Positions 1 to 64,000 of a DNA stretch of 64,000 nt are shown piece after piece (within the stretch, counting starts at the first letter, position 1; each line of letters starts with the position of its first letter). Under the pieces are notes generated by a model, which saw nothing but the letters and a program-made list of their open reading frames with translations, did no database searches and was not told the DNA's origin. The DNA is taken from the NCBI RefSeq assembly GCF_000169175.1, contig NZ_AAWS01000007.1:155001-219000 (forward strand), written 5' to 3'. The DNA is from Microscilla marina ATCC 23134. GTDB lineage: Bacteria; Bacteroidota; Bacteroidia; Cytophagales; Microscillaceae. The translations under genes were made by a program, and so were the position numbers.

Positions 1-373
<373 letters not shown>

Positions 374-604
374 CCTGGAAATGAAGGGTTAGCAAAGTGA
401 GAGAGAGAGAAGTATGAACAAAGAAAATGCTTCGGTGTTGAGAATTTCTGCCTTCCATTATGTTATAATTATTGATAATCAATCAATGGTTATAAGTAAT
501 AATGGTTCACATATCAAATTCCATTACAAATCATATATAAGAACTTTAAAGAAATAAGTCAATGCGCAGTAAAGCAAAATGCTTTATGAAACATTGCAAG
601 ATCT

Positions 605-715
605 AACGGTGGTTAGAGCATGGGTGCTCACCTTTTCCCATTCCGAACAGAGCAGTTAAGCCCCATTGCGCCGATGGTACTACAATCAAATGTGGAAGAG
701 TAGGTCGCTGCCGAT
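605..715 (+). rRNA. rrf: 5S ribosomal RNA
   Basis: The conserved 5S core CCCATTCCGAACAGAGCAGTTAAGC is present (640-662, quoted here only in part as a known motif), followed by GCGCCGATGGTACT and GGAAGAGTAGGTCGC. The two ends pair as helix I (CGGTGGT near 607 with GCTGCCG near 708-714). The length of about 110 bases fits Bacteroidota 5S. It is the last gene of the rRNA operon and a strong terminator follows. Confidence 0.93.
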
Positions 716-725
716 CCAATACCAA

Positions 726-755
726 CCCTCATTGTGAAAACAGTGAGGGTTTTTT
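726..755 (+). terminator. rRNA operon terminator
   Basis: A 10-bp stem (CCCTCATTGT with ACAGTGAGGG, one G-T pair) closes a GAAA loop and is followed by six T. It lies 11 bases after the 5S gene and separates the rRNA operon from the convergent glycerate kinase gene. Confidence 0.9.
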
Positions 756-773
756 GGCTCTAGAGTAAATTGA

Positions 774-1930
774 TTATTCTGATGCTTTATTTGAAATCCA
801 CAGGCTTACAATGTTTGTAGTTGTATTTTCTATCAATTTCCCAACATTATTTAAGGCATCTGTCAAACTCATAGGTGCATTTACAATAGAAAATGCGGCA
901 TCAATATTTAACCTTTTATTTTCCGTTGCTATAATATCAACTTTTCCTGCTAAAGCTACTACAGGCAATTTGTATTTTTTGCTAATTGAGCTACTCCACT
1001 AATAACCTTACCCTGACTTGACTGTGTATCTAGCTTCCCTTCACCAGTAATGACTAAGGAGTTTTTTGCGTCTGCTTGTTTAAACACCTCTTCAAGTTTA
1101 TATGCATCCATTACACTTTGTACTCCGTTCATTATACTACCTTGTAAAAAACATTTCAAAGCCCCACCTATGCCCCCTGCTGCACCAGCACCTGCTATTG
1201 ATTGTATGTCTATGCCAGTAGTATCAAAAATAGTGTGAGCTAAGCCTATAATAGCTTTTTCAAGCAGGCATACCACCTCAGTTGTTGCCCCTTTTTGTGG
1301 GGCATACACTTGAGTTGCTCCGTTGGTGCCATAAAGTGGATTGGTAACATCATTCAATATTTCAATGGAGACACCATTGATAAGTTCAGAAAGGGGACCA
1401 ATATCTATCTGGTGTATACTGGTTAACTGTTGTCCTGTAATAGTGGGTAATGTACTTCCTTGGTTATCTTTGAACTTGACTCCTAATGCTTGAAGCATTC
1501 CACATCCTACATCATTAGTGGCACTTCCACCTATACATATCAATATTCGTTTGCATTGATGTTGCAATGCAGCGACTATGAGCTGCCCTGTACCATAAGA
1601 TGATGTGAACAAGGGGTTCCGTTCTGCCTGAGTGAGTAATTGTATCCCAGAAGCTTGCGCCATTTCTATAATTGCAGTATTGGTTGATGCAACCCACCCA
1701 AAACTAGCTTTGACAGGACGCAGTAAAGGGTCTAATACATTTACCGTTATTTTCACTCCCCCAAGTATCTGGGTAAGTATGTCCATAGTACCTTCACCGC
1801 CATCAGCCATAGGTATCTGTAAGGTTTCTATAGATGGAGCCACTTGTTTTATTCCTTGGTGTATGTGTTTGGCCACTTGTGTAGCCGATAAAGAGTCTTT
1901 GAAGGAGTCGGGAGCAATGATTACTTTCAT
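774..1930 (-). CDS. Glycerate kinase (GlxK/GarK class), reading frame broken by a one-base frameshift
   Basis: Class II glycerate kinase, which phosphorylates D-glycerate with ATP in glyoxylate and serine metabolism. The start chosen is the ATG at 1930, because MKVIIAPDSFKDSLSA is the family N-terminus; an upstream in-frame ATG at 1972 adds 14 unlikely residues. Family motifs are visible: MADGGEGT, GGSATND, DVTNPLYG, GAGAAGG and TGEGKLDTQS. The frame stops at 959 after GVAQLAKNTNCL, but the missing C-terminus (LPVVALAG ... AFSIVNAPMSL ... LIENTTTNIVSLW) continues at once in another frame down to 774. One extra A in the six-base A run of the coding strand (975-980) would restore AKKYKLPVVALAG, so a single-base deletion or sequencing error explains the break. 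Joined, the protein has the normal length of about 380 residues. Confidence 0.85.
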
Positions 1931-2409
1931 AAGAATAGTTAGGAGTTGGTATATTGAAACTTTGATAAACAACTCTATGGTAGAGCAGAGCGATATTTTT
2001 TTGAGGATGATTAACCTGAGGTGGTAATAGAAGGGGAAGCTCTTTGACTTCTTAGTTTTTCCTTCTTGTTACAATATTTGCGATGATAAAGTTTGATGCA
2101 CCAAATACTGACATCATATCTTCTACACCTTATTAAAAACAATTAGGTAGTTATTTATATTGGTAGCGTTCACAAAATCGTGTCAGTGATTTTTAACTCA
2201 CTGATTATCAGTATTGAGGCACAGTTAAATGAACGTTCCCTTTATATAAGGTATTTTCAGGAAGATATGACCTAGGGTGAGCAACAAAAAAAGGAAAAAC
2301 CAGATGTCAAAGGATTTATAATATAGCATGGATATTATGCCGTTAATATACATTTCTTTATAATATGTGCTAAACTTTTGCAAGGAAGTTTTTTAACGAA
2401 AAAGATAAT
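1931..2409. other. Intergenic region without a recognisable gene
   Basis: This stretch lies upstream of the minus-strand glycerate kinase and downstream of the minus-strand receiver-phosphatase gene. It is AT-rich. A 7-bp inverted repeat (TCAGTGA at 2183 and TCACTGA at 2198) is the only structure seen. No RNA gene or credible reading frame was found. Confidence 0.5.
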
Positions 2410-3732
2410 TTAAAGGTCAATTTGAAATCCTACTACCACTATATCATCTATTTGTTTGTGTGCTTCGCCATACTTCACAGGAAAACTGATCCAGTGATTG
2501 AGGGTATCGTTTAGAATTTGTTCCTGATTTTCTACTGGACGATGATGAATAATGTAAAGTAATTCGCGAAAATTATGTTTCATAAACTTTCTACCCTTTG
2601 GTCCCCCAAACTGGTCTTGAAAACCATCTGAGAATAGGTAACAAGTAGTAAGGGTGGATACATCTATAGTTTGTTTCGTAAAAGTTGTTTGATCTAGGTA
2701 ATTACCTCCAATGGCAAGTTTGTCACCTACTATCTGCTTTAGGTGACCATCTTGTATATATATTAAAGGGTTTTTTGCTCCAGCAAAATCCATCGTTTTA
2801 GAATCAAGGTTGATAACACACAAAGCTATATCCATTCCATCTTTGACCGAACCATCTCCGTGTTGAAGAACTTTGAGTACCCCTTGATGTAGTTGATTCA
2901 ATATTTCATCTGCCTGAGTAACTTTCTTTATTGTTACTATTTCTGTAAGCTGTTCTATGCCTATAAAGCTCATAAATGCACCTGGTACCCCATGCCCAGT
3001 ACAATCAGCTGCTGCTATAATCAACTGATTTGTTTCTTCATTATGTGAAAACCAATAAAAATCACCGCTTACAATATCACGAGGACGAAAAAAAATAAAG
3101 GGCTTGAGGTATTCCCTTTGTATCTCACTGATATTAGGTAGTATGGCATTTTGGATACGTTGTGCATACCGGATACTTGCGGTTATATTATTGTTTTTTT
3201 TCTCTAACTCAGCTTTTTGGTGGACAATTTCTGTCGTCCTTTCTTCTACTTTTTGTTCTAAAGTACTATTGAGTTCTTTGAGTTGATCATTTTTTTCTAC
3301 AAGCCTCTTGTTTTGCTCTTCGAGCAATTTATCCTGAAAAAAAGTGCGATTAGCTTCTGAAATAGTAAGAGATAAATCTTCTTTTTGCCACGGTTTTGTG
3401 ATATACCTATAGAGGCGGGCATTGTTAATGGCGTTGGTTACGCCCTCCATACTAGCTTGTCCGGTAAGCATAATTTTAATGGTACGGGGAGACATTTCAT
3501 GGATTTTACGTAGTAGTTCATCTCCCTTTACTTCAGGCATAATATAGTCTGAAATAACTACAGTAATCTCTCTTCCCTCATCAATGAGTTCTTCTACAAT
3601 CTCAAGGGCTTCTTCAGCTCCTTGTGCTATCTCTATTACATAGTCGTTCCCAAATTTTTCAGAAAGCTCGATTTCAAGGCTTTCCAAAACAATCTCTTCA
3701 TCATCTACACATAATATTACAGGTTCTGTCAT
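2410..3732 (-). CDS. Receiver domain fused to SpoIIE-type PPM phosphatase
   Basis: A response regulator whose output is a serine/threonine phosphatase. The receiver (about 1-122) has the acidic pair D10/D11, phosphoacceptor D62 (SDYIMP), T90 (IMLTGQA) and K113 (TKPW). A coiled coil (about 130-185) links it to a SpoIIE/RsbU-type PPM domain (186-440) with SGDFYWF, DCTGHGVPGAFMS, DGMDIAL, AGAKNPL and SDGFQDQFGG, the metal-binding aspartates and their surroundings. It is the last gene of a minus-strand set (TPR histidine kinase, receiver, this gene) and overlaps the receiver stop by ATGA, which implies translational coupling. Likely role: kinase-controlled dephosphorylation of a partner-switching protein. 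The substrate is not shown by the sequence. Confidence 0.9.
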   Translation of the reverse strand: MTEPVILCVDDEEIVLESLEIELSEKFGNDYVIEIAQGAEEALEIVEELIDEGREITVVISDYIMPEVKGDELLRKIHEMSPRTIKIMLTGQASMEGVTNAINNARLYRYITKPWQKEDLSLTISEANRTFFQDKLLEEQNKRLVEKNDQLKELNSTLEQKVEERTTEIVHQKAELEKKNNNITASIRYAQRIQNAILPNISEIQREYLKPFIFFRPRDIVSGDFYWFSHNEETNQLIIAAADCTGHGVPGAFMSFIGIEQLTEIVTIKKVTQADEILNQLHQGVLKVLQHGDGSVKDGMDIALCVINLDSKTMDFAGAKNPLIYIQDGHLKQIVGDKLAIGGNYLDQTTFTKQTIDVSTLTTCYLFSDGFQDQFGGPKGRKFMKHNFRELLYIIHHRPVENQEQILNDTLNHWISFPVKYGEAHKQIDDIVVVGFQIDL

Positions 3733-4127
3733 ACTGCTGTTTGTAACCCACGTTTAATTGTACTTATCAAATCATTAGTTTCCCAAGGTTTGCCTAAGCA
3801 GGCAAATAAATTAGCTTCTTTCCGGCTACGTTCTACTGCTTCTTCATCGGCTTGTCCGGTAAGCATAATTTTTACTACGTTAGGAAACCTTTCATGGATT
3901 TTTATAAGGAGATTATCTCCTTTTAACCCAGGCATGAGCCAGTCTGAAACTACCAACAAAGTTTGGTAACCATCGTTTTCCAATTCGTCTAAAATCTCCA
4001 TCGCATCATCTGCATTCTCGGCAAACTCATACATGTAGTGGTCGCCTAAATGTTCTTTAAGTTGCATTTCAAGGCTATTGAGAATAATCTCATCATCATC
4101 TACACAAAGTATCACTTTATTATTCAT
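3729..4127 (-). CDS. Single-domain response regulator (CheY-like receiver)
   Basis: A stand-alone receiver domain of 132 residues with D10-D12, phosphoacceptor D62 (SDWLMP), T90 (IMLTGQA) and K113 (GKPW). There is no output domain. It closely resembles the receiver of the downstream phosphatase (same spacing of all key residues), which suggests duplication. It lies between the TPR histidine kinase gene (97-base gap) and the receiver-phosphatase gene (4-base overlap). It could act as a phosphate sink or relay for that kinase. Confidence 0.9.
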   Translation of the reverse strand: MNNKVILCVDDDEIILNSLEMQLKEHLGDHYMYEFAENADDAMEILDELENDGYQTLLVVSDWLMPGLKGDNLLIKIHERFPNVVKIMLTGQADEEAVERSRKEANLFACLGKPWETNDLISTIKRGLQTAV

Positions 4128-4224
4128 ATCTTCCTGTTTAGTTACGCGTTAGCTTTTGTATTATTTTAAGCAGTTGAATATAGAAGGAATTCGTCTTAAA
4201 TGCAATATTACTATTACGCTTGGT

Positions 4225-6573
4225 TTAGGTGGTAGTAGCTGGTAGAGGTAGCCACACAGTAAAAGCGGTGCCCACACCTGCCGTACTCTGTACCTGAATA
4301 TCTCCGTCGTGTTTTTGCACAATTTTACGAACTATATCCAGTCCTAAGCCACTTCCTTCGCCAGCTGGTTTGGTAGTAAAGAAAGGATCAAATATTTTAT
4401 CAATAATGTCTGCGGGTATACCACTGCCTGTATCAGCTATGATTACCTCCAAACGATTATTTTGATTATGTATACCCACGGTTAGATCACCCTTAAAATC
4501 CATTGCCTGTAGCGCATTATGAATAAGATTTGTCCATACTTGATTCAATTCATCAGGGTAACACCAAATTTGCGGTATATTTTCGTGATAATCACGCTCA
4601 AGATGTATGCCCTGTTTTAGGTGATTGTGGTAAAGTGTAAGTACAGTTTCTATGCCTTGTTTTATGTCACTTTGTACTTTTACTTCCTGTGGGTTGCGAT
4701 AAGCATAATTTTTTAGTGCAAATACGATCTTGTGTGCTTTTCTTATAGCCAGTTCTATATTACTTGTACCTCTTAATATATTGGATAGCTTATTCGATGT
4801 GTGTAATATAAGGTTGCTATGGGCATGTTTTAGCAAACTCAGAAAGTCTTCATAAGACTCTTCTGCCCTTAGGTTTACAAGAATATCTGCTGCCTTACGA
4901 GCATCGGGTACCTCATGGATTTTCAGTTTTTCAATAAGTGCTTTGCGTAGTTGTTTTTTTTCTTTGAGCGTAATTACATTCGTTTGGTTCATAGATGTGT
5001 CTAACAAACTCATGAAGAGGGCTTGTTCTTGTGGGGTAAGTACTGTGAGTAAATCTGGAAGTTTTTGTAAAGTGTCTTTTAAAGCAGAAGCTACGCTTTC
5101 AATAGAAGAGCGAATGGCTCCCAAGGGTGTATTGATTTCGTGGGCTACCCCCGCAATAAGTTGACCTAATGCAGCCATTTTTTCGGATTGAATCATTTGC
5201 GACTGAGTCGCCTTGAGTTCTTCGTGGGCATTTTCGAGCTCAATGTGACTTTGTTGTTCTTTTTCCAATGCTATCTGTAACTCTTGTTGAGCAGTTTTTA
5301 ACTCATCGTTGGTCGCTTTCATTTGTGCGGTTTGAGCACGTTCTATTTGCTCTGACTCTATCAATTGCTCGTTTTTTATATGTAACAACTTGTTAGCCTT
5401 TTGTTTCTGAAATATGCCTATAATGACCGCTACCACTAAACCCAAGGTAAGTATTAGGCCGCCAACCAGTAGATATACTAGCTCTTTTCTTAACTCATTT
5501 TCTTTCTGCTCTATTTTCAATAATCGATTTTCTTTACTTTTTAGATCAAGTTCTGTTTGTTTTTTCTCTATTTGATAATTGGTTTGTAATGCTTGAATTC
5601 GCCGAGCATTTTCTTCGTTTAACAAACTTTGTGTAATGTCTATGTATTGTTTTTGGTACCTGTAGGCTTTGATAAAATCATTTTGATTAGCATAGGCTTC
5701 ATTGAGTATTTTAGTACTATGTTGCATAATAGGGTGGGCAGGTATACTTGTAGCGCCCTTTAAGCCTTTCTGGGCATATTCAATGGCTTTTGTATAGTTT
5801 TTTTGGTTAAGGTATACTTCCGCAATGTCATTTTGCATGTCGCTAATACCTCTCAAATTCTTATCCTTGATATTCATGTCCAGCGCTTGATTGAGGTAAT
5901 CAAGTGCTTTTTCATACTTTGCCTGAAGGTTGTATACTACTCCAATTCGATTAAGGGCAACATCCAACGATTTTTTCTTTTTAGTAGACTCCCTTATTTG
6001 TTTTACTTTAAAAAATGCTTTCAGTGCTTCATCATACTTTTTTTGTTCTTGAAAAGTTTCTCCCATACGTAAATATCCATAAGCCTCTCCACTTTTATTT
6101 CCCAATTTTACAAATACTTTAATGGCATTTTTCATGTTCTCTACGGCCTCATCATACCGTTTTTGAAATTTAAAAACCTCGCCTATATTGTTGTAACTAT
6201 AGCCAATTTGAATGCCTTGCTGGTTTTTTTTTGCTATTCTGAGGGCACGATGATAATACTCGAACGCACTGGCATAATCACCAAGGTTACGATATATAAT
6301 TCCTAAAAAACTAAGTATTTCAGCATGTTTAGCTTTGTACTGAAGTGCGTGTACAATATCCAAGCTGCGTTTGCCATATTGTAATGCCCTGTTTAGGTCT
6401 ATATCCCTGAGTTTCCAAGTAAGTCTGTTCAGTACCTGAACTTTTGAGGTGTCGTCAGACATGGCTGGTAAAATTCTTTCTAAACTGTCTATTTCAGGAG
6501 TTTGAGCATGTCCAACAATGGGGGAAAATAGTATTAAAGCGATAAAAAAAGCTCTCATAAATGATAATGACAA
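4225..6573 (-). CDS. TPR sensor histidine kinase
   Basis: Membrane histidine kinase of 782 residues. It has a signal peptide (1-23, ending GHAQ), a run of TPR repeats (about 60-310) predicted to be periplasmic, a transmembrane helix (about 366-388), a coiled coil (390-460) and a kinase core. The H box is AGVAHEINTPLGAI with H478. The ATPase has the N box (WTNLIHNALQAM), G1 (DTGSGIP) and G2 (GEGSGLGLDIV). The insert between the H box and N box is long, as in related Bacteroidota TPR kinases. It is the first gene of the set with the two receiver genes and is their likely phosphodonor. The ligand of the TPR array is unknown. Confidence 0.92.
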   Translation of the reverse strand: MSLSFMRAFFIALILFSPIVGHAQTPEIDSLERILPAMSDDTSKVQVLNRLTWKLRDIDLNRALQYGKRSLDIVHALQYKAKHAEILSFLGIIYRNLGDYASAFEYYHRALRIAKKNQQGIQIGYSYNNIGEVFKFQKRYDEAVENMKNAIKVFVKLGNKSGEAYGYLRMGETFQEQKKYDEALKAFFKVKQIRESTKKKKSLDVALNRIGVVYNLQAKYEKALDYLNQALDMNIKDKNLRGISDMQNDIAEVYLNQKNYTKAIEYAQKGLKGATSIPAHPIMQHSTKILNEAYANQNDFIKAYRYQKQYIDITQSLLNEENARRIQALQTNYQIEKKQTELDLKSKENRLLKIEQKENELRKELVYLLVGGLILTLGLVVAVIIGIFQKQKANKLLHIKNEQLIESEQIERAQTAQMKATNDELKTAQQELQIALEKEQQSHIELENAHEELKATQSQMIQSEKMAALGQLIAGVAHEINTPLGAIRSSIESVASALKDTLQKLPDLLTVLTPQEQALFMSLLDTSMNQTNVITLKEKKQLRKALIEKLKIHEVPDARKAADILVNLRAEESYEDFLSLLKHAHSNLILHTSNKLSNILRGTSNIELAIRKAHKIVFALKNYAYRNPQEVKVQSDIKQGIETVLTLYHNHLKQGIHLERDYHENIPQIWCYPDELNQVWTNLIHNALQAMDFKGDLTVGIHNQNNRLEVIIADTGSGIPADIIDKIFDPFFTTKPAGEGSGLGLDIVRKIVQKHDGDIQVQSTAGVGTAFTVWLPLPATTT

Positions 6574-6848
6574 AGTTCGTAGATATTGATTAAAGATCAG
6601 CCAAATGTTATACCAACATTGTGAGCAAAGAGGTGAAAGGTAGTCGTATAATACATCCTATAGCTGGGTTTTACAATTATGCATAAGCCAATTATTGAGG
6701 TGCTGTTCTTGATAACAGAGTTTGTTTTTGCCGTTAAAATTAACAAAATAAATTAATGTTAAATTTATTGGCTGAAATTGTTTGTGTAATTCAATTTTAA
6801 CTTTATTTTTGCTAATATTATTAACAATAAACTTAATTCTTTAGCATC

Positions 6849-7145
6849 ATGAGTGAAATTAGAATTCCCTTACCCAATGGTACACAATTAACTTTTGTTC
6901 AAAAAGAAAAATCTGAGGAATTGCAATCGGTCATTACAACACAACACCATGAACCTATAAATAATAACAACGAAATTCCTTTGATGGTTTCTTCAGTAGA
7001 TGAACTTCAGGAAATTTCATTGGCATTGATTTACTACAAAACCTATCTTAAAAATAAAGGGCAACAAGACCGGGCAGAGCAAATAGGAGCAATTGATCAT
7101 AAGGTTTTTCAAACCTTGCGAAGTGTGCAAGCTACTGGCCAATAA
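6849..7145 (+). CDS. Small hypothetical protein
   Basis: A 98-residue soluble protein with no family I recognise. It starts MSEIRIPLPNGTQLTF, has a polar middle with a run of asparagines (about 36-41) and ends in a helical segment rich in K and Q. It has no signal peptide or membrane segment. It stands alone between the divergent TPR kinase and a KTSC-domain gene and is followed by its own terminator, which supports it being a real transcription unit. Confidence 0.6.
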   Translation: MSEIRIPLPNGTQLTFVQKEKSEELQSVITTQHHEPINNNNEIPLMVSSVDELQEISLALIYYKTYLKNKGQQDRAEQIGAIDHKVFQTLRSVQATGQ

Positions 7146-7288
7146 AACCTTGCAAAGAAACCAAACCATAAGCCATATTTCAGAGTAATTACCAACTATG
7201 CAACTTTAACTCTACCTGTTATCCTGACAGGTAAAGGGTTATTCTCTTAAGCCAAATAATACAATCACAAATCGTGAGTGATTGAAGT

Positions 7289-7320
7289 AAAATCGTGGAT
7301 AGTTTATTCACGATTTTTTT
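7289..7320 (+). terminator. Terminator after the 98-residue hypothetical gene
   Basis: A stem of AAATCGTG and CACGATTT with a loop of about 12 bases, followed by seven T. A related half-copy of the arm (AAATCGTGAGTGATT) lies just upstream at 7269-7283. Confidence 0.7.
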
Positions 7321-7424
7321 GTAATATACTGATTTTAAAGGCTTTAAGAGCCTGTTTTATCGCACTTAAAAACAACTTTACTTGCTTAAACACGTTAAAT
7401 AATATATACACTAAATATTGAAAT

Positions 7425-7655
7425 ATGACAAGATTTAAGCGCGTTCACATTCATTCTTCTTTGATTACTTCAGTTGCTTACGATGCTTTTAGTAAGGTGC
7501 TTGAAGTAGTTTTTTGCCGTGGAGGTATTTATGAGTATGCCAACGTAGATAAACAAGAATATCAAAACCTGTTGAACTCTAAATCTGTAGGATTGTATTT
7601 TAACGGTAATATACGGAACAGGAAGGAAGAAAGGTTTATCAAAGTGCGAGATTGA
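7425..7655 (+). CDS. KTSC domain protein
   Basis: A 76-residue protein that is nearly all KTSC domain. The pattern is an N-terminal SSLITSVAYD, then VLEVVFCRGGIYEYANV, then a segment ending SKSVGLYFNGNIR, which matches the family (S..I..v.Yd, L.v.F..G..Y.Y, S.G.yfn..I). KTSC proteins are small, often sit at the end of nucleic-acid enzymes or stand alone, and have no settled function. The gene is monocistronic and ends at a strong bidirectional hairpin. Confidence 0.8.
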   Translation: MTRFKRVHIHSSLITSVAYDAFSKVLEVVFCRGGIYEYANVDKQEYQNLLNSKSVGLYFNGNIRNRKEERFIKVRD

Positions 7656-7673
7656 CAGAGTATACCAGAAACA

Positions 7674-7718
7674 ACAAACACGAACATTATCCAGATGGGT
7701 AATGCTCGTGTTTGTTTT
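7674..7718. terminator. Bidirectional terminator between KTSC gene and giant sensor phosphatase
   Basis: A long hairpin (ACAAACACGAACATTATCC paired with its near-complement ending GCTCGTGTTTGT, four-base loop) followed by TTTTA on the plus strand. It separates two convergent genes. Confidence 0.8.
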
Positions 7719-7733
7719 AGGTCTATCTTTATA

Positions 7734-10700
7734 TTAAATTCTTATGCCAATAACCAATACATCATCAATCTGACGTTCGTTACCTTCCTTCATCCACTGG
7801 GCAAGTGTATCATCTAAAATCTGTTTTTGTTCCTCCATAGGCTTTTGGTGAATTTCTAATAGTAACTCCCGCAACCGTTTTTTCATAAACTTTTGTTTAT
7901 TAGGTCCTCCAAACTGATCCTGGTAACCATCAGAGTAGATATACAAGGTGGTAGGTTCACTGGCATCTATAGTGTGTTTGTCATATGTTCGTTCCGTACC
8001 TCTTTCTCGCCCACCAATACTAAACTTGCTTCCTTTAATTTCGTTCACTTGCCCATTTTGAATATATACCAAGGGGTTTTTTGCTCCTGCAAATTCCACT
8101 GTGCGTGCATCTAAATCAATGGTACACAAGGCTATATCCATACCATCGCGACTATCAGCGTTTTCTTGTTGTTTCAGTGACTTTTTTACTCCTTCATTTA
8201 GCTTCGTTAAAATTTGATCTGGTTCAGTAGTTTCATGCTGAATTACCGCATTATTTAATATGTCATTGCCAATCAAACTCATAAATGCCCCTGGTACCCC
8301 ATGCCCAGTACAATCTACCGCAGCAATTACAATCTTTTCATTTCTAAAACCCTTCAGCACTTTTTCTATTCCTTGAAAACTGCTCACTTCCTCATACAAA
8401 GGTTTGGCTTCAGTATGAGCAAACCAATAAAAGTCCCCACTTACAATGTCGCGTGGTTTGAACAAGATAAAAGAATCAGGCAAGGATTCTTTGATATGCT
8501 TTCGGTGAGGGAGCAGTGCATTCTGAATTCTTTTGGCGTAGCTTATACTTGCTCTTATATTTTGCTGCTGTTGAGTGATTTCTACGTTTTTTGATTGAAG
8601 TTTATCCTCAAATATTTTACGGTCGGTAAAATCACGAGCAATAGAAAGTACCGCATATACTTGCCCAGTTGAATCAAACAAAGGGAGTTTTTGAGTGTCA
8701 AAAAATCTAAGTTCGCCGTGAATCATAATACCTGGGTCATTGGTATTTTGAATAAAGTGCTCGTATTCAAACACTCGTCTATCATCTTCTCTAAAACCCT
8801 TAATTCCTTGTGCTTCATCGCCTTCAATCAAGTGCTTAGGAAATCCAAGGCTATAATCATCTTCACCTAATACTTGTTTTTTGGTGCGGTTAAATGCACG
8901 GGCAAAACTACGGTTACACAAAATATATTGATAGTTACGATCTTTTACCGAAATCCAATCTGGAGTAGCATCTATTACTGCCTGAATAAGCTCCCGCGAA
9001 CGTTTGGACTCTTCAAAGGCAGCCTTCATTTTGGCTTGTGATTTTTTCCGGTCAGTAATGTCCCTTTGGATAGTAGCAATACAAATAGGTTGTTGGGTAT
9101 TTTCATCTATTACCGTGAAAATTTTAGAATCTATGTTAATGTCTTCACCAGTAATGACACTTCGTTGAATAAACTCTCCTTTCCAGACACCTTGCTCAGC
9201 TACTTTTGGGAATATGTTATTAAATATACTTACTTTTTTACCTTTGGCATTTTTCAATTCCAGGTCATCAATTTTCAAAGTGCTCACATTGGCATCAACT
9301 GAAATGCCCCATACTTTACGCGCTTGACGGTTCATATACAGTACTTTACCATCAAAGCCTGCCATAGCAATCATATCGTCACTATTATCAATCATAGTAG
9401 CCAGCTTTTGTTGCTCTATTTGAGCCTCCCTCAGGTTGTGAAGGTTTTTTTGTAACAACTTCTCCTTATCTACCAGTTCCTGGGTTCTTTGTGCCACTTT
9501 GTCGTCTAGCGACTCATTCAAGCTATTGAGCTCTTCTATATTTTGTCTTAACTCCTCTTCTTGTGCCAGCAAACGTTGGTTTTTTTCCTGAATATCCTGA
9601 GTAGCTTCTTGTATTCTTTTTTCCAGTGATTCATTTAAGGCCTGAAGTTCTTCTGCATTTTGTCTGAGTTCTTCTTCCTGTTGAACAAGCTTGTTTTGGG
9701 CTTCTTTCCGCTCGGTAATATCACTTTGAATCAATGTAAAACAAATCCACTCCTGGGTATTAGGGTCTTTTACTGGAAACACAGTAGTCTCTACATTCAA
9801 CATAGCGTCAGTGCCCAGGTGTTGTTGGTGAAGCTCCCCCTTCCATATCCCTTCTTTAGCAACAATAGGTATCACCTCCTCTATTAGGTCAAGAGTATCA
9901 TCAGGTACCTTAAAGTCCATCAAAGTCAGGTGGCTAATATCTGCGCCTTGTGCAACCCCTTTCATAGCTCTGGCGGCATTGTTCATATATATTACATTGC
10001 CTTCTATGCCAGTAAGTACAATAAAGTCATCAGAATTATTGAGCATCAATGACAACTTGTGTTGCTCTCGTTGGCTCACCTTAAGTTTTGCCAGGTTTTG
10101 CACCAGTATTCTTTCTTTTTCTTTTAGTTCTCTGGTACGTTCTTCTACCTTTTGGTCAAGCGACTCATTAATAGCGTTGAGCTCTTCAAGATTTTGTCTC
10201 AACTCTTCTTCTTGTGCCAGCAGTTGTTGATTTTTTTCCTGAATGTTTTTCGTGGCAGCCTCTACTTTTTCCTCTAGCGATTCATTCAAGTTTTTAAGCT
10301 CTTCAGAGTTTTTGCGTAAAGCATCTTCCTTGGCAGATAACTGTTCGTTTTGGATTTTTACCTCTTGTAATAGTTCTTGAGTAAGTATGTCGGCTTTCAT
10401 GTTGTATACCGCCAAACTGATACGCTCACTAATGCGTCTCACAAAAGCTACTTCATTTTCAGTGATTTTTCTCAAATAACTTATTTCCAATACCCCTACC
10501 AATCTTTGGTTATTGAGCAAAGGTACCAACAGCAAGGTGGTTGGTTTGGCGTTAAATGTGGCCGATGTGATGATGTCATACTCTTCTTCTTTAGGAGTCA
10601 AGTGCATCACTTCTTTATCTTTGGCACAAGTACCTGCCAACCCGGTACCTAGCGGCATTTTCGTGTGGCTGGTGACAAATTTTTCATTATGTCCTCGGTG

Positions 10701-12359
10701 TGCCAGCAATTTTAAAAATGTAGTGTGTTCATCAGCCTCGGCTACATACATGGCTGCCTGCGTTGCATCTACATATTGCGTCAAATGATTAAGAATATCC
10801 TCAGCCATTGCTTCAATGTTATGGTCGTTGCGTTGCAGTACAGGTAAAAATTCTATTACCCCGTTTGATAGCCACTGTCGAGCTTCCAGTGCGGTGTTAG
10901 ATGTTTCTAGCTTTTGGCGTTTCTCATCCAGCGATTCATTTTTTTCCTTGATATTTTGTGCCATTTGGTTAAATGAATGGGCCAGATCGCCAATTTCATC
11001 TTTGGAGGTTACCTGCACTTCGGTATCAAGTTTCCCTTGTTGAATATTTTTAGTTCCTTCTAATAATTGCTTGATCGGAGAAGACAAGTTTTTGGACAAC
11101 AAAAGAGTAATTACCAAAATAATGATGAGTAATATCAAGACACCCTGGTATGCTTTTCGGGCAAAACTATCCATAGGTTGCATTACCTCTTTTTCGTCTA
11201 TTTGGGTGACCAAAAACCACTCAAGATCAGGGATTTTGAGGGGAGTATAAGAGGTAAGTACTCTTTGGTTTCGGTAATCTGTAGCAATTTTAGCATCTAC
11301 TCTGCCTAAGTAGGCATCTTTCACTGCTTCAGTTTTTATTTCCTGAAAAAGAATAGAAGATTGAAATTGCTTCATCTTTTCAAGATCACCTGCATTGAGC
11401 TTAAGCTTGGTTAACAATTTTAAAAATGCTTTGGGGTCCTCTATCATTGCCCTGGCATCATTACGCATTTTGGAGTCTCTGCCTACAATATAACTTTCCC
11501 CCGTTTTGCCTAACCCTACCTCTGTCCATTTATGCTCATTGGTCATTGTGCGGTCAATCTCTTTGGTTGATAGCTCAAATACCAGGGTCCCTATGTTTCT
11601 TTTACCGTCAAACACTGGTGTACCTATAAACATGGCAGGAAACATAAAGGAAGGTGTGTATTGTTCAAAATCGTATATTTTGACAAAGTCTGGTTCACGG
11701 GCTTGTTTAACTTCCTGAAATACCTTGGCTATATTACTTTGAGAGTAAGGACCTGTTTTGAGGCTGGTAGCAAAATCAATTTCTTTGTCTACCGAATAAA
11801 TAATATGACCAGTTTCGTTGTCAATCAACAGAATGTCATAGTATTTAAATTTCTTCAGAAAATTGGTAATGTCTTGATTGTATTTGGTGTGGACATCATG
11901 ATAGGGGTGATCGTTTTTTATCCCAGCCATTTCGGCCATATAATACCTTTGAAAAAAAAGTGTGGTAGAATCTTGAGGAATAAGGCGGTTTAGTTCAAAA
12001 TTGCTAAGATTGTTTCCTAATTTTTTAAAAATCTTATCTTTATAATAGCTTTTTACCTTTGCTATGTCATTTTCATTCAAACGTGTTGGTGCAGAAGCGT
12101 GAAATGAATCTTTAAATTCACGCATTGCATTTACAATAGTGTGATTTTTTGATAGGTACTGAATCTCATTGCGTACCAGTTGAAAGTATTCCTCTATGGT
12201 TTGTTTTTTGTATTCGCGAATGGCGTTCAGTTGATCAAAGTTTTTTTTACGCAATAAATTGCCTGTAAACCAAAATCCCAGAAACATAAGAATGATCAGA
12301 GGCACTATGCCTACCAGCAAGAAGTTTAAAAGTAACTTTATTCGTATGTTGATCTTCAT
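7734..12359 (-). CDS. Giant multi-sensor SpoIIE-type phosphatase (Cache-HAMP-GAF-PAS-PAS-PAS-PPM)
   Basis: A 1541-residue membrane receptor. It has TM1 (10-32), a large extracytoplasmic Cache-like domain (35-400), TM2 (404-422), HAMP (423-476, DEIGDLAHSFNQMA), GAF (about 515-655), long coiled coils, PAS1 (768-885), PAS2 (988-1103), PAS3 (1122-1248) and a SpoIIE-type PPM domain (1275-1541) with SGDFYWF, DCTGHGVPGAFMS, RDGMDIAL and SDGYQDQFGG. The coiled coil plus PAS unit at about 680-890 is repeated at about 895-1110 (NSDDFIVLTG against NSDDMIAMAG, WKGELHQ against WKGEFIQ), so it arose by internal duplication. It is monocistronic and faces a convergent KTSC gene. It probably sets phosphatase activity according to an external ligand and cytoplasmic signals. 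Confidence 0.9.
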   Translation of the reverse strand: MKINIRIKLLLNFLLVGIVPLIILMFLGFWFTGNLLRKKNFDQLNAIREYKKQTIEEYFQLVRNEIQYLSKNHTIVNAMREFKDSFHASAPTRLNENDIAKVKSYYKDKIFKKLGNNLSNFELNRLIPQDSTTLFFQRYYMAEMAGIKNDHPYHDVHTKYNQDITNFLKKFKYYDILLIDNETGHIIYSVDKEIDFATSLKTGPYSQSNIAKVFQEVKQAREPDFVKIYDFEQYTPSFMFPAMFIGTPVFDGKRNIGTLVFELSTKEIDRTMTNEHKWTEVGLGKTGESYIVGRDSKMRNDARAMIEDPKAFLKLLTKLKLNAGDLEKMKQFQSSILFQEIKTEAVKDAYLGRVDAKIATDYRNQRVLTSYTPLKIPDLEWFLVTQIDEKEVMQPMDSFARKAYQGVLILLIIILVITLLLSKNLSSPIKQLLEGTKNIQQGKLDTEVQVTSKDEIGDLAHSFNQMAQNIKEKNESLDEKRQKLETSNTALEARQWLSNGVIEFLPVLQRNDHNIEAMAEDILNHLTQYVDATQAAMYVAEADEHTTFLKLLAHRGHNEKFVTSHTKMPLGTGLAGTCAKDKEVMHLTPKEEEYDIITSATFNAKPTTLLLVPLLNNQRLVGVLEISYLRKITENEVAFVRRISERISLAVYNMKADILTQELLQEVKIQNEQLSAKEDALRKNSEELKNLNESLEEKVEAATKNIQEKNQQLLAQEEELRQNLEELNAINESLDQKVEERTRELKEKERILVQNLAKLKVSQREQHKLSLMLNNSDDFIVLTGIEGNVIYMNNAARAMKGVAQGADISHLTLMDFKVPDDTLDLIEEVIPIVAKEGIWKGELHQQHLGTDAMLNVETTVFPVKDPNTQEWICFTLIQSDITERKEAQNKLVQQEEELRQNAEELQALNESLEKRIQEATQDIQEKNQRLLAQEEELRQNIEELNSLNESLDDKVAQRTQELVDKEKLLQKNLHNLREAQIEQQKLATMIDNSDDMIAMAGFDGKVLYMNRQARKVWGISVDANVSTLKIDDLELKNAKGKKVSIFNNIFPKVAEQGVWKGEFIQRSVITGEDINIDSKIFTVIDENTQQPICIATIQRDITDRKKSQAKMKAAFEESKRSRELIQAVIDATPDWISVKDRNYQYILCNRSFARAFNRTKKQVLGEDDYSLGFPKHLIEGDEAQGIKGFREDDRRVFEYEHFIQNTNDPGIMIHGELRFFDTQKLPLFDSTGQVYAVLSIARDFTDRKIFEDKLQSKNVEITQQQQNIRASISYAKRIQNALLPHRKHIKESLPDSFILFKPRDIVSGDFYWFAHTEAKPLYEEVSSFQGIEKVLKGFRNEKIVIAAVDCTGHGVPGAFMSLIGNDILNNAVIQHETTEPDQILTKLNEGVKKSLKQQENADSRDGMDIALCTIDLDARTVEFAGAKNPLVYIQNGQVNEIKGSKFSIGGRERGTERTYDKHTIDASEPTTLYIYSDGYQDQFGGPNKQKFMKKRLRELLLEIHQKPMEEQKQILDDTLAQWMKEGNERQIDDVLVIGIRI

Positions 12360-12783
12360 TCTTTTTATATAAAATATTGCTTATAGCATTATTGGGTGAT
12401 AAGTGTCTCCCAACACCCAAAGCTTTTTGTCAGAATTAAAATTATATCTGGTTGATTGTCAATAGGCTAATATCGTTTAACAAACCTGTTGAAGGGGAGT
12501 GCACCGATGCTACAATAAATACCAAGACTTGCACTACATCCAATACCCAATGTTCAGAAACTTTGCCAAAGAGTGACAAATAGGCAAAGTTTCTTGATAT
12601 AAAGCACAACTTATGGCACTTAATAAAACGTTTAAATGTTAATATGACAGATTGGTCTAGTTGAGCGCAAATATGCTGTTTTCAAGAATCATTTTTGTTA
12701 TGAGCCCTACTAACTCTGTCATTGTTTATAGCGTTAGTTTATAAACTTGCACATTGTTTACAAACATCAATAAAGTATGAGTT
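12360..12783. other. Divergent intergenic region between sensor phosphatase and peroxiredoxin
   Basis: This is 424 bases of regulatory space serving two divergent genes. Near the peroxiredoxin it carries two palindromes spaced about two helical turns apart, listed separately. Nothing else is recognisable. Confidence 0.6.
12736..12766 (+). promoter_or_regulatory. Pair of palindromes upstream of the peroxiredoxin, possible operator
   Basis: A perfect 12-bp palindrome AGTTTATAAACT (12736-12747) is followed by the near-palindrome TGTTTACAAACA (12755-12766). Their centres are 19 bases apart, on the same helix face. A further half-site TTGTTTATA lies at 12723-12731. The pair ends 17 bases before the peroxiredoxin start codon, where a repressor or activator could act. 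The regulator is unknown. Confidence 0.35.
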
Positions 12784-13446
12784 ATGACTTTACAAGAAGA
12801 ACTAGACACTTTAAAAGCCAAAGCGCAGAGCGCTAATGGAGGAGAAACAGTATTAGGTCACCACGACTTTGTCCAAGATATTAATAATTCGGGCAAGTTA
12901 GAGCAAGTGCCCCAATTGGGTGATATTGCGCCGCCCTTTATGCTACCCGATGATAAAGGAAACATTGTAAGTAGTAATACATTGTTGGAAAAAGGACCTT
13001 TGATTATTTCGTTTTTTAGAGGCGATTGGTGTGTGTTCTGTAGTCTTGAACTAAGGGCTTTGCAAAGGTCGCTGGCAGAGTTTAAAAAGCTGGGAGCAAG
13101 TTTAATAGGAATTTCTCCTCAAAGTGTATCATATTCACACATGGTCGCCGATAAAAGAAATGTACAATACAATGTGTTGTCAGACGAAGGAAATAAAATT
13201 GCTGATAGCTATGGATTGATGTTTTCTATGCCCAACCAAATGATCAACGCTTTTAGTGCGTTTGGAGTAGACCTTAAGGCAATCAATGGTAGCCAAAGTT
13301 CAGTAGATGTGCCCGTGCCGGCTACTTTTGTGCTCAATGCAGAGGGGAGAGTTGTATATCGTTTTGTAGATGCTGATTATACCAAACGTGCCGAACCAGC
13401 CGCAATTATTGCAAGTTTGATGGAAATCAATGCTCAGGCAGCTTAA
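12784..13446 (+). CDS. Peroxiredoxin-like thiol peroxidase (AhpC/TSA family)
   Basis: A 220-residue soluble thioredoxin-fold protein of the AhpC/TSA peroxiredoxin-like type. After a helical N-terminus of about 40 residues comes the redoxin core (GDIAPPFMLPDDKGN), then FFRGDWCVFC with C83 and C86 at the place of the peroxidatic cysteine, and the C-terminal PVPATFVLNAEGRVVYRF strand pair. The CxxC arrangement, rather than PxxxTxxC, is that of the peroxiredoxin-like group related to thioredoxin-dependent peroxidases. It is monocistronic and divergent from the giant sensor phosphatase, and its upstream palindromes suggest specific control, perhaps by redox stress. Confidence 0.88.
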   Translation: MTLQEELDTLKAKAQSANGGETVLGHHDFVQDINNSGKLEQVPQLGDIAPPFMLPDDKGNIVSSNTLLEKGPLIISFFRGDWCVFCSLELRALQRSLAEFKKLGASLIGISPQSVSYSHMVADKRNVQYNVLSDEGNKIADSYGLMFSMPNQMINAFSAFGVDLKAINGSQSSVDVPVPATFVLNAEGRVVYRFVDADYTKRAEPAAIIASLMEINAQAA

Positions 13447-13624
13447 ATCAAGCGTATGTGTATATCAGGTAGGTTACACTTGCTGATGTGGTGGCAATTC
13501 TTAACATATCAAACGAGTTTTGGTAAGTAAGTTGTAGGTATTTGCCAAAAATATAGACAACTTAGGAGTGCTAAATCAAATGCTTTTAAGTGTGTCTTGA
13601 TTAAACCTATTCTGAAACTTAATT

Positions 13625-13632
13625 TAAATTTG
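13625..13632 (+). promoter_or_regulatory. Possible -7 element for the PAS-SpoIIE gene
   Basis: TAAATTTG matches the Bacteroidota -7 element TAnnTTTG, 30 bases before the start codon. A CTTG lies 25 bases upstream, which is a long spacer for a -33 element. Confidence 0.35.
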
Positions 13633-13662
13633 CTGGCATATATTTAACTTAATGAATAACTA

Positions 13663-15372
13663 ATGGCAGACCAACAACCTATTAGCCCTCAACAGGTTCA
13701 GTTACTTGAAGAACAAGTGCGTAAACTGGAGCAACGTCTCAACGAAGCTGAAAAAATCAACCAGTGGATATTGATGGACAAAAGAGCGCTTGAGGTGAGG
13801 TTTGACATATCAGAAAAACTTGCCCGCATAGGTTATTGGGAAACCAATCTGCAGAATCAAGAATTGCATTGGTCAGATGGTTTTAGAGAGATTTTAGGAG
13901 CCGATAAACAGCTAAAGCCTGATATGAAGCTTTACAAGCAAATGATGACCGATGAAGATGGGGATAGGTTGGGAGCAGCGATTCAAAAAGTATTTATCAA
14001 CCGTGAAAATTACTCTTTCGAGCACAGTCTTTTGTTGGCAAACCAACAACTAAAAATTGTAGAGCTTACGCTAAAACTGGTGTTTGATGAACAAACCAGC
14101 CAACCAGCCAAATTACTAGGCATAGTACAAGACATTACTGTACGTAAAGAGTCACAAGCAAAACTTGAGCGTTTGTCATTGGTAGCAGCCAAAACTTCCA
14201 ATGCCGTATTTATTCTGGATAAAGACCTAAAGCTTGAGTGGATGAATGATGGGTATACCCGGATGACAGGGTATACTTATGACGATTTACAAGGAAAGCG
14301 TCTGCCAGAAGTGTTGGCTTTGTGTGAAGGTGACTTGAAAAATTATGATGAGTTTGGCGATAGTCTCTCCTCTAGTCAGTCGGTAAGCAAAGAGCTTGAA
14401 ATAAAAAATCGACAAGGGGAAGTTTTATGGGTTTTAATGAATTTGACTCCCACCTATGACTATGCGCTTAACCTAACAAACTATGTTGCCATTATTATTA
14501 ATATTACCAAGCGCAAAGAAGCAGAAAAAATGTTGTTAGATGCCAACAATGAACTCAAAGACAAAAATCACCACATTACCGAAAGCATCAACTATGCGCA
14601 AAGAATACAAGCCGCTATGTTGCCCAACCTCAACACCGTAAAGCAAGAACTGCCCAACTTGTTTGTGTTGTTTAAGCCCAGAGATATTGTAAGTGGAGAC
14701 TTTTACTGGTTTGCTGCCCCCCACCAATACGACGAAAGTGGCAACAGTATACCCAAACATAAACTAATGATTGCAGCGGTAGATTGTACCGGGCACGGGG
14801 TGCCAGGAGCTTTTATGAGTATGATTGGGCACTCCTTGTTAGATGAGATTGTAAATGTGCGAGGCACAACCAAACCCGACCACATATTGAGAGATTTACA
14901 CGACGGAGTTCGTTATGCTTTGCGGCAACAAGATAGCCACAACCGCGATGGAATGGACATGACGTTGGTGGTAGTATGTAAAAAGAAACATGTGATAGAG
15001 TTTGCTGGAGCAAAAAACCCTCTATTGTATATTCAAGACAATCAGTTGTACCAACTCAAAGGAGATAAGCTTGCTATTGGGGGTGAGCAACTCGAAGTAG
15101 AGCGAAAGTACGCCCGCCATGTCATTGACATCTCAAAACCTACTACTTTTTATCTTTACTCTGACGGTTATCAAGATCAATTTGGAGGTCCAGAAGGAAA
15201 AAAATTTATGCGACGAAACTTGCGTGAACTGTTGTTGCGTATACACCAAAAACCTATGCCCGAACAACGTCAGATATTGGATGATACCATTGAAAAATGG
15301 CGTGAACAAGCCAACGAAAAACAAGTAGATGACATTATGGTAATAGGTGCGCACTGGCCAGGCAAACAATGA
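13663..15372 (+). CDS. PAS-PAS SpoIIE-type phosphatase
   Basis: A cytoplasmic 569-residue signalling phosphatase. It has an N-terminal coiled coil (about 8-40), PAS1 (about 50-165), PAS2 (165-290, NAVFILDKDLKLEWMN and GYTYDDLQGK), a short coiled coil (290-315) and a SpoIIE-type PPM domain (315-569) with SGDFYWF, DCTGHGVPGAFMSM, RDGMDMTL, AGAKNPL and SDGYQDQFGG. There is no signal peptide or membrane segment. It is the first of three consecutive plus-strand phosphatase genes (next gene after 80 bases) that share the same catalytic domain but differ in input. It probably senses a cytoplasmic cue such as redox state or a small ligand. Confidence 0.92.
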   Translation: MADQQPISPQQVQLLEEQVRKLEQRLNEAEKINQWILMDKRALEVRFDISEKLARIGYWETNLQNQELHWSDGFREILGADKQLKPDMKLYKQMMTDEDGDRLGAAIQKVFINRENYSFEHSLLLANQQLKIVELTLKLVFDEQTSQPAKLLGIVQDITVRKESQAKLERLSLVAAKTSNAVFILDKDLKLEWMNDGYTRMTGYTYDDLQGKRLPEVLALCEGDLKNYDEFGDSLSSSQSVSKELEIKNRQGEVLWVLMNLTPTYDYALNLTNYVAIIINITKRKEAEKMLLDANNELKDKNHHITESINYAQRIQAAMLPNLNTVKQELPNLFVLFKPRDIVSGDFYWFAAPHQYDESGNSIPKHKLMIAAVDCTGHGVPGAFMSMIGHSLLDEIVNVRGTTKPDHILRDLHDGVRYALRQQDSHNRDGMDMTLVVVCKKKHVIEFAGAKNPLLYIQDNQLYQLKGDKLAIGGEQLEVERKYARHVIDISKPTTFYLYSDGYQDQFGGPEGKKFMRRNLRELLLRIHQKPMPEQRQILDDTIEKWREQANEKQVDDIMVIGAHWPGKQ

Positions 15373-15452
15373 TCTCCCTAAACCAGTATCTGATAAAACA
15401 GTTGCGTTTTTAGTTTAGATATAAATTATTTTTCAACTCATTATTTTTTTCA

Positions 15453-17519
15453 ATGCAGTACTTAAAGTATTTGTGTTTTAGTTTGTACTTGTTGTTGGCG
15501 TATGATGCAAAAGCTCAAAAAGTCTTTTATATCGAAGGAGACAGCAATCAATACAAACAACTGAACTCTTGCTTATATGTGCTGTCGAAAAATGCTGCAT
15601 CATTTAGTTTTACACAAGTACAAAACCTGCCTGACACTCAATTCCAATTGTTTGCATCTGCCCGGGAAAACATTAAAAAAGTATCCACAGTGTGGGGGAA
15701 AATTAAAATTCAAAGCAAGCAAAGCCATGACTTTAACGGTATCCTTATACTGGGCAAACGTTATATTAACATAGCAGAGGTGTATCAACAAAATGATCAA
15801 GGGGAGGTAGTGCTCAAGAAAACAGGAGGGCATGTAAGGGGCAGCGAGAAAGACCTTAATATAAACCGTACCATACCCAAAGTAAGATTATACCTCAAAC
15901 CAGGGCAAACCAAAACCATTTATATTCGCTTCCAAAATGTTAACCAAAAAAACTTGAGCATCGGGCTTGAAGCCCAAACTAAGGAACATTGGGACAGTTT
16001 TATCCAACGTCGTAACTTGGTGCAAGGTATATTTCAGGGGGCTGTAGGGCTTATATTATTGTATAACCTGTTTTTATATGTGTTGAGTGGCAACAAGATA
16101 TATGTCTACTATAGTGGTTATCTCTTTTGTACAGGAGCCTATTTTTTCAACTACGCTGGATTTTCTACCGAGTACCTGTTTCCGGAATACCCTCATTTGT
16201 TTTATGATGTGTACCTGTTTTCTACTGTTTTTCTACAGGTATTTTATATTCAGTTTATTCGCGTTTTTTTAAACACGCAAAAAAATATACCTTTTTGGGA
16301 CAAGGTTATGTGTTGGTGGATGGTAGGGCGAATAATTGAATTCTTAGTACTTGAAGCAGTGTTACATACCAGCGATAACTTTGCTTTTATTCACAATTTT
16401 CATCGTCAATATGCTTTGGTTGAGTCTGCCTTCTTTTTAGTGTTGGTGATGGTATGGGCAACCACCAAAACCAAAATGGTGATTTACATCATTGCAGGGT
16501 TTTTTTGTTTATATATAGGTATGAGTATTAGTATCTTTAAAGGCTCCTATAATGGGAACTTGTATTTTCAAGCGGGTACTTTACTCGAAATTTTATGTTT
16601 TTCGCTGGGGCTAGGGTACCGAATCCGTTTAAACGATAAAGAAAAACGCAGGGCACAAGAAGAGGTCATCGTAGTACAGGAAAATGCCAATAAACAACTC
16701 GAAAGCAAAGTGCAAGAGCGTACCGAACAGTTAAAACAACTCAACAATACACTCAATAAAAAGAATGGAGATTTGCACGCAAGCATGCGGTATGCACACA
16801 AGTTGCAAAAAGGAGTATTGCCTTATAGTGAAAGAATTTCGCAGTTGTTCTCTCAACACTTTATAGTATATCGTCCTCGTGACATTGTCAGCGGAGACTT
16901 TTATTGGGTAGAAGAAGTAGAAGGAAAAAAAATAGTAGTGATAGCAGATTGTACTGGACATGGTATTCCGGGTGCTATGATGAGTATGTTGGGAAGTACA
17001 GCCTTGTCAGATATTATTTTAAATAAAAAAATATTAAATGCTGACATTATTTTAAACAATTTGAGCAATGTTGTAGAGGCGATTTTGCGTGCAGATAAAA
17101 ATGAGATCAGAGACGGGATGGACATTGGGGTTTGTGTGATAAACTATGAAGAAAAGCAAATGGAGTTTGCTGGAGCTCATCATCCTTTATATTATTTTCA
17201 AGATGGGCAACTAAATATAGTAAAAGGCACTAAACTGTCTATTGGAGGCTATCAGGAGAATAAAACCTTTGAGGAAAACGTGATAGACATCTCAAAAGAG
17301 ACAATTTTTTACATGTGTTCCGATGGGTACCAAGATCAGTTTGGTGGACCTAATGATAAAAAATTTATGACTCGACAACTCAAGTCTTTACTTACAGAAA
17401 TACATCAAATGCCCTTGCCCCAACAAAAAAATATACTCGAAGATACACTCAATCGATGGATTACTGACGGCAATACTAAACAAACTGATGATATACTGGT
17501 GTGGGGAGCTAAAATATAA
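15453..17519 (+). CDS. 7TM-DISM receptor SpoIIE-type phosphatase
   Basis: A 688-residue membrane receptor. It has a signal peptide (1-22), an extracytoplasmic beta-rich sensor (23-190, of the 7TMR-DISMED2 kind), a seven-helix 7TM-DISM module (about 195-400), a coiled coil (405-445) and a SpoIIE-type PPM domain (445-688) with SGDFYWV, DCTGHGIPGAMMSM, RDGMDIGV, AGAHHPL and SDGYQDQFGG. 7TM-DISM receptors typically bind carbohydrates or other small ligands through the N-terminal domain; here the output is a phosphatase instead of a kinase or cyclase. It lies between two other SpoIIE-type genes on the same strand (83 bases to the next start). Confidence 0.92.
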   Translation: MQYLKYLCFSLYLLLAYDAKAQKVFYIEGDSNQYKQLNSCLYVLSKNAASFSFTQVQNLPDTQFQLFASARENIKKVSTVWGKIKIQSKQSHDFNGILILGKRYINIAEVYQQNDQGEVVLKKTGGHVRGSEKDLNINRTIPKVRLYLKPGQTKTIYIRFQNVNQKNLSIGLEAQTKEHWDSFIQRRNLVQGIFQGAVGLILLYNLFLYVLSGNKIYVYYSGYLFCTGAYFFNYAGFSTEYLFPEYPHLFYDVYLFSTVFLQVFYIQFIRVFLNTQKNIPFWDKVMCWWMVGRIIEFLVLEAVLHTSDNFAFIHNFHRQYALVESAFFLVLVMVWATTKTKMVIYIIAGFFCLYIGMSISIFKGSYNGNLYFQAGTLLEILCFSLGLGYRIRLNDKEKRRAQEEVIVVQENANKQLESKVQERTEQLKQLNNTLNKKNGDLHASMRYAHKLQKGVLPYSERISQLFSQHFIVYRPRDIVSGDFYWVEEVEGKKIVVIADCTGHGIPGAMMSMLGSTALSDIILNKKILNADIILNNLSNVVEAILRADKNEIRDGMDIGVCVINYEEKQMEFAGAHHPLYYFQDGQLNIVKGTKLSIGGYQENKTFEENVIDISKETIFYMCSDGYQDQFGGPNDKKFMTRQLKSLLTEIHQMPLPQQKNILEDTLNRWITDGNTKQTDDILVWGAKI

Positions 17520-17556
17520 ATTTGTGCAATTGTATGGATGTGATTTGAATGTGCAG

Positions 17557-17564
17557 TATTTTTG
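17557..17564 (+). promoter_or_regulatory. Possible -7 element for the TPR-SpoIIE gene
   Basis: TATTTTTG matches TAnnTTTG and lies 39 bases before the chosen ATG at 17603, which supports that start over the upstream in-frame ATG at 17549. A TTG lies 24 bases upstream. Confidence 0.4.
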
Positions 17565-17602
17565 CTTGTCCATTCGACACGAGGGAAAAATTTAAAGTTT
17601 AC

Positions 17603-19852
17603 ATGAAACACCTTTTTTTTATCATCTCATTATGTCTTCTCTTTGCAGTAAAATCGTTTGCTCAACTCTCTATTGTTGATAGCTTAAAAACTGCCTTCTC
17701 AAATGCTTCTCATGATACTACAAAAACATTCATTGCCTTAAAGGTAGCCAAAGCTTATATCAAAACCGATCAGAAACAAGCCCAAGAATATATTAATAAA
17801 GCCCGCGTATTGGCAGAGAATGCCAATTTTTTGGAAGGACAAATAAACACGCTTATTACCGAAGCCAAACTATTCTCGACACAAGGGAAAATACAAAAAT
17901 CAGTCGAGATTATTAACAAAGGCTTTGACCTGATCAAACAGAAGAAAGGCACAGAAAGACAAGCCATGGTTTTGTACAATGTTTTGGGTGTGTATTATTA
18001 TGCCATGTCAAACTATAAAAAGTCGTTAGAGAACCTGCTGGCTGGCTTGGCTATAGCCGAAAAATTGAAGGATGATGTATACATCGGGAAATTTTCATCT
18101 AACGTAGGTGTAATTTATGACGAGCAAGGAAACTATCCTAAAGCGCTAAAAAGCTACTTTAAGGGGCTAAAGGTGGCAGAAGCTCACCAGCAGTACAAAT
18201 CAAAAGTAGACGTGCTAACCAACATAAGTACGATATACTTTCAACAACAAAAACTGAAGTTGGCAATTGAAACAGCCCAAAAAGCCCTTCATTTACTCAA
18301 AACAAAAGTGAAAAACGAGGTAGGGGAGGTAATTTGTTTAGGTAATCTGGCAGAATTTTATTTTTACGAAGGGAAGTACTCAAAAGCACTTGAGTATGCC
18401 CAAAAAAGTAAGGAAATAGCACAACGTATCACTGATAAAATGGGCTTGGTGACTGCTTATAAAGTAATAGGGCAGGTAAAAACCAAAAGAAAGCAGTACC
18501 GTGAGGCTTTGAGGTACTATGGCATTGGGCGTGACATGAGTATTGAGATAAACGACAAGCAAGGCACCAGCAATATGGAGCGTGAAATAGCCCTTATTCA
18601 CAGCGAAATGAGGGCGTATGACACCGCCCTGGAGTATGCCAGAAAAAGCCTTAAGAGAGCCCAGGAAATAGGAGCCGCCAAGGAAATAAAAAAAGGATTG
18701 GAGGCATTGTCAGAAATTTTTAAAGCCCAGGGAAACATAGACTCATCTTATCATTATTATAGAGCGTATGTAAAGCAAAAAGATAAATTATTTGGGGAGC
18801 AAAATGCCCGTGAGATTGCTACTATCAGGGCAGAGTTTGACCTGGAAAAGAAGCAAGCCGAGATTAACTTGCTTACCAAAGACAATGCACTCAAAGAAGC
18901 CAAAAACCAACGAGCTCAAATTGTGCGTAACCTTTTTATTGGAGGTTTTATAGTCATTCTTATCATTGCATTTATAATGTACCGAAACATTTTGCAAAAG
19001 CAACGAACCAATCAATTGTTGCAAAATAAGAATGAGGAAATTAATCGTAAAAATATCCAAATCAATGCCCAAAATGAAGCCATTACTTCCAGCATAAACT
19101 ACGCCCAACGTATTCAAAAAGCCATTTTGCCACTGGACGAACAAATAGCTAAATTAGCCGATGAATATTTTATTTATAACAAACCACGAGACATTGTAAG
19201 TGGAGATTTTTATTGGGTAGTTGAGTACCAAAACAAGTTTTTTTTCAGTGTGATTGATTGTACAGGTCATGGAGTGCCAGGTGCATTTATGAGCATGTTG
19301 GGCAATACTTCACTTACCAATATTGTACTACAACAAGGCATTACCAAACCCCATGAAATACTCAATCAGTTGAGCAAAGAAATAGATTATATATTACAGC
19401 AACACGTAACCCAAAACTCTGATAGTATGGACATGGCCTTGTGTATGGTAGACTTTGACAAGTGTATACTTGAGTATGCAGGAGCCAATAACCCTATGTT
19501 GTGTATTCAGAATGGAGAAATGAATTTGGTCAAAGCCGACCGTATGCCCATTGGCAAAGAACAGATAGATATGGCTCGTAGTTATACCCTGCATACCATT
19601 GACATAAGCGTGCCTACCGTAGTGTATCTGTTTTCTGATGGCTATCAGGACCAGTTTGGAGGAAAAGATGGTAAAAAGTTTAGAAGCAGGCGTTTACGTC
19701 AATTAATTATGGACATCCATCGTTATCCTTTGACAAAGCAAAGAGCATTGTTAGATGAGAGCCTGACTGCCTGGATGGAAGAAGGCGATAAGGTACAGGT
19801 AGACGATATCTTGATTATGGGGGTAAAGTTTAATGGAAAATCTCAGATATAA
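17603..19852 (+). CDS. TPR membrane SpoIIE-type phosphatase
   Basis: A 749-residue protein. The ATG at 17603 is chosen because it gives a clean signal peptide (MKHLFFIISLCLLF, ending SFAQ); the ATG at 17549 would put 18 unlikely residues before it. TPR repeats fill about 45-410, then a transmembrane helix (about 450-470), a coiled coil and a SpoIIE-type PPM domain (about 505-749) with SGDFYWV, DCTGHGVPGAFMSM and SDGYQDQFGG. The usual RDGMD is SDSMD here, but the metal-binding aspartate is kept. The architecture mirrors the TPR histidine kinase at 4225-6573, with the kinase replaced by a phosphatase. A strong terminator follows and ends the phosphatase cluster. Confidence 0.92.
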   Translation: MKHLFFIISLCLLFAVKSFAQLSIVDSLKTAFSNASHDTTKTFIALKVAKAYIKTDQKQAQEYINKARVLAENANFLEGQINTLITEAKLFSTQGKIQKSVEIINKGFDLIKQKKGTERQAMVLYNVLGVYYYAMSNYKKSLENLLAGLAIAEKLKDDVYIGKFSSNVGVIYDEQGNYPKALKSYFKGLKVAEAHQQYKSKVDVLTNISTIYFQQQKLKLAIETAQKALHLLKTKVKNEVGEVICLGNLAEFYFYEGKYSKALEYAQKSKEIAQRITDKMGLVTAYKVIGQVKTKRKQYREALRYYGIGRDMSIEINDKQGTSNMEREIALIHSEMRAYDTALEYARKSLKRAQEIGAAKEIKKGLEALSEIFKAQGNIDSSYHYYRAYVKQKDKLFGEQNAREIATIRAEFDLEKKQAEINLLTKDNALKEAKNQRAQIVRNLFIGGFIVILIIAFIMYRNILQKQRTNQLLQNKNEEINRKNIQINAQNEAITSSINYAQRIQKAILPLDEQIAKLADEYFIYNKPRDIVSGDFYWVVEYQNKFFFSVIDCTGHGVPGAFMSMLGNTSLTNIVLQQGITKPHEILNQLSKEIDYILQQHVTQNSDSMDMALCMVDFDKCILEYAGANNPMLCIQNGEMNLVKADRMPIGKEQIDMARSYTLHTIDISVPTVVYLFSDGYQDQFGGKDGKKFRSRRLRQLIMDIHRYPLTKQRALLDESLTAWMEEGDKVQVDDILIMGVKFNGKSQI

Positions 19853-19929
19853 CAATTATCTGATGCATTGGCTTTGCAAAACTCATCACTTAGCTTCTAG
19901 CCTGAAAGTTGATTAAAGTTTTTCTATAA

Positions 19930-19965
19930 AAAGGGTTCCAGCACGGTGTGCTGGAACCTTTTTTA
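19930..19965 (+). terminator. Terminator after the phosphatase cluster
   Basis: A perfect 11-bp stem (GGTTCCAGCAC and GTGCTGGAACC) with a three-base loop, followed by six T. It lies between convergent genes; the A-run on the other side makes it usable in both directions. Confidence 0.9.
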
Positions 19966-19987
19966 TGAGTGGCCTATAGAAGAATCC

Positions 19988-22510
19988 TTAATTGCCTACA
20001 AAAAACAAAGCGTTGCCAAATAGCAACTTGCCTCCATACCAAAACCCGCGAAAAATAGGGGAGTCTGCCATATAGACGAGCTTGCCTTTACCATACGACT
20101 CTACCCCAAGCGATAATGTTTGGTTGATGCGTTCTTTGAGATGGGCACCTACAAAACCACTGACGTGACTATCACTGCCATAACGCCCCACGTTCCAGCC
20201 GCCTCTGGGCAAATAAGGAAGCAAACTGTTATTGCGCTTAATCAAAAATGTAAACTTATCTTCGCCATACGCCAACGGGTGAGTATTGTCCAGGTTTACC
20301 TTATAAATAGCCCCTGCAACCCTGTTCATCAACCTTTGACGACTTTGTCCATAGAACCGGGTAATGTGTTGGCGTTTTCTTTTTTTAGCACTACGCTTTC
20401 TGAAAGATCCCTTACTTAATAACAAACGTTTGTCTCGCCTAAACTCCCTAAGCGCATGTTCCATCGCAATCACTTTACCACCCTGTTGCACAAAGTTGGT
20501 AAACCTTTGGTCTATTTCTTCATAATTGCCAGAAGGTAATATCAAAACATCAAACTTATATAAATCGGTTTCAGATAAATGTTTGGTATTGATCACTGTC
20601 ACTGGATAGTGTATGTCTTTTTCAAGAAAGTGCCATATTTCGCCAAAAGCAGTATTGTAAATATGTTCGCCAGCAAGTAAAGCAATGTTAGGCTTTTTTA
20701 TGCGTCGATAAGCACTTGTGCCCAAGTCTTGCCCTTTTTCTACAATGGCTGTATTTACTGGGGTCAACTGTACCTGAAATTCTACAGCTGCTTGGTTTAA
20801 TACGTAAGCCAGATTTTTATTGCGTTTGTTATCGGCAGACAAAATAACCAGGGTGCCCCGGTTAAACCTTTGTCGGGCAATGGTAAATGGTTCACGACTA
20901 AACCTTACCTGAATATTTTGCTTGAGCAATGCAGATAAAAACTTGACTTGGTTAAACCCTTCCCAGTTGCTGATATATGCATAAGGTAAAGCTTCACCCT
21001 CAGGGCTTGCGGCACGGTATGTACTGGCTGCTTCTGTAGTTTTTTTACCCTCTATTTTTGCCGTGGTAGCATACGTTTCTACATTATATATATAAGGCAC
21101 TGACCAAGCGGTGAGATCATAAGTAAGCGAATCCTCCAAAAAAGTTTCAGGTTCAAATAGTACTTTTACCAATACAGCTTTAGGTTGGTAGGCACTGATG
21201 ATGACATCGTCTTTTTCTACTTTAAAACCTTGATTTGCTTTTTTATTGCGGTAATCAAAACCAGTAAGTTTTTTATTACTTTCTTCGGCTACCTGATACC
21301 TTATTTGCTGTTTGTCGAGCAATCGCAGTAAAGCATTTACCTTGGCTTTTTGTTGCTGATTTTTAACTACATAAGTTTTATATTTTCCTGGTGGATTTTT
21401 TACTGCTTCTTTAAAATAACTCTTGAACTTTTCTAAAATTTTGTCTTTGTGTTTATAGGCGATTTCAATAGTCGACAAGCTTGTAGTTACGTGGCGGGTA
21501 AAACGCTTGCTAAGGGTGAGCGTGTCGCCAGTGTTCTGGGTAACTGCTACCCCAGCACGCCCTGAGCCAGCCTGTTCATAAGTAAATCCCATGGCTCCAT
21601 TGAACATAGGCCAGGTATCGCCATAGCTGGGGTACAACAAATCATACACTTGTTGAGTAAAATACAACCATTTTTTTTGATTAAAATACTTGGCATGATT
21701 GGCACCTATGTACTCTTGAAACTTTCTTTGCCAAGGGGTAATGTCTTGATGGTAGGGCTTGGCTGCCGGAGCAAAAAAGTAGGAGTTGTTATGGTTCATT
21801 TCGTGAAAATCGACATGAATATGCGGCATCCATTGTTGGTATAGTTTTACCCTTTGCTGAGACTCTATCTGGGTTTGCCACGCCCAGTCGCGGTTTAGGT
21901 CAAACATGTAGTGGTTAAAACGCCCTCTTGCCCAACCTTGGTGGTGTTCCCAGCCATTGAGCGATGGGTTAGGTATACGGCTACCCACTTGGTTAAACCA
22001 ATTGACATAACGCTCTCGCCCATCAGGGTTTTCACAAGGGTCGATCATTATGATCAAGTTGTCTAGCCAGGCTTTTATATTAGAGTCGTTAGAAGTAGCC
22101 AAGGTATGCAATGTAATAAGTGCCGCCTCAGTACAAGATGCTTCATCTCCATGTACGTTGTAACTCAACCACACAAAGGGTAGGTGTTTGCCTTGTACAG
22201 TGCCTGATTTGAGCCCAGCAGCAATCAGGTTATTTGCTTGAATTTGTTGCCGCTTACGAAGGTTTTCGGGCGAAGAAATAACTGCAACCACTAAAGGGCG
22301 CCCTTCATTGGTTTTACCATATTCTATGTAGTTAACCCTGGGGGAGTAGGTAGCCAAGTGTTGAACATAGTCTACTACTCGGTGATGAAAAGTAAAACGT
22401 TGCCCCATTTGATAACCCAAGAATTTAGAAGGGGATTGGGTAGAGTTTTGAGCCAATGCCATGTTTACAGAGAACAAGCCCACTACCCACACAATAAATA
22501 GTTTGCGCAT
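19988..22510 (-). CDS. Secreted M14 family zinc carboxypeptidase
   Basis: An 840-residue secreted metallopeptidase with a signal peptide (1-20, ending MALAQ). The M14 catalytic domain has zinc ligands H120 and E123 in NVHGDEAS and H236 in VDFHEM. Other M14 signatures are DPCENPDGRERYVNW, FDLNRDWAW and FTYEQAG, whose glutamate fits the catalytic base. The C-terminal half (about 500-840) includes a segment resembling a class I glutamine amidotransferase-like fold (LLAGEHIYNTAFGEIW, LILPSGNYEEID), as is common in large Bacteroidota M14 proteins. The protein is likely periplasmic or outer-surface and degrades peptides. No T9SS sorting domain is visible. Confidence 0.9.
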   Translation of the reverse strand: MRKLFIVWVVGLFSVNMALAQNSTQSPSKFLGYQMGQRFTFHHRVVDYVQHLATYSPRVNYIEYGKTNEGRPLVVAVISSPENLRKRQQIQANNLIAAGLKSGTVQGKHLPFVWLSYNVHGDEASCTEAALITLHTLATSNDSNIKAWLDNLIIMIDPCENPDGRERYVNWFNQVGSRIPNPSLNGWEHHQGWARGRFNHYMFDLNRDWAWQTQIESQQRVKLYQQWMPHIHVDFHEMNHNNSYFFAPAAKPYHQDITPWQRKFQEYIGANHAKYFNQKKWLYFTQQVYDLLYPSYGDTWPMFNGAMGFTYEQAGSGRAGVAVTQNTGDTLTLSKRFTRHVTTSLSTIEIAYKHKDKILEKFKSYFKEAVKNPPGKYKTYVVKNQQQKAKVNALLRLLDKQQIRYQVAEESNKKLTGFDYRNKKANQGFKVEKDDVIISAYQPKAVLVKVLFEPETFLEDSLTYDLTAWSVPYIYNVETYATTAKIEGKKTTEAASTYRAASPEGEALPYAYISNWEGFNQVKFLSALLKQNIQVRFSREPFTIARQRFNRGTLVILSADNKRNKNLAYVLNQAAVEFQVQLTPVNTAIVEKGQDLGTSAYRRIKKPNIALLAGEHIYNTAFGEIWHFLEKDIHYPVTVINTKHLSETDLYKFDVLILPSGNYEEIDQRFTNFVQQGGKVIAMEHALREFRRDKRLLLSKGSFRKRSAKKRKRQHITRFYGQSRQRLMNRVAGAIYKVNLDNTHPLAYGEDKFTFLIKRNNSLLPYLPRGGWNVGRYGSDSHVSGFVGAHLKERINQTLSLGVESYGKGKLVYMADSPIFRGFWYGGKLLFGNALFFVGN

Positions 22511-22672
22511 ATAGTCTTTTTTATAGCAAAGATAGTATAATTTTGATTTCTTTAGCCCGAATTTTTATTTTCTTCTACAGCATACAGGTAGAAAGTCAAA
22601 CGTACATGTAAGACGATAATATTGATCGCAAAGGTTCGCCTGAGCAGAACGTTTCCTTTGTTGTAGGTAGAT

Positions 22673-22703
22673 TTTGGGGTATAAAAGGAAAGTTGTAGTT
22701 TTG
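22673..22703 (+). promoter_or_regulatory. Bacteroidota-type promoter for the acyltransferase gene
   Basis: TTTG (22673-22676) and TAGTTTTG (22696-22703) are separated by 19 bases, matching the Bacteroidota -33/-7 consensus. The start codon lies 35 bases downstream. Confidence 0.6.
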
Positions 22704-22737
22704 ATCATCCTTTTATATTTAGTAACCACCATACCCA

Positions 22738-23682
22738 ATGAACGAGCATCAAGACCAAGAAGACAACGACTCAAAAAAAATAGAGCAAAGTAAACGGATT
22801 CCTCTAATACCCAATGCAGTCAATCTACCCGCCAACATCGAAGAGAACGCTCCAACGCTCGATTTTTTAAATTTTCAACCACCATCCAAAGAGTTTGTAG
22901 CCAATATTTCTGCACCGTTTTATAGTTATTTTACCCCCAGGTTTTTGGGTTTGGATAATATAGATAATAGTCGACCTTATTTTTTTGTAGGTTACCATAC
23001 CTTACTTAGTATTACCGATATTTTTTACGTGACCGAGTTGCTGCTCAAAAAAGACATTATGCTACGCTCACTTGCCGATTCCTTTCATTTTAAAGTACCA
23101 GGTTGGAACCAGTTTTGGGAAAAAATGGGAATGGTCAAAGCTTCACGTGAAAACTGCTCAGCATTGATGACTGCTGGAGAAAGCGTGTTGGTGTTTCCGG
23201 GAGGAGCCAGAGAAGCGTTTAAACGCAAAAACGAGCAATATAAAGTAAACTGGCAAAACCGTAGTGGCTTTGCTCATATGGCTATAGAGCATAATTACCC
23301 CATTATTCCACTGGCATCGGTAGGTCTGGAAGATGCCATGGATATTCTTTACGATGCTGATGACATGATGAATACCTGGTTGGGGCGTTTTCTTAAATAT
23401 ACAGGAATTGCCAAATACATTCGTGATGGTGAGGAGCTTCCTCCTATAGTAAAAGGTTTGGGCTGGACACTATTGCCTCGCCCCGAACGCCTTTATCTGT
23501 CATTTGGCGAACCTATAGATGTGAGCGAGTTTGCCGGAAAGGCAGACGACAAAGCAGCTCAAATGGCAGTACGCGAAAAAGTGGAACGCTCGGTAAAAAA
23601 GCAAATGGATACCTTGCTAAAATACCGCGCCAATGATGTAGAGAACATGGGTTGGTTACGCCGTTGGCTGCTTAAAAAGTAG
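22738..23682 (+). CDS. Lysophospholipid acyltransferase family protein (PlsC/DGAT-like)
   Basis: A 314-residue acyltransferase of the LPLAT superfamily. An acceptor-site motif resembling HxxxxD (YHTLLSITD) is followed by the strongly conserved FPGGAREAFKRK, typical of the diacylglycerol/monoacylglycerol acyltransferase-like branch, and by an IIPLASVG segment. The N-terminal 40 residues are polar and charged. It probably acylates a lysolipid or glycerol lipid at the inner membrane. The gene stands alone with its own consensus promoter and ends 24 bases from the convergent GNAT gene. Confidence 0.82.
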   Translation: MNEHQDQEDNDSKKIEQSKRIPLIPNAVNLPANIEENAPTLDFLNFQPPSKEFVANISAPFYSYFTPRFLGLDNIDNSRPYFFVGYHTLLSITDIFYVTELLLKKDIMLRSLADSFHFKVPGWNQFWEKMGMVKASRENCSALMTAGESVLVFPGGAREAFKRKNEQYKVNWQNRSGFAHMAIEHNYPIIPLASVGLEDAMDILYDADDMMNTWLGRFLKYTGIAKYIRDGEELPPIVKGLGWTLLPRPERLYLSFGEPIDVSEFAGKADDKAAQMAVREKVERSVKKQMDTLLKYRANDVENMGWLRRWLLKK

Positions 23683-23706
23683 GAGAGTGGAGCCTGTACT
23701 TCAACT

Positions 23707-24252
23707 TTAGTCAGATTGCACCAAAGCAAAGGTATGAGCATCCCATATGTTTTCATTTTTGATAATCGCTTTTTTGCAAACCGCTTCCCTTGTGTAGCCA
23801 CACTTTTCTAACACACGCATAGAGCCTGTATTGTACTCAAACACTATAGTTTGGAGACGAATAATGCCCAGTTGTTGAAAAGCATAATCAGTGGTGAGCT
23901 TAAGTGCTTTGGTCATAATATTTTTTCCCCAATAAGGCTCCCCCAACCAATAGCCAAGCTCGGCTACATGGCGTTGTTCATTGACCAGCCTCACCAAGCC
24001 AATTACTCCGCATAATGCTTCTTGATGAGTGATGGCAAAAGTAAGAGGTGGGTTTTCTGTTTGGGTGGCGTCTACAAATGCTTGCCCATCTTGCTCGGTA
24101 TAGGGGTGAGGAATGTAGTCACGTACATTGTCCCAAATGTTTTTGTTGTTCATCAGTCGGGCAATATCAGGTACATCTGAGCTTGTCAATACTCTCAATA
24201 TCACTTCATCGCTTTGCAATATTGTTTCTCTGTTGGGAGTGTCATTGTTCAT
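23707..24252 (-). CDS. GNAT family N-acetyltransferase (RimJ/RimL-like)
   Basis: A 181-residue acetyltransferase. The ATG at 24252 is chosen (MNNDTPNRETI); the longer frame to 24372 adds 40 residues unlike the family. Features are VILRVLTSSDVPDIARLM at the N-terminus, GYWLGEPYWGKNIMTKAL (the acetyl-CoA binding region) and IVFEYNTGSMRVLEKCGY at the C-terminal side. This layout is that of the RimJ/RimL ribosomal-protein or small-molecule acetyltransferases (Acetyltransf_3). The substrate cannot be told from the sequence. It is monocistronic and convergent with the acyltransferase gene. Confidence 0.88.
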   Translation of the reverse strand: MNNDTPNRETILQSDEVILRVLTSSDVPDIARLMNNKNIWDNVRDYIPHPYTEQDGQAFVDATQTENPPLTFAITHQEALCGVIGLVRLVNEQRHVAELGYWLGEPYWGKNIMTKALKLTTDYAFQQLGIIRLQTIVFEYNTGSMRVLEKCGYTREAVCKKAIIKNENIWDAHTFALVQSD

Positions 24253-24460
24253 TATTTTATTTTTATGATCCAAAGAGTGAATAGTAACACAAACTAATGT
24301 CTTTTGTAGGTTATTTTCAAACCATTCGTTTGAAAAATGCTCAACAATTCTTATGTTTAAGAATAGCCTCATTGAAATTAATACTCCACCGTTTTTTCGG
24401 TTTGATAGTTTTTTTTATTCAGGCTCAAAACACTTCACTACAATTTGGTGATGGCATCCT

Positions 24461-24698
24461 AACTAGTGCATTAGGGATTAAATAAGTTGCCTATTAATTT
24501 GGATGAATTAACTACGTTGAGCTCGCGAAAAGCTCGGTTTTGTTTTCTGACGAGTCGTGAAAATGGCGGATAGTTCGCTTTCTGAATTCCGATGCATATC
24601 GGAACCTTAGCTATCTAACTTTTTTACGAGGAAGTCAGGGGGCAAAAGTCGCCAAATAATATGTGAGTAACTTAGTACCTGATGCACTAGTACCTTAA
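24461..24698. mobile_element. MITE-like element A with terminal inverted repeats
   Basis: An element of about 238 bases without a gene. Its ends are imperfect inverted repeats with a 10-base identical core (ACTAGTGCAT at 24462-24471 and its complement ATGCACTAGT at 24682-24691). It contains a 49-base block (24504-24552) repeated exactly in element B, with a small hairpin GAGCT...AGCTC. It shares its right end with element B. Confidence 0.55.
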
Positions 24699-24885
24699 AC
24701 ATTGAGTAAATGCCCTTTTATTTGGGGTGAATTAACTACGTTGAGCTCGCGAAAAGCTCGGTTTTGTTTTCTGACGCACTTCAAAAATCGCGCATAGCCT
24801 TAGCTACGCAAGTTTTTTTAAGTAAAGTCAGTGGGCAAAAATCGCCGAAATAACGGGTTAGGTATTTAGTGGTTAAGGTACTAGT
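24686..24885. mobile_element. MITE-like element B with 13-bp terminal inverted repeats
   Basis: A 200-base element bounded by a perfect 13-bp inverted repeat (ACTAGTACCTTAA at 24686-24698 and TTAAGGTACTAGT at 24873-24885). It contains the same 49-base block as element A (24728-24776) and an inner inverted segment around GCATAGCCTTAGCTACGC. No transposase is present. It resembles the elements at 45298-45832 in its inner segment. Confidence 0.6.
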
Positions 24886-25133
24886 ACTTAGTCAATGATT
24901 GAATTAGGAATGAAGTTTAGTGAAACACTACTTGGCTTTTCAACGAAGAAGGACAAAGCCATTATGCAAACATGTCCTTAAATTTGGTCTTGGCGAAGTA
25001 ATGGTAAGTTTAACTATACCTCTCACTAACAAAGTTATAAACTTGTTAGTGGCTAGTGGAACAGGGTAAACCTGGAGCCCTGCCAAGGCTGTAGATTATT
25101 ATAAAATAGCTAACAAAAACAAATAGATCAAGT

Positions 25134-26096
25134 ATGGAACCAACATTTATTGCCATTTTGGTGGCATCCATAATAGGCTTTTTTGCCTTTATGTATTTCG
25201 TACCTGTCAATCTCTGGATTACAGCAATATTTTCTGGAGTAAAGGTAAACCTCTTCCAACTGGTTTTTATGCGTATTAGACGGGTGCCCCCCAGCACTGT
25301 AGTCAACTCGCTGATTACCGCTACTAAAGCAGGTTTGGAGCTTACCGCTGATGATCTTGAAACACACTACTTGGCAGGTGGGCATGTACCATCAGTTATT
25401 CGTGCCTTGATTTCAGCAAACAAAGCTAATATTCAGCTTTCGTTTAAGCAAGCTACAGCCATTGACCTGGCTGGTCGTAATGTATTTGAAGCTGTACAAA
25501 CCTCTGTAACACCTAAAGTAATCAATACTCCACCAGTGGCAGCTGTGTCGCAAGATGGGATTCAATTGATTGCCAAAGCCAGGGTAACCGTAAGAACCAA
25601 CATTGCCCAATTGGTAGGAGGAGCTGGTGAAGACACCATTATAGCCAGGGTAGGCGAAGGTATCGTAACCTCTATTGGTTCTTCGGGCAACCACAAAGAA
25701 GTACTTGAAAATCCAGACGGTATATCAAAACTAGTATTAGCAAAGGGCTTAGATGCAGGTAGTGCTTTTGAGATTTTATCTATTGATATTGCCGATATAG
25801 ATATAGGAGAAAACATTGGGGCAAAGTTACAAACTGAACAAGCCCAAGCAGATCTGAAAATTGCCAACGCCAAAGCCGAAGAGCGACGGGCAATGGCGGT
25901 AGCCAACGAGCAGGAAATGATTGCTAAAGCCCAGGAAGCCCGCGCCAAAGTAATTGAAGCCGAAGCAGAGATTCCTAAAGCTATTTCGTCGGCATTCAAC
26001 AATGGTAATTTAGGTATTATGGATTACTACCGAATGAAAAACATAGAAGCCGATACCGATATGCGTGACTCTATCTCTAAGGGAGAAGGAGGTTGA
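25134..26096 (+). CDS. floA: Flotillin-like protein FloA (SPFH family)
   Basis: A 320-residue membrane scaffold protein. An N-terminal hydrophobic hairpin (about 5-28) is followed by the SPFH/band-7 domain and a coiled coil rich in E, A and K (about 240-300; [20 protein letters not shown]). Signatures of the FloA (former UPF0365/YqfA) family are [45 protein letters not shown] and [20 protein letters not shown]. Length and composition are normal for FloA. Known role of the family: organising functional membrane microdomains. It is monocistronic here and no NfeD-type partner lies next to it. Confidence 0.95.
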
Positions 26097-26197
26097 TAAT
26101 GTAGAGTTGTTGGATGTGTAGGTGGCTTTGTGTTAAAATTCAATAAGCCATTACGCTCGAAAAATTTAAAAATATTTTTTTCATAAGCAATTTATTA

Positions 26198-26238
26198 AAA
26201 GCTTTGCCGAACAATTGAGTTCAGCAAGGCTTTTTTTG
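26198..26238 (+). terminator. Terminator after floA
   Basis: A stem AGCTTTGCCGAAC with GTTCAGCAAGGCT (two imperfect pairs), six-base loop, followed by seven T. It lies about 100 bases after the floA stop. Confidence 0.8.
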
Positions 26239-26370
26239 TACAAGCCCTTGAACTTTTTGAAAAATAATAGTACAAGAATAACATAGCCATTGGTAGTACT
26301 TTAGTATACCTAACCCTGGTTGCTTGAGATTTATAACTACAAATGCTATAGACCAAACACGACAATATAA

Positions 26371-27081
26371 ATGCAAAATTTAGCCAAATACATAGTTATT
26401 ATTACCCTGCTGATGTGTCAGGCATGTAGCAAATCATCGGAGGCATTTTTAGAAAAAGGACGTACATTTATGCAAGAAGGTAACTTTAAAGAAGCAGTGC
26501 GTTATTTTAATTGGGCAGTAGAAAAAGATGCACAAAGCTATGCCGCTTTTAATGCCAGAGGTGCCGCTTATTTTAGCCTGAAAGATTATGACAATGCCTT
26601 GTTAGACTTTAACCAGTCTATAAAGTTAAACGATAAAGATTATAAGGCGTTTATGAACCGAGGCAACGTAAGACGTGAAACCAACGACTTAAAAGGTGCT
26701 TTGGCAGACTATACCCAAGCCCTTCCATTGAATAATAATGTGCCTGATTTGTACCTAAACCGAGGGGTAGTAAATGCCCAACTGCAAAACTACGATGCAG
26801 CTTTGAAGGACTTTAATGAAGTAATCAAAAGAAATAAGCAAAATAAAAACGCCTATTACAACCGAGGCAATATTTTGTACACTCAAAAAAAGTTTAAAGA
26901 AGCTATTGCTGATTTTAGAACAGCAGTACAACTAGATGCCCGCTTTGCCAAGGCTTTGTATGCTTTAGGTATGGCCGAACTGTTGGCAGACAAAAAAGAG
27001 GATGCTTGTATGCACCTTAAGCAAGCCGCCAACCTGAATCATCCTCAAGCAGATGGAAAAGTAATCGAATATTGTAAGTAG
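26371..27081 (+). CDS. TPR-repeat lipoprotein
   Basis: A 236-residue protein with an N-terminal hydrophobic segment ending at cysteine (LLMCQAC, C19), a probable lipoprotein signal. The rest is five to six tandem TPR units (about 25-225), for example AFNARGAAYFSLKDYDNALL, FMNRGNVRRETNDLKGALA and YYNRGNILYTQKKFKEAIA. Such proteins usually act as periplasmic or outer-membrane assembly scaffolds. It is monocistronic and is followed by a 107-bp tandem repeat array. Confidence 0.88.
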   Translation: MQNLAKYIVIITLLMCQACSKSSEAFLEKGRTFMQEGNFKEAVRYFNWAVEKDAQSYAAFNARGAAYFSLKDYDNALLDFNQSIKLNDKDYKAFMNRGNVRRETNDLKGALADYTQALPLNNNVPDLYLNRGVVNAQLQNYDAALKDFNEVIKRNKQNKNAYYNRGNILYTQKKFKEAIADFRTAVQLDARFAKALYALGMAELLADKKEDACMHLKQAANLNHPQADGKVIEYCK

Positions 27082-27236
27082 TTGTTGTGGGAAAAAACGT
27101 AGTTAACTTGTTCGATAGCTGCTACAGCCTCAAGCTTTGAACTGCTCTTCAAGTCTATTACCGATTTTATAGAACGCTGATTTTCTGCGTCAATTCGTAA
27201 TTAAAATCGTAAATACCCTTGGAATTGGCTTACTCA

Positions 27237-27771
27237 TTCGTAATTCCCAAATTCGTAATTTATATGAATAGTATAGTATGCGCTTTATAACGCTCACAAT
27301 TGAAAAAAATCGTAATTAGCTTCGCAGAGCTCCCTACGGTCGGTTCGTAATTCCCAAATTCGTAATTTATATGAATAGTATAGTATGCGCTTTATAACGC
27401 TCACAATTGAAAAAAATCGTAATTAGCTTCGCAGAGCTCCCTACGGTTGGTTCGTAATTCCCAAATTCGTAATTTATATGAATAGTATAGTATGCGCTTT
27501 ATAACGCTCACAATTGAAAAAATCGTAATTAGCTTCGCAGAGCTCCCTACGATCGGTTCGTAATTCCCAAATTCGTAATTTATATGAATAGTATAGTATG
27601 CGCTTTATAACGCTCACAATTGAAAAAATCGTAATTAGCTTCGCAGAGCTCCCTACGATCGGTTCGTAATTCCCAAATTCGTAATTTATATGAATAGTAT
27701 AGTATGCGCTTTATAACGCTCACAATTGAAAAAAATCGTAATTCGTAATTCCCAAATTCGTAATTTATATG
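27237..27771. repeat. Tandem 107-bp repeat array ending at a gene start
   Basis: Four complete units of 107, 107, 106 and 106 bases begin at 27237, 27344, 27451 and 27557. A shortened fifth unit begins at 27663 (79 bases), and a final 30-base stub begins at 27742. Each unit starts TTCGTAATTCCCAAATTCG and has an ATG at offset 27. In the last stub that ATG (27769) is the start codon of the GT2 gene. The copies are nearly identical, differing mainly in A-run length and one or two bases, so the expansion is recent. Confidence 0.95.
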
Positions 27772-28641
27772 AAGGTTTCAGGATTTAGTTTTGTGCGCAA
27801 TGCGGTCAAGTTAGACTACCCTATTGTAGAAGCCATTACTTCGGTATTGCCTATATGCGATGAGTTTGTAATAGCTATAGGCGACTCAGAAGATGAAACA
27901 CTCGAACTGATTCGGTCTATTGATTCTCCTAAAATAAAAATTATAGAAACCGTGTGGGATGATCGCCTGCGAGAAGGAGGGAGGGTGTTGGCTGTAGAAA
28001 CCGATAAAGCTTTTGCGGCACTTGCCGAAGACTCCGACTGGGCGTTTTACATCCAAGGCGACGAAGTGATACATGAACAATACCTTGACAATGTAAAGCA
28101 AGCAATGCTCAAGTACAAAGACAACCCCAAAATAGATGGGTTGTTGTTTAAGTACCAACACTTTTATGGTTCTTATGATTATGTGGCAGACTCGCGCAAG
28201 TGGTATCGGCGTGAAATAAGAGTGGTGCGCAATCGCAAAGATATTTTTGCTTACCGCGATGCTCAAGGTTTTCGTAAACAACCTAACGATAAGTTGCGCG
28301 TAAAATTGATTGATGCCTACATTTATCACTATGGTTGGGTGCGCGAGCCCGACAAGCAACAAGATAAACAAAGGGCTTTTCATAGCCTGTGGAAAAACGA
28401 TGACGAGGTAGCCCAGTTTGTAGGACAAGCCAGCGAGTTTGATTACTCTAACATTGACTCATTGAGCGTGTTTAAAGGTACCCACCCCAAAGTGATGCAA
28501 GCTCGCATTGACCGTATGAACTGGAAGTTTGACCACGACATTGCCAAAAAGAACTATTCGGCAAGAGTGGCATTTCTTACGATGGTAGAAAAGCTTACTG
28601 GGTGGCGCATTGGTGAGTATAAAAATTACAAAGTGGTATGA
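27769..28641 (+). CDS. Family 2 glycosyltransferase
   Basis: A 290-residue soluble GT-A fold enzyme. The N-terminus MKVSGFSFVRNAVKLDYP and ICDEFVIAIGDSEDETLELI form the nucleotide-sugar binding part, and FYIQGDEVIHEQYLD holds the likely metal-binding acidic cluster (DSDW then QGDEV). There are no membrane segments. The start codon lies in the last, truncated copy of a 107-bp tandem array, so the array forms the whole 5' leader. A hairpin follows the stop. It probably decorates a surface polysaccharide; the acceptor is unknown. Confidence 0.85.
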   Translation: MKVSGFSFVRNAVKLDYPIVEAITSVLPICDEFVIAIGDSEDETLELIRSIDSPKIKIIETVWDDRLREGGRVLAVETDKAFAALAEDSDWAFYIQGDEVIHEQYLDNVKQAMLKYKDNPKIDGLLFKYQHFYGSYDYVADSRKWYRREIRVVRNRKDIFAYRDAQGFRKQPNDKLRVKLIDAYIYHYGWVREPDKQQDKQRAFHSLWKNDDEVAQFVGQASEFDYSNIDSLSVFKGTHPKVMQARIDRMNWKFDHDIAKKNYSARVAFLTMVEKLTGWRIGEYKNYKVV

Positions 28642-28646
28642 ATTAT

Positions 28647-28682
28647 ACAGCCCCTGATAAATATGTATTTATCAGGGGCTGT
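28647..28682. terminator. Hairpin terminator between GT2 and GT39 genes
   Basis: A 16-bp stem (ACAGCCCCTGATAAAT and its complement) with a short loop, between two convergent genes. A T-run follows at 28695-28700 on the plus strand. Confidence 0.75.
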
Positions 28683-28699
28683 ATGTTTATGCTGTTTTT

Positions 28700-30436
28700 T
28701 TAAAACTTCCGGTTATACACTACCCAATACCTCTCTGGGCGGGTTTTGTCTGTAATAAAACCATCTATTGAGTGTACCTGAGCAAATACCTTGTCAGACA
28801 AGTTCATGTAATACTGATAAGTGGTGGGTTCTTTATAATTATAAGGGCAGTAATAACAAAGCTTTTGGTGCATGTATGCCCTAAACTGCATATACATCTC
28901 TTCGTTGAGCACGATGGCTATAGGCTCTTGAGCATCGTATAGTTTTTTGAGTTGCATAAAATGCTCCCCCTTTAGGTGGTTATAAGGGCTTAACTTTTGG
29001 TAAGGATGATCGACCGAAATCATGTAAAAAGGCATAGAAGGTAAAAACTCGTGAGCAAGTACTACCTTGGTTTTCGCTGGAGTTGTTTTTTCAATCAATT
29101 GGGCTACCTGTCGGGTGGCTGAACGTGATGTATCCAGTGAAGGCACAATCAGCCCCCAGGCAATAAGAAAAAAGCCCAATGCACTGACTAAACTGCCCTT
29201 AAGCCCCAGGTCTACCGCCCCTTTTTTATAGTTTATAAAGTTATAAATACTTAAGCCTCCCCAAAGCACTGCCAGTATCACTGCTGCTACAACACCTAAT
29301 GTATCTAAAAACAAAATACTGCCTGCTACAAGCCCTGCCGAAATAATAAGTGCCAATACCAAATAAATGTATAGACCCACCCGCAAAACTTTGAGCTGGG
29401 TAAAGTCTGCCGCTTTTACCTGTAGTATTTGTCGGGCAATAATGACTGCTACCGCTGGATAAGCCCCCAACGCATACGAAGGCAGTTTGCTGGACACTAA
29501 CTCATATACAAACCAACCTGCACTGAGCCAGGCAAGCATATACCAATAATAATCGTCGTTTTTCCTTTTACGCCAATGGCTAAATAAGTCTTCCAAGCCC
29601 TTAGGGAAGTACATGAGCCACGGTAAAAAAGCAATGCAAAACACCAATAAAAAGTAGCCTGGAGGACCCGTTTGTCCAAATACATTGCCGCTTACCCTTT
29701 TGAGTATATACCAGTCAATTAACCAAGTGATAAACTTACCCCCATCGGCTTGCCAGGCAGCTTGCCCCCATACATACAAAGGAACCAGCGTAAGTGGTAC
29801 AAAAATCCAGGGGTGTAGGTGTACCAGCCGCCAACGCTTTGGATGAAATATGAAGAGCATGCCTATCATGCCAAATACTAAAATAAGCACTGGAGGACCT
29901 TTAACCATAATGCCCCCGCTTACCATCAGCCAAAGCAGCAAAGTCCATTTCCAGGCAGGACGATGCATAAAATTGAGCAGGGCAAGAGCAGCCCCAGTTT
30001 CAAAAAACATCAGGGTAGCATCGGTAACTCCTATTTTGGCAAGGCTAGGCAGAAACAAAGACGACAGCATTAAGATCGCAGCCAGTAGTGAGGTTTCGCG
30101 CCCAAATAGGTTTTTGCCCAAGGCAAACAGCATGTAGCCTGCCAATAATAGGGCAAGTACACTGGAAAAACGTGTGGCAAATTCATTTTCGCCAAACAAC
30201 CAAAATGATCCGGCGATTGCCCAAAAGTGAAGCGGTGTTTTTCGGTGAGGTTCCGACCAATCAAACTCAGGTACAACCCAATTGCTGGTTTTTCGCATAT
30301 TGTGGGCAAATCCGGCATAAGCCGATTCATCCTGATCCCAAAAAGAGATAGACCAGTTATTGATAAATAAATTGAGCACAATAATACCTATAACCAGGTA
30401 CAAAAAACGCTTGTTTTGGACTATGGCTTGCATCAA
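28700..30436 (-). CDS. Family 39 (ArnT/PMT-like) membrane glycosyltransferase
   Basis: A 578-residue integral membrane enzyme with about 11 to 13 hydrophobic helices. The first loop after TM1 carries the catalytic signature WDQDESAYAGFAHNM, with the acidic residue expected for polyprenyl-phosphate-sugar transferases, followed by RKTPLHFW. The C-terminal 120 residues are soluble. ArnT-like proteins transfer sugar from an undecaprenyl-phosphate donor to lipid A or protein; the acceptor here is not shown. It is transcribed alone on the minus strand after the small HicB-like gene (58-base gap), with which it could be co-transcribed. Confidence 0.88.
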   Translation of the reverse strand: MMQAIVQNKRFLYLVIGIIVLNLFINNWSISFWDQDESAYAGFAHNMRKTSNWVVPEFDWSEPHRKTPLHFWAIAGSFWLFGENEFATRFSSVLALLLAGYMLFALGKNLFGRETSLLAAILMLSSLFLPSLAKIGVTDATLMFFETGAALALLNFMHRPAWKWTLLLWLMVSGGIMVKGPPVLILVFGMIGMLFIFHPKRWRLVHLHPWIFVPLTLVPLYVWGQAAWQADGGKFITWLIDWYILKRVSGNVFGQTGPPGYFLLVFCIAFLPWLMYFPKGLEDLFSHWRKRKNDDYYWYMLAWLSAGWFVYELVSSKLPSYALGAYPAVAVIIARQILQVKAADFTQLKVLRVGLYIYLVLALIISAGLVAGSILFLDTLGVVAAVILAVLWGGLSIYNFINYKKGAVDLGLKGSLVSALGFFLIAWGLIVPSLDTSRSATRQVAQLIEKTTPAKTKVVLAHEFLPSMPFYMISVDHPYQKLSPYNHLKGEHFMQLKKLYDAQEPIAIVLNEEMYMQFRAYMHQKLCYYCPYNYKEPTTYQYYMNLSDKVFAQVHSIDGFITDKTRPERYWVVYNRKF

Positions 30437-30494
30437 GTGTTATTTTACGTGTTTTGGGTTGATCAAAAAAAGATAGGAGGGAGGGGTATTATTA

Positions 30495-30701
30495 CTAATC
30501 AATCTCTACCCTCACCGAAATGGTAAGCATAATTTGATCTTGACTAATATTTTGATGAGTTGCCAATTTTTTGAGCAACTCTTTTTTTATACCCGCTATT
30601 TTAGGTCCTGTGGTAGTTATTGCAGGTAACTCCTCTATTTTGGCACGAAAGCCAGTAGAGGCTGGTTCTAGTATGGCAGTGAATGCGAATTTATTATTCA
30701 T
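30495..30701 (-). CDS. Small HicB-like protein without a HicA partner
   Basis: A 68-residue protein. The pattern FTAILEPASTGFRAKIEELPAITTTG resembles the beta-strand core of HicB antitoxins (f.v.lep...GF.a.i.elP...T.G), followed by a short helix and a last strand. No HicA toxin gene (about 60 residues) is next to it, and there is no DNA-binding tail, so it is a degenerate or repurposed HicB fold at best. A consensus promoter lies just upstream, which supports real expression. The family call is tentative. Confidence 0.6.
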   Translation of the reverse strand: MNNKFAFTAILEPASTGFRAKIEELPAITTTGPKIAGIKKELLKKLATHQNISQDQIMLTISVRVEID

Positions 30702-30727
30702 TTTATATAAACGATGTCAATGGGGGG

Positions 30728-30758
30728 CAAATTTAGGCTTTTTCGTAGCCAAAACAAA
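30728..30758 (-). promoter_or_regulatory. Bacteroidota-type promoter for the HicB-like gene
   Basis: On the minus strand TTTG (30755-30758) and TAAATTTG (30728-30735) are separated by exactly 19 bases. The start codon lies 27 bases downstream. Confidence 0.6.
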
Positions 30759-31006
30759 GATGAAAGTTAAAGGGAGGGAAAAATTAAAGCAAAGCAACCT
30801 GAAGTACAAATGCCAAGCCCGGCTTATTTTCATCAAATCAAACTGTAAGTATCTGATTTAGAGGGTGTTTGGTTTCGTGGAGCTTCATCTGTTTGCTGGA
30901 TTTTCCGAATCAAGTTCGGAGTGGGCAGTATTTTGACTAATTTTAAACAGCGCTCATTTTCAAAGATCAAGTGTTTGATTGTTTGTTGTAGTTTAACCAC
31001 TATTTA
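30759..31006. other. Intergenic region, nothing recognised
   Basis: Together with the promoter just before it, this forms a 305-base gap between two minus-strand genes. No reading frame, RNA or repeat was recognised. Confidence 0.4.
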
Positions 31007-31816
31007 TCATTTAATCAGGCTTACCTTGATATTTTTATTTTCAATCTTAGACAACAGCTTTAGTTTACCCGCTTCATACATTTTAGTGAGTTCACTAAGG
31101 TCAGTACCTTTGGTTGCTTTGTAATTTTCGTAATCCAAAAATGTAATGCCCTCAATAGTACGTGGGTTATAAGCAGCTCTAAACCTTACTCCCCCCTCAT
31201 GTATCTCATAAGAGTAAGCAAAGTAATCCATCGTGTTTTTTTCTTTGTGCATCCAATACATATATACATCCGAGTGGTCTTCTCCTCCTCCCTCTTGTTT
31301 AAATGTGACCTGTATTTGGTGGTAAGGTTGCCCTTTGATGGTGGTTTCGCCCATATATTTTTTTATTACTGCATTGTCGTTTAAATTAAAAGGCAAAAAC
31401 ATAAAGTACACCACTGAGTTGATAGAATTTGAATATTTATTTGTCCATTCTTTATTCACTGCCACTTCCTTGCCTTCTACTCTTCTTGTAAACCCTTCAT
31501 TTGTTAACACATCATGCACCTGACCCAGTGAATCATGTTTGAAACTACGCTCGTATTGATACTTTCCTCCGTTACGTTTATAGGTGTAATGAATGTCTCG
31601 GAAGTCGAACGATACCTGGGCTTTTTTGTACAAATCACCCCCATGTTGAGCAATCACCGTATTGACTATCTTTTGCTCCTTGGTAAGTGATAGGCTGTTT
31701 TTTTCAGGCGCGTTATTGGCTTTTTCCTGGGAGGTGTTTTTTTTTTGTTGAGGAGCACAGGCGTTCAAAAACCAACCTGCAAGCAAGATAAAAATGAGGG
31801 AAGTGCGCATATCCAT
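31007..31816 (-). CDS. Lipoprotein of the DUF6503 kind
   Basis: A 269-residue probable lipoprotein: a hydrophobic N-terminus ends FLNAC with C20 as lipidation site (the third residue, also a Met, could be the true start). A polar linker follows (21-55), then a beta-rich domain beginning IAQHGGDLYKKAQVSFDFRD and containing NEGFTRRVEGKEV and YMYWMHKEKNTMDYFAY. This layout fits the DUF6503 family of Bacteroidota, which resembles the LolA/LolB-like lipoprotein carrier fold in outline. Function is unknown. It is monocistronic. Confidence 0.75.
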   Translation of the reverse strand: MDMRTSLIFILLAGWFLNACAPQQKKNTSQEKANNAPEKNSLSLTKEQKIVNTVIAQHGGDLYKKAQVSFDFRDIHYTYKRNGGKYQYERSFKHDSLGQVHDVLTNEGFTRRVEGKEVAVNKEWTNKYSNSINSVVYFMFLPFNLNDNAVIKKYMGETTIKGQPYHQIQVTFKQEGGGEDHSDVYMYWMHKEKNTMDYFAYSYEIHEGGVRFRAAYNPRTIEGITFLDYENYKATKGTDLSELTKMYEAGKLKLLSKIENKNIKVSLIK

Positions 31817-31999
31817 GATTTCGTGTTTCTAGTAGTTTTACAATACTAAAATACGGAGAAGAATTAAAGCCATACCATCAGCCTTGAGGCTTTAACACCC
31901 TTTTAACACCTGTTTCGCAATGGTATTTTGGCTAAAAAAAAGGGGGATATACAACAGTAATTGAACTAAAAAACGTGTAATCACTAAGAGTGAAAGAAG

Positions 32000-32224
32000 A
32001 TGAGTAAACCTATATTGTGTGATGTTAAATCAATAGACAAATTCAAAGAGGTATTTAGAGTAGAAGCAGGCAGCTATGATATTTTTATGCGTAAAATGGG
32101 AGAGGTATTTCAGTTTAACTGGTATTATGTGCTTGCCAGCAAAGGCGAGTATTTGTACAGCTTGTTTGCCAATGCCTGCAACAAAGATTTTGTGTGGGAT
32201 TGTGAAAATGAGTTGCCTTTTTAG
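32000..32224 (+). CDS. Small hypothetical protein
   Basis: A 74-residue acidic soluble protein (begins MSKPILCDVKSIDKF, ends CENELPF) with aromatic-rich middle (FQFNWYYVLASKGEYLYSLF). I do not recognise a family. It lies alone between the divergent lipoprotein gene and the convergent SiaB-like gene. The opposite strand also has an open frame of similar length, so strand choice rests on the ordinary start and composition. Confidence 0.5.
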   Translation: MSKPILCDVKSIDKFKEVFRVEAGSYDIFMRKMGEVFQFNWYYVLASKGEYLYSLFANACNKDFVWDCENELPF

Positions 32225-32293
32225 CCACAGATAGTTAATCATTGATTCTTGTGTTATGTCAACAATTAACCATCTGACGGAGTAAACTGTGAG

Positions 32294-32911
32294 TTAGTTT
32301 TTTGGTTTCTTTTTCTGTAAAGCATGAAACTCTTCTATCTCTTTTCTGATTTTCCCGGTGTTTATTTCTACTTTCAGAATAAAAAAAGAATTGTTGTCGT
32401 CATGGGGCAAAAAGTGATAATCATGTTTTCCAGTAGTTTTCCGGGCAATGTCAATCAAGCCTAAGCCAGCCCCTCCTTTGGTAGACAATTTACCTTCTTT
32501 GATTTGCTTGCGGTACATTTCTTTGAGCTCCGTTTTGCTTGCTGCATTAATACGCTGGAGCATATCTTCAAGAATCGGTTGTTTTTCTCTCGATACCTTA
32601 TTCGAGGTGATTACATAATATGTATCATCTTTTTTACCAATCATAAACAACCCTTTTCCTATAGAGCCTTGCTCGGCAATTTCGTCAGAGTGTTTATTCA
32701 TGTTTTGTAAGGTTTCTACCATTACATGATACACTTTACGCTTGACCGACAGTTCTTCTTGGTTTTTGTCCATGTCATCTTCTGCCATAGAAGTAAACAT
32801 TTTGGTAATTTGATGACTAAATTCACCCAGGTATACCAAAGAAATTCCATTGGTTACTAGTTCATCATAAATAGTGAGTACCGATTTTATAAATCTGACA
32901 TCTAATTTCAT
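32294..32911 (-). CDS. SiaB-like protein kinase (DUF6272 family)
   Basis: A 205-residue soluble GHKL-fold kinase of the SiaB family. The N box is VMVETLQNMNKHS (E, N and K-H-S as in the family) and the G box GAGLGLIDIARKT lies near 150-165. In Pseudomonas, SiaB phosphorylates the regulatory protein SiaC on a threonine, and the SpoIIE-type phosphatase SiaA reverses it. A SiaC-like gene is 6 kb away in this window and five SpoIIE-type phosphatases lie upstream, so the three parts of such a switch are all present, though not in one operon. It is monocistronic. Confidence 0.85.
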   Translation of the reverse strand: MKLDVRFIKSVLTIYDELVTNGISLVYLGEFSHQITKMFTSMAEDDMDKNQEELSVKRKVYHVMVETLQNMNKHSDEIAEQGSIGKGLFMIGKKDDTYYVITSNKVSREKQPILEDMLQRINAASKTELKEMYRKQIKEGKLSTKGGAGLGLIDIARKTTGKHDYHFLPHDDNNSFFILKVEINTGKIRKEIEEFHALQKKKPKN

Positions 32912-33173
32912 AGGGGTAAAAAATCTTAGAAGACCTTAAAAAATTTGGATGTAAAACCGAAAGTCATTGGATAGAATAAAATATTTACTTTCAGTCACGC
33001 GAGTTAATATGATTGATGTTTGCCTCTTTTCAAATCAGGTATAGCAATTACCATTCTTAAATATACAAAACATTTCAAATTATTTTGGAAAAAGCATCCA
33101 AGATTCTTAGATATATTCTCAACAACGAAGGCAACAGGGAAATGAAGAGTATAGAACTTGAGCAAATATGTGC

Positions 33174-33824
33174 TTATTTTTTAGGAGGAGGAAAAGCCTT
33201 GGGCACAATACCTGTGTTGTGGTATATTTCTGCCACGGTAGTTTCGAGGTTTATCAAAGGAATAGATACCAGGCTTTCCAAGGTGTCAAAATTTTCGTAC
33301 CCCCAAGGGGCAGATGTTTGACTACGTGTATACAACTCTACCCTGAAGGTGTATTGAGATACCATTAAGTATACTTGTAGGGTGGGCACTTGCATGTATT
33401 TTTTGAGCTTACAATGACGGTCAAACTCATCAGTAATTTTAGATAACACTTCTACCGCAAGCAACGGCTCTCGTTTAAAGCCCACCGGACAGTCTTCATC
33501 AGGATATTGGGTAATAAACAAGTCAGGACTGGGGTAAAACCGGTCTTTGATGGCTTCAAAACGAATACCATCACTGTACAATAAATAAGGAGGTACATCG
33601 TCTTGCCCGGTAACACTAGCTGCATCATTGTTTTTCAAGTGCTCAGAAAAAATATTGACAAGGTTAGAGGCAATCAACTGATGGTTTTTAGTTGTGTTTG
33701 CTACAGATAACCAATCTGAGTAGAAATATTCCTTGCTAAGGTCCAGCGTACCTTTCAGTTCTAGGTACGCTGTTGGAGAGTATAATTTATTTGATGCATT
33801 TATCATAGATGCTGTTTGTCTCAT
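33174..33824 (-). CDS. Uma2 family protein (PD-(D/E)XK nuclease fold)
   Basis: A 216-residue protein of the Uma2/DUF820 family, common in Cyanobacteria and some Bacteroidota. The family core is visible: PSPDLFIT with the first catalytic aspartate, then LLAVEVLSKIT with the second acidic residue, and a helix with KLKKYMQ. The motif spacing is that of a PD-(D/E)XK nuclease. Biological function of the family is unsettled; many copies look mobile. It is monocistronic and not next to any obvious toxin, antitoxin or transposase gene. Confidence 0.8.
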   Translation of the reverse strand: MRQTASMINASNKLYSPTAYLELKGTLDLSKEYFYSDWLSVANTTKNHQLIASNLVNIFSEHLKNNDAASVTGQDDVPPYLLYSDGIRFEAIKDRFYPSPDLFITQYPDEDCPVGFKREPLLAVEVLSKITDEFDRHCKLKKYMQVPTLQVYLMVSQYTFRVELYTRSQTSAPWGYENFDTLESLVSIPLINLETTVAEIYHNTGIVPKAFPPPKK

Positions 33825-34008
33825 TAAGCCTTAATCTTACTATGCCTTTTTAATAGTTACGTAATATAGTGGCAAGGGGTCATGATCTCCTGTTGAGATG
33901 TGTATATCATTTCACAACAAATATGCCATGGTAAATACAAAATACTTGATTAACATCGATTAATATTTGATAGCAAAGCCAACAAGCAAAAAAGAAGAAA
34001 AAAGTTGT

Positions 34009-34863
34009 TTAAGAATCAGTGGTTATCTGATGTGTTGTTATGCGCCAATCGGTGCCTGACCCTATACCATATACCTTGGCAAAATTCCCTTGGTTGATTG
34101 CCAGCCCCAGATTACCCTGTGAATCTTGGTATAACAAAGGAGTTCCAGCACTTTTAAACCCAAAGCTTTTTACTATTCCAAGCGTTTCGGCAAATACAGG
34201 TGTTTCTTTGTGCCAAATCCTTACCTGAAGCATAGATTTTTGATCTACACTCGCTCCCAAAGCATCTATCCATGAATAAGGTATATTAGTAACAATATTG
34301 CCATAAGGGTGCTCTGTCTTAGTAATGATTCCTTTTAGCCCTGCATCAGGCAATATTTCAGCTTCGGGTATGTGTAGTTGGGTCAAAGGTTTTGTGTGTT
34401 TTTTTCCTACATCATCGAGCTTTAGTTTACCACTGGCAAGTAGTGCCCCCACATACACATATACATCTCTGCCATGAAACGTATGGAAAGAGTCAGAACC
34501 AGGACGTCGGTGTATTGCTTCGTCAATAAGGTATACGTTTTTAATGCCTTGCTCTTGAGCTACCAGAGTAAGGGTGCCATTGTCTGGGGTGACAATCAGG
34601 TGATCGTTATTGGTAAGCGCCACTACCGAACGGCGTTGAGTACCTACTCCTGGGTCAATTACTGCCACAAATACAGTTCCGGGACTCCAGTAAGGAATAG
34701 TGTGTGCCAGTGTTTGACTAGCTTCCCAAATATTAAAAGGAGCAATTTCGTGCGTAAGATCTATGATAGGCAACGCAGGGTTTATTCCTAAAGCCACCCC
34801 TTTCATGCTGGCCACAAATCGGTCGCGTAGCCCAAAATCAGTCATTAAAACTAAAGCATTCAT
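34009..34863 (-). CDS. S-adenosylmethionine hydrolase (SAM hydroxide adenosyltransferase, DUF62)
   Basis: A 284-residue enzyme of the SAM hydroxide adenosyltransferase family, related to fluorinase and chlorinase. It uses water to split SAM to adenosine and methionine. Family signatures are LMTDFGLRDRFVASMKG, DLTHEIAPF, FVAVIDPGVGTQRRSV, TPDNGTL and TFHGRDVY, which hold the R, D and H catalytic residues. Length is normal. It follows the GT4 gene by 9 bases on the same strand, so the two form an operon, although no functional link is evident. Confidence 0.9.
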   Translation of the reverse strand: MNALVLMTDFGLRDRFVASMKGVALGINPALPIIDLTHEIAPFNIWEASQTLAHTIPYWSPGTVFVAVIDPGVGTQRRSVVALTNNDHLIVTPDNGTLTLVAQEQGIKNVYLIDEAIHRRPGSDSFHTFHGRDVYVYVGALLASGKLKLDDVGKKHTKPLTQLHIPEAEILPDAGLKGIITKTEHPYGNIVTNIPYSWIDALGASVDQKSMLQVRIWHKETPVFAETLGIVKSFGFKSAGTPLLYQDSQGNLGLAINQGNFAKVYGIGSGTDWRITTHQITTDS

Positions 34864-34872
34864 ATTGATAGT

Positions 34873-35838
34873 TTAAAATTTATACCGCTTAAATTTTTTG
34901 GTGAGCGTTGATTGAGGTCTGGCGGCGTTGATACTTTCACCGTTTAGAACCTTCTCATAGTACATCAAGTACTTGTCTGTCATTTGTTTTGCCGAAAAAT
35001 TGTCGCAAACATATTCGTGGCAGGCTTGAGCGTCAAAGTCCTGCAAGTTTTGAACGGCAGCCACCAACTCCTCCTTACTATTAGATAAAAAGCCCACTTC
35101 TTTAGTGATAATTTCGGGTAACGACCCATAGCAAGTGCCAAATACAGGAGCACCAAAATACAAGCTTTCGGTCATAGCCAAACCAAAAGGTTCATCCCAG
35201 AGCACTGGAAATAACAAAGCTTTGCTATGTCGCAACAGTTCAAGCTTATCTTCGCCTCCTACCATTCCTTTGTATATAGTATTGTCTTTTTGAAAACTCA
35301 ACAAAGGTTTTTTCTTTTCTGCTCCCCCTGCTACCAATGTTTCTCCAGTTTTATTGGCTATATATTGGCATCCTTTCAAGTTCTTCTCTTTTCTGTCTTG
35401 CCCCAAAAAAAGCAAGTGTTGCCTCGACGCATTTAATGTAATGGTTCCGTAGTCGTCTAACCCCAACCCATTGTATACAAAGGCTTCTGCCTGATGGCGT
35501 TGTGCGTGATTATGTGATACAAAAATAGTATGGATATCATAGTTTTCACCAGGACCACTATTGCCATGCATGGTTACTACATAAGGCTTACTCAATGGCT
35601 GAGTAATAGGAAGGTGGGCATGTACTATATCTACTTCTTCGGGTATTTGTTGGTCAATGCTTAGCGCAGGGTTGTAAGTAAGTACTTTGGCAAAGCCTGC
35701 ATTTGACCCCTCAGGCACCAATAAAGTGATTTGATGCCCCCTTTTGTGCAACTCTTTACTCAACCACCATACTACTCGTTCAGTACCACCGTATTTTTGC
35801 ACAGGCACCCTGCCATTACAGATTTGTAAAATATGCAT
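34873..35838 (-). CDS. Family 4 glycosyltransferase (GT-B fold)
   Basis: A 321-residue glycosyltransferase. The N-terminus MHILQICNGRVPVQKYGGTERVVWWLSKEL is the family acceptor-side motif (quoted only as start MHILQICNG). The C-terminal nucleotide-sugar domain includes FLGQDRKEKNLKG, ALLFPVLWDEPFGLAMTES and GAPVFGTCYGSLPEII, the EX7E-type region. It is first in a two-gene operon with the SAM hydrolase. Divergent from it is an ABC exporter, which may move a lipid or glycolipid that such enzymes modify. Confidence 0.88.
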   Translation of the reverse strand: MHILQICNGRVPVQKYGGTERVVWWLSKELHKRGHQITLLVPEGSNAGFAKVLTYNPALSIDQQIPEEVDIVHAHLPITQPLSKPYVVTMHGNSGPGENYDIHTIFVSHNHAQRHQAEAFVYNGLGLDDYGTITLNASRQHLLFLGQDRKEKNLKGCQYIANKTGETLVAGGAEKKKPLLSFQKDNTIYKGMVGGEDKLELLRHSKALLFPVLWDEPFGLAMTESLYFGAPVFGTCYGSLPEIITKEVGFLSNSKEELVAAVQNLQDFDAQACHEYVCDNFSAKQMTDKYLMYYEKVLNGESINAARPQSTLTKKFKRYKF

Positions 35839-35875
35839 ATATAATATACTTAAAAATGTATGCTTTGATAAAGAA

Positions 35876-35883
35876 CAAATGTA
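35876..35883 (-). promoter_or_regulatory. Possible -7 element for the GT4 gene
   Basis: TACATTTG on the minus strand matches TAnnTTTG, about 37 bases before the start codon. A TTTA lies 17 bases upstream in place of TTTG. Confidence 0.4.
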
Positions 35884-35967
35884 GAAAAATATTGGTTGCT
35901 TAAAGAGCTCATAAACGACCCTTTGTCAAATTGTTATCAGAGATTACTGTTTTTTTAACAAAAGCGC

Positions 35968-35975
35968 TAACTTTG
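35968..35975 (+). promoter_or_regulatory. Possible -7 element for the ABC exporter gene
   Basis: TAACTTTG matches TAnnTTTG and lies 52 bases before the start codon. No clear -33 TTTG at the usual distance. Confidence 0.4.
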
Positions 35976-36027
35976 CGGCTTTATTGGGCATTATCTACAA
36001 AAGTGACCATTATTTAAATACACCTGA

Positions 36028-37860
36028 ATGAAAACTTTTTTTAGAATACTTTCATTTGCTCAGCCGCTGAGCAAATATGCTATTCCTTACTTTATATACT
36101 CCATATTTGCCACCATATTTGGGGTACTTAACTTTACCCTCTTAATTCCCCTGTTAAAAGTACTATTTGGTAAAGCAGAAGTGAAAGAAGTTCCAAAAGA
36201 ACCAGTTTTTGAACTGAGCAAAGCATTTCAATACTTACTCGATTATTTTAATTATTTTTTCAAAAAACTGGTATTTACCGAAGGCGCCTACTCAGCCTTG
36301 ATATTTGTTTGCATTATATTTCTTGCGTCTATTTTCTTATCCAATATATTCCTTTATTTATCTATAAGGGTAAAAGAGTATATGCGGGCAAGGGTGATAG
36401 AAAATGTAAGGGCTACTTTTTTTGAGAAAGTAACCTCTTTACATCTGGGCTATTTTTCTGACCAAAAGAAAGGCGATTTAATGTCGCGTATTACCAGTGA
36501 TGCCAACTACCTGGAGTGGGCGGTAATTCATAGCTTAGAGCTACTTTTCAAACACCCCATACAACTAGTAAGCTTCTTCATTGTGCTATTTTATATTTCG
36601 GTACCACTCACTTTGTTTACACTGGTATTTTTGCCTGTATCTGCTACCATTATTGCTTTTCTGAACAACAAGCTCAAAAAACAATCTTACTCACTGCAAG
36701 AGTCTCAGGCAGTGATTATGAGTATTCTGGATGAAACACTCGGTGGCTTAAGGGTAATCAAAGGCTTTAATGCGATTAGTTATATAAGGAGCAAGTTTGA
36801 CCAAGAAAATAAACATTACGGCGATGTAGTACGCGCAATGGCTCGTACCCGCGAAATGGCATCACCTATATCAGAGGCTACCGGAGCTTTGGTAGTTGTA
36901 GGTATATTATTGTACGGTGGTAGCCTTATTCTACGAGAACAACCTTTATTGCAGCCTACCGAGTTTATTACTTATATTATTTTATTCTCGCAAGTAATGC
37001 GTCCCGCAAAAGGGCTAACTGTAGCTTCAAGTGGTGTACAGGTAGGTTTGGCAGCAGGCAATCGTATTTTTAATATTCTGGATGAAGCGGTGAAAATTAA
37101 CGACAAGGAAAATGCACTGGAATTAAAAGAGTTTAAAAGCGAGATTGAGTTCAAAGATGTACACTTTCGCTACGAAGAAGATTGGGTTCTCCAAGGGATT
37201 AATTTTAAACTGGAAAAGGGTAAAACTGTAGCCTTGGTAGGCAAAACCGGAAGTGGCAAGTCTACCATTGCCGATTTGATTCCTCGCTTTTATGATATAC
37301 AAAAAGGTGGAATTTATATTGATGGTGAAAACCTACAGGATTATCGATTAGGTTCGGTATTGCAACACATTGGCATTGTAAGTCAGGAAGCGGTACTGTT
37401 CAATGATACTATATTCAATAACATTGCTTTTTCGGTAGAAGATGCTACCTATGCACAAGTAGAAAGGGCGGCAAAAATAGCCAATGCCCACGACTTTATT
37501 GTAGAAAAGCCTCAGGGCTATCAAACTTTGGTAGGAGATAGGGGTGATAAGTTGTCGGGTGGACAGCGGCAACGAATTACGATTGCAAGGGCGGTACTTA
37601 AAAACCCTTCTATTCTGTTATTAGATGAAGCTACTGCGGCGATGGATCCTAAAACAGAGCAATTGGTACAAGACGCCATCAATAATCTGATGCAAAACCG
37701 AACATCTTTAGTGATTGCTCACCGTTTGAGCACCATTCAGAATGCAGATGAAATATTAGTGGTGAGAGAAGGGCACATTGTAGAGCGTGGAACTCACGCT
37801 GAATTACTTTTACAGGAGAATGGAGAATATGCTGATTTACACGCAAGTGGGATAAGATAA
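36028..37860 (+). CDS. ABC exporter, fused permease and ATPase (MsbA-like)
   Basis: A 610-residue half-transporter. The N-terminal membrane part (about 1-330) has six helices. The ATPase domain (about 372-605) has Walker A GKTGSGKST (405-413), Q-loop Q453, signature LSGGQ (509-513), Walker B ILLLDEA (529-535) and switch H565. Architecture and length fit the MsbA/lipid or drug exporter type, which works as a homodimer in the inner membrane. It begins a two-gene unit with a small membrane protein (54-base gap) and is divergent from the GT4 gene. The substrate is not determined; a lipid or glycolipid is plausible from its neighbours. Confidence 0.93.
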   Translation: MKTFFRILSFAQPLSKYAIPYFIYSIFATIFGVLNFTLLIPLLKVLFGKAEVKEVPKEPVFELSKAFQYLLDYFNYFFKKLVFTEGAYSALIFVCIIFLASIFLSNIFLYLSIRVKEYMRARVIENVRATFFEKVTSLHLGYFSDQKKGDLMSRITSDANYLEWAVIHSLELLFKHPIQLVSFFIVLFYISVPLTLFTLVFLPVSATIIAFLNNKLKKQSYSLQESQAVIMSILDETLGGLRVIKGFNAISYIRSKFDQENKHYGDVVRAMARTREMASPISEATGALVVVGILLYGGSLILREQPLLQPTEFITYIILFSQVMRPAKGLTVASSGVQVGLAAGNRIFNILDEAVKINDKENALELKEFKSEIEFKDVHFRYEEDWVLQGINFKLEKGKTVALVGKTGSGKSTIADLIPRFYDIQKGGIYIDGENLQDYRLGSVLQHIGIVSQEAVLFNDTIFNNIAFSVEDATYAQVERAAKIANAHDFIVEKPQGYQTLVGDRGDKLSGGQRQRITIARAVLKNPSILLLDEATAAMDPKTEQLVQDAINNLMQNRTSLVIAHRLSTIQNADEILVVREGHIVERGTHAELLLQENGEYADLHASGIR

Positions 37861-37914
37861 TTGAAAAAAAGGCTCAAATTAAAACAAAGATATACAACTG
37901 AATGATTTAATTCT

Positions 37915-38436
37915 ATGGCAAAGGTATTTAGTATTGTAAGAATACTTACAATCATTTTTTTCTTTATGGCTTTATTGGGGATGTACTATGACCTTAATTT
38001 ATATTCAAAGGGACTGGTCATCTATTTCGACGCCAACCAAAAGCCCGCATTGTCTACTACTTCTAACATGGTATTTTGGGTAGGTACAGGTTTTATATTG
38101 TTATTAAATGGTTTGGCAGTAGCACTCAAAAACCTCTTTCATGCATTGCCCAGGCAGGCGCTCAAAACTTTTACCCCAAATTCAGATTTTTGGTTGAAAG
38201 ACGAAGAGTCACGCGATCATTACTATGCTGTAATGGATACCTGGTTGATGACTTTTATAGGAGTACTCAATATGTTTTTGGTATTTGTGGTACTTAAAAT
38301 GTGGCGTATGAACCGTGCTTTGAAAGGAGAGATTACTGAATATAGACTCTTGACCGTGGCTGCAGTGGTCATTATTGTCTTTTTTATCTCCTATATATTT
38401 GTTAGGTTCAGAGTTAAAAAATATGATGTAGTGTAG
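37915..38436 (+). CDS. Small integral membrane protein
   Basis: A 173-residue protein with four hydrophobic helices (about 8-30, 43-66, 100-125 and 142-163) and no recognisable domain. It follows the ABC exporter by 54 bases on the same strand and ends at a terminator, so it is probably co-transcribed and could assist the exporter. The sequence gives no more. Confidence 0.7.
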   Translation: MAKVFSIVRILTIIFFFMALLGMYYDLNLYSKGLVIYFDANQKPALSTTSNMVFWVGTGFILLLNGLAVALKNLFHALPRQALKTFTPNSDFWLKDEESRDHYYAVMDTWLMTFIGVLNMFLVFVVLKMWRMNRALKGEITEYRLLTVAAVVIIVFFISYIFVRFRVKKYDVV

Positions 38437-38460
38437 CGAAAGCTTGTATACAGCAAAATT

Positions 38461-38503
38461 AAAAAAGGAGGTATTTGGTATAAGCCGAATGCCTCCTTTT
38501 TTT
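38461..38503 (+). terminator. Terminator after the exporter unit
   Basis: A 12-bp stem GGAGGTATTTGG with CCGAATGCCTCC (G-T pairs allowed), flanked by an A-run and followed by seven T, so it can serve both convergent genes. Confidence 0.85.
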
Positions 38504-38523
38504 AATAAAAAATCACGTAATGC

Positions 38524-38901
38524 CTATAAAGGAATCAAGTTTAGAGGTAGGCTCACATCCTCTAGATAGTCTTCTCCTTGTTCCAGCATGTCCATGTCGT
38601 TTTCATCATAGTACCAGTTCACTTTTACTTCTCCACCCTTGTTTTCGTAATAATCTTCCAATATGTTGAGTATCTCCAAAAAACGGCGTGACGTACTGGT
38701 ATTAAAGTAAGTCATTTTAAAATTTAACTCGATTTTTCTGCCTTCTTCCTGAGTATATTCTTTGAGCCATTCGAATACCGGCTTAAAAAATTCTAATGTA
38801 TACTCTCCGTAAGAGTTTTTCGAAACTTCTAATACGCCAGAGTTTGCATCAAAATCAATGCGCGGTTTATACTCAGTAGCCTCTATGGTTAAATTTTCCA
38901 T
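38524..38901 (-). CDS. SiaC-like regulatory phosphoprotein (DUF1987)
   Basis: A 125-residue protein of the SiaC (DUF1987) family, with a fold related to STAS anti-sigma antagonists. The region FKMTYFNTSTSRRFLEIL contains T68, the same position number as the threonine phosphorylated by SiaB in Pseudomonas SiaC. The N-terminal half has the EVSKNSYGEYTLEFFKPVFEW pattern. Unphosphorylated SiaC binds an output enzyme (a diguanylate cyclase in Pseudomonas); no GGDEF gene is near here. It is the last gene after the CHASE2 protein (105-base gap), both on the minus strand. Confidence 0.88.
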   Translation of the reverse strand: MENLTIEATEYKPRIDFDANSGVLEVSKNSYGEYTLEFFKPVFEWLKEYTQEEGRKIELNFKMTYFNTSTSRRFLEILNILEDYYENKGGEVKVNWYYDENDMDMLEQGEDYLEDVSLPLNLIPL

Positions 38902-39006
38902 TTGTTGTGAGGTTTTGATCTATGCTGTAATAAGAATTGTTTACTAAAAATAATTTGGTTGGCTTAATTACCAAAGGTTACATTTAACAAATATATAAAT
39001 TTTCTG

Positions 39007-40317
39007 CTAAACTGCTTTTTCTTCTTCTTGTTTAGGCGAAAATTTATTATTGAAGAGGTTTTTACCCTTTTCGATCAAGTTCATATAAAATGCCAGAATA
39101 ATGGTTCCTACGTGAATATTGAACAAAAAGAAGGAAACAATTGAAATAACCATAAAATAAGAAGCAAATACAGTCATTGAAGCCAAAAAACTGCCTGCAT
39201 CACTCTTTCTGGTCAGTTTTTGTATCCACTTGCCATAAATGGTTCTATAATAAAAAGTAATAAAGGATATGAACCAGTAAGCTAACAACAAATAAATTAC
39301 AAAACCTGCTTTAATTTGATTATCTCGGTTTTCGAGTGCCAAAAAAGCATTTAATAAAATCAGAGGACCTTGTGTGTCACCGTAAATTGTTTCGTGTATA
39401 TCGTTGCCATTGGTGAGCGTAAAATCGCCAATAAATACAATACGATCTTTGACAAACTCATGTACCCCATCGGCACTTACAACATTACCATCGTCATCGG
39501 TTTCAAGCAAAGCAAGCAACTCTCCCAGGTATATCTTGCTATACTGTACAGGTTTTGCTTTTGCCTTTCCTTTTTTGTTATGAGTGCTGTCGTTTACCTG
39601 AGCATCGCCGCTAAAACCATAAGGACGAATGCGGTAGTCGATGATGAAAGAATTAAAGATAGGGCGTCCACCTAAAGAGTAATAAAAGGTATTTTTTTCA
39701 AACTTTTCGCCAGGGTGTATACCTTCATACATAATGAGTGGGGTAGACTTAAGCGAATCGTTATGAAAAAGCTTGAATTTAACTGCTTTTTGAGATGTTT
39801 TCTCTAAATCAGACAGCGATAATTTACTCTTGGGTATTTTTACATCTGGATGCACAGGTTTGTCGTTGTCGTCGCGATGATAAGATACCGCCATTCGGGG
39901 GAGTTTTTTGATGGCAGCCAACATAGTCGAGTCATATTCAGTAGAGTCTTTAAATTCTATGTCGCATACCATAAATTTGTAGTTGGGTTTTTTGCTGAGA
40001 ATAGTAAAAAACTGAGCAAGCTTTTCGCGGTCGGTAATGGGTTGATAACCAATCGGAAACCCTTCACTGTCGTTTTTATCAATCAAAGCCTTGTCCCAGG
40101 CAATATTTATAAAGGCAAATCGATCAGGGTTGGGTGGTTTTTCCCATTTAAGTATGAGGTTTTTTACCGCCGATGAATAACGAATGAGCGGGAACTCATC
40201 AAAGAATACATAAGGATAGCTCAATAACGTAAATGTTAGCCACATCATCAGCAATGCATTAGAAAAGCTCAATGCTGATACGCGCAGTACTTTTTTCTTA
40301 TTGATTTTGAACGCCAT
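39007..40317 (-). CDS. CHASE2 domain membrane protein without an output domain
   Basis: A 436-residue membrane protein. TM1 (about 12-35) is followed by an extracytoplasmic CHASE2 domain (about 40-330: FAFINIAWDK, FMVCDIEFKD, VKDRIVFIGDFTLTNGNDIHET, the usual CHASE2 end) and two to three closely spaced helices (about 338-415). CHASE2 proteins normally continue into a kinase or cyclase, but here only about 20 residues follow the last helix, so the sensor has no enzyme output of its own. The SiaC-like gene lies downstream and the FecR-like gene upstream on the same strand. Confidence 0.88.
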   Translation of the reverse strand: MAFKINKKKVLRVSALSFSNALLMMWLTFTLLSYPYVFFDEFPLIRYSSAVKNLILKWEKPPNPDRFAFINIAWDKALIDKNDSEGFPIGYQPITDREKLAQFFTILSKKPNYKFMVCDIEFKDSTEYDSTMLAAIKKLPRMAVSYHRDDNDKPVHPDVKIPKSKLSLSDLEKTSQKAVKFKLFHNDSLKSTPLIMYEGIHPGEKFEKNTFYYSLGGRPIFNSFIIDYRIRPYGFSGDAQVNDSTHNKKGKAKAKPVQYSKIYLGELLALLETDDDGNVVSADGVHEFVKDRIVFIGDFTLTNGNDIHETIYGDTQGPLILLNAFLALENRDNQIKAGFVIYLLLAYWFISFITFYYRTIYGKWIQKLTRKSDAGSFLASMTVFASYFMVISIVSFFLFNIHVGTIILAFYMNLIEKGKNLFNNKFSPKQEEEKAV

Positions 40318-40416
40318 AGAGAGGGGGTGTTTAATGGAAAAACGCTGAGTTTCTCGAAAAAAACGAAATCAGGTTAAATTATAAGCCTGAGTTAGATCTT
40401 ACCTTCATCTAATGGT

Positions 40417-40451
40417 AAAAAAATAGCCAGGCAATGTGAACTGTCTGGCTA
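40417..40451 (-). terminator. Terminator between the FecR-like and CHASE2 genes
   Basis: A 10-bp stem (TAGCCAGGCA with TGTCTGGCTA, one mismatch) with T-runs on both sides in either direction. It separates the transcript of the upstream minus-strand gene from the CHASE2 gene, which then needs its own promoter. Confidence 0.75.
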
Positions 40452-40550
40452 CTTTTTTACAATTATAATGCTATAAATTTGATGGTGGTGGGTTATGATA
40501 AACTTTCAACCAATGTTTAGAGCAAAAAAGTGTATGATATGGTTAAACAC

Positions 40551-41420
40551 CTATTTTTCTGATTTTTGAGGCTTAAATTTTACATCAGTAGATGAGATAA
40601 AGCCATTGGCTTTTAACCATTTTTTAAATACCTTTTCGTCAAAGTATTTACCGTGTACATCCCTTACATAAGTGTATACATGGGTATATTTGGCGTTGTC
40701 GTTCAGGTTTTTGTCTTTGTTATAAATGGCTAACAACTCGGTAAGCTCATTTTTTAATTCATCTGAATCAACAAAAACCACATTAAAAGCGGCTTCTTTT
40801 CTTGAAGAACGATTGCTTTTGTCAAAGTAGTAAATCTCAATTTGCTCTACTTCATCCGGGCTTATTTTAACCCCATTTTTAGTGAAAATTCTACTTTTAT
40901 CAAAAGTAACTGTGTTGCCTTGATAAGGTAGTTTTTTGTTGATAGCCTTGCCATTGTACACATAACGACAAACCAAAAATTTGGTTTTGCTCAATGGGTA
41001 ATTTGACAAGTTTACATTAAACGCTACTTTTTTACCAATAATGGCAAAATCAGTGTCACCAAAATAACCTTTCAAACTTTCTACATCGGTGTCTTCAGCG
41101 CCACGCGTACTTGCTTTGGCGTTTTTCTTAAGAGGCGATACCACATCTTTGACAAAAGCATAAAATTCGGTGCCTTTTTTCTTGGCACGTTTGGTAGTTA
41201 AAATAAAGCGTCCACGACGGCTACCAATCATTACTGCTTTGGCTCCTTTGCTTAGTTTTAAATTGTCTGAAGATTTGATCTTCATACCACGGCGTAAGTA
41301 TTTTTTTGTGCTTACGTTTTGAATCTTGCCTTTGACGTGTACTACGTGGTAGGTTTCCAGTAGGTGGTCACTACTGGTGTTTATGTTTAATAATAGTGAG
41401 AATATGATCGCAGAAATCAT
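40551..41420 (-). CDS. Secreted protein with FecR-like N-terminal domain
   Basis: A 289-residue protein with a short signal peptide (about 1-16). Residues 25-75 (VHVKGKIQNVSTKKYLRRGMKIKSSDNLKLSKGAKAVM, only a pattern) resemble the FecR/SLH-type beta repeat that starts with V.G.v and ends with a Gd.l..gd.l....~s. motif. The rest is mixed alpha/beta, lysine-rich, with no known domain. It precedes the CHASE2 gene on the same strand with a terminator between them; similar pairs occur in other Bacteroidota. Function unknown, probably periplasmic. Confidence 0.75.
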   Translation of the reverse strand: MISAIIFSLLLNINTSSDHLLETYHVVHVKGKIQNVSTKKYLRRGMKIKSSDNLKLSKGAKAVMIGSRRGRFILTTKRAKKKGTEFYAFVKDVVSPLKKNAKASTRGAEDTDVESLKGYFGDTDFAIIGKKVAFNVNLSNYPLSKTKFLVCRYVYNGKAINKKLPYQGNTVTFDKSRIFTKNGVKISPDEVEQIEIYYFDKSNRSSRKEAAFNVVFVDSDELKNELTELLAIYNKDKNLNDNAKYTHVYTYVRDVHGKYFDEKVFKKWLKANGFISSTDVKFKPQKSEK

Positions 41421-41782
41421 GGCTTTTTAATAGTTTAGTTTTTGAAAAAAATTACTTAGTAGTGTTTAATAAATAATCAATTTTTGAGTGTTTCAAGCTA
41501 TTTTTTACAATAGTTATACTAATCAGAAGAACGTTTAATTTGATTTTTTGTTACTTAATCTGATTTTTGCTATATTGAAATTTTTTTCTGTTTACAAAGC
41601 ACAAATGACACTCATCCTATATAAAAGGTTATTGTGAGAGTCTTTGTAATCAGATGCGCTGTTGAACGGTTGATGGATGTTTAATGAGTACAATGCAAAA
41701 ATAAGAAACCTATGTGGCATTGTACAACAATAGAGGAGAGGGATTATAAATATTTTTATCAAACTTATCTATATAATCAACT
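41421..41782. other. Divergent intergenic region before the restriction-modification pair
   Basis: About 360 strongly AT-rich bases between the minus-strand FecR-like gene and the plus-strand endonuclease gene. No gene or RNA was recognised. No control (C) protein gene, which often precedes such systems, is present. Confidence 0.5.
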
Positions 41783-42580
41783 ATGTTTAGAATAGAACAG
41801 TTAAATAAAGCAGAACTTATAGAGTATTGTAAAAAAATAGGTATCGAGGAGGTCGTTGGTAAAAGCAAAGAAGAGCTAAAAACAGCTATTAGTATTCATT
41901 TTGATAATGAGGTATTAGGGTCTATAACTTCAGGTCAGGCAACGAGCTTATTAACTCAAAAAATTGAATTGCTTGCAGAAGAATATGCCGCTAATCTGCA
42001 ACTTAAAGTTTTGAAGCGTAAGCAAGAAATGATAAACGATGATAATTCACATTATTTAATATATCGTGTGTTAGGCATTGCTAGACAAGAAGGGAGGTTG
42101 ATAGATGAATATCAAAATACAGGTCGTTTTTTATATAAATATGCAGGTTCTTTTCTCGAAGAAGCAACTTCAATATGTTTGAAGTTTAATAATCTTAAAG
42201 GTGGTAAAAGATTTGTGAAAAATACTCAAGGTAAAAAGCCTAAAAATTTTGAAATAGACTTTGTAGATGGACAATATGCCTTTGAGATTAAGTGGAGGGA
42301 TGCCACTACAGATGGTGATCATATTACCAAAGAACATACTAGAATACAGGTAGTCAAAAGTCAGGGGTATATACCAGTTCGCATTATGTTTTATTACCCT
42401 CAAAGATTACAAGCACAAAAAATACAGGCAACTTTAAAAACTTTGTATACAGGTGTTGGAGGAACGTATTATGTGGGTGATGATGCCTGGAGTTTTGTTC
42501 GGGAGCATACAGGCTATGATTTAAAAAGTATATTGATAAATATTGCAAATAAACGAATGCCAGAAAATGGAAGTAAATAA
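41783..42580 (+). CDS. Type II restriction endonuclease (ApaLI-like)
   Basis: A 265-residue endonuclease. The core has a PD-(D/E)XK arrangement: FEIDFVDG with D159, then YAFEIKWRD with E168 and K170, followed by DGDHITKEHTRIQV. The flanking FLYKYAGSFLEEA and VGGTYYVGDDAWSFVREHTGYDL match my recollection of the ApaLI family (which cuts GTGCAC), but the recognition site cannot be read from the sequence. It overlaps the methyltransferase start by 14 bases, as is typical of a restriction-modification operon. Base composition is clearly lower in G+C than the neighbours, which suggests horizontal transfer. Confidence 0.75.
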   Translation: MFRIEQLNKAELIEYCKKIGIEEVVGKSKEELKTAISIHFDNEVLGSITSGQATSLLTQKIELLAEEYAANLQLKVLKRKQEMINDDNSHYLIYRVLGIARQEGRLIDEYQNTGRFLYKYAGSFLEEATSICLKFNNLKGGKRFVKNTQGKKPKNFEIDFVDGQYAFEIKWRDATTDGDHITKEHTRIQVVKSQGYIPVRIMFYYPQRLQAQKIQATLKTLYTGVGGTYYVGDDAWSFVREHTGYDLKSILINIANKRMPENGSK

Positions 42581-43778
42581 ATTATATCAAGGGCATTGTA
42601 TAGAGATTTTAAGAAAACTAGAGGCTGATTCGGTAGATTTAGTTTATTTTGATCCTCCCTTTTTTACTCAGAAGAATCACACATTAACTAATAGAGATGG
42701 TAGCAAAAAGTATCAGTTTAGTGATCATTGGAAGTCTTTAGATAGTTATTTAGTTTTAATAGAAGGGTGTCTAATAGAAAGTCGAAGGGTGCTTAAAAAC
42801 TCAGGAAGTGTTTTTTTGCATTGTGACAAAACAGTGTCTCATCATATAAGAACAGTATTAGACAAGGTTTTTGGGGTAAAAAACTTTAGAAGTGAAATTA
42901 TATGGAGTTACAAAAGGTGGTCAAACTCTAAAAAAGGTTTGCTAAACGCTCATCAGAATATTTATTTTTATTCAAAAACTAAAGAGTTTAAGTTTAATCA
43001 ATATTATACCGACTATGCCCCAAGTACCAATGTTGATCAGATTTTACAGGAGAGAAAGAAAACAGCTAATGGGAAGTCTGTATATAAAACAGATGACAGT
43101 GGTAAGGTTATATTAGGCAAAGAAAAGAAAGGGGTACCTTTATCAGATGTTTGGGAAATTCCTTATTTGAATCCAAAGGCTAAAGAGAGAGTTGGGTATC
43201 CCACCCAAAAACCTGTATTATTATTAAAACAAATATTAAACGTAGGAAGTAATAAAGGGGATTTAATAGTAGATCCTTTTTGTGGAAGTGGAACTACTTG
43301 TGTGGCAGCTAAAAGCCTAGAACGAAATTTTATAGGCATTGATAGTTCGGAGGAAGCCATTAGTCTGGCTAACCAAAGGTTACAGGATATGTTAATTACT
43401 GATTCAGCGTTGTTGAAAAAGGGAGCAAAAAGTTATATAGAAAAAACAGAAGAAGAGCTTAACCTTTTAAAAAGTATAGATGCTATACCTGTACAAAGAA
43501 ACTTAGGGATTGATGGTTTTCTTAAAAATCACTTTAATGATAAACCCGTTCCTATCAAGATTCAGACAAAATCAGAGAGTTTAGAAGATGCAATTGAAAA
43601 GCTGGAAAAAGCCTGCAAAGGAAAAGGTTATCAATTAAAAATTGTATTACAAACTAAATCAAATATAGAGAATAACCGCTTATTTGATTTAGCTTCTGAT
43701 GTAAAAGTAATTAAGTCGAGTCATCTACTTTTGGTAGAGCTTCAAGAGCAAATGATGAATAAACTGATACATAAGTAA
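42567..43778 (+). CDS. DNA methyltransferase, beta class (N4-cytosine or N6-adenine)
   Basis: A site-specific methyltransferase of 403 residues. The start at 42567 (MEVNKLYQGH) is preferred to an in-frame ATG at 42543, as it gives the family N-terminus. Catalytic motif IV DPPF (D29) comes before the SAM-binding motif I VDPFCGSGTT (about 228-240), the order of the beta class. The last 110 residues are less conserved and lysine-rich. It overlaps the endonuclease gene by 14 bases. It should protect the host at the cognate site; whether the modified base is A or C cannot be told. Confidence 0.85.
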   Translation: MEVNKLYQGHCIEILRKLEADSVDLVYFDPPFFTQKNHTLTNRDGSKKYQFSDHWKSLDSYLVLIEGCLIESRRVLKNSGSVFLHCDKTVSHHIRTVLDKVFGVKNFRSEIIWSYKRWSNSKKGLLNAHQNIYFYSKTKEFKFNQYYTDYAPSTNVDQILQERKKTANGKSVYKTDDSGKVILGKEKKGVPLSDVWEIPYLNPKAKERVGYPTQKPVLLLKQILNVGSNKGDLIVDPFCGSGTTCVAAKSLERNFIGIDSSEEAISLANQRLQDMLITDSALLKKGAKSYIEKTEEELNLLKSIDAIPVQRNLGIDGFLKNHFNDKPVPIKIQTKSESLEDAIEKLEKACKGKGYQLKIVLQTKSNIENNRLFDLASDVKVIKSSHLLLVELQEQMMNKLIHK

Positions 43779-43807
43779 CAGTGTTGAAACACACGTTACT
43801 TATGTAT
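43767..43807. terminator. Hairpin overlapping the methyltransferase stop
   Basis: A perfect 13-bp inverted repeat (ATACATAAGTAAC at 43767-43779 and GTTACTTATGTAT at 43795-43807) with a 15-base loop. The TAA stop of the methyltransferase lies in the left arm. It faces the convergent hisS stop, so it probably ends both transcripts, although the T-tract is weak. Confidence 0.6.
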
Positions 43808-43815
43808 TTCTATCT

Positions 43816-45219
43816 TTATACCACTTTCTGGATAGGCTTCAACTTTTCAATGATCTCATCTACAGTCAAAGCTTCTTGCTCGCCAGAATCCATGTTTTTC
43901 AAAGTAAGCTTGCCACTTTTCATTTCTTCTTCGCCCACAATCACCACATAAGGAATAGACTTACGGTTGGCATATTTAAATTGTTTATTCAGCTTTGCCG
44001 CATCCGGAAATATCTCACAACTAATTCCTCTGTTTCTAAAACGTGGCAAAAAAGGCAAAGTATAAGCCTCAGCCTTGGGGTCAAAGTTGGTAAACATCAC
44101 CTGTACCGAAGCGTGGGTATTTGCTGGAAACAGGTTGAGTTCATCCATTACGTCATAAATACGATCTACCCCAAACGAAAACCCTACTCCTGATACTCCT
44201 GAAAGGCCAAAAGTACCTGTAAGGTCGTCGTAACGACCCCCACCACTAATACTTCCAATCTGAACATTGTTTACTTTTACCTCAAAAATAGCCCCCGTAT
44301 AATAACTCAAGCCTCTGGCAAGGGTAATGTCAAAATCAAGGCTAAAGTCTTTTTCAGGTTCAGCCGACTGGGTCATGGTTTTTATATAGTTTAGTACTTG
44401 CTCTACCTCATCTAAACCTTGCAGCCCAGCAGGAGCTTTATCGGCAAAAATGGCCCTAAGTTTGGCTATCTTTTCGGTAATACTTCCCTTGATGTCGAAA
44501 AACGGGTGGAGCTTTTCTATAGCAGCACCATCTATACCACGGGTGGCAAGCTCTTCTATTACTTTGTCTTTACCTATTTTATCCAGTTTATCTATAGCTA
44601 CACAAATATCTCCAATGCGTTCTTCGTGTCCTATTACCTGAGCAATGCCCGTGAGAACCTTTCGGTTGTTTATTTTCAACGAAAAATCATCGATTCCAAG
44701 CTTAGGTAACACCTCATTGATCATGATAATGATCTCAGCTTCACAGATCAAAGAGTCAGTACCTACTACATCGGCATCACACTGATAAAACTCACGGTAA
44801 CGTCCTTTTTGGGGGCGATCGCCACGCCATACAGGTTGTATTTGGTAACGCTTGAAAGGAAAAGCCAGCTTGTCGCGATGCATGACTACAAAGCGGGCAA
44901 AAGGAACAGTAAGGTCATAACGAAGGGCTTTGTCAGCGATTTTTGGGGTAAGATGCTTAGCCCCTTCATCGATGTCATCCTGGGTTACTTTTCCAAGATA
45001 ATCACCAGAGTTTAAAATCTTAAAAATCAATTGGTCACCTTCGTCGCCGTATTTCCCGGTAAGTACGCTCAACTTTTCTATAGAAGGGGTTTCGAGAGGG
45101 GCAAAACCAAATTTCTGAAAGGTAGATTTGATCGTATCTAATATGTAGTTACGCTTTGCCATTACCTCCGGACCAAAATCGCGGGTGCCTTTAGGAAGGC
45201 TGGGTTTTTGAGCTTTCAT
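43816..45219 (-). CDS. hisS: Histidyl-tRNA synthetase
   Basis: A class II aminoacyl-tRNA synthetase of 467 residues that charges tRNA-His. Motif 2 region QIQPVWRGDRPQKGRYREFYQCD, the histidine-specific LARGLSYYTGAIFEV and GGGRYDDL (motif 3 side) are present, as is the N-terminal PSLPKGTRDFGPE (motif 1 region). The C-terminal anticodon-binding domain (about 370-467) ends normally. Length is that of Bacteroidota HisS. It is monocistronic and convergent with the methyltransferase gene. Upstream lies a chain of MITE-like elements. Confidence 0.97.
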   Translation of the reverse strand: MKAQKPSLPKGTRDFGPEVMAKRNYILDTIKSTFQKFGFAPLETPSIEKLSVLTGKYGDEGDQLIFKILNSGDYLGKVTQDDIDEGAKHLTPKIADKALRYDLTVPFARFVVMHRDKLAFPFKRYQIQPVWRGDRPQKGRYREFYQCDADVVGTDSLICEAEIIIMINEVLPKLGIDDFSLKINNRKVLTGIAQVIGHEERIGDICVAIDKLDKIGKDKVIEELATRGIDGAAIEKLHPFFDIKGSITEKIAKLRAIFADKAPAGLQGLDEVEQVLNYIKTMTQSAEPEKDFSLDFDITLARGLSYYTGAIFEVKVNNVQIGSISGGGRYDDLTGTFGLSGVSGVGFSFGVDRIYDVMDELNLFPANTHASVQVMFTNFDPKAEAYTLPFLPRFRNRGISCEIFPDAAKLNKQFKYANRKSIPYVVIVGEEEMKSGKLTLKNMDSGEQEALTVDEIIEKLKPIQKVV

Positions 45220-45297
45220 TTCTGTATGTTGGCTTTTTTTATTGATTAACTCTTATTTGAGTATTGGGCTTTGTTTAATTATTGTGTTCAAACAAGC

Positions 45298-45506
45298 TTA
45301 GGAATTGTTCAAAAATAAATTTACACTCTGAGAGGTGATTTTTCGCCTTGATACTTCGTTATTTTTAGCCTTTGGCAGAGCTCGGCACAGCATAGCTGTA
45401 GCCATCGGTTTTTGCCCGTAGCGCTGCTATGGGCGCAAAAAATAGCCTCGTCTCAAAACAAAACATCTACCTCAAGAATAGCAATTTAATTTCTCACCAT
45501 TCCTTA
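45298..45506. mobile_element. MITE-like element E1
   Basis: An element of about 209 bases whose ends are imperfect inverted repeats: the left end TTAGGAATTGTTCAAAAATA matches the complement of the right end (45481-45506) at roughly 20 of 26 positions. Inside is an inverted segment around GCATAGC and GCTATGG. It carries no gene. Its right end overlaps the left end of E2 at TTA. Confidence 0.5.
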
Positions 45507-45667
45507 GGAATGGTGTAAAAATAAAGTTCTATAGTAACGCCAAAATATTTTGTTGGCAGAAGAGGCAAAAAAACGCGGCATAGCAGCGCTACGGCAAGTT
45601 TTTTTAACGAATTCTGTCAGCGAAATATGACGTTAAAAATGTAAATTTATTTTGGTACTATTCCTTA
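45504..45667. mobile_element. MITE-like element E2
   Basis: An element of about 164 bases with imperfect terminal inverted repeats (left TTAGGAATGGTGTAAAAATA, right complement at 45641-45667 ending CCTTA). The inner part GGCATAGCAGCGCTACGGC, then AAGTTTTTTTAA, resembles the inner part of element B at 24800-24825. Its ends are shared with E1 and E3. Confidence 0.5.
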
Positions 45668-45832
45668 GTACACTGTAAAATAAATATCTTATGCTTTTTT
45701 CGGCTTCTTTTGCCCTCTGACTTCTCTTTACAAAAATCGCGTAGCTTTGGCTATGCTCTATTTGTAAAGATCGCCAGCAAACAAAATAAACTCGAACTAA
45801 ATAACAACTTACTTAATTTACAGTGTACTTAG
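45665..45832. mobile_element. MITE-like element E3 with 13-bp terminal inverted repeats
   Basis: A 168-base element bounded by a perfect 13-bp inverted repeat (AGTACACTGTAAA at 45667-45679 and TTTACAGTGTACT at 45817-45829). Inside are CTTTACAAAAATCGCGTAG and GCTATGCTC segments forming an inner stem. No gene is present. Confidence 0.6.
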
Positions 45833-46011
45833 TTTTGGATTGGCAAGTGTAGGCAAAATGCTGACTATTAACCATTTGTCGTTACTTGTTGGTCACAACT
45901 AATTGCTTGTAGCTATGTTGACACACAAATAATAAAACATTACTTATTTATTGGAATAAGCTACAAAGCTAAGGATTTTTTTTGTTGATATGTGCTAAAA
46001 CCAGACATCAA

Positions 46012-46043
46012 TTTGTAGATTGAAAAATAAAGGCTTAATTTCG
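46012..46043 (+). promoter_or_regulatory. Probable promoter of the 52-residue basic protein
   Basis: TTTG (46012-46015) and TAATTTCG (46036-46043; one mismatch to TAnnTTTG) are separated by 20 bases and lie 39 bases before the start codon. Confidence 0.45.
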
Positions 46044-46081
46044 CATGAAATTTTTTGTAGAATCAGAACGGAGATAGAACA

Positions 46082-46240
46082 ATGGCAGTGACCAGATTAG
46101 AGCGCAAGGGACGTACAAACCGTGCCCGCGCAAATAACCGTAAGGCGGTTATGAAACACCAATCAACTAAACCTACCATCAAAAAGGTAGATATCGAAGC
46201 AATTAAAAAAGAGTTTGAAGAAAAGAAAAAAGATCAGTAA
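46082..46240 (+). CDS. Conserved small basic protein of 52 residues
   Basis: A complete frame of 53 codons: begins MAVTRLERKGRTNRARANNR and ends EFEEKKKDQ. The first half is strongly basic, the second half is charged and helical. It has the look of a family of very short proteins found across Bacteroidota with the same LERKGR/RANNR start, possibly ribosome- or RNA-associated; that role is an inference from charge alone. A promoter-like motif lies 39 bases before the start and two hairpins follow the stop, so the gene stands as its own transcription unit. Callers with a 60-residue cut-off miss it. Confidence 0.8.
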   Translation: MAVTRLERKGRTNRARANNRKAVMKHQSTKPTIKKVDIEAIKKEFEEKKKDQ

Positions 46241-46280
46241 GACCTTTTAAAATTGCCTTACTCAAGAAATTGAGCATCAT

Positions 46281-46309
46281 AGGTGAGCCGCTGGTTTCAC
46301 CTTTTTTTA
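46281..46309 (+). terminator. Terminator after the 52-residue gene
   Basis: AGGTGA and TTCACCT arms (loop about 10-12 bases) followed by seven T, about 40 bases after the stop codon. Confidence 0.65.
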
Positions 46310-46314
46310 TAGTT

Positions 46315-46350
46315 AAACCCCCACATTACTCTATTGTAGTGTGGGGGTTT
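46315..46350. terminator. Bidirectional hairpin before the minus-strand membrane gene
   Basis: A stem of AAACCCCCACATTA and TAGTGTGGGGGTTT (near perfect) with an 8-base loop, 20 bases from the stop of the convergent gene, ending transcripts from both sides. Confidence 0.75.
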
Positions 46351-46370
46351 ATAGTTTTCACTTTGCTTGT

Positions 46371-47039
46371 CTAAAACTGAATGGCTTTTTGGTATTCAGC
46401 CGGAATACGAATGCCTTGATAAGACTCCTGAAGGCTTATTAAAATCAACACACCTATTACAAAACCTGTGATTAAGATGAACCGGGCTTGTTTTTGAGCA
46501 TTTATAAGGTTTTTGCCCGATGTTTTTTTGTAATGCACAGCGGCAGTATGCCCAAATACGCTCATAACCGCAAGCAAATAATAAGGCATAAAAAATAAGG
46601 CAACTGGAATGCTGTTAACTACAATGGCTGCATAGTAAAAATTAGTGTCTAGCTGGAGCACTTGCCTGCCTTGCCATACTGTGGCTAGAGTATGTACGAT
46701 CAGAAAAAAAGCCAGGTACAAACCACTGTACCATTGCAGTTTATCATAAAATGTACTCTTTTCTTTGCGTTTGCGCCACACCAATTGTATACCACTGGCT
46801 ATTTGTATGGCTACTATCGTTAGTAAAAATACCTCAATAATCGGCTGGCGGTATACTTGCCGTAGTAGGTGCATTACTTTGACATGCACTGCTGCTCCTG
46901 CTAATGCAGTAAGGTGGTTGAGTAAGTGTACACCAATAAAAATACTGAGGGTAATGCCCGAAACATAATGCAGGGTGTTGGTTTTGAGTCTCATACGTTT
47001 TGTCTTTGAGTATTTTTCAAACAATTTGACATAAGACAA
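46371..47039 (-). CDS. Four- to five-helix membrane protein, possibly a cytochrome b-like subunit
   Basis: A 222-residue integral membrane protein with hydrophobic helices near 25-45, 68-86, 108-124, 135-160 and 185-205. Histidines are placed in or near helices (VHLLNH, FLIVHTL, FGHTAAVHY), and IQIASGIQLVWRKR and SGLYLAFFLIVHT resemble the heme-binding anchor subunits of succinate dehydrogenase or fumarate reductase. No flavin or iron-sulfur subunits are nearby, so the role is open. The first 15 residues may be untranslated (Met16 is an alternative start). It follows the ECF41 sigma gene by 57 bases and is probably co-transcribed with it. Confidence 0.6.
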   Translation of the reverse strand: MSYVKLFEKYSKTKRMRLKTNTLHYVSGITLSIFIGVHLLNHLTALAGAAVHVKVMHLLRQVYRQPIIEVFLLTIVAIQIASGIQLVWRKRKEKSTFYDKLQWYSGLYLAFFLIVHTLATVWQGRQVLQLDTNFYYAAIVVNSIPVALFFMPYYLLAVMSVFGHTAAVHYKKTSGKNLINAQKQARFILITGFVIGVLILISLQESYQGIRIPAEYQKAIQF

Positions 47040-47096
47040 ACAAGTTGTATGATGTGTGACAGCTTTCGTGTATTTTTTTGGGTAGGAGAGAGGCAG

Positions 47097-47945
47097 TTAA
47101 ATTACTTTGGTCAATTTATCAGGGTTGAGCACGCTATAAATGCGCCGTATTTTGCCTTGGTGAATACTCAGTATAACCACGCCAGTCAGTTGGCTTGCCC
47201 GATACAGCAACAATGCGGGGTGTCCCAAAACAGTATCATACACCACTCTGGTGTTGTCAGGGGCATTTTTACCAAGTTTGATATAAAAGTTTGCCACTTT
47301 TTGGGCGCCAATAATGGGCACTCTGGCTGCGGTAACTTTGCCACCCCCATCAGAAAATACCTGAATGTCATCTTTAAAAAGCGCAATCAATTGTTCTAAG
47401 TCACCTTGTTGGATATGCAAAGCAAATTGAAGCGCCTTGTTTTTATCGGTTACTGAGGCAGCAACGGGGGCTTTATATTGGTTAACTTTAGCCTTTGCCC
47501 GGCTAAATATCTGTCGGGTATTGTCAGGGGTTTTGTCAATAATTTCGGCTATTTCATGGTGATTCAATTCGAAAGCTTCTTTCAAGATAAAAGCAGCCCT
47601 TTCGTAAGGACTAAGGCGGGAAAGTTGAGTAGCAAGCTCGTAGCTGAGTAAGTCTTGTAATTCAAATGTTTGACTGGTTTCTAACAGAGCATTATTTACT
47701 GGTTCGGGCAACCATTGCCCTTTGTATTGTAACCTTTGTTGGCGTTGTTGGTGGTTGAGGCAGTGGTTTACAGTAAGCCTGATGAGGTAGTTTTTTTGAT
47801 TGGTGACATGTGTAGTGTCCAGTTGCAACCATTTTTCGGTGACATCTTGCGCCACATCTTCAGCATCTGAGTAACTGCCCAAAATGCTATAAGCAACGCT
47901 GATAATTAATGCACGGTTTTGTAAAGCAAACATAATTTGAGACAT
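47097..47945 (-). CDS. ECF41-family (SigJ-like) RNA polymerase sigma factor with SnoaL-like C-terminus
   Basis: A 282-residue sigma factor. Region 2 (about 8-70: SVAYSILGSYSDAEDVAQDV) and region 4 (100-155: LSPYERAAFILKEAFELNHHEIAEII) are followed by a SnoaL-like domain (about 165-282) with the two ECF41 signatures, DGGGK (199-203) and NPDKL (274-278). In ECF41 proteins this C-terminal part regulates activity in cis; no anti-sigma factor is needed. The usual partner genes (carboxymuconolactone decarboxylase, oxidoreductase or epimerase) are absent; a heme-anchor-like membrane protein follows instead. The start codon directly touches the T-tract of the ileS terminator. Confidence 0.88.
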   Translation of the reverse strand: MSQIMFALQNRALIISVAYSILGSYSDAEDVAQDVTEKWLQLDTTHVTNQKNYLIRLTVNHCLNHQQRQQRLQYKGQWLPEPVNNALLETSQTFELQDLLSYELATQLSRLSPYERAAFILKEAFELNHHEIAEIIDKTPDNTRQIFSRAKAKVNQYKAPVAASVTDKNKALQFALHIQQGDLEQLIALFKDDIQVFSDGGGKVTAARVPIIGAQKVANFYIKLGKNAPDNTRVVYDTVLGHPALLLYRASQLTGVVILSIHQGKIRRIYSVLNPDKLTKVI

Positions 47946-47988
47946 AAAAAAACTGGAAGGCCAATAGCTCGTGCTTTGACCTTCCAGT
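47946..47988 (-). terminator. Terminator of ileS abutting the ECF41 start codon
   Basis: On the minus strand a perfect 9-bp stem (ACTGGAAGG and CCTTCCAGT, extended inward by three pairs) is followed by seven T. The last T directly precedes the ATG of the ECF41 gene. It lies 36 bases after the ileS stop. Confidence 0.85.
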
Positions 47989-48023
47989 AAATGTATATAT
48001 TAATGGCTAAAAAGCGATACTTT

Positions 48024-51000
48024 TTAGTTATTCTCTACATTGGCAAGTACCTCAATTTTTACAGTCAAGGTAAATTCTTCAATCTCTAAAGTTTCTCCAC
48101 CTTCTATAGTTGCCTGATCTGCCAGCGAAAGGGCTTGAGTTTCAGTACTTATATAGTCGTGGTGTGTTTTCAGTGCATCTTTTACCAATTCGTCGGTACT
48201 GTTAAATACAATGCCTATTTTATTGATTACTTCCATTCCAGTATCTTTGCGTAGGTTTTGCACTCGGTTTACAAAGTCACGGGCAATCCCTTCTTTGCGC
48301 AAATCTTCGGTAATGGTTTCATCTAATATTACGGTAAGTGCTTCGTCAGGGTCAGAAGCCACCGAGTGTCCTTCTTTTACTTCCGAAACAATCACTACAT
48401 CTTCGGCAACAAAATCAAAGCCGTCTTTGCTCAAAGCACCAGTACGGTCTATAGTAGCAATCTCATCTTTGTTAAACGCATTGACAATGCCTTGCACTTT
48501 TTTCATGTCTTTGCCGTACTTTTTACCCAACACTTTAAAGTTAGGCTTGATGCTTTTGACCACAATGTCAGAGTTGTCACCAATAAATTCTATGTCTTTG
48601 ATATTGGTTTCGGCAAGAATCAAATCTTTTACTGCCTCTATCTGACTTTGAGTAGTCGCATCTACTGCTGGCACAATGATTTTTTGCAAAGGCTGACGTA
48701 CCCTGATGCCCTTATTACCTTTGGCTGTTTTACGCAATGAGTGGGTCAATGAAGACAGCTTTTGCGCCAAAGTCATTCTACGTTCCAGGTCAGTATCTAT
48801 AACTGCCTCATCTATTTCGGGGAAGGTAGTCAAGTGAATAGACTCAGACGCATCACGACCGCTTACCTTATTAAGGTCAAGGAACAATGCCTCACTCATA
48901 AATGGCATGACTGGCGAAGCCAGCTTCAAAATAGTTTCCAAACAAGTATACAATGTTTGGTAGGCGGCTACTTTGTCATCGTTCAGCTTGGTTTTCCAAA
49001 AACGGTTACGGTTGAGGCGTACATACCAGTTGCTCAAGTCGTCCATTGTAAAGGTCTGGATAGCTCTAGCTGCCTTGGTAGGTTCAAAGTCATCATAAAA
49101 ACCATCTACTTGTTTGATCAAAGTATTCAACTTAGACAATATCCAACGGTCTATTTCCGGGCGTTGTGCTATAGGTACTTCTGCTTGACTGTAGTTAAAT
49201 CCATCAAGGTTGGCGTACGTAGCAAAAAACGAATACGTATTTTTAAGTGTACCAAAAAACCTTCTTGATACTTCTTTTACACCTTCTATGTCAAACTTTA
49301 AGTTATCCCAAGGGTTGGCATTAGAGATCATATACCAACGGGTAGTATCAGCTCCGTGTGCATCCATTGTTTCAAAAGGATCTACCGCATTGCCCAATCG
49401 TTTAGACATTTTACGTCCTTCGGCATCCAGCACCAATCCGGTAGAGACCACATTTTTGAAAGCTACCGAGTCGAACAGCATACCAGCAATGGCGTGTAAA
49501 GTAAAGAACCAACCACGGGTTTGGTCTACTCCCTCAGAAATAAAATCTGCCGGAAACTCGTCACGCTCATCTATCATATCCTTGTTTTGGAAAGGGTAAT
49601 GTAATTGAGCATAAGGCATAGCCCCTGAGTCAAACCAAACATCTATCAAGTCTTGCTCACGGTACATTGGTTTACCATTAGGCGATACCAATACAATATC
49701 GTCTACATAAGGGCGGTGCAAGTCAAAGTTTTTGCGTTTGAAATAAGCCGAAATCACATCAGCACTTAGCAGCGTACTGCCATCATCATCAGTTTTTACT
49801 TCTTTGATGTTTTCAAACTCGCCCACTGGGTTTTCTTGCATCAATCCAGCCTTGATTGATTTTTCTACGGCTTCGTAAAGTTCGTATACCGACCCTATAC
49901 ATTCTTCTTCTTTACCGTCTTCGGTACGCCATATAGGCAAGGGTATGCCCCAGTAACGTTGACGCGACAAGTTCCAGTCTACGAGGTTTTCCAACCAGTT
50001 GCCAAAACGTCCTGTCCCTGTACTCTCTGGCTTCCAGTTAATTGTATGGTTCAACTGTACCAACTTGTCTTTTGCCGCTGTAGTACGGATAAACCAAGAG
50101 TCAAGTGGGTAATACAATATGGGTTTGTCGGTACGCCAGCAGTGTGGGTAACTGTGCTTGTATTTTTCTACTTTAAATGCCTTGTTCTCAGTTTTTAGTT
50201 TGATAGAGATCAATACATCAGTAGATTTATATTCGGGTACTGCTTCCGGATTTTCCTCGTATTCGGATTTTACGTATAGTCCGGCAAAATCAGTAACTTC
50301 CTTTACAAACTTTCCTTGGCGATCAACCAAAGGAACATTGTTACCTTCTTCGTCTTTGACCAATACCGGAGGCACGTTATTTTGTTGGGCTACACGATAA
50401 TCGTCAGCACCAAACACCGAGGCAGTATGTACCACACCCGTACCATCGGCAGTGGTTACAAAGTCGCCAGGTATTACGCGGAATGCATTCTTTTCAAGTT
50501 CTTCGTTGGTTACATAAGGCATCAACTGCTCATAGCGAACCTCCGTTATATCACTTCCTTTAAACTCTTGTACTACTTCAAAAGGAATCAACTTATCTTC
50601 TTTCTTGTAGTCTTCCAGTTTTAGGTCTTTAGCTTTGTCAGAAAAGTGCTTGCTTACTAAATCTTTGGCAAGTATGACCGATATAGGCTGGTGAGTATAT
50701 GCATTAAAGGTTTTTACTTTTACATAAGTAATCTTTTCGCCCACAGCAAGCGCACAGTTAGACGGCAACGTCCAGGGGGTAGTGGTCCAGGCAAGTATTC
50801 TCACATCTTCGTCATTGTTTTCAAACAAAAACTCAGAACGTTCGCTGCGTTTTACTTTAAACTGGGCTACAATAGATGTATCAGTTACATCTTTGTAGGC
50901 ACCTGGCATGTTTAGTTCGTGCGAGCTAAGCCCAGTACCTGCTTTGGGCGAAAATGGCTGAATGGTATAACCCTTATACAACCAGTCTTTTTCGTGGAGT

Positions 51001-51494
51001 TTTTTCAGCAAATACCACACAGTCTCGATGTAGTCGTTGTGGTAGGTGATGTATGGATTGCCCATGTCTACCCAATACCCCATCTTTTGCGTAAGCTTAG
51101 ACCAGATGTCGGTAAACTGCATCACTGTTTTGCGGCATTCTTTGTTGTAGTCTTCTACCGATATTTTTTTACCTATATCGTCTTTAGTAATGCCAAGCTG
51201 TTGTTCTACCTTGAGCTCTACGGGCAAGCCGTGGGTGTCCCATCCAGCTTTACGTTTTACCTGAAATCCTTTGAGTGTTTTGTATCGACAAAAAATATCT
51301 TTAATTGTACGAGCCATTACGTGGTGAATTCCAGGCATTCCATTCGCTGACGGTGGGCCTTCATAAAACGTAAAGGTTTTCTGTCCCTCACGACTACTTA
51401 TAGATTTCTCAAATATTTGGTTCTCTTCCCAAAACTCAAGAATATCTGCCTCTAGCTGAGCGTAATTGAGGTCTTTGTACTCATTATACTTCAT
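48024..51494 (-). CDS. ileS: Isoleucyl-tRNA synthetase, type 2
   Basis: A class I aminoacyl-tRNA synthetase of 1156 residues that charges tRNA-Ile. The HIGH-type motif is ANGMPGIHHVMAR (near residue 50-62) and the KMSKS-type motif is GRKMSKRLGN. Both, together with the length, place it in the IleS2 (eukaryote-like) branch, which is often poorly sensitive to mupirocin. The CP1 editing domain (about 200-420) and C-terminal anticodon region are complete. It is preceded by a TAATTTTG promoter-like element and ended by a strong hairpin. Confidence 0.97.
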   Translation of the reverse strand: MKYNEYKDLNYAQLEADILEFWEENQIFEKSISSREGQKTFTFYEGPPSANGMPGIHHVMARTIKDIFCRYKTLKGFQVKRKAGWDTHGLPVELKVEQQLGITKDDIGKKISVEDYNKECRKTVMQFTDIWSKLTQKMGYWVDMGNPYITYHNDYIETVWYLLKKLHEKDWLYKGYTIQPFSPKAGTGLSSHELNMPGAYKDVTDTSIVAQFKVKRSERSEFLFENNDEDVRILAWTTTPWTLPSNCALAVGEKITYVKVKTFNAYTHQPISVILAKDLVSKHFSDKAKDLKLEDYKKEDKLIPFEVVQEFKGSDITEVRYEQLMPYVTNEELEKNAFRVIPGDFVTTADGTGVVHTASVFGADDYRVAQQNNVPPVLVKDEEGNNVPLVDRQGKFVKEVTDFAGLYVKSEYEENPEAVPEYKSTDVLISIKLKTENKAFKVEKYKHSYPHCWRTDKPILYYPLDSWFIRTTAAKDKLVQLNHTINWKPESTGTGRFGNWLENLVDWNLSRQRYWGIPLPIWRTEDGKEEECIGSVYELYEAVEKSIKAGLMQENPVGEFENIKEVKTDDDGSTLLSADVISAYFKRKNFDLHRPYVDDIVLVSPNGKPMYREQDLIDVWFDSGAMPYAQLHYPFQNKDMIDERDEFPADFISEGVDQTRGWFFTLHAIAGMLFDSVAFKNVVSTGLVLDAEGRKMSKRLGNAVDPFETMDAHGADTTRWYMISNANPWDNLKFDIEGVKEVSRRFFGTLKNTYSFFATYANLDGFNYSQAEVPIAQRPEIDRWILSKLNTLIKQVDGFYDDFEPTKAARAIQTFTMDDLSNWYVRLNRNRFWKTKLNDDKVAAYQTLYTCLETILKLASPVMPFMSEALFLDLNKVSGRDASESIHLTTFPEIDEAVIDTDLERRMTLAQKLSSLTHSLRKTAKGNKGIRVRQPLQKIIVPAVDATTQSQIEAVKDLILAETNIKDIEFIGDNSDIVVKSIKPNFKVLGKKYGKDMKKVQGIVNAFNKDEIATIDRTGALSKDGFDFVAEDVVIVSEVKEGHSVASDPDEALTVILDETITEDLRKEGIARDFVNRVQNLRKDTGMEVINKIGIVFNSTDELVKDALKTHHDYISTETQALSLADQATIEGGETLEIEEFTLTVKIEVLANVENN

Positions 51495-51534
51495 CAGAAT
51501 TATAAGATATTTTTTGTCTTTTGTTTGAATTAGG

Positions 51535-51542
51535 CAAAATTA
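51535..51542 (-). promoter_or_regulatory. Possible -7 element for ileS
   Basis: TAATTTTG on the minus strand matches TAnnTTTG and lies 40 bases before the ileS start codon. A TTG lies upstream at a short distance. Confidence 0.45.
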
Positions 51543-51859
51543 GTAAAAAACAGACAATAGTTGATAGATTATAAGTTTCATTTTTGACACCACACAACCA
51601 ATCATCGTTTTTTGTCCAAATTATTGACTTTACAAAATAATAGGAGGTACTGAAACTTTATGCTCATATATCAGCTTGCCAAAGCAGATTGTTTTAGGAG
51701 GAGTAGCATAAACTTTAATTTTTTGTTATTTATGTGTTTTAAATAATTTCCATTATGAGGGTTTGTCTAAACTTTGTCTCTGGAGTTAAAAATAATAAGT
51801 TCTTTAACCCGGATGATCAACATTAAACAAGCCTTTACATACCGAAAAATAGAAATACA
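51543..51859. other. Divergent intergenic region, nothing more recognised
   Basis: The AT-rich rest of the space between ileS (minus) and the lipoprotein gene (plus). A 24-codon frame starting at 51754 has no support and is left out. Confidence 0.4.
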
Positions 51860-52255
51860 ATGATGCGTTATTCTTGGATATTTGTGCTTGCTGTAGCTTT
51901 GTTGGCAAGCTGTGGCGATAAAAAAAATAAAAACAAAGGGGAAACTAAAGATACGACTGCCAACACCCAGGCTGAGCTGCCGCCTAACCAACCTGAAGTG
52001 ATAAGTATTACAGTAGATAGTACTGCTAAAAAGGCAAAAGTAAAGTTTAAAGTACCCCGTAAAATCAAGATAAGTGTAGCCGTGACCAATGTAGAAGGAG
52101 TAGGCTTGTCGAGCGATCAGGTAGGCGAGGTAGAAGGAGAGTTTGAGCATACGCTTGACTTATCAGACACCAAAAAATTTGGCAAAGGTTTGTACTATGT
52201 AAATATAGTGACTTACGAAAATAAGAAAGCCGTAAAAGAAATGATACTAAAGTAA
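51860..52255 (+). CDS. Small lipoprotein
   Basis: A 131-residue probable lipoprotein: a hydrophobic N-terminus ends LLASC with C18 as lipidation site, followed by a very charged linker (DKKNKNKGETKDTT) and a beta-rich domain of about 90 residues (VISITVDSTAKKAKVKFKV). The start may be either of two consecutive ATG codons. It has no recognised domain; a small Ig-like or transthyretin-like fold is possible. It precedes mgsA by 13 bases and is likely co-transcribed with it. Confidence 0.75.
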   Translation: MMRYSWIFVLAVALLASCGDKKNKNKGETKDTTANTQAELPPNQPEVISITVDSTAKKAKVKFKVPRKIKISVAVTNVEGVGLSSDQVGEVEGEFEHTLDLSDTKKFGKGLYYVNIVTYENKKAVKEMILK

Positions 52256-52268
52256 TGAGCAATCAAAT

Positions 52269-52646
52269 ATGAAAAAGATTGCCATTATAGCACACGATGG
52301 GCGCAAACCCGAAATGGTACATTTTCTGAAGGAAAACGAAGAGGTGCTCACCAAAGTAGCATTGATAGCCACTGGTACTACAGGTACCCATGTAGCAAAA
52401 GCAGGGTATGAAGTAGAAGCCAAACTATCGGGTCCTATGGGTGGTGATGCACAGATTGCCGCAATGGCGGCTGAGAAACAACTATGTGCGGTGATTTTTT
52501 TTCGTGACCCTTTGGGCAAGCACCCACACGAGCCCGATGTACAAATGTTGATGCGAATATGCGATTTGTATAACATACCTTTAGCTACTAACCCCGCTTC
52601 AGCAGGTTTTATGTTGAAAGGGATGGCGGCAATGGGCGAAGTATAG
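52269..52646 (+). CDS. mgsA: Methylglyoxal synthase
   Basis: A 125-residue cytoplasmic enzyme that converts dihydroxyacetone phosphate to methylglyoxal and phosphate, a bypass of lower glycolysis. The phosphate-binding and catalytic motifs are complete: AHDGRKPEM, ATGTTGTH, GPMGGDAQIA (D60 is at the position of the catalytic base of E. coli MgsA) and FFRDPLGKHPHEPD. The length is slightly shorter than the E. coli enzyme at the C-terminus. It follows the lipoprotein gene by 13 bases and ends at a strong terminator. Confidence 0.95.
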   Translation: MKKIAIIAHDGRKPEMVHFLKENEEVLTKVALIATGTTGTHVAKAGYEVEAKLSGPMGGDAQIAAMAAEKQLCAVIFFRDPLGKHPHEPDVQMLMRICDLYNIPLATNPASAGFMLKGMAAMGEV

Positions 52647-52677
52647 ATTTTGTGTGTTTATCCCCTCTTGGGGAATG

Positions 52678-52722
52678 AAAAAAGCCAAAGCTGAAGAATA
52701 GTTTCTTCGGCTTTGGCTTTTG
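52678..52722. terminator. Terminator after mgsA
   Basis: A perfect stem of 18 bp (AAAGCCAAAGCTGAAGAA and its complement) with a four-base loop; A-run before and T-run after. It serves both convergent genes. Confidence 0.9.
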
Positions 52723-52727
52723 TAGCT

Positions 52728-53219
52728 TCAGACTTTTAGTTCTTTTACCACTTTCAGTGTTTTTTCATAGTCAGCCCAGAACTGCGCCTGGGTTTTCTTG
52801 TCACGCTGATAGGCATCCCACATTTTTTTAGCTTTTTTTTCAAAGGTTTGAATCTTATGTACAGGCATTGGTTTCTCCTCAAAAAATGCTTTCAAGGGAG
52901 GCTTTAAATAAGCATTGGAGTGCCTGTTCGAACGTTTGTGTTTTTTCGGGCTATTGGTCGATATTTTTGCTTCAAGGCTCATCAGCGCCACAATGGTTAA
53001 AATACTTATGCTGGAGGTAGTAACAATGGTACCCGAAAACCAAACCAATGGCAAGGAATAAGAGATCATTGCCAACAGTAGAAAAATGCAGAAATCAGCA
53101 AAGGCATCCAGTCCTTTTCTTTTACGAAGGTGGATGAATATGCTGCCCCATTTTACGATGGTTGTTACAAATATAGAAATATACAAAAGGGTAGCCATTA
53201 CCAAAAGGGTAGTATACAT
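52728..53219 (-). CDS. Hypothetical membrane protein
   Basis: A 163-residue protein with three hydrophobic helices (about 2-22, 40-62 and 66-82) and a soluble basic tail (about 90-163) rich in K and aromatic residues (FEKKAKKMWDAYQRDKKTQAQFW). I do not recognise a family. It is monocistronic on the minus strand and convergent with mgsA. Confidence that it is a real gene comes from its length, its sensible hydrophobicity pattern and the shared terminator. Confidence 0.65.
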   Translation of the reverse strand: MYTTLLVMATLLYISIFVTTIVKWGSIFIHLRKRKGLDAFADFCIFLLLAMISYSLPLVWFSGTIVTTSSISILTIVALMSLEAKISTNSPKKHKRSNRHSNAYLKPPLKAFFEEKPMPVHKIQTFEKKAKKMWDAYQRDKKTQAQFWADYEKTLKVVKELKV

Positions 53220-53718
53220 GAGAGGGTATGTGTTAAGAGTTTGATCAATAATTTTTTTGAGGAAATTTTATGCAGAGGTCAAACGCCTGGCAGGGGGTGG
53301 TATAGAACTAATGTAAAACATCATGTAATGATCATTTAAAAAATGAAATAGTTAATAACTCAAGTTACACAGTTTTCTGAAGGTCACCTGTTTCTATTGT
53401 TGAATGGCTATATTGTTGCGCAATGCGTAGCCCAACCATTGAGCAATAAAGCCATATAACCATCAAAATAAAGTAGGTCTGCGAAAGGTCAGTTAATAAG
53501 TAGCAACAAGCCCTGAGGTGCCGATACGTATTGGTGCAATCAGCGATAAACTACAAGTAAGAGATTGGTTTGTTCATAGCCCGCTTGTGGCATCTACTTT
53601 TTAGGTATATTGAATGCTGTGTTGGCACTTATTGATATAAAAATATACGGTAGAAATACGGTAAAAGTTGGTAGGTAGAAAAAAAGGCAAACCTTGGATG
53701 GTTTGCCCTGGATAATAT
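53220..53718. other. Intergenic region of about 500 bases
   Basis: No gene recognised. An imperfect inverted repeat (GGCTATATTGTTGCGCAATG near 53407 with CATTGAGCAATAAAGCC near 53438) may form a hairpin. The segment may be a decayed gene or repeat, but no protein similarity is visible. A terminator for the next minus-strand gene lies at its end. Confidence 0.4.
53679..53707 (-). terminator. Terminator of the minus-strand secreted protein gene
   Basis: On the minus strand an 8-bp stem (GGCAAACC and GGTTTGCC) with a 6-base loop is followed by seven T, 12 bases after the stop codon. Confidence 0.8.
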
Positions 53719-54741
53719 TTATTGTCTTGCTTTTTTTCGTTTGTACTTGTACCACATAATCACGGCAAATGCCACAATAAGTATAGGAATAAGGTAAGCC
53801 ATAATGAGTGGGAAAATGACCAAAATTCCTCCATTTTTGCTATAAATATTAAAATCTGTTGCTTGCACTGTTTTCCATTCGGCAGTGTTGAGCATATCCC
53901 CCTTAAGTGCATCTATTTTCTTAAAATACCCTTGAGCAGTCTGTAATACTTTATTGAAGTCAAAATTGTCCAGTTTTTTAGAATAACGAATCACTACATT
54001 GCTGTTTTCGGTGGGTTCAAGGTCAGCAAAGTCATACACCATTTGTTGATTGCCATCAGTTTTAAACGTTTTGAAAGGGTATACCCCTTGTACCGATTGT
54101 ACTTTCAGCGTATCCATCAAGTGTACATAAATTCTACCTTTGCCTATGTTTTTTGCCCATGCACGCCCTGACTCTAGCAAATAGCTAAATCCATTGTGAT
54201 AGTCGGCATTGTAGCCTTTACGGAGCTGGGCGGTATTGGTGTTTACAATAAAGTACACGGTCAATTGAGTCACCTTTTGAGGGGCATAAGCCGCCTCCCA
54301 AATGTACCAGTTGTCGGTATGGTCAAGGGTTTTATGGTGGTAAGCTTCTACATTGGCACTACTGGCTCTTTTTACAGTGGCATTTTTGCCATCTATCTTC
54401 ACTTGCAAACCATACAAGTCAGACATTTGCACGCTATAAGCAGCTTTGTTCATAAACCCACTATTGATAGGGTAGCCTGTAGTAAGGTTAATGGCTGCAT
54501 CGCTGTGGTTGTACATCTGGTATTCGCCTTTTACTACAGCAAAGCCTGGGTATAGCATAATAGTCACCAACTCACTTTGCATTTGAATCTTGTCAAGGTG
54601 TACACTGTCTTTGGCAAAAAACGGAATAAAGTTAATACCTGCGCCAACGTCCCAAAAACCCGGCATTGCTGCATTGGCCAATGGCTTCCCCTGAAAACAA
54701 ACCACTAATAAAAGCCCTGCTATAATATTGCGTATCTTCAT
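53719..54741 (-). CDS. Secreted or membrane-anchored hypothetical protein
   Basis: A 340-residue protein. The start at 54741 (MKIRNIIAGLLLVVCFQ) is chosen over 54807 because it gives a proper signal peptide (about 1-24). A large beta-rich domain follows (about 30-290; MQSELVTIMLYPGFAVVKGEY and WYIWEAAYAPQK), then a transmembrane helix (about 308-330) and a basic cytoplasmic tail (KYKRKKARQ). The layout, an extracytoplasmic beta domain anchored by one C-terminal helix, resembles DUF4424-type proteins, but I cannot confirm the family. Monocistronic. Confidence 0.65.
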   Translation of the reverse strand: MKIRNIIAGLLLVVCFQGKPLANAAMPGFWDVGAGINFIPFFAKDSVHLDKIQMQSELVTIMLYPGFAVVKGEYQMYNHSDAAINLTTGYPINSGFMNKAAYSVQMSDLYGLQVKIDGKNATVKRASSANVEAYHHKTLDHTDNWYIWEAAYAPQKVTQLTVYFIVNTNTAQLRKGYNADYHNGFSYLLESGRAWAKNIGKGRIYVHLMDTLKVQSVQGVYPFKTFKTDGNQQMVYDFADLEPTENSNVVIRYSKKLDNFDFNKVLQTAQGYFKKIDALKGDMLNTAEWKTVQATDFNIYSKNGGILVIFPLIMAYLIPILIVAFAVIMWYKYKRKKARQ

Positions 54742-54948
54742 TGTTGTTGTTCTAATGTTTTGAGCCGCAAAATTACAGTTTTTAGTCAGGAGCACCAAGA
54801 GTCTCAAGCTTTAAGCGGCAGGTGGCAAGCCAAGCCCTGTTCCAAAAGGTAATTAATAAAGTTGTAATGCTCTTTTTTTCAGGTGTTTATAAAATAAATG
54901 AGTCACTATTTTTAGTTTTTACTCAATGTTTAAACAACCCCCCAAATG

Positions 54949-55818
54949 TTATGGAACAGGAATATAAGTATCATCGCCTGGTACCTTCGGAAACTGTTTG
55001 TTTTTCCAGTCTTCACTTGCTTTTTTTAGGCGGTCACGCGATGATGACACAAAGTTCCAAAATAAGTAGCGGGGTTCGGGCAGAGGCTGCCCACCAAATA
55101 ACAACAACTGTGTATCAGCCTCTAATTGGATGCAACATTCGTTTTCGGTCTTCGATACCAGCATTTGCCCTGCTTCTATGGTGTTGGTGTCATCGGTTAC
55201 TTTGCCTTTTACTACCACTACTGCTACTTCCCCTTCTAGTTGTCCTTTAATATCTAGCCAGGCACTTTTGGTAGCTTTAATGTCTACCATAAACAAAGGA
55301 GAATATACAGGCAAGGGCGATTTTTTGCCATAACCCTCACCTGCTACCAAAGTAAACATAAGATTGTTTTCCTGCCAGCGAGGTAAATCTGTTTTAGGTA
55401 TAAAATCGAAGCGGGGAGACATTTCTTCTTTTTCTTTGGGCAAAGCCACCCACACCTGATAGCCATGCAAAGTGTGAGGAGCTTTGCCGCGCAAATATTG
55501 AGGAGTTCGCTCGGTATGTGCTACACCACTGCCCGATGTCATGAAACCTACATCGCCTGGGGTAATTACTTGGTGGGCACCTGTGCTATCGCGGTGAGCT
55601 ATTTCACCCTCGAACAAATAAGTAAGCGTTGACAAACCAGTATGAGGGTGTTGATCTACATCTACGTATTTGCCTTTGTCAATGAGCGAAGGACCCATGT
55701 GGTCAATAAAAGTAAAAGGACCCACTTGCCGTTTTTCACGCACAGGCAGCAACCTACCCACCACAAAGTTTCCAATGTCGCGGCTCTTTTCTTCCAGTAG
55801 CATTTTGTTATTTGCCAT
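54949..55818 (-). CDS. Pirin family protein
   Basis: A 289-residue bicupin of the pirin family. The metal ligands of the N-terminal cupin are complete: H57 and H59 in HPHTG, H101 and E103 in GVAHTERTP. FIDHMGPS and the LHGYQVWVALP strand are also typical. The C-terminal cupin (about 180-289) lacks obvious ligands, as usual. Some bacterial pirins have quercetinase activity or modulate central metabolism; which applies here is unknown. Monocistronic on the minus strand. Confidence 0.92.
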   Translation of the reverse strand: MANNKMLLEEKSRDIGNFVVGRLLPVREKRQVGPFTFIDHMGPSLIDKGKYVDVDQHPHTGLSTLTYLFEGEIAHRDSTGAHQVITPGDVGFMTSGSGVAHTERTPQYLRGKAPHTLHGYQVWVALPKEKEEMSPRFDFIPKTDLPRWQENNLMFTLVAGEGYGKKSPLPVYSPLFMVDIKATKSAWLDIKGQLEGEVAVVVVKGKVTDDTNTIEAGQMLVSKTENECCIQLEADTQLLLFGGQPLPEPRYLFWNFVSSSRDRLKKASEDWKNKQFPKVPGDDTYIPVP

Positions 55819-56257
55819 AAGTAGTTATTTAGGGTTTAATGAGGAAGGTGATCTACTTTATAAATATACTGCTTGAGGGTGGTATTTGGAAACGATGATG
55901 TAGCTAAACGGTAAATGAAGAACGAATTACACAGCTAGAGCGCATTGGTTTTGTCTGAAATCCCCCCAAAACTAAAAAAACCTTACCCCGACAGTTTCAA
56001 GAGCGAATTGTTGGGGTAAATTTGCTTGAAATGAGTACCTTTGAACAAATACTGCCTGCCTTTCCACATTTTCAAAATATTTTTTGTTAAAACTGTCCAA
56101 AACCACCACTGAGATGGGTATATCTAATCGATAGCCTTTCAGTCAATAGCCAAGATAAAGAAAAGCCAACAGCTAAAATTCAACGGAGCCCAAAAGCCAG
56201 GAACAAAAAAGCTAATGGCTAAAGCTCAAAACCAACTACTTAAACCAAACCAAGGTC
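55819..56257. other. Divergent intergenic region before the secreted two-gene unit
   Basis: About 440 bases upstream of the TANFOR-like gene. No reading frame, RNA or clear promoter was recognised. An AAGCTAATGGCTAAAGCT segment (56208-56225) has small direct repeats. Confidence 0.4.
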
Positions 56258-58615
56258 ATGCGTATCCATTTATTCAAGTGCCTTCTTATTGTGGGAGCTT
56301 TGCTTTTAGGAGCCAGTGATCACACCACTGCTCAACGAAACTATAGCGTCAAGTTAATCGCCACAGTCAGTCCTCCTCATAGCCCCTTTTTACACTCCTA
56401 TAGCTATTCTAGCGCCCTTACCCTGCATCTTATATTAAATGGGGTCACCTCGTATGCGGGTTATTTACGTATCAAATTGGAAAGTATGGATGGGCGGGGA
56501 ATTGTCATTCAAACCAAGGCAAACTATTTGCCTTTGCTCGATTTGGGACCTAGCCAAACAATGAATGGCTCCGATTTGTCGGATTACTTCGATGTAAACA
56601 ATTTAGATTTTTTTGGATACTCTCGACAACAGTATTTAAAGACGAAAAGAATCCCTGATGGTATTTACAAGCTAACCTTCTCATTTGTAGACCGTTACCG
56701 CCCTAGCGTGTCGGTGTCCAATGTAGATATTTTATCAGAGAAAACACTGAGGGTATTTGCTTTGCAGCCACCTATTCTGAATTTTCCTCTAATGATGAGT
56801 CAGACCAATGGAAGCAATCAAAGCTTAAAACCCATTCCGATCAGTTGGACAAGACCCGCCAACACTCCTTTCAATCCTGAGTATGAATTGATATTGAATG
56901 AGCTACGCCCCGATTGTCAAAACAAATATGCGAATATAGACGCAAATAACCAAGCCGCCAGCCGAATATCTCAAGGCGAAATATTCAATTGTCTGGGTCC
57001 AGAAATATTTCGTACCAGCACAACTAGCCTGACTTATAACTATGGCATGCAAGCCGAACCTATGCTGGGCTTGGGCAAATGGTACGCCATTCGCATCCAG
57101 GCGCGCGACCCCCAGGGCAGAACCTTGTTTATCAACGATGGAGTGAGCCAGATTCGAGTGTTTCGTTATGGCAAACCCTGCCCCATCCCGATTCGCTTAA
57201 AGGCGACTGCCCTTAACCCCTACCAGGTACAGCTTGACTGGGATGCCCTGCCCGACCACACGGGTTATACCCTACACTTCAAGCGTGAAGGTGATGCCTA
57301 TAAATGGTACACCAAGCGCGCCCTCTCCAATCGCACCCAAATCAATGATATGGAACCTGGAGTATCCTATTCGTTCAAACTTACCGCCAACTGCAACGCC
57401 TTTGGCAGCGAAGAAACCGCCACCGTAGATTTTAGAATGCCCACTCCTAAGCCTACCGGAGTACAATGCGGCAAACCCCTGGTGGTAGACCTCAGCAATC
57501 AAACTCCGATCTCAAATTTGCGCGTAGGCGACAAGATCATGGCGGCTGACTTTGAGTTTACCCTGGTAGAAGTCAAACCCTTGGGCGGGGGGTGGTTTTC
57601 CGGGCGAGCCTACACCCACATCAAGTTTTTTCAGGGAGCCAGGGTATTTGCCCGCTTCGACCGCATCAAGATAAACACCGACAAACGCCTCATCGATGGG
57701 GAATTGACGACCACTGGGGCAGGCACCCAAATCATACCCGACGAGTGGCGCGACCAATACCTGAGCTTTACGGGCGAAATCAACAATTTATTTGACGAGA
57801 TAGAAAGAGGGCTGGATAAAATAGACCAGGTGGTAGGTAAAATAGACCAGGTACTCAAAAAAGTGGAACAGTGGGTCAAAGACTACAACGGTCCCGACAA
57901 AGCCGAGCTGTTGGAAACCATCCAGATTGGCAAAAAGGCGATTGAGGAGGGGAAGGAGGCAATCGACAAAGGCAAGGTGACTGAAGGGTTGAAAACGTTG
58001 AAGGATGGAAGTGGGAAGGTGATCAAAGCCGCGACCAAAATCATTGGCAATCGTTTACAAAAGCTGTTCGCCAATCTCAAAGACATCATCAAGGAAATTG
58101 TGCAGGAACTCAGGGGCAAAAGTAGGCAAAACATAGCCCAGGATAGAAAAAAACAAGCCACCGAAAACAAGCGGCTACAAGAAGTGGTACAGAAGGCAAA
58201 GGAAGATCGGGCAGCAATGAAATTGACTCGAAGCAAACCTGATAAGCCCGGAGAACCCATTGCTTTGCCCGTGTATGTGCAATCTTTGGGGGTAGATGTA
58301 CCCCAGGAAACGTGGAAAAAAAGGGAAAGCAATGGTAGTCTGGAAAGGTGGCGCCAAGCCCGTAAAAAACTAGTGAGTGCATTTGTTAAATTAGAGATAG
58401 AGCGTTTCAGGTTTGATACTCTGGCAAAGATGAGCGGAGGCCAAATATTGGAGACTCTTCGGGGCGATATCGAAAAAGATATCAAAGAATTAGTGCAAGG
58501 TTTGCTGGAAAAGTTTATGCAAGGCGATGGAGTAGCAGCTATGAAGCTGTTTGTAAGAAAATTTATCGATGAAAAAATCAACGAGCGTATCCGTGTGCTC
58601 TACAAAAGAGATTAA
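56258..58615 (+). CDS. Secreted TANFOR-like and fibronectin type III protein with coiled-coil tail
   Basis: A 785-residue secreted protein. After a signal peptide (1-26, ending TTAQ) comes an N-terminal domain (about 30-165) with the TANFOR-like pattern VSPPHSPFLHSY, LDLGPSQTMNGSDLSDYF and RIPDGIYKLTFSFVD. Next is a beta segment with SWTRPAN (185-300), a fibronectin type III domain (about 308-395: VQLDWDALPDHTGYTLHF, MEPGVSYSFKLTANC), a beta region (400-500) and an alpha-helical, lysine-rich coiled region (500-785). TANFOR proteins are large extracellular proteins of Bacteroidota. It is followed after 12 bases by the giant HINT protein, so both are probably co-expressed and may form a complex. 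No T9SS sorting domain is seen. Confidence 0.75.
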   Translation: MRIHLFKCLLIVGALLLGASDHTTAQRNYSVKLIATVSPPHSPFLHSYSYSSALTLHLILNGVTSYAGYLRIKLESMDGRGIVIQTKANYLPLLDLGPSQTMNGSDLSDYFDVNNLDFFGYSRQQYLKTKRIPDGIYKLTFSFVDRYRPSVSVSNVDILSEKTLRVFALQPPILNFPLMMSQTNGSNQSLKPIPISWTRPANTPFNPEYELILNELRPDCQNKYANIDANNQAASRISQGEIFNCLGPEIFRTSTTSLTYNYGMQAEPMLGLGKWYAIRIQARDPQGRTLFINDGVSQIRVFRYGKPCPIPIRLKATALNPYQVQLDWDALPDHTGYTLHFKREGDAYKWYTKRALSNRTQINDMEPGVSYSFKLTANCNAFGSEETATVDFRMPTPKPTGVQCGKPLVVDLSNQTPISNLRVGDKIMAADFEFTLVEVKPLGGGWFSGRAYTHIKFFQGARVFARFDRIKINTDKRLIDGELTTTGAGTQIIPDEWRDQYLSFTGEINNLFDEIERGLDKIDQVVGKIDQVLKKVEQWVKDYNGPDKAELLETIQIGKKAIEEGKEAIDKGKVTEGLKTLKDGSGKVIKAATKIIGNRLQKLFANLKDIIKEIVQELRGKSRQNIAQDRKKQATENKRLQEVVQKAKEDRAAMKLTRSKPDKPGEPIALPVYVQSLGVDVPQETWKKRESNGSLERWRQARKKLVSAFVKLEIERFRFDTLAKMSGGQILETLRGDIEKDIKELVQGLLEKFMQGDGVAAMKLFVRKFIDEKINERIRVLYKRD

Positions 58616-58627
58616 AATATCCGAACA

Positions 58628-61600
58628 ATGATGAAAAATATTGGTTACTTTTTATTGACAATTGTTTTGCTTGTGGTTTCGTTGGGAGCACAAGCCAGCG
58701 ATAGCACTAGTATCCAAGGCTACTATTATACCAAAAGCCGGGTGCAGCAGATGATTGGTTTGCTCGACCAGCAAATTGTACAAAATGCCCGTTTGCCTAA
58801 AGCCGCCCAAAGCTATGTGGTAGATGGTCGCGAGAAATATTATGGTCAACCTACTTTTACTCCTGGCAAGCGAGATACGCTCAACGAGTATTTGAAGGGA
58901 GTCAATGAAGAAGGCACCGAAAAGGTCGCGTTTTATATCATCATCCCCCCTCCTTTGTTGTTGCAGTTTGCCGAGGTAACCGAACTTGAAAAGGACTCAG
59001 TAACGACCAAAAATACCATGCGTCCGTTTGGAAACGATAAGTCTAAGCTATACGAAGACTCACAAAAGGCTATCCAGGCATTTACTGCTGAGGTTTTTAG
59101 GGGCAGTAAACTAAACGAAGCCCAAACCAAAGGTTTGTTGCTCAACTTAGACAGTTTTATTGACATAAGCACCAGAAAAAATAAGGAAGGGGAACAAGAC
59201 CCAAAAGACATTGTAGCAGGTGCTGTAGACGGGCAGTATACAGAACGCTTTTATCCTTGTTTGGTGTTTGGCAGGAGTTTGGGGGTCCAAACAATCAAAA
59301 ATGCCATTGCTGCCATCAGACAAAAAACCAAAGAGTCGTTTGTCCAGAGCAAAAAGGAAGTAAGTCTGATTCCTTACCAGGCGCTTTGGGGTTTGACTAC
59401 GATGTATGTGTCTACCTTGCACGAGTTTATCAACAAAGCCGCAGGTAAATTCAAAAAAGGAAACGAAAATTTGGCCCAATACAAAGCTTTGGCAAAGCTT
59501 GACATCTCTAAAATGCCTTTTACCAAAAGAGCCGAGTTGCTCAATAAAGTAAGAACCTATAAAAGGACCCAGGCGAAAACCTTTACCAAAGGTCGGGTAG
59601 AAGTGAGCGACTTTGCCGGGATTTTTAATGGCGATATTACCTCTTTTTTTGAAGACGACGTCTTCCTCAAACAATTTCTCAACCCTCAAAACCCTTTTCA
59701 TCTCGAAGTCATCACTACCTCCGAAGAAAGCGTGATTGCTTCACAAAAAGACTTTATTTCCAAGATCAAAGGACGTACTGCCCACCAGTTGGCGTTAGAG
59801 CGCACCCTGCCCGCCAATGTAGTGCGCATTAGCATGCACTTTAGCTATGACGAAGCCAAAGATCGGCTAAACGCTATTTGGACCATCAATTTTGGGGAGT
59901 ACTTACAGCTAGGCAAAAACCGCCAAACCGTGATATTGAACCTACCCGAAGCCCCCGGCGATTTTGCCATTATGATGGCACAGGGGCTTAAGTTGTTCGA
60001 GGCAGCGTTGAAAGACTTGATTAAGTACCTAGAAAAACAAAAAATTAAAGAAAAAGACTGGAACAAGCCAGGTCTTACCGAACCCGAAAAAACGATTAAT
60101 CCTTTATTGGCAGGAGTATACAATGGGTTGATAGACCAACTCCAGTCAGCGCCTGAAAGCATACTAAGCTTGATTGCCCTTATGCGCAACTTGGTTAAGT
60201 ATATGATGGATGAAAAATACAAGCAAGAAATAGATGCTTTGTTGGCAAAATTGACCATTGATGATTTGGGAGTAGTGGCTCAGGCGATTGTAGATGAACA
60301 GATTCAACAATATGAGGAGGAGTACAAGAAGGCGATCAATAACAAGTCTTACTTTGTGGGTAAGATTATGGTAGACATTATTTTTACCGTCATCAAACTT
60401 GTCAATGGGCAGGCCTTGGTAAAAATAATAAAAGAAACCTTGGATGGTTTTAAGAAGGTAACGAGTTGGAAGAAGAAAAAGAAGAAAGGAAAGGGTAAGA
60501 AAAAAGATAAGGCAGACAAGTTTATAGTTGATCTCAAAACCTTGTCAAAAAAATTATATGTACAAAAATACAACAAGAGCCGTAAAAAATATGATACCAA
60601 AAAACTATTAGCAAAGGGGGAGTTTGTAAATATAGAAGGGCAAAAACTATTTAGGTTTGTAGAGCTCAAAAATGTAAGTGGAGTTAGTAAAACCACCATC
60701 TATAGCAAGTTTTTGTCAAAAGTAATAGGCGAAGACGGAGTATATGTAAAATCCTCACAAAAAGCGGCAGAGACTTCTGCGTTGGGTCGTTGGCTCAAAA
60801 GCAAAGGTTATGTGCAGGTAAGAGAAGTAAAGAAGCTAGGAAAAACAGGCACCGTATTTACTAAAAAAGAGTACTATGTGGCTGCCAAGGGGCAAAAATG
60901 GGTAGTAAAAGAAAATGAAAGCAGCAAAAAAGAATTGGTCACCGCCGTTTACTTTAGTAGCCTCAAATCCTTAAAAATAGACATTCAAAAAGGAGCGGCT
61001 GACAACGAAAAGTCAAGCATACTAGACGCCCTCTGGAACAAGCTCCAAACCAAAGGCATCAATGTAGTATATACACGAGAGTCTGACCACGTCAATAAAA
61101 TCACTGCTGCGGCCAATGACCAAAGTAAACTCAATGCGGATGGTAAGAAAACCGTGATTGGTAAATGGGCGGCAACCAAAGGATTTACTTATACAGTTCC
61201 CCGTTATGGAGACAAAGGTGAGAAAATGGTGGCAGTTCGTTTTACCAAAACTGCTTGCTTCGTTGCGGGTACCAAAGTATGGTTAGCCAATGGTACTGTT
61301 GTGAATATAGAAGACGTAAAGGAAGGTGCCTGGGTAAAAGCTTTTGATACAATGACAGGTAAAGAAGTAATTGGTCAGATTACTTTTACGATGGTTAAAG
61401 CGTCTGGGGCATTAGTAAAAATTTATACCACTACAGACACCCTGTGGGTCACCCCTGAGCATCCCTTTTATGTAAATGGCCAATGGATATCGGCTGGCAA
61501 TCTCAAAAAAGGTGACCAACTGACTTTACTTAACCACCGTCAGCTTCTTGCCAGCAAAACCCGCCATTTGCCCCGTTCGGCTGCACCAGCCACCATTTGT

Positions 61601-64000
61601 CGCATTGCTGTAAAAGATACTGTAGCAACCGTCTACAACTTGATGGTGGCACGCTACCATAATTATTATGTGGGCAATGCAGGAGCTTTGGTGCACAACA
61701 CCAACTGTACCCCTGAGATTAAAACCCGTTCTCCTAAAAACGATCAGTTTAGAGCCTATGTAGAAATAGAAAATGATGCCCTGAGGGCAAACAAGGAGAA
61801 AACATTGGGGTTGCTGAATATCAAGAAAATTGAAAACTTTGAAAAACTTCTTCAGTTTGACCTGGCTAGACTGCCCAGAAACCTTCGGGAAAACAAAGAT
61901 TTTATTCACAAATTGCTGACTGCTCTCTACCAGAAATACACAGGTGAAGGAGATGCCAGGAAAGAATCGACCAGTGGGGTGATACTGCCTAAAAAGAACA
62001 ACAAATACCATCAGTTGATCAAAGAATGGGCAACCAAAGGAGGTTTTACCCAAGAACAACAGGTAAAGGGCAAAGCCTTGTTGATCAGAGAAAGCAAAGG
62101 CTTGCGGGTCATTGTAAAAAACAATGAAGCCAAGCTCAACAATGGCAGTGCAAACTTACCCGAAGTATTGGCAAAAGCCATTGTAGACAAGTATGACGTT
62201 CTAAGGTTTGAGTTTAAACTCAACGACCAAAAACTAAAAGAATACCTCGATAAACACCAGGCAGGTGCCACCAAAAAGAGTTTTAAGGATGCACAAGACC
62301 TGAAAAAAGATGTGCTGATAACCCTGTTTGCCCAAAATTCTAAAAGAGCAGAGGCGCTTCATTGGCAAACCAAGGAAGACAAAGCCTGTTTTGACTTGCT
62401 TAAGCAAGCAAAAGTGCCCGCACAATTTACCAATCCAAAGAACTATCAATACCGCTATAATTTTAAGAAAGGTGCCATAATATCGATCAAGCCTTTTCTT
62501 GTAAAGGAATTATCCCAGGCGAAGAAATGGGAGGCCTACCTTGGCTACGAGCTGAATTCTAACAAAACTGCTTTGTCAGAGGCAGTATATAAAATTAATT
62601 ATGACAAGGCGAAGTCTCCTTATCATTTACGTTTTGAGCCAAACTTTGCCAGTTTGAAAAAATACAAACTCAAGGCAGCCACCAACAAAATATATGAGAA
62701 AATAACGGGTGGGCATAAAAACAAGAAAATAGCTGGGGCATTCTTTGCCAAAGAGCAACTAAAGAGTGTTTTTGATAAGTTGGCGAGGGTGCACATTACT
62801 GAAGACGATTATGAAACCCGTATGAAGGGGATATTCAATGCAGATGCCACTGCTCAACACCTGACATTTGACATACAAAAAATGCTGGTGTTTTATCACA
62901 AAGACCAAGGCATTGGTGTGGGCAAAGCACAAGAGATCAAGGTGTCTAAACGAATGAGTAAAGGTGCCAATGAAGTGACTTATGTAGCAAAGGTTGAGGA
63001 CATTACTATCGCCAAACTCACCCATAAAAAAGGCAATGGTGGAATCATACGTTTTACTGAGCTTTTTCAAAATAAACAATTGTGTTTATACAAACCGAAA
63101 GAAGCCTTTAAAAAGCTGTATGAGGAAGCAACCAAACAAGCAAAATCAGACAATATACCCCTTAGCACTCTTGCCATCAACACCAAAGTAGAAGGCAAAC
63201 CCAATCCATACTTATCTATGGTCAAAGATTGGGGTCAAACCCAAGGCTTCACCAAAAAAGTAGAAGAAAATGCAGGCTTGGAGATTAGGCTGTATAAAGA
63301 CCCACAAAAGCCTGTAATACTGGTAGAGAACGCTACCCAAACGAATAAAAATGAGTTTGTGGCAGTGATGAAGTATGGAGGCACAGTGCTTAAGGATAAA
63401 AATACCAAGAAAGTAATATTTGCCAAGGCGAAGATTAAAACTGTAGGATTTGAGCAAAAAGATATACTTGACGTCAACTTTGATAAAAATCTTCAAAAGC
63501 TATTAAGCGACAATAAAGTGAAGCATAAAAAGTACTTAGACAATATTCAGCAACTCAAAGCTGATATATTAACTGAGTTACTCAAGAAAGCAAACAGTAG
63601 TCGTTACAAAGCGGTAAGCCTGGGTAAAGATTATAAGTTTGTAAAGTTGTGGGCATCAAGCGCTACGTCCTCCCGACTTAAGTACTTTCATAAGTTTTCT
63701 GAAGATAATAAGTCAGCCAAAGGAGAAGCTTGGCTGTCGCCGAATCAGTATGTATTAGAGAAAAACAACACAGATGCTACCGATGTGGTTTGGTTGGTAT
63801 CGAAGGGAAATGATATTAAAAACCCTGGAACTAAGACCACCGAGTTAGGAAGCGTTGGTTATGATAGAAGTAAAACCATGCTGGTTTTTAAGGATATCAA
63901 AGGGTGGGACATCGAAGGTTTTAAGACAGTCTTAAAGCATGTAAATAACCCAACCAAGGTGGATAGCCATACCGTAAATGTGATAACCATCCGCAGAGAA
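58628..64000 (+). CDS. Giant secreted HINT-domain protein (runs off the window)
   Basis: An open frame of at least 1791 codons, still open at 64000, so the C-terminus is unknown. Residues 1-22 form a signal peptide (ending GAQA). About 25-600 is a mostly helical region with no known domain, then a lysine-rich linker (KKKKKKGKGKKKDK, about 615-630). From about 640 onward, divergent repeats recur with a W..KG[FY] signature at W722, W847, W1134 and W1535. An intein-like HINT domain lies at 877-1024. Pretoxin HINT domains are known from polymorphic toxins, where a short toxin domain follows; here more than 760 residues follow. Start codon ATG at 58628 (a second ATG is next). It is 12 bases after the TANFOR-like gene. 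Confidence 0.85.
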   Translation, partial: MMKNIGYFLLTIVLLVVSLGAQASDSTSIQGYYYTKSRVQQMIGLLDQQIVQNARLPKAAQSYVVDGREKYYGQPTFTPGKRDTLNEYLKGVNEEGTEKVAFYIIIPPPLLLQFAEVTELEKDSVTTKNTMRPFGNDKSKLYEDSQKAIQAFTAEVFRGSKLNEAQTKGLLLNLDSFIDISTRKNKEGEQDPKDIVAGAVDGQYTERFYPCLVFGRSLGVQTIKNAIAAIRQKTKESFVQSKKEVSLIPYQALWGLTTMYVSTLHEFINKAAGKFKKGNENLAQYKALAKLDISKMPFTKRAELLNKVRTYKRTQAKTFTKGRVEVSDFAGIFNGDITSFFEDDVFLKQFLNPQNPFHLEVITTSEESVIASQKDFISKIKGRTAHQLALERTLPANVVRISMHFSYDEAKDRLNAIWTINFGEYLQLGKNRQTVILNLPEAPGDFAIMMAQGLKLFEAALKDLIKYLEKQKIKEKDWNKPGLTEPEKTINPLLAGVYNGLIDQLQSAPESILSLIALMRNLVKYMMDEKYKQEIDALLAKLTIDDLGVVAQAIVDEQIQQYEEEYKKAINNKSYFVGKIMVDIIFTVIKLVNGQALVKIIKETLDGFKKVTSWKKKKKKGKGKKKDKADKFIVDLKTLSKKLYVQKYNKSRKKYDTKKLLAKGEFVNIEGQKLFRFVELKNVSGVSKTTIYSKFLSKVIGEDGVYVKSSQKAAETSALGRWLKSKGYVQVREVKKLGKTGTVFTKKEYYVAAKGQKWVVKENESSKKELVTAVYFSSLKSLKIDIQKGAADNEKSSILDALWNKLQTKGINVVYTRESDHVNKITAAANDQSKLNADGKKTVIGKWAATKGFTYTVPRYGDKGEKMVAVRFTKTACFVAGTKVWLANGTVVNIEDVKEGAWVKAFDTMTGKEVIGQITFTMVKASGALVKIYTTTDTLWVTPEHPFYVNGQWISAGNLKKGDQLTLLNHRQLLASKTRHLPRSAAPATICRIAVKDTVATVYNLMVARYHNYYVGNAGALVHNTNCTPEIKTRSPKNDQFRAYVEIENDALRANKEKTLGLLNIKKIENFEKLLQFDLARLPRNLRENKDFIHKLLTALYQKYTGEGDARKESTSGVILPKKNNKYHQLIKEWATKGGFTQEQQVKGKALLIRESKGLRVIVKNNEAKLNNGSANLPEVLAKAIVDKYDVLRFEFKLNDQKLKEYLDKHQAGATKKSFKDAQDLKKDVLITLFAQNSKRAEALHWQTKEDKACFDLLKQAKVPAQFTNPKNYQYRYNFKKGAIISIKPFLVKELSQAKKWEAYLGYELNSNKTALSEAVYKINYDKAKSPYHLRFEPNFASLKKYKLKAATNKIYEKITGGHKNKKIAGAFFAKEQLKSVFDKLARVHITEDDYETRMKGIFNADATAQHLTFDIQKMLVFYHKDQGIGVGKAQEIKVSKRMSKGANEVTYVAKVEDITIAKLTHKKGNGGIIRFTELFQNKQLCLYKPKEAFKKLYEEATKQAKSDNIPLSTLAINTKVEGKPNPYLSMVKDWGQTQGFTKKVEENAGLEIRLYKDPQKPVILVENATQTNKNEFVAVMKYGGTVLKDKNTKKVIFAKAKIKTVGFEQKDILDVNFDKNLQKLLSDNKVKHKKYLDNIQQLKADILTELLKKANSSRYKAVSLGKDYKFVKLWASSATSSRLKYFHKFSEDNKSAKGEAWLSPNQYVLEKNNTDATDVVWLVSKGNDIKNPGTKTTELGSVGYDRSKTMLVFKDIKGWDIEGFKTVLKHVNNPTKVDSHTVNVITIRRE
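61256..61699 (+). other. HINT (intein-like / pretoxin) domain inside the giant protein
   Basis: Residues 877-1024. Block A starts at C877 (ACFVAGTKVWLANGTVV), block B has VTPEHPFYV with the conserved T and H, and the end is VYNLMVARYHNYYVGNAG then ALVHN, with N1024 followed by TNC. Cys at the start, TxxH in block B and terminal HN are the residues needed for autoproteolysis. The next residue is threonine, which could act as the downstream nucleophile if full splicing takes place. Confidence 0.85.

Follow-up and report, generated by a model that had tools for sequence, protein, structure and literature searches.

A tandem array reaching a glycosyltransferase start codon in Microscilla marina combines a dispersed heptamer repeat family with a locus-specific core

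At bacterial VNTR or minisatellite loci, long units of nearly the same sequence stand in tandem and vary from one relative to another. The short tandem heptamer repeats of cyanobacteria, reportedly described by Elhai et al. in 2008, are said to occupy many sites per genome and to have small dispersed repeats among them. MIRUs of mycobacteria are reported to insert at start codons and to carry an open reading frame (ORF) coupled to the following gene at -4 nt (PMC12548453). Direct repeats of TAACTGA are recorded from Beggiatoaceae, Cyanobacteria and five Bacteroidetes, where they are intergenic and in some cases lie directly before starts; roles in translation or rearrangement have been proposed for them (PMC4679880). 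In searches of the open-licence literature, none of the titles listed for Microscilla marina concerned repeats of this kind, and no paper containing the exact heptamer runs was returned.

The window analysed here is the whole 64,000-bp stretch of contig NZ_AAWS01000007.1 of M. marina ATCC 23134. TRF detects a tandem array at 27237-27743 (period 106/107, 4.8 copies, 98% match, score 979), bearing out the array of about 107 bp in the original prediction; besides this array, which is also reported at double period, only one minor array (42109-42154) was detected in the 64 kb. Modules were defined by cutting at the heptamer CGTAATT, a joint chosen by us, and the features are as follows.

26371..27081, plus strand: upstream TPR-repeat protein gene, on the same strand as the glycosyltransferase (GT) gene
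27194..27236, plus strand: imperfect family sequence 5' of the first unit (TTCGTAATTAAAATCGTAAATACCC...)
27237..27743, plus strand: tandem array, 4.8 units of 107/106 bp, (A-core-B)x4 and then A-core-heptamer (from TRF, unit comparison and the cut at CGTAATT)
27239-27253, 27346-27360, 27453-27467, 27559-27573, 27665-27679, 27744-27758, plus strand: A module, CGTAATT + 8 (15 bp), 6 copies
27254-27310, 27361-27417, 27468-27523, 27574-27629, 27680-27736, plus strand: core module, 5 copies (57 or 56 bp), found at this locus only in both genomes
27311-27345, 27418-27452, 27524-27558, 27630-27664, plus strand: B module, 4 copies (35 bp), variants of which are dispersed in the genome
27680..27768, plus strand: terminal block of last core, bare heptamer, A, and heptamer + TAT, up to the start codon
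27769..28641, plus strand: glycosyltransferase gene, GT-A fold (predicted), GT2-like, 290 aa, ATG start

Cut in this way, the unit is a mosaic of a 15-bp A, a 56/57-bp core and a 35-bp B. The unit lengths are 107, 107, 106 and 106 bp, followed by a partial unit of 81 bp. No difference separates units 3 and 4, and the remaining full units are 1-2 substitutions apart with at most one A of difference in an A run. ATGAA is present at all six positions that had been predicted to carry an ATG (27264, 27371, 27478, 27584, 27690 and 27769). The sixth ATG had been placed in the same phase as the others, which holds for its position within the repeat and fails for reading frame: the spacings of 107, 107, 106, 106 and 79 bp equal 2, 2, 1, 1 and 1 modulo 3, and since none is a multiple of three, the array ATGs are in register with the repeat and not with the reading frame. 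The last step measures 79 bp because the last copy lacks the B module. The ORF that begins at an array ATG is in every case just 8 codons long, MNSIVCAL. The sixth copy, at the gene start, has 33 bp in common with the units, and 24 of these fit the pattern TTCGTAATT-N6-TTCGTAATT.

The start of the GT gene itself fits its homologues: in an alignment of the window sequence with 34 loci chosen from 80, each begun at its first matched residue and therefore not a blind test, M1 is invariant across the 35 sequences and K2 is present in at least 90%. Sequence profiles give a sub-threshold match to Pfam Glyco_tranf_2_4 (E 0.0097), no match in an NCBIfam scan of the protein, and GmaR in a PDB sequence search (E 0.0012). 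The predicted structure (pLDDT 92.3, pTM 0.90) returns glycosyltransferases for all of its ten top Foldseek matches, with SunS first (E 2.6e-11), and the matches include ThuS, TarS, chondroitin polymerase and SpsA, which together with SunS we take to be GT-A enzymes. The model thus predicts a glycosyltransferase of GT-A fold. Relatives of it are encoded in 567 stretches of the genome collection and a match was found in 27 of the 37 genomes searched (own included); this is a broadly conserved GT-A enzyme, and its assignment to a surface sugar is a guess. Within flanks of up to 4 kb at 80 loci, the congener was the only one in which GT had TPR (searched at E up to 1e-15) or FloA and PMT (both at E up to 1e-5) beside it. 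A conserved operon of GT with the TPR gene was considered and rejected, the two being adjacent only in the congener among those 80 loci.

The two kinds of DNA in the unit have different distributions. Used as a query against its own genome, the unit gives 111 matches at E up to 10, of which 6 are the window array; the rest extend over portions of A or B, and many are weak. The exact B form of the window is absent from the other fetched loci, which hold variants of it instead; B-like sequence is found at 40 of 50 own loci and 4 of 18 congener loci, where 32 of the 50 had been picked via B/unit matches and the 18 via an A-type pattern. For the signature pair TTCGTAATT-N6-TTCGTAATT there are 178 occurrences in the own genome and 133 in that of the congener, its reversed control gives 0 matches, and of 295 further Bacteroidota genomes in the sample one has the pair, as a single match. 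With a query of 60 nt covering B+A, matches came from 2 genomes out of 57, the own and that of the congener. Together these counts suggest that the repeat family is close to genus-specific within the genomes sampled. The core, by comparison, has no comparable match off the locus in either genome (next best E = 0.095), which supports the reading that locus-specific leader DNA beside the GT start was amplified. The original prediction had derived the unit, as a probable origin, from the gene's own leader; in the light of these matches this needs amending, since A (15 bp) and B (35 bp), about half of the 107-bp unit, are dispersed family sequence.

The heptamer CGTAATT, which mostly occurs as TTCGTAATT, forms the tandem runs by which STRR/SDR-like intergenic repeats are recognised: among 453 heptamer-to-heptamer steps of up to 160 bp at the 50 own loci, 103 are 7 bp and 172 are 15 bp. 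An unselected background of 400 kb from three contigs (C7 without the window, C4 and C5) contains only 7 occurrences of TTCGTAATT and no cluster of three, so the arrays are discrete places. Several other repeats were seen at or near them. B-type module variants (GCCAAGGC, GCTAAAGC and GCGTACGC) that take the same place at many loci appear self-complementary. Words such as TAGTCCAGAGTCGGTAGTCGGTAGACC recur between heptamers in both species, at L015, L022, L028 and L039 and at congener loci. At L009, L012, L019, L020, L033 and L036, TTTAGCCTTTAGCTTTT and its complement form tandem runs of several periods near the heptamer arrays. L024 (contig C95 of G000) holds CRISPR-like arrays at 1600-2448, with a constant stretch GTTTCAATCCTTGTTTTAATGGAAG and a period of 73-74, beside a 276-bp tandem repeat at 801-1397.

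A comparison of related strains had been suggested as a check; the congener shows an array of a different build. The congener GT protein is 99% identical and the 20-kb region about 91-94% identical at the DNA level, so the two genomes are close yet distinct. The orthologous TPR-GT gap is 358 bp in the congener versus 687 bp in the window, with 4 and 5 cores respectively, in the order B-core-B-core-hept-core-core-hept-A-ATG versus (A-core-B)x4-A-core-hept-A-ATG. In both species the order of modules switches at CGTAATT, the joint that we chose: B leads into A in the window and into core in the congener, and what comes after core is B, a bare heptamer or another core. Congener core ATGs are spaced by 93, 64 and 57 bp and then by 79 bp to the gene start, the last step being 79 bp in both species. 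From these two genomes the array appears to change over time, its build and copy number differing between close species. The cores also carry species-specific bases, GTATAGTATG in all five window copies versus GCATAGAATG in all four congener copies, one of the latter with a further change (GCATAGAATA); either homogenisation of the copies within a lineage or a separate amplification of the core in the two lineages would give this pattern.

The block next to the gene is shared by the two species. Its core-heptamer-A-ATG order and its 89-bp length are the same in the congener, and 85 of the 89 bases are identical. These 4 mismatches per 89 compare with 17 per 274 in the FloA-TPR gap and 11 per 58 in the GT-PMT gap, and with fourfold-site differences of 9/105 in GT, 12/78 in TPR, 59/243 in PMT and 48/154 in FloA. 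The terminal block seems slow by substitution, and since its rate is close to that of the FloA-TPR gap and below that of fourfold sites, some mild constraint on it is possible.

Change in length between genes is not peculiar to this locus. Across 14 syntenic gaps in 20 kb, the array gap included and ORF ends called mechanically, length is unchanged in 6, shifted by 1 and 6 bp in another 2, and shifted by at least 18 bp in the remaining 6. With 6 of 14 gaps shifted to that extent, the length change of the array does not look special; gap change appears common in the genus and the array one form of it. The largest change, greater than that of the array gap, is at 24373-25133. There the window has, at 24475-24942, a 468-bp stretch between congener-aligned segments; it is pieced together from a different dispersed repeat, possibly MITE-like, which matches the own genome at 61 places. 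Five other array pairs, those aligned on both sides out of the 15 orthologous matches listed, differ in interval length in every case (331/435, 48/541, 472/576, 453/530 and 451/176 bp), the first alignment of the L014/L221 pair entering the array so that its 48/541 bp covers the array in part. The heptamer count differs in four of the five.

We consider it likely that the GT leader was invaded by the genus repeat family, and that slippage or unequal exchange then amplified a piece with the locus-specific core in a nearly neutral fashion. A family whose modules meet at CGTAATT would have entered the leader, and direct repeats of 9 to 33 bp at the module joints, and later the 107-bp units themselves, would be substrates for slippage or unequal exchange that duplicates and deletes the piece holding the 56/57-bp core. 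The copy adjoining the gene bears the 33 bp ending in ATGAA that is present in each unit, and exchanges would restore an intact start. Because the gene start shares these 33 bp with every unit, gains and losses should keep both the ATG and the frame, and because exchanges regenerate the start, the array could grow and shrink at little cost. Its plain effect would be to lengthen the leader and to multiply the short ORFs ahead of the gene. Both the exchange mechanism and the near-neutrality are what we infer from the arrangement of the repeats. The core is likely a remnant of the ancestral leader, a reading drawn from the congener gap, which is nearly all family DNA and core: outside family DNA, the core is the sole locus-specific DNA there except for about 20 bp after the TPR stop. 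In the window the core is not the sole candidate for the old leader, as 27082-27193 (about 110 bp from the TPR stop to the first heptamer) is not family DNA and has no clear congener alignment.

Among the alternatives, we regard as unlikely a phase or dosage variation in which each unit supplies a promoter, an operator or an upstream ORF that regulates the GT gene, and unit number tunes expression between cells. The near-identity of the units, two of which agree in full, suggests that change was recent, the two species differ in the number and build of their units, and the core is nearly the only locus-specific DNA in the congener gap (besides the 20 bp or so after the TPR stop), all of which would suit such a role. 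A -7-like word, TAGCTTCG, matches 5 of 6 positions of the Bacteroidota motif and is present in the four B modules; against this, the full two-part motif occurs once only, at 27108, outside the array (shuffle mean 0.58), and the congener has neither the full motif nor the -7-like word. There are 6 sigma-70-like sites, all on the minus strand and 5 of them in cores, a number not clearly above chance (shuffles 3.1, sd 1.8). A promoter in the core found no backing, consensus scans having recognised none on the plus strand. The ATG and frame are moreover independent of unit number, the start-proximal block is kept in both species, the enzyme is conserved across the 567 stretches, and the genes beside ten other stop-anchored arrays (10 chosen of 52) show no clear surface theme: they include histidinol dehydrogenase, phytoene/squalene synthase, signal peptidase, a symporter and an epimerase-family protein. 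In contingency repeats a change of units shifts the reading frame, whereas here the ATG and the coding sequence lie outside the variable part in both species. The phase variation proposed for the gene therefore does not find support, given an intact ATG and frame, no recognised plus-strand promoter in the core, a retained terminal block and a widely conserved enzyme; on/off switching of GT by the array is not supported by these comparisons, and any effect on expression should be graded.

Other readings start from the polarity of the family, which was counted on 125 blocks of at least two like-oriented heptamers from 50 own loci (L009-L040, L188-L205) and 18 congener loci (L206-L223). The count excludes blocks of fewer than two heptamers, ORFs below 90 aa and ORFs lying at least 30% inside a block; the window array and its congener copy are outside it. 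In the sense of TTCGTAATT, and within -30 to +40 bp, the 3' end of a block meets a stop codon in 52 cases, a start codon in 5 and neither in 68. A gene boundary thus lies at the 3' end in 57 of 125 blocks versus 2 of 125 for the 5' end, with a binomial p of 6e-15 that is too small given the shared ancestry and choice of the loci. The 50 own loci are a non-random set (32 by unit match and 18 by the 24-bp pattern among the matches listed), the 18 congener loci were taken from the matches listed, L027 and L197 overlap by about 900 bp, and some own and congener loci are orthologous. The GT array belongs with the minority that ends at a start codon. Individual loci add two arrangements to the picture: where genes converge, as at L028, both stops are end points of blocks, which are oriented oppositely, and at L190 and L211 orthologous arrays end 15-18 bp before the called start (ATGAAAAATCTC), the sequence from last heptamer to ATG being different.

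A further reading posits a dedicated process of the genus, run by a recombinase or by copying from the ends of RNAs, in which TTCGTAATT is recognised, modules are assembled on it in one fixed direction from gene ends, and unique DNA nearby is captured between two heptamers. We think this improbable; if true, it would mean that such a process captured and multiplied the native leader at the GT start codon.

Quite improbable, too, is the reading that the family arrays are 3' elements of genes (a terminator, an mRNA stabiliser or a preferred insertion site), with the window array standing before a start by exception. The preponderance of stops at block 3' ends and the near absence of gene boundaries at 5' ends are what would be expected of 3' elements, and the stops themselves are credible: 8 of 10 stop-anchored ORFs scanned have Pfam domains, the histidinol dehydrogenase being matched to residue 442 of 443, so at least those eight are real genes. 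The reading leaves unexplained the GT locus, where the array reaches a start. The window array is without a terminator-like site, none having been found in 27060-27800, and the folding of the unit RNA is unremarkable (z -1.41, 17 of 200 shuffles as good). The B region forms a hairpin of -9.1 kcal/mol (z -1.37, 13 of 200), the core gives a z of 0.05 and the leader-start region 0.40. As for the stable palindrome typical of REP/BIME elements, the B hairpin stands beside 0 inverted repeat pairs of at least 12 bp in 26900-28000. A structured RNA in the unit was rejected on its z score and on the lack of an Rfam match in 24300-28000.

We hold as very improbable a MIRU-like mobile unit that inserts at start codons with its own small ORF coupled to the gene. 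In its favour, two tandem genes have between them a tandem array with units of about 100 bp, which reaches a start codon, and every unit holds small ORFs; MIRUs are likewise reported at start codons (PMC12548453). Against it, of the two ATG-initiated ORFs in the last unit MNSIVCAL stops 52 nt and MRFITLTIEKNRNS 20 nt short of the GT start, with equal distances in the congener, a TTG-initiated frame overlaps that start by 20 nt and not by 4, and the core occurs nowhere else.

For the GT gene itself, an invaded leader amplified by slippage or unequal exchange may be of small consequence. A lineage-specific family of repeats would have remade the DNA in front of a conserved gene and left that gene intact, and a family with strong polarity towards gene ends raises a testable question of how its mosaics form. 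Set against described systems, the array is like VNTR loci in its tandem near-identical units, the difference in number being seen here between two species with one genome each (5 versus 4 cores). Like MIRUs, it consists of intergenic units at a start codon, but it differs from them in having no ORF coupled at -4 nt and in a unit that is a three-module mosaic (PMC12548453); the closest of the ATG-initiated unit ORFs stops 20 nt short of the start, and MIRU-type coupling was rejected. With the TAACTGA repeats it shares intergenic heptamers that in some cases lie directly before start codons, yet in the described Beggiatoaceae genome those repeats are mostly just before starts, whereas the boundary 3' ends in Microscilla are mostly at stops, 52 of 57 (PMC4679880). 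Membership in that group was rejected, the heptamer here being CGTAATT and not TAACTGA. A likeness to the cyanobacterial repeats, as these are reportedly described, lies in intergenic heptamer runs with small dispersed modules, and the differences lie in another sequence and phylum, a fixed polarity to gene ends and the co-amplification of locus-specific DNA. In our judgement the array resembles the heptamer-based intergenic repeats.
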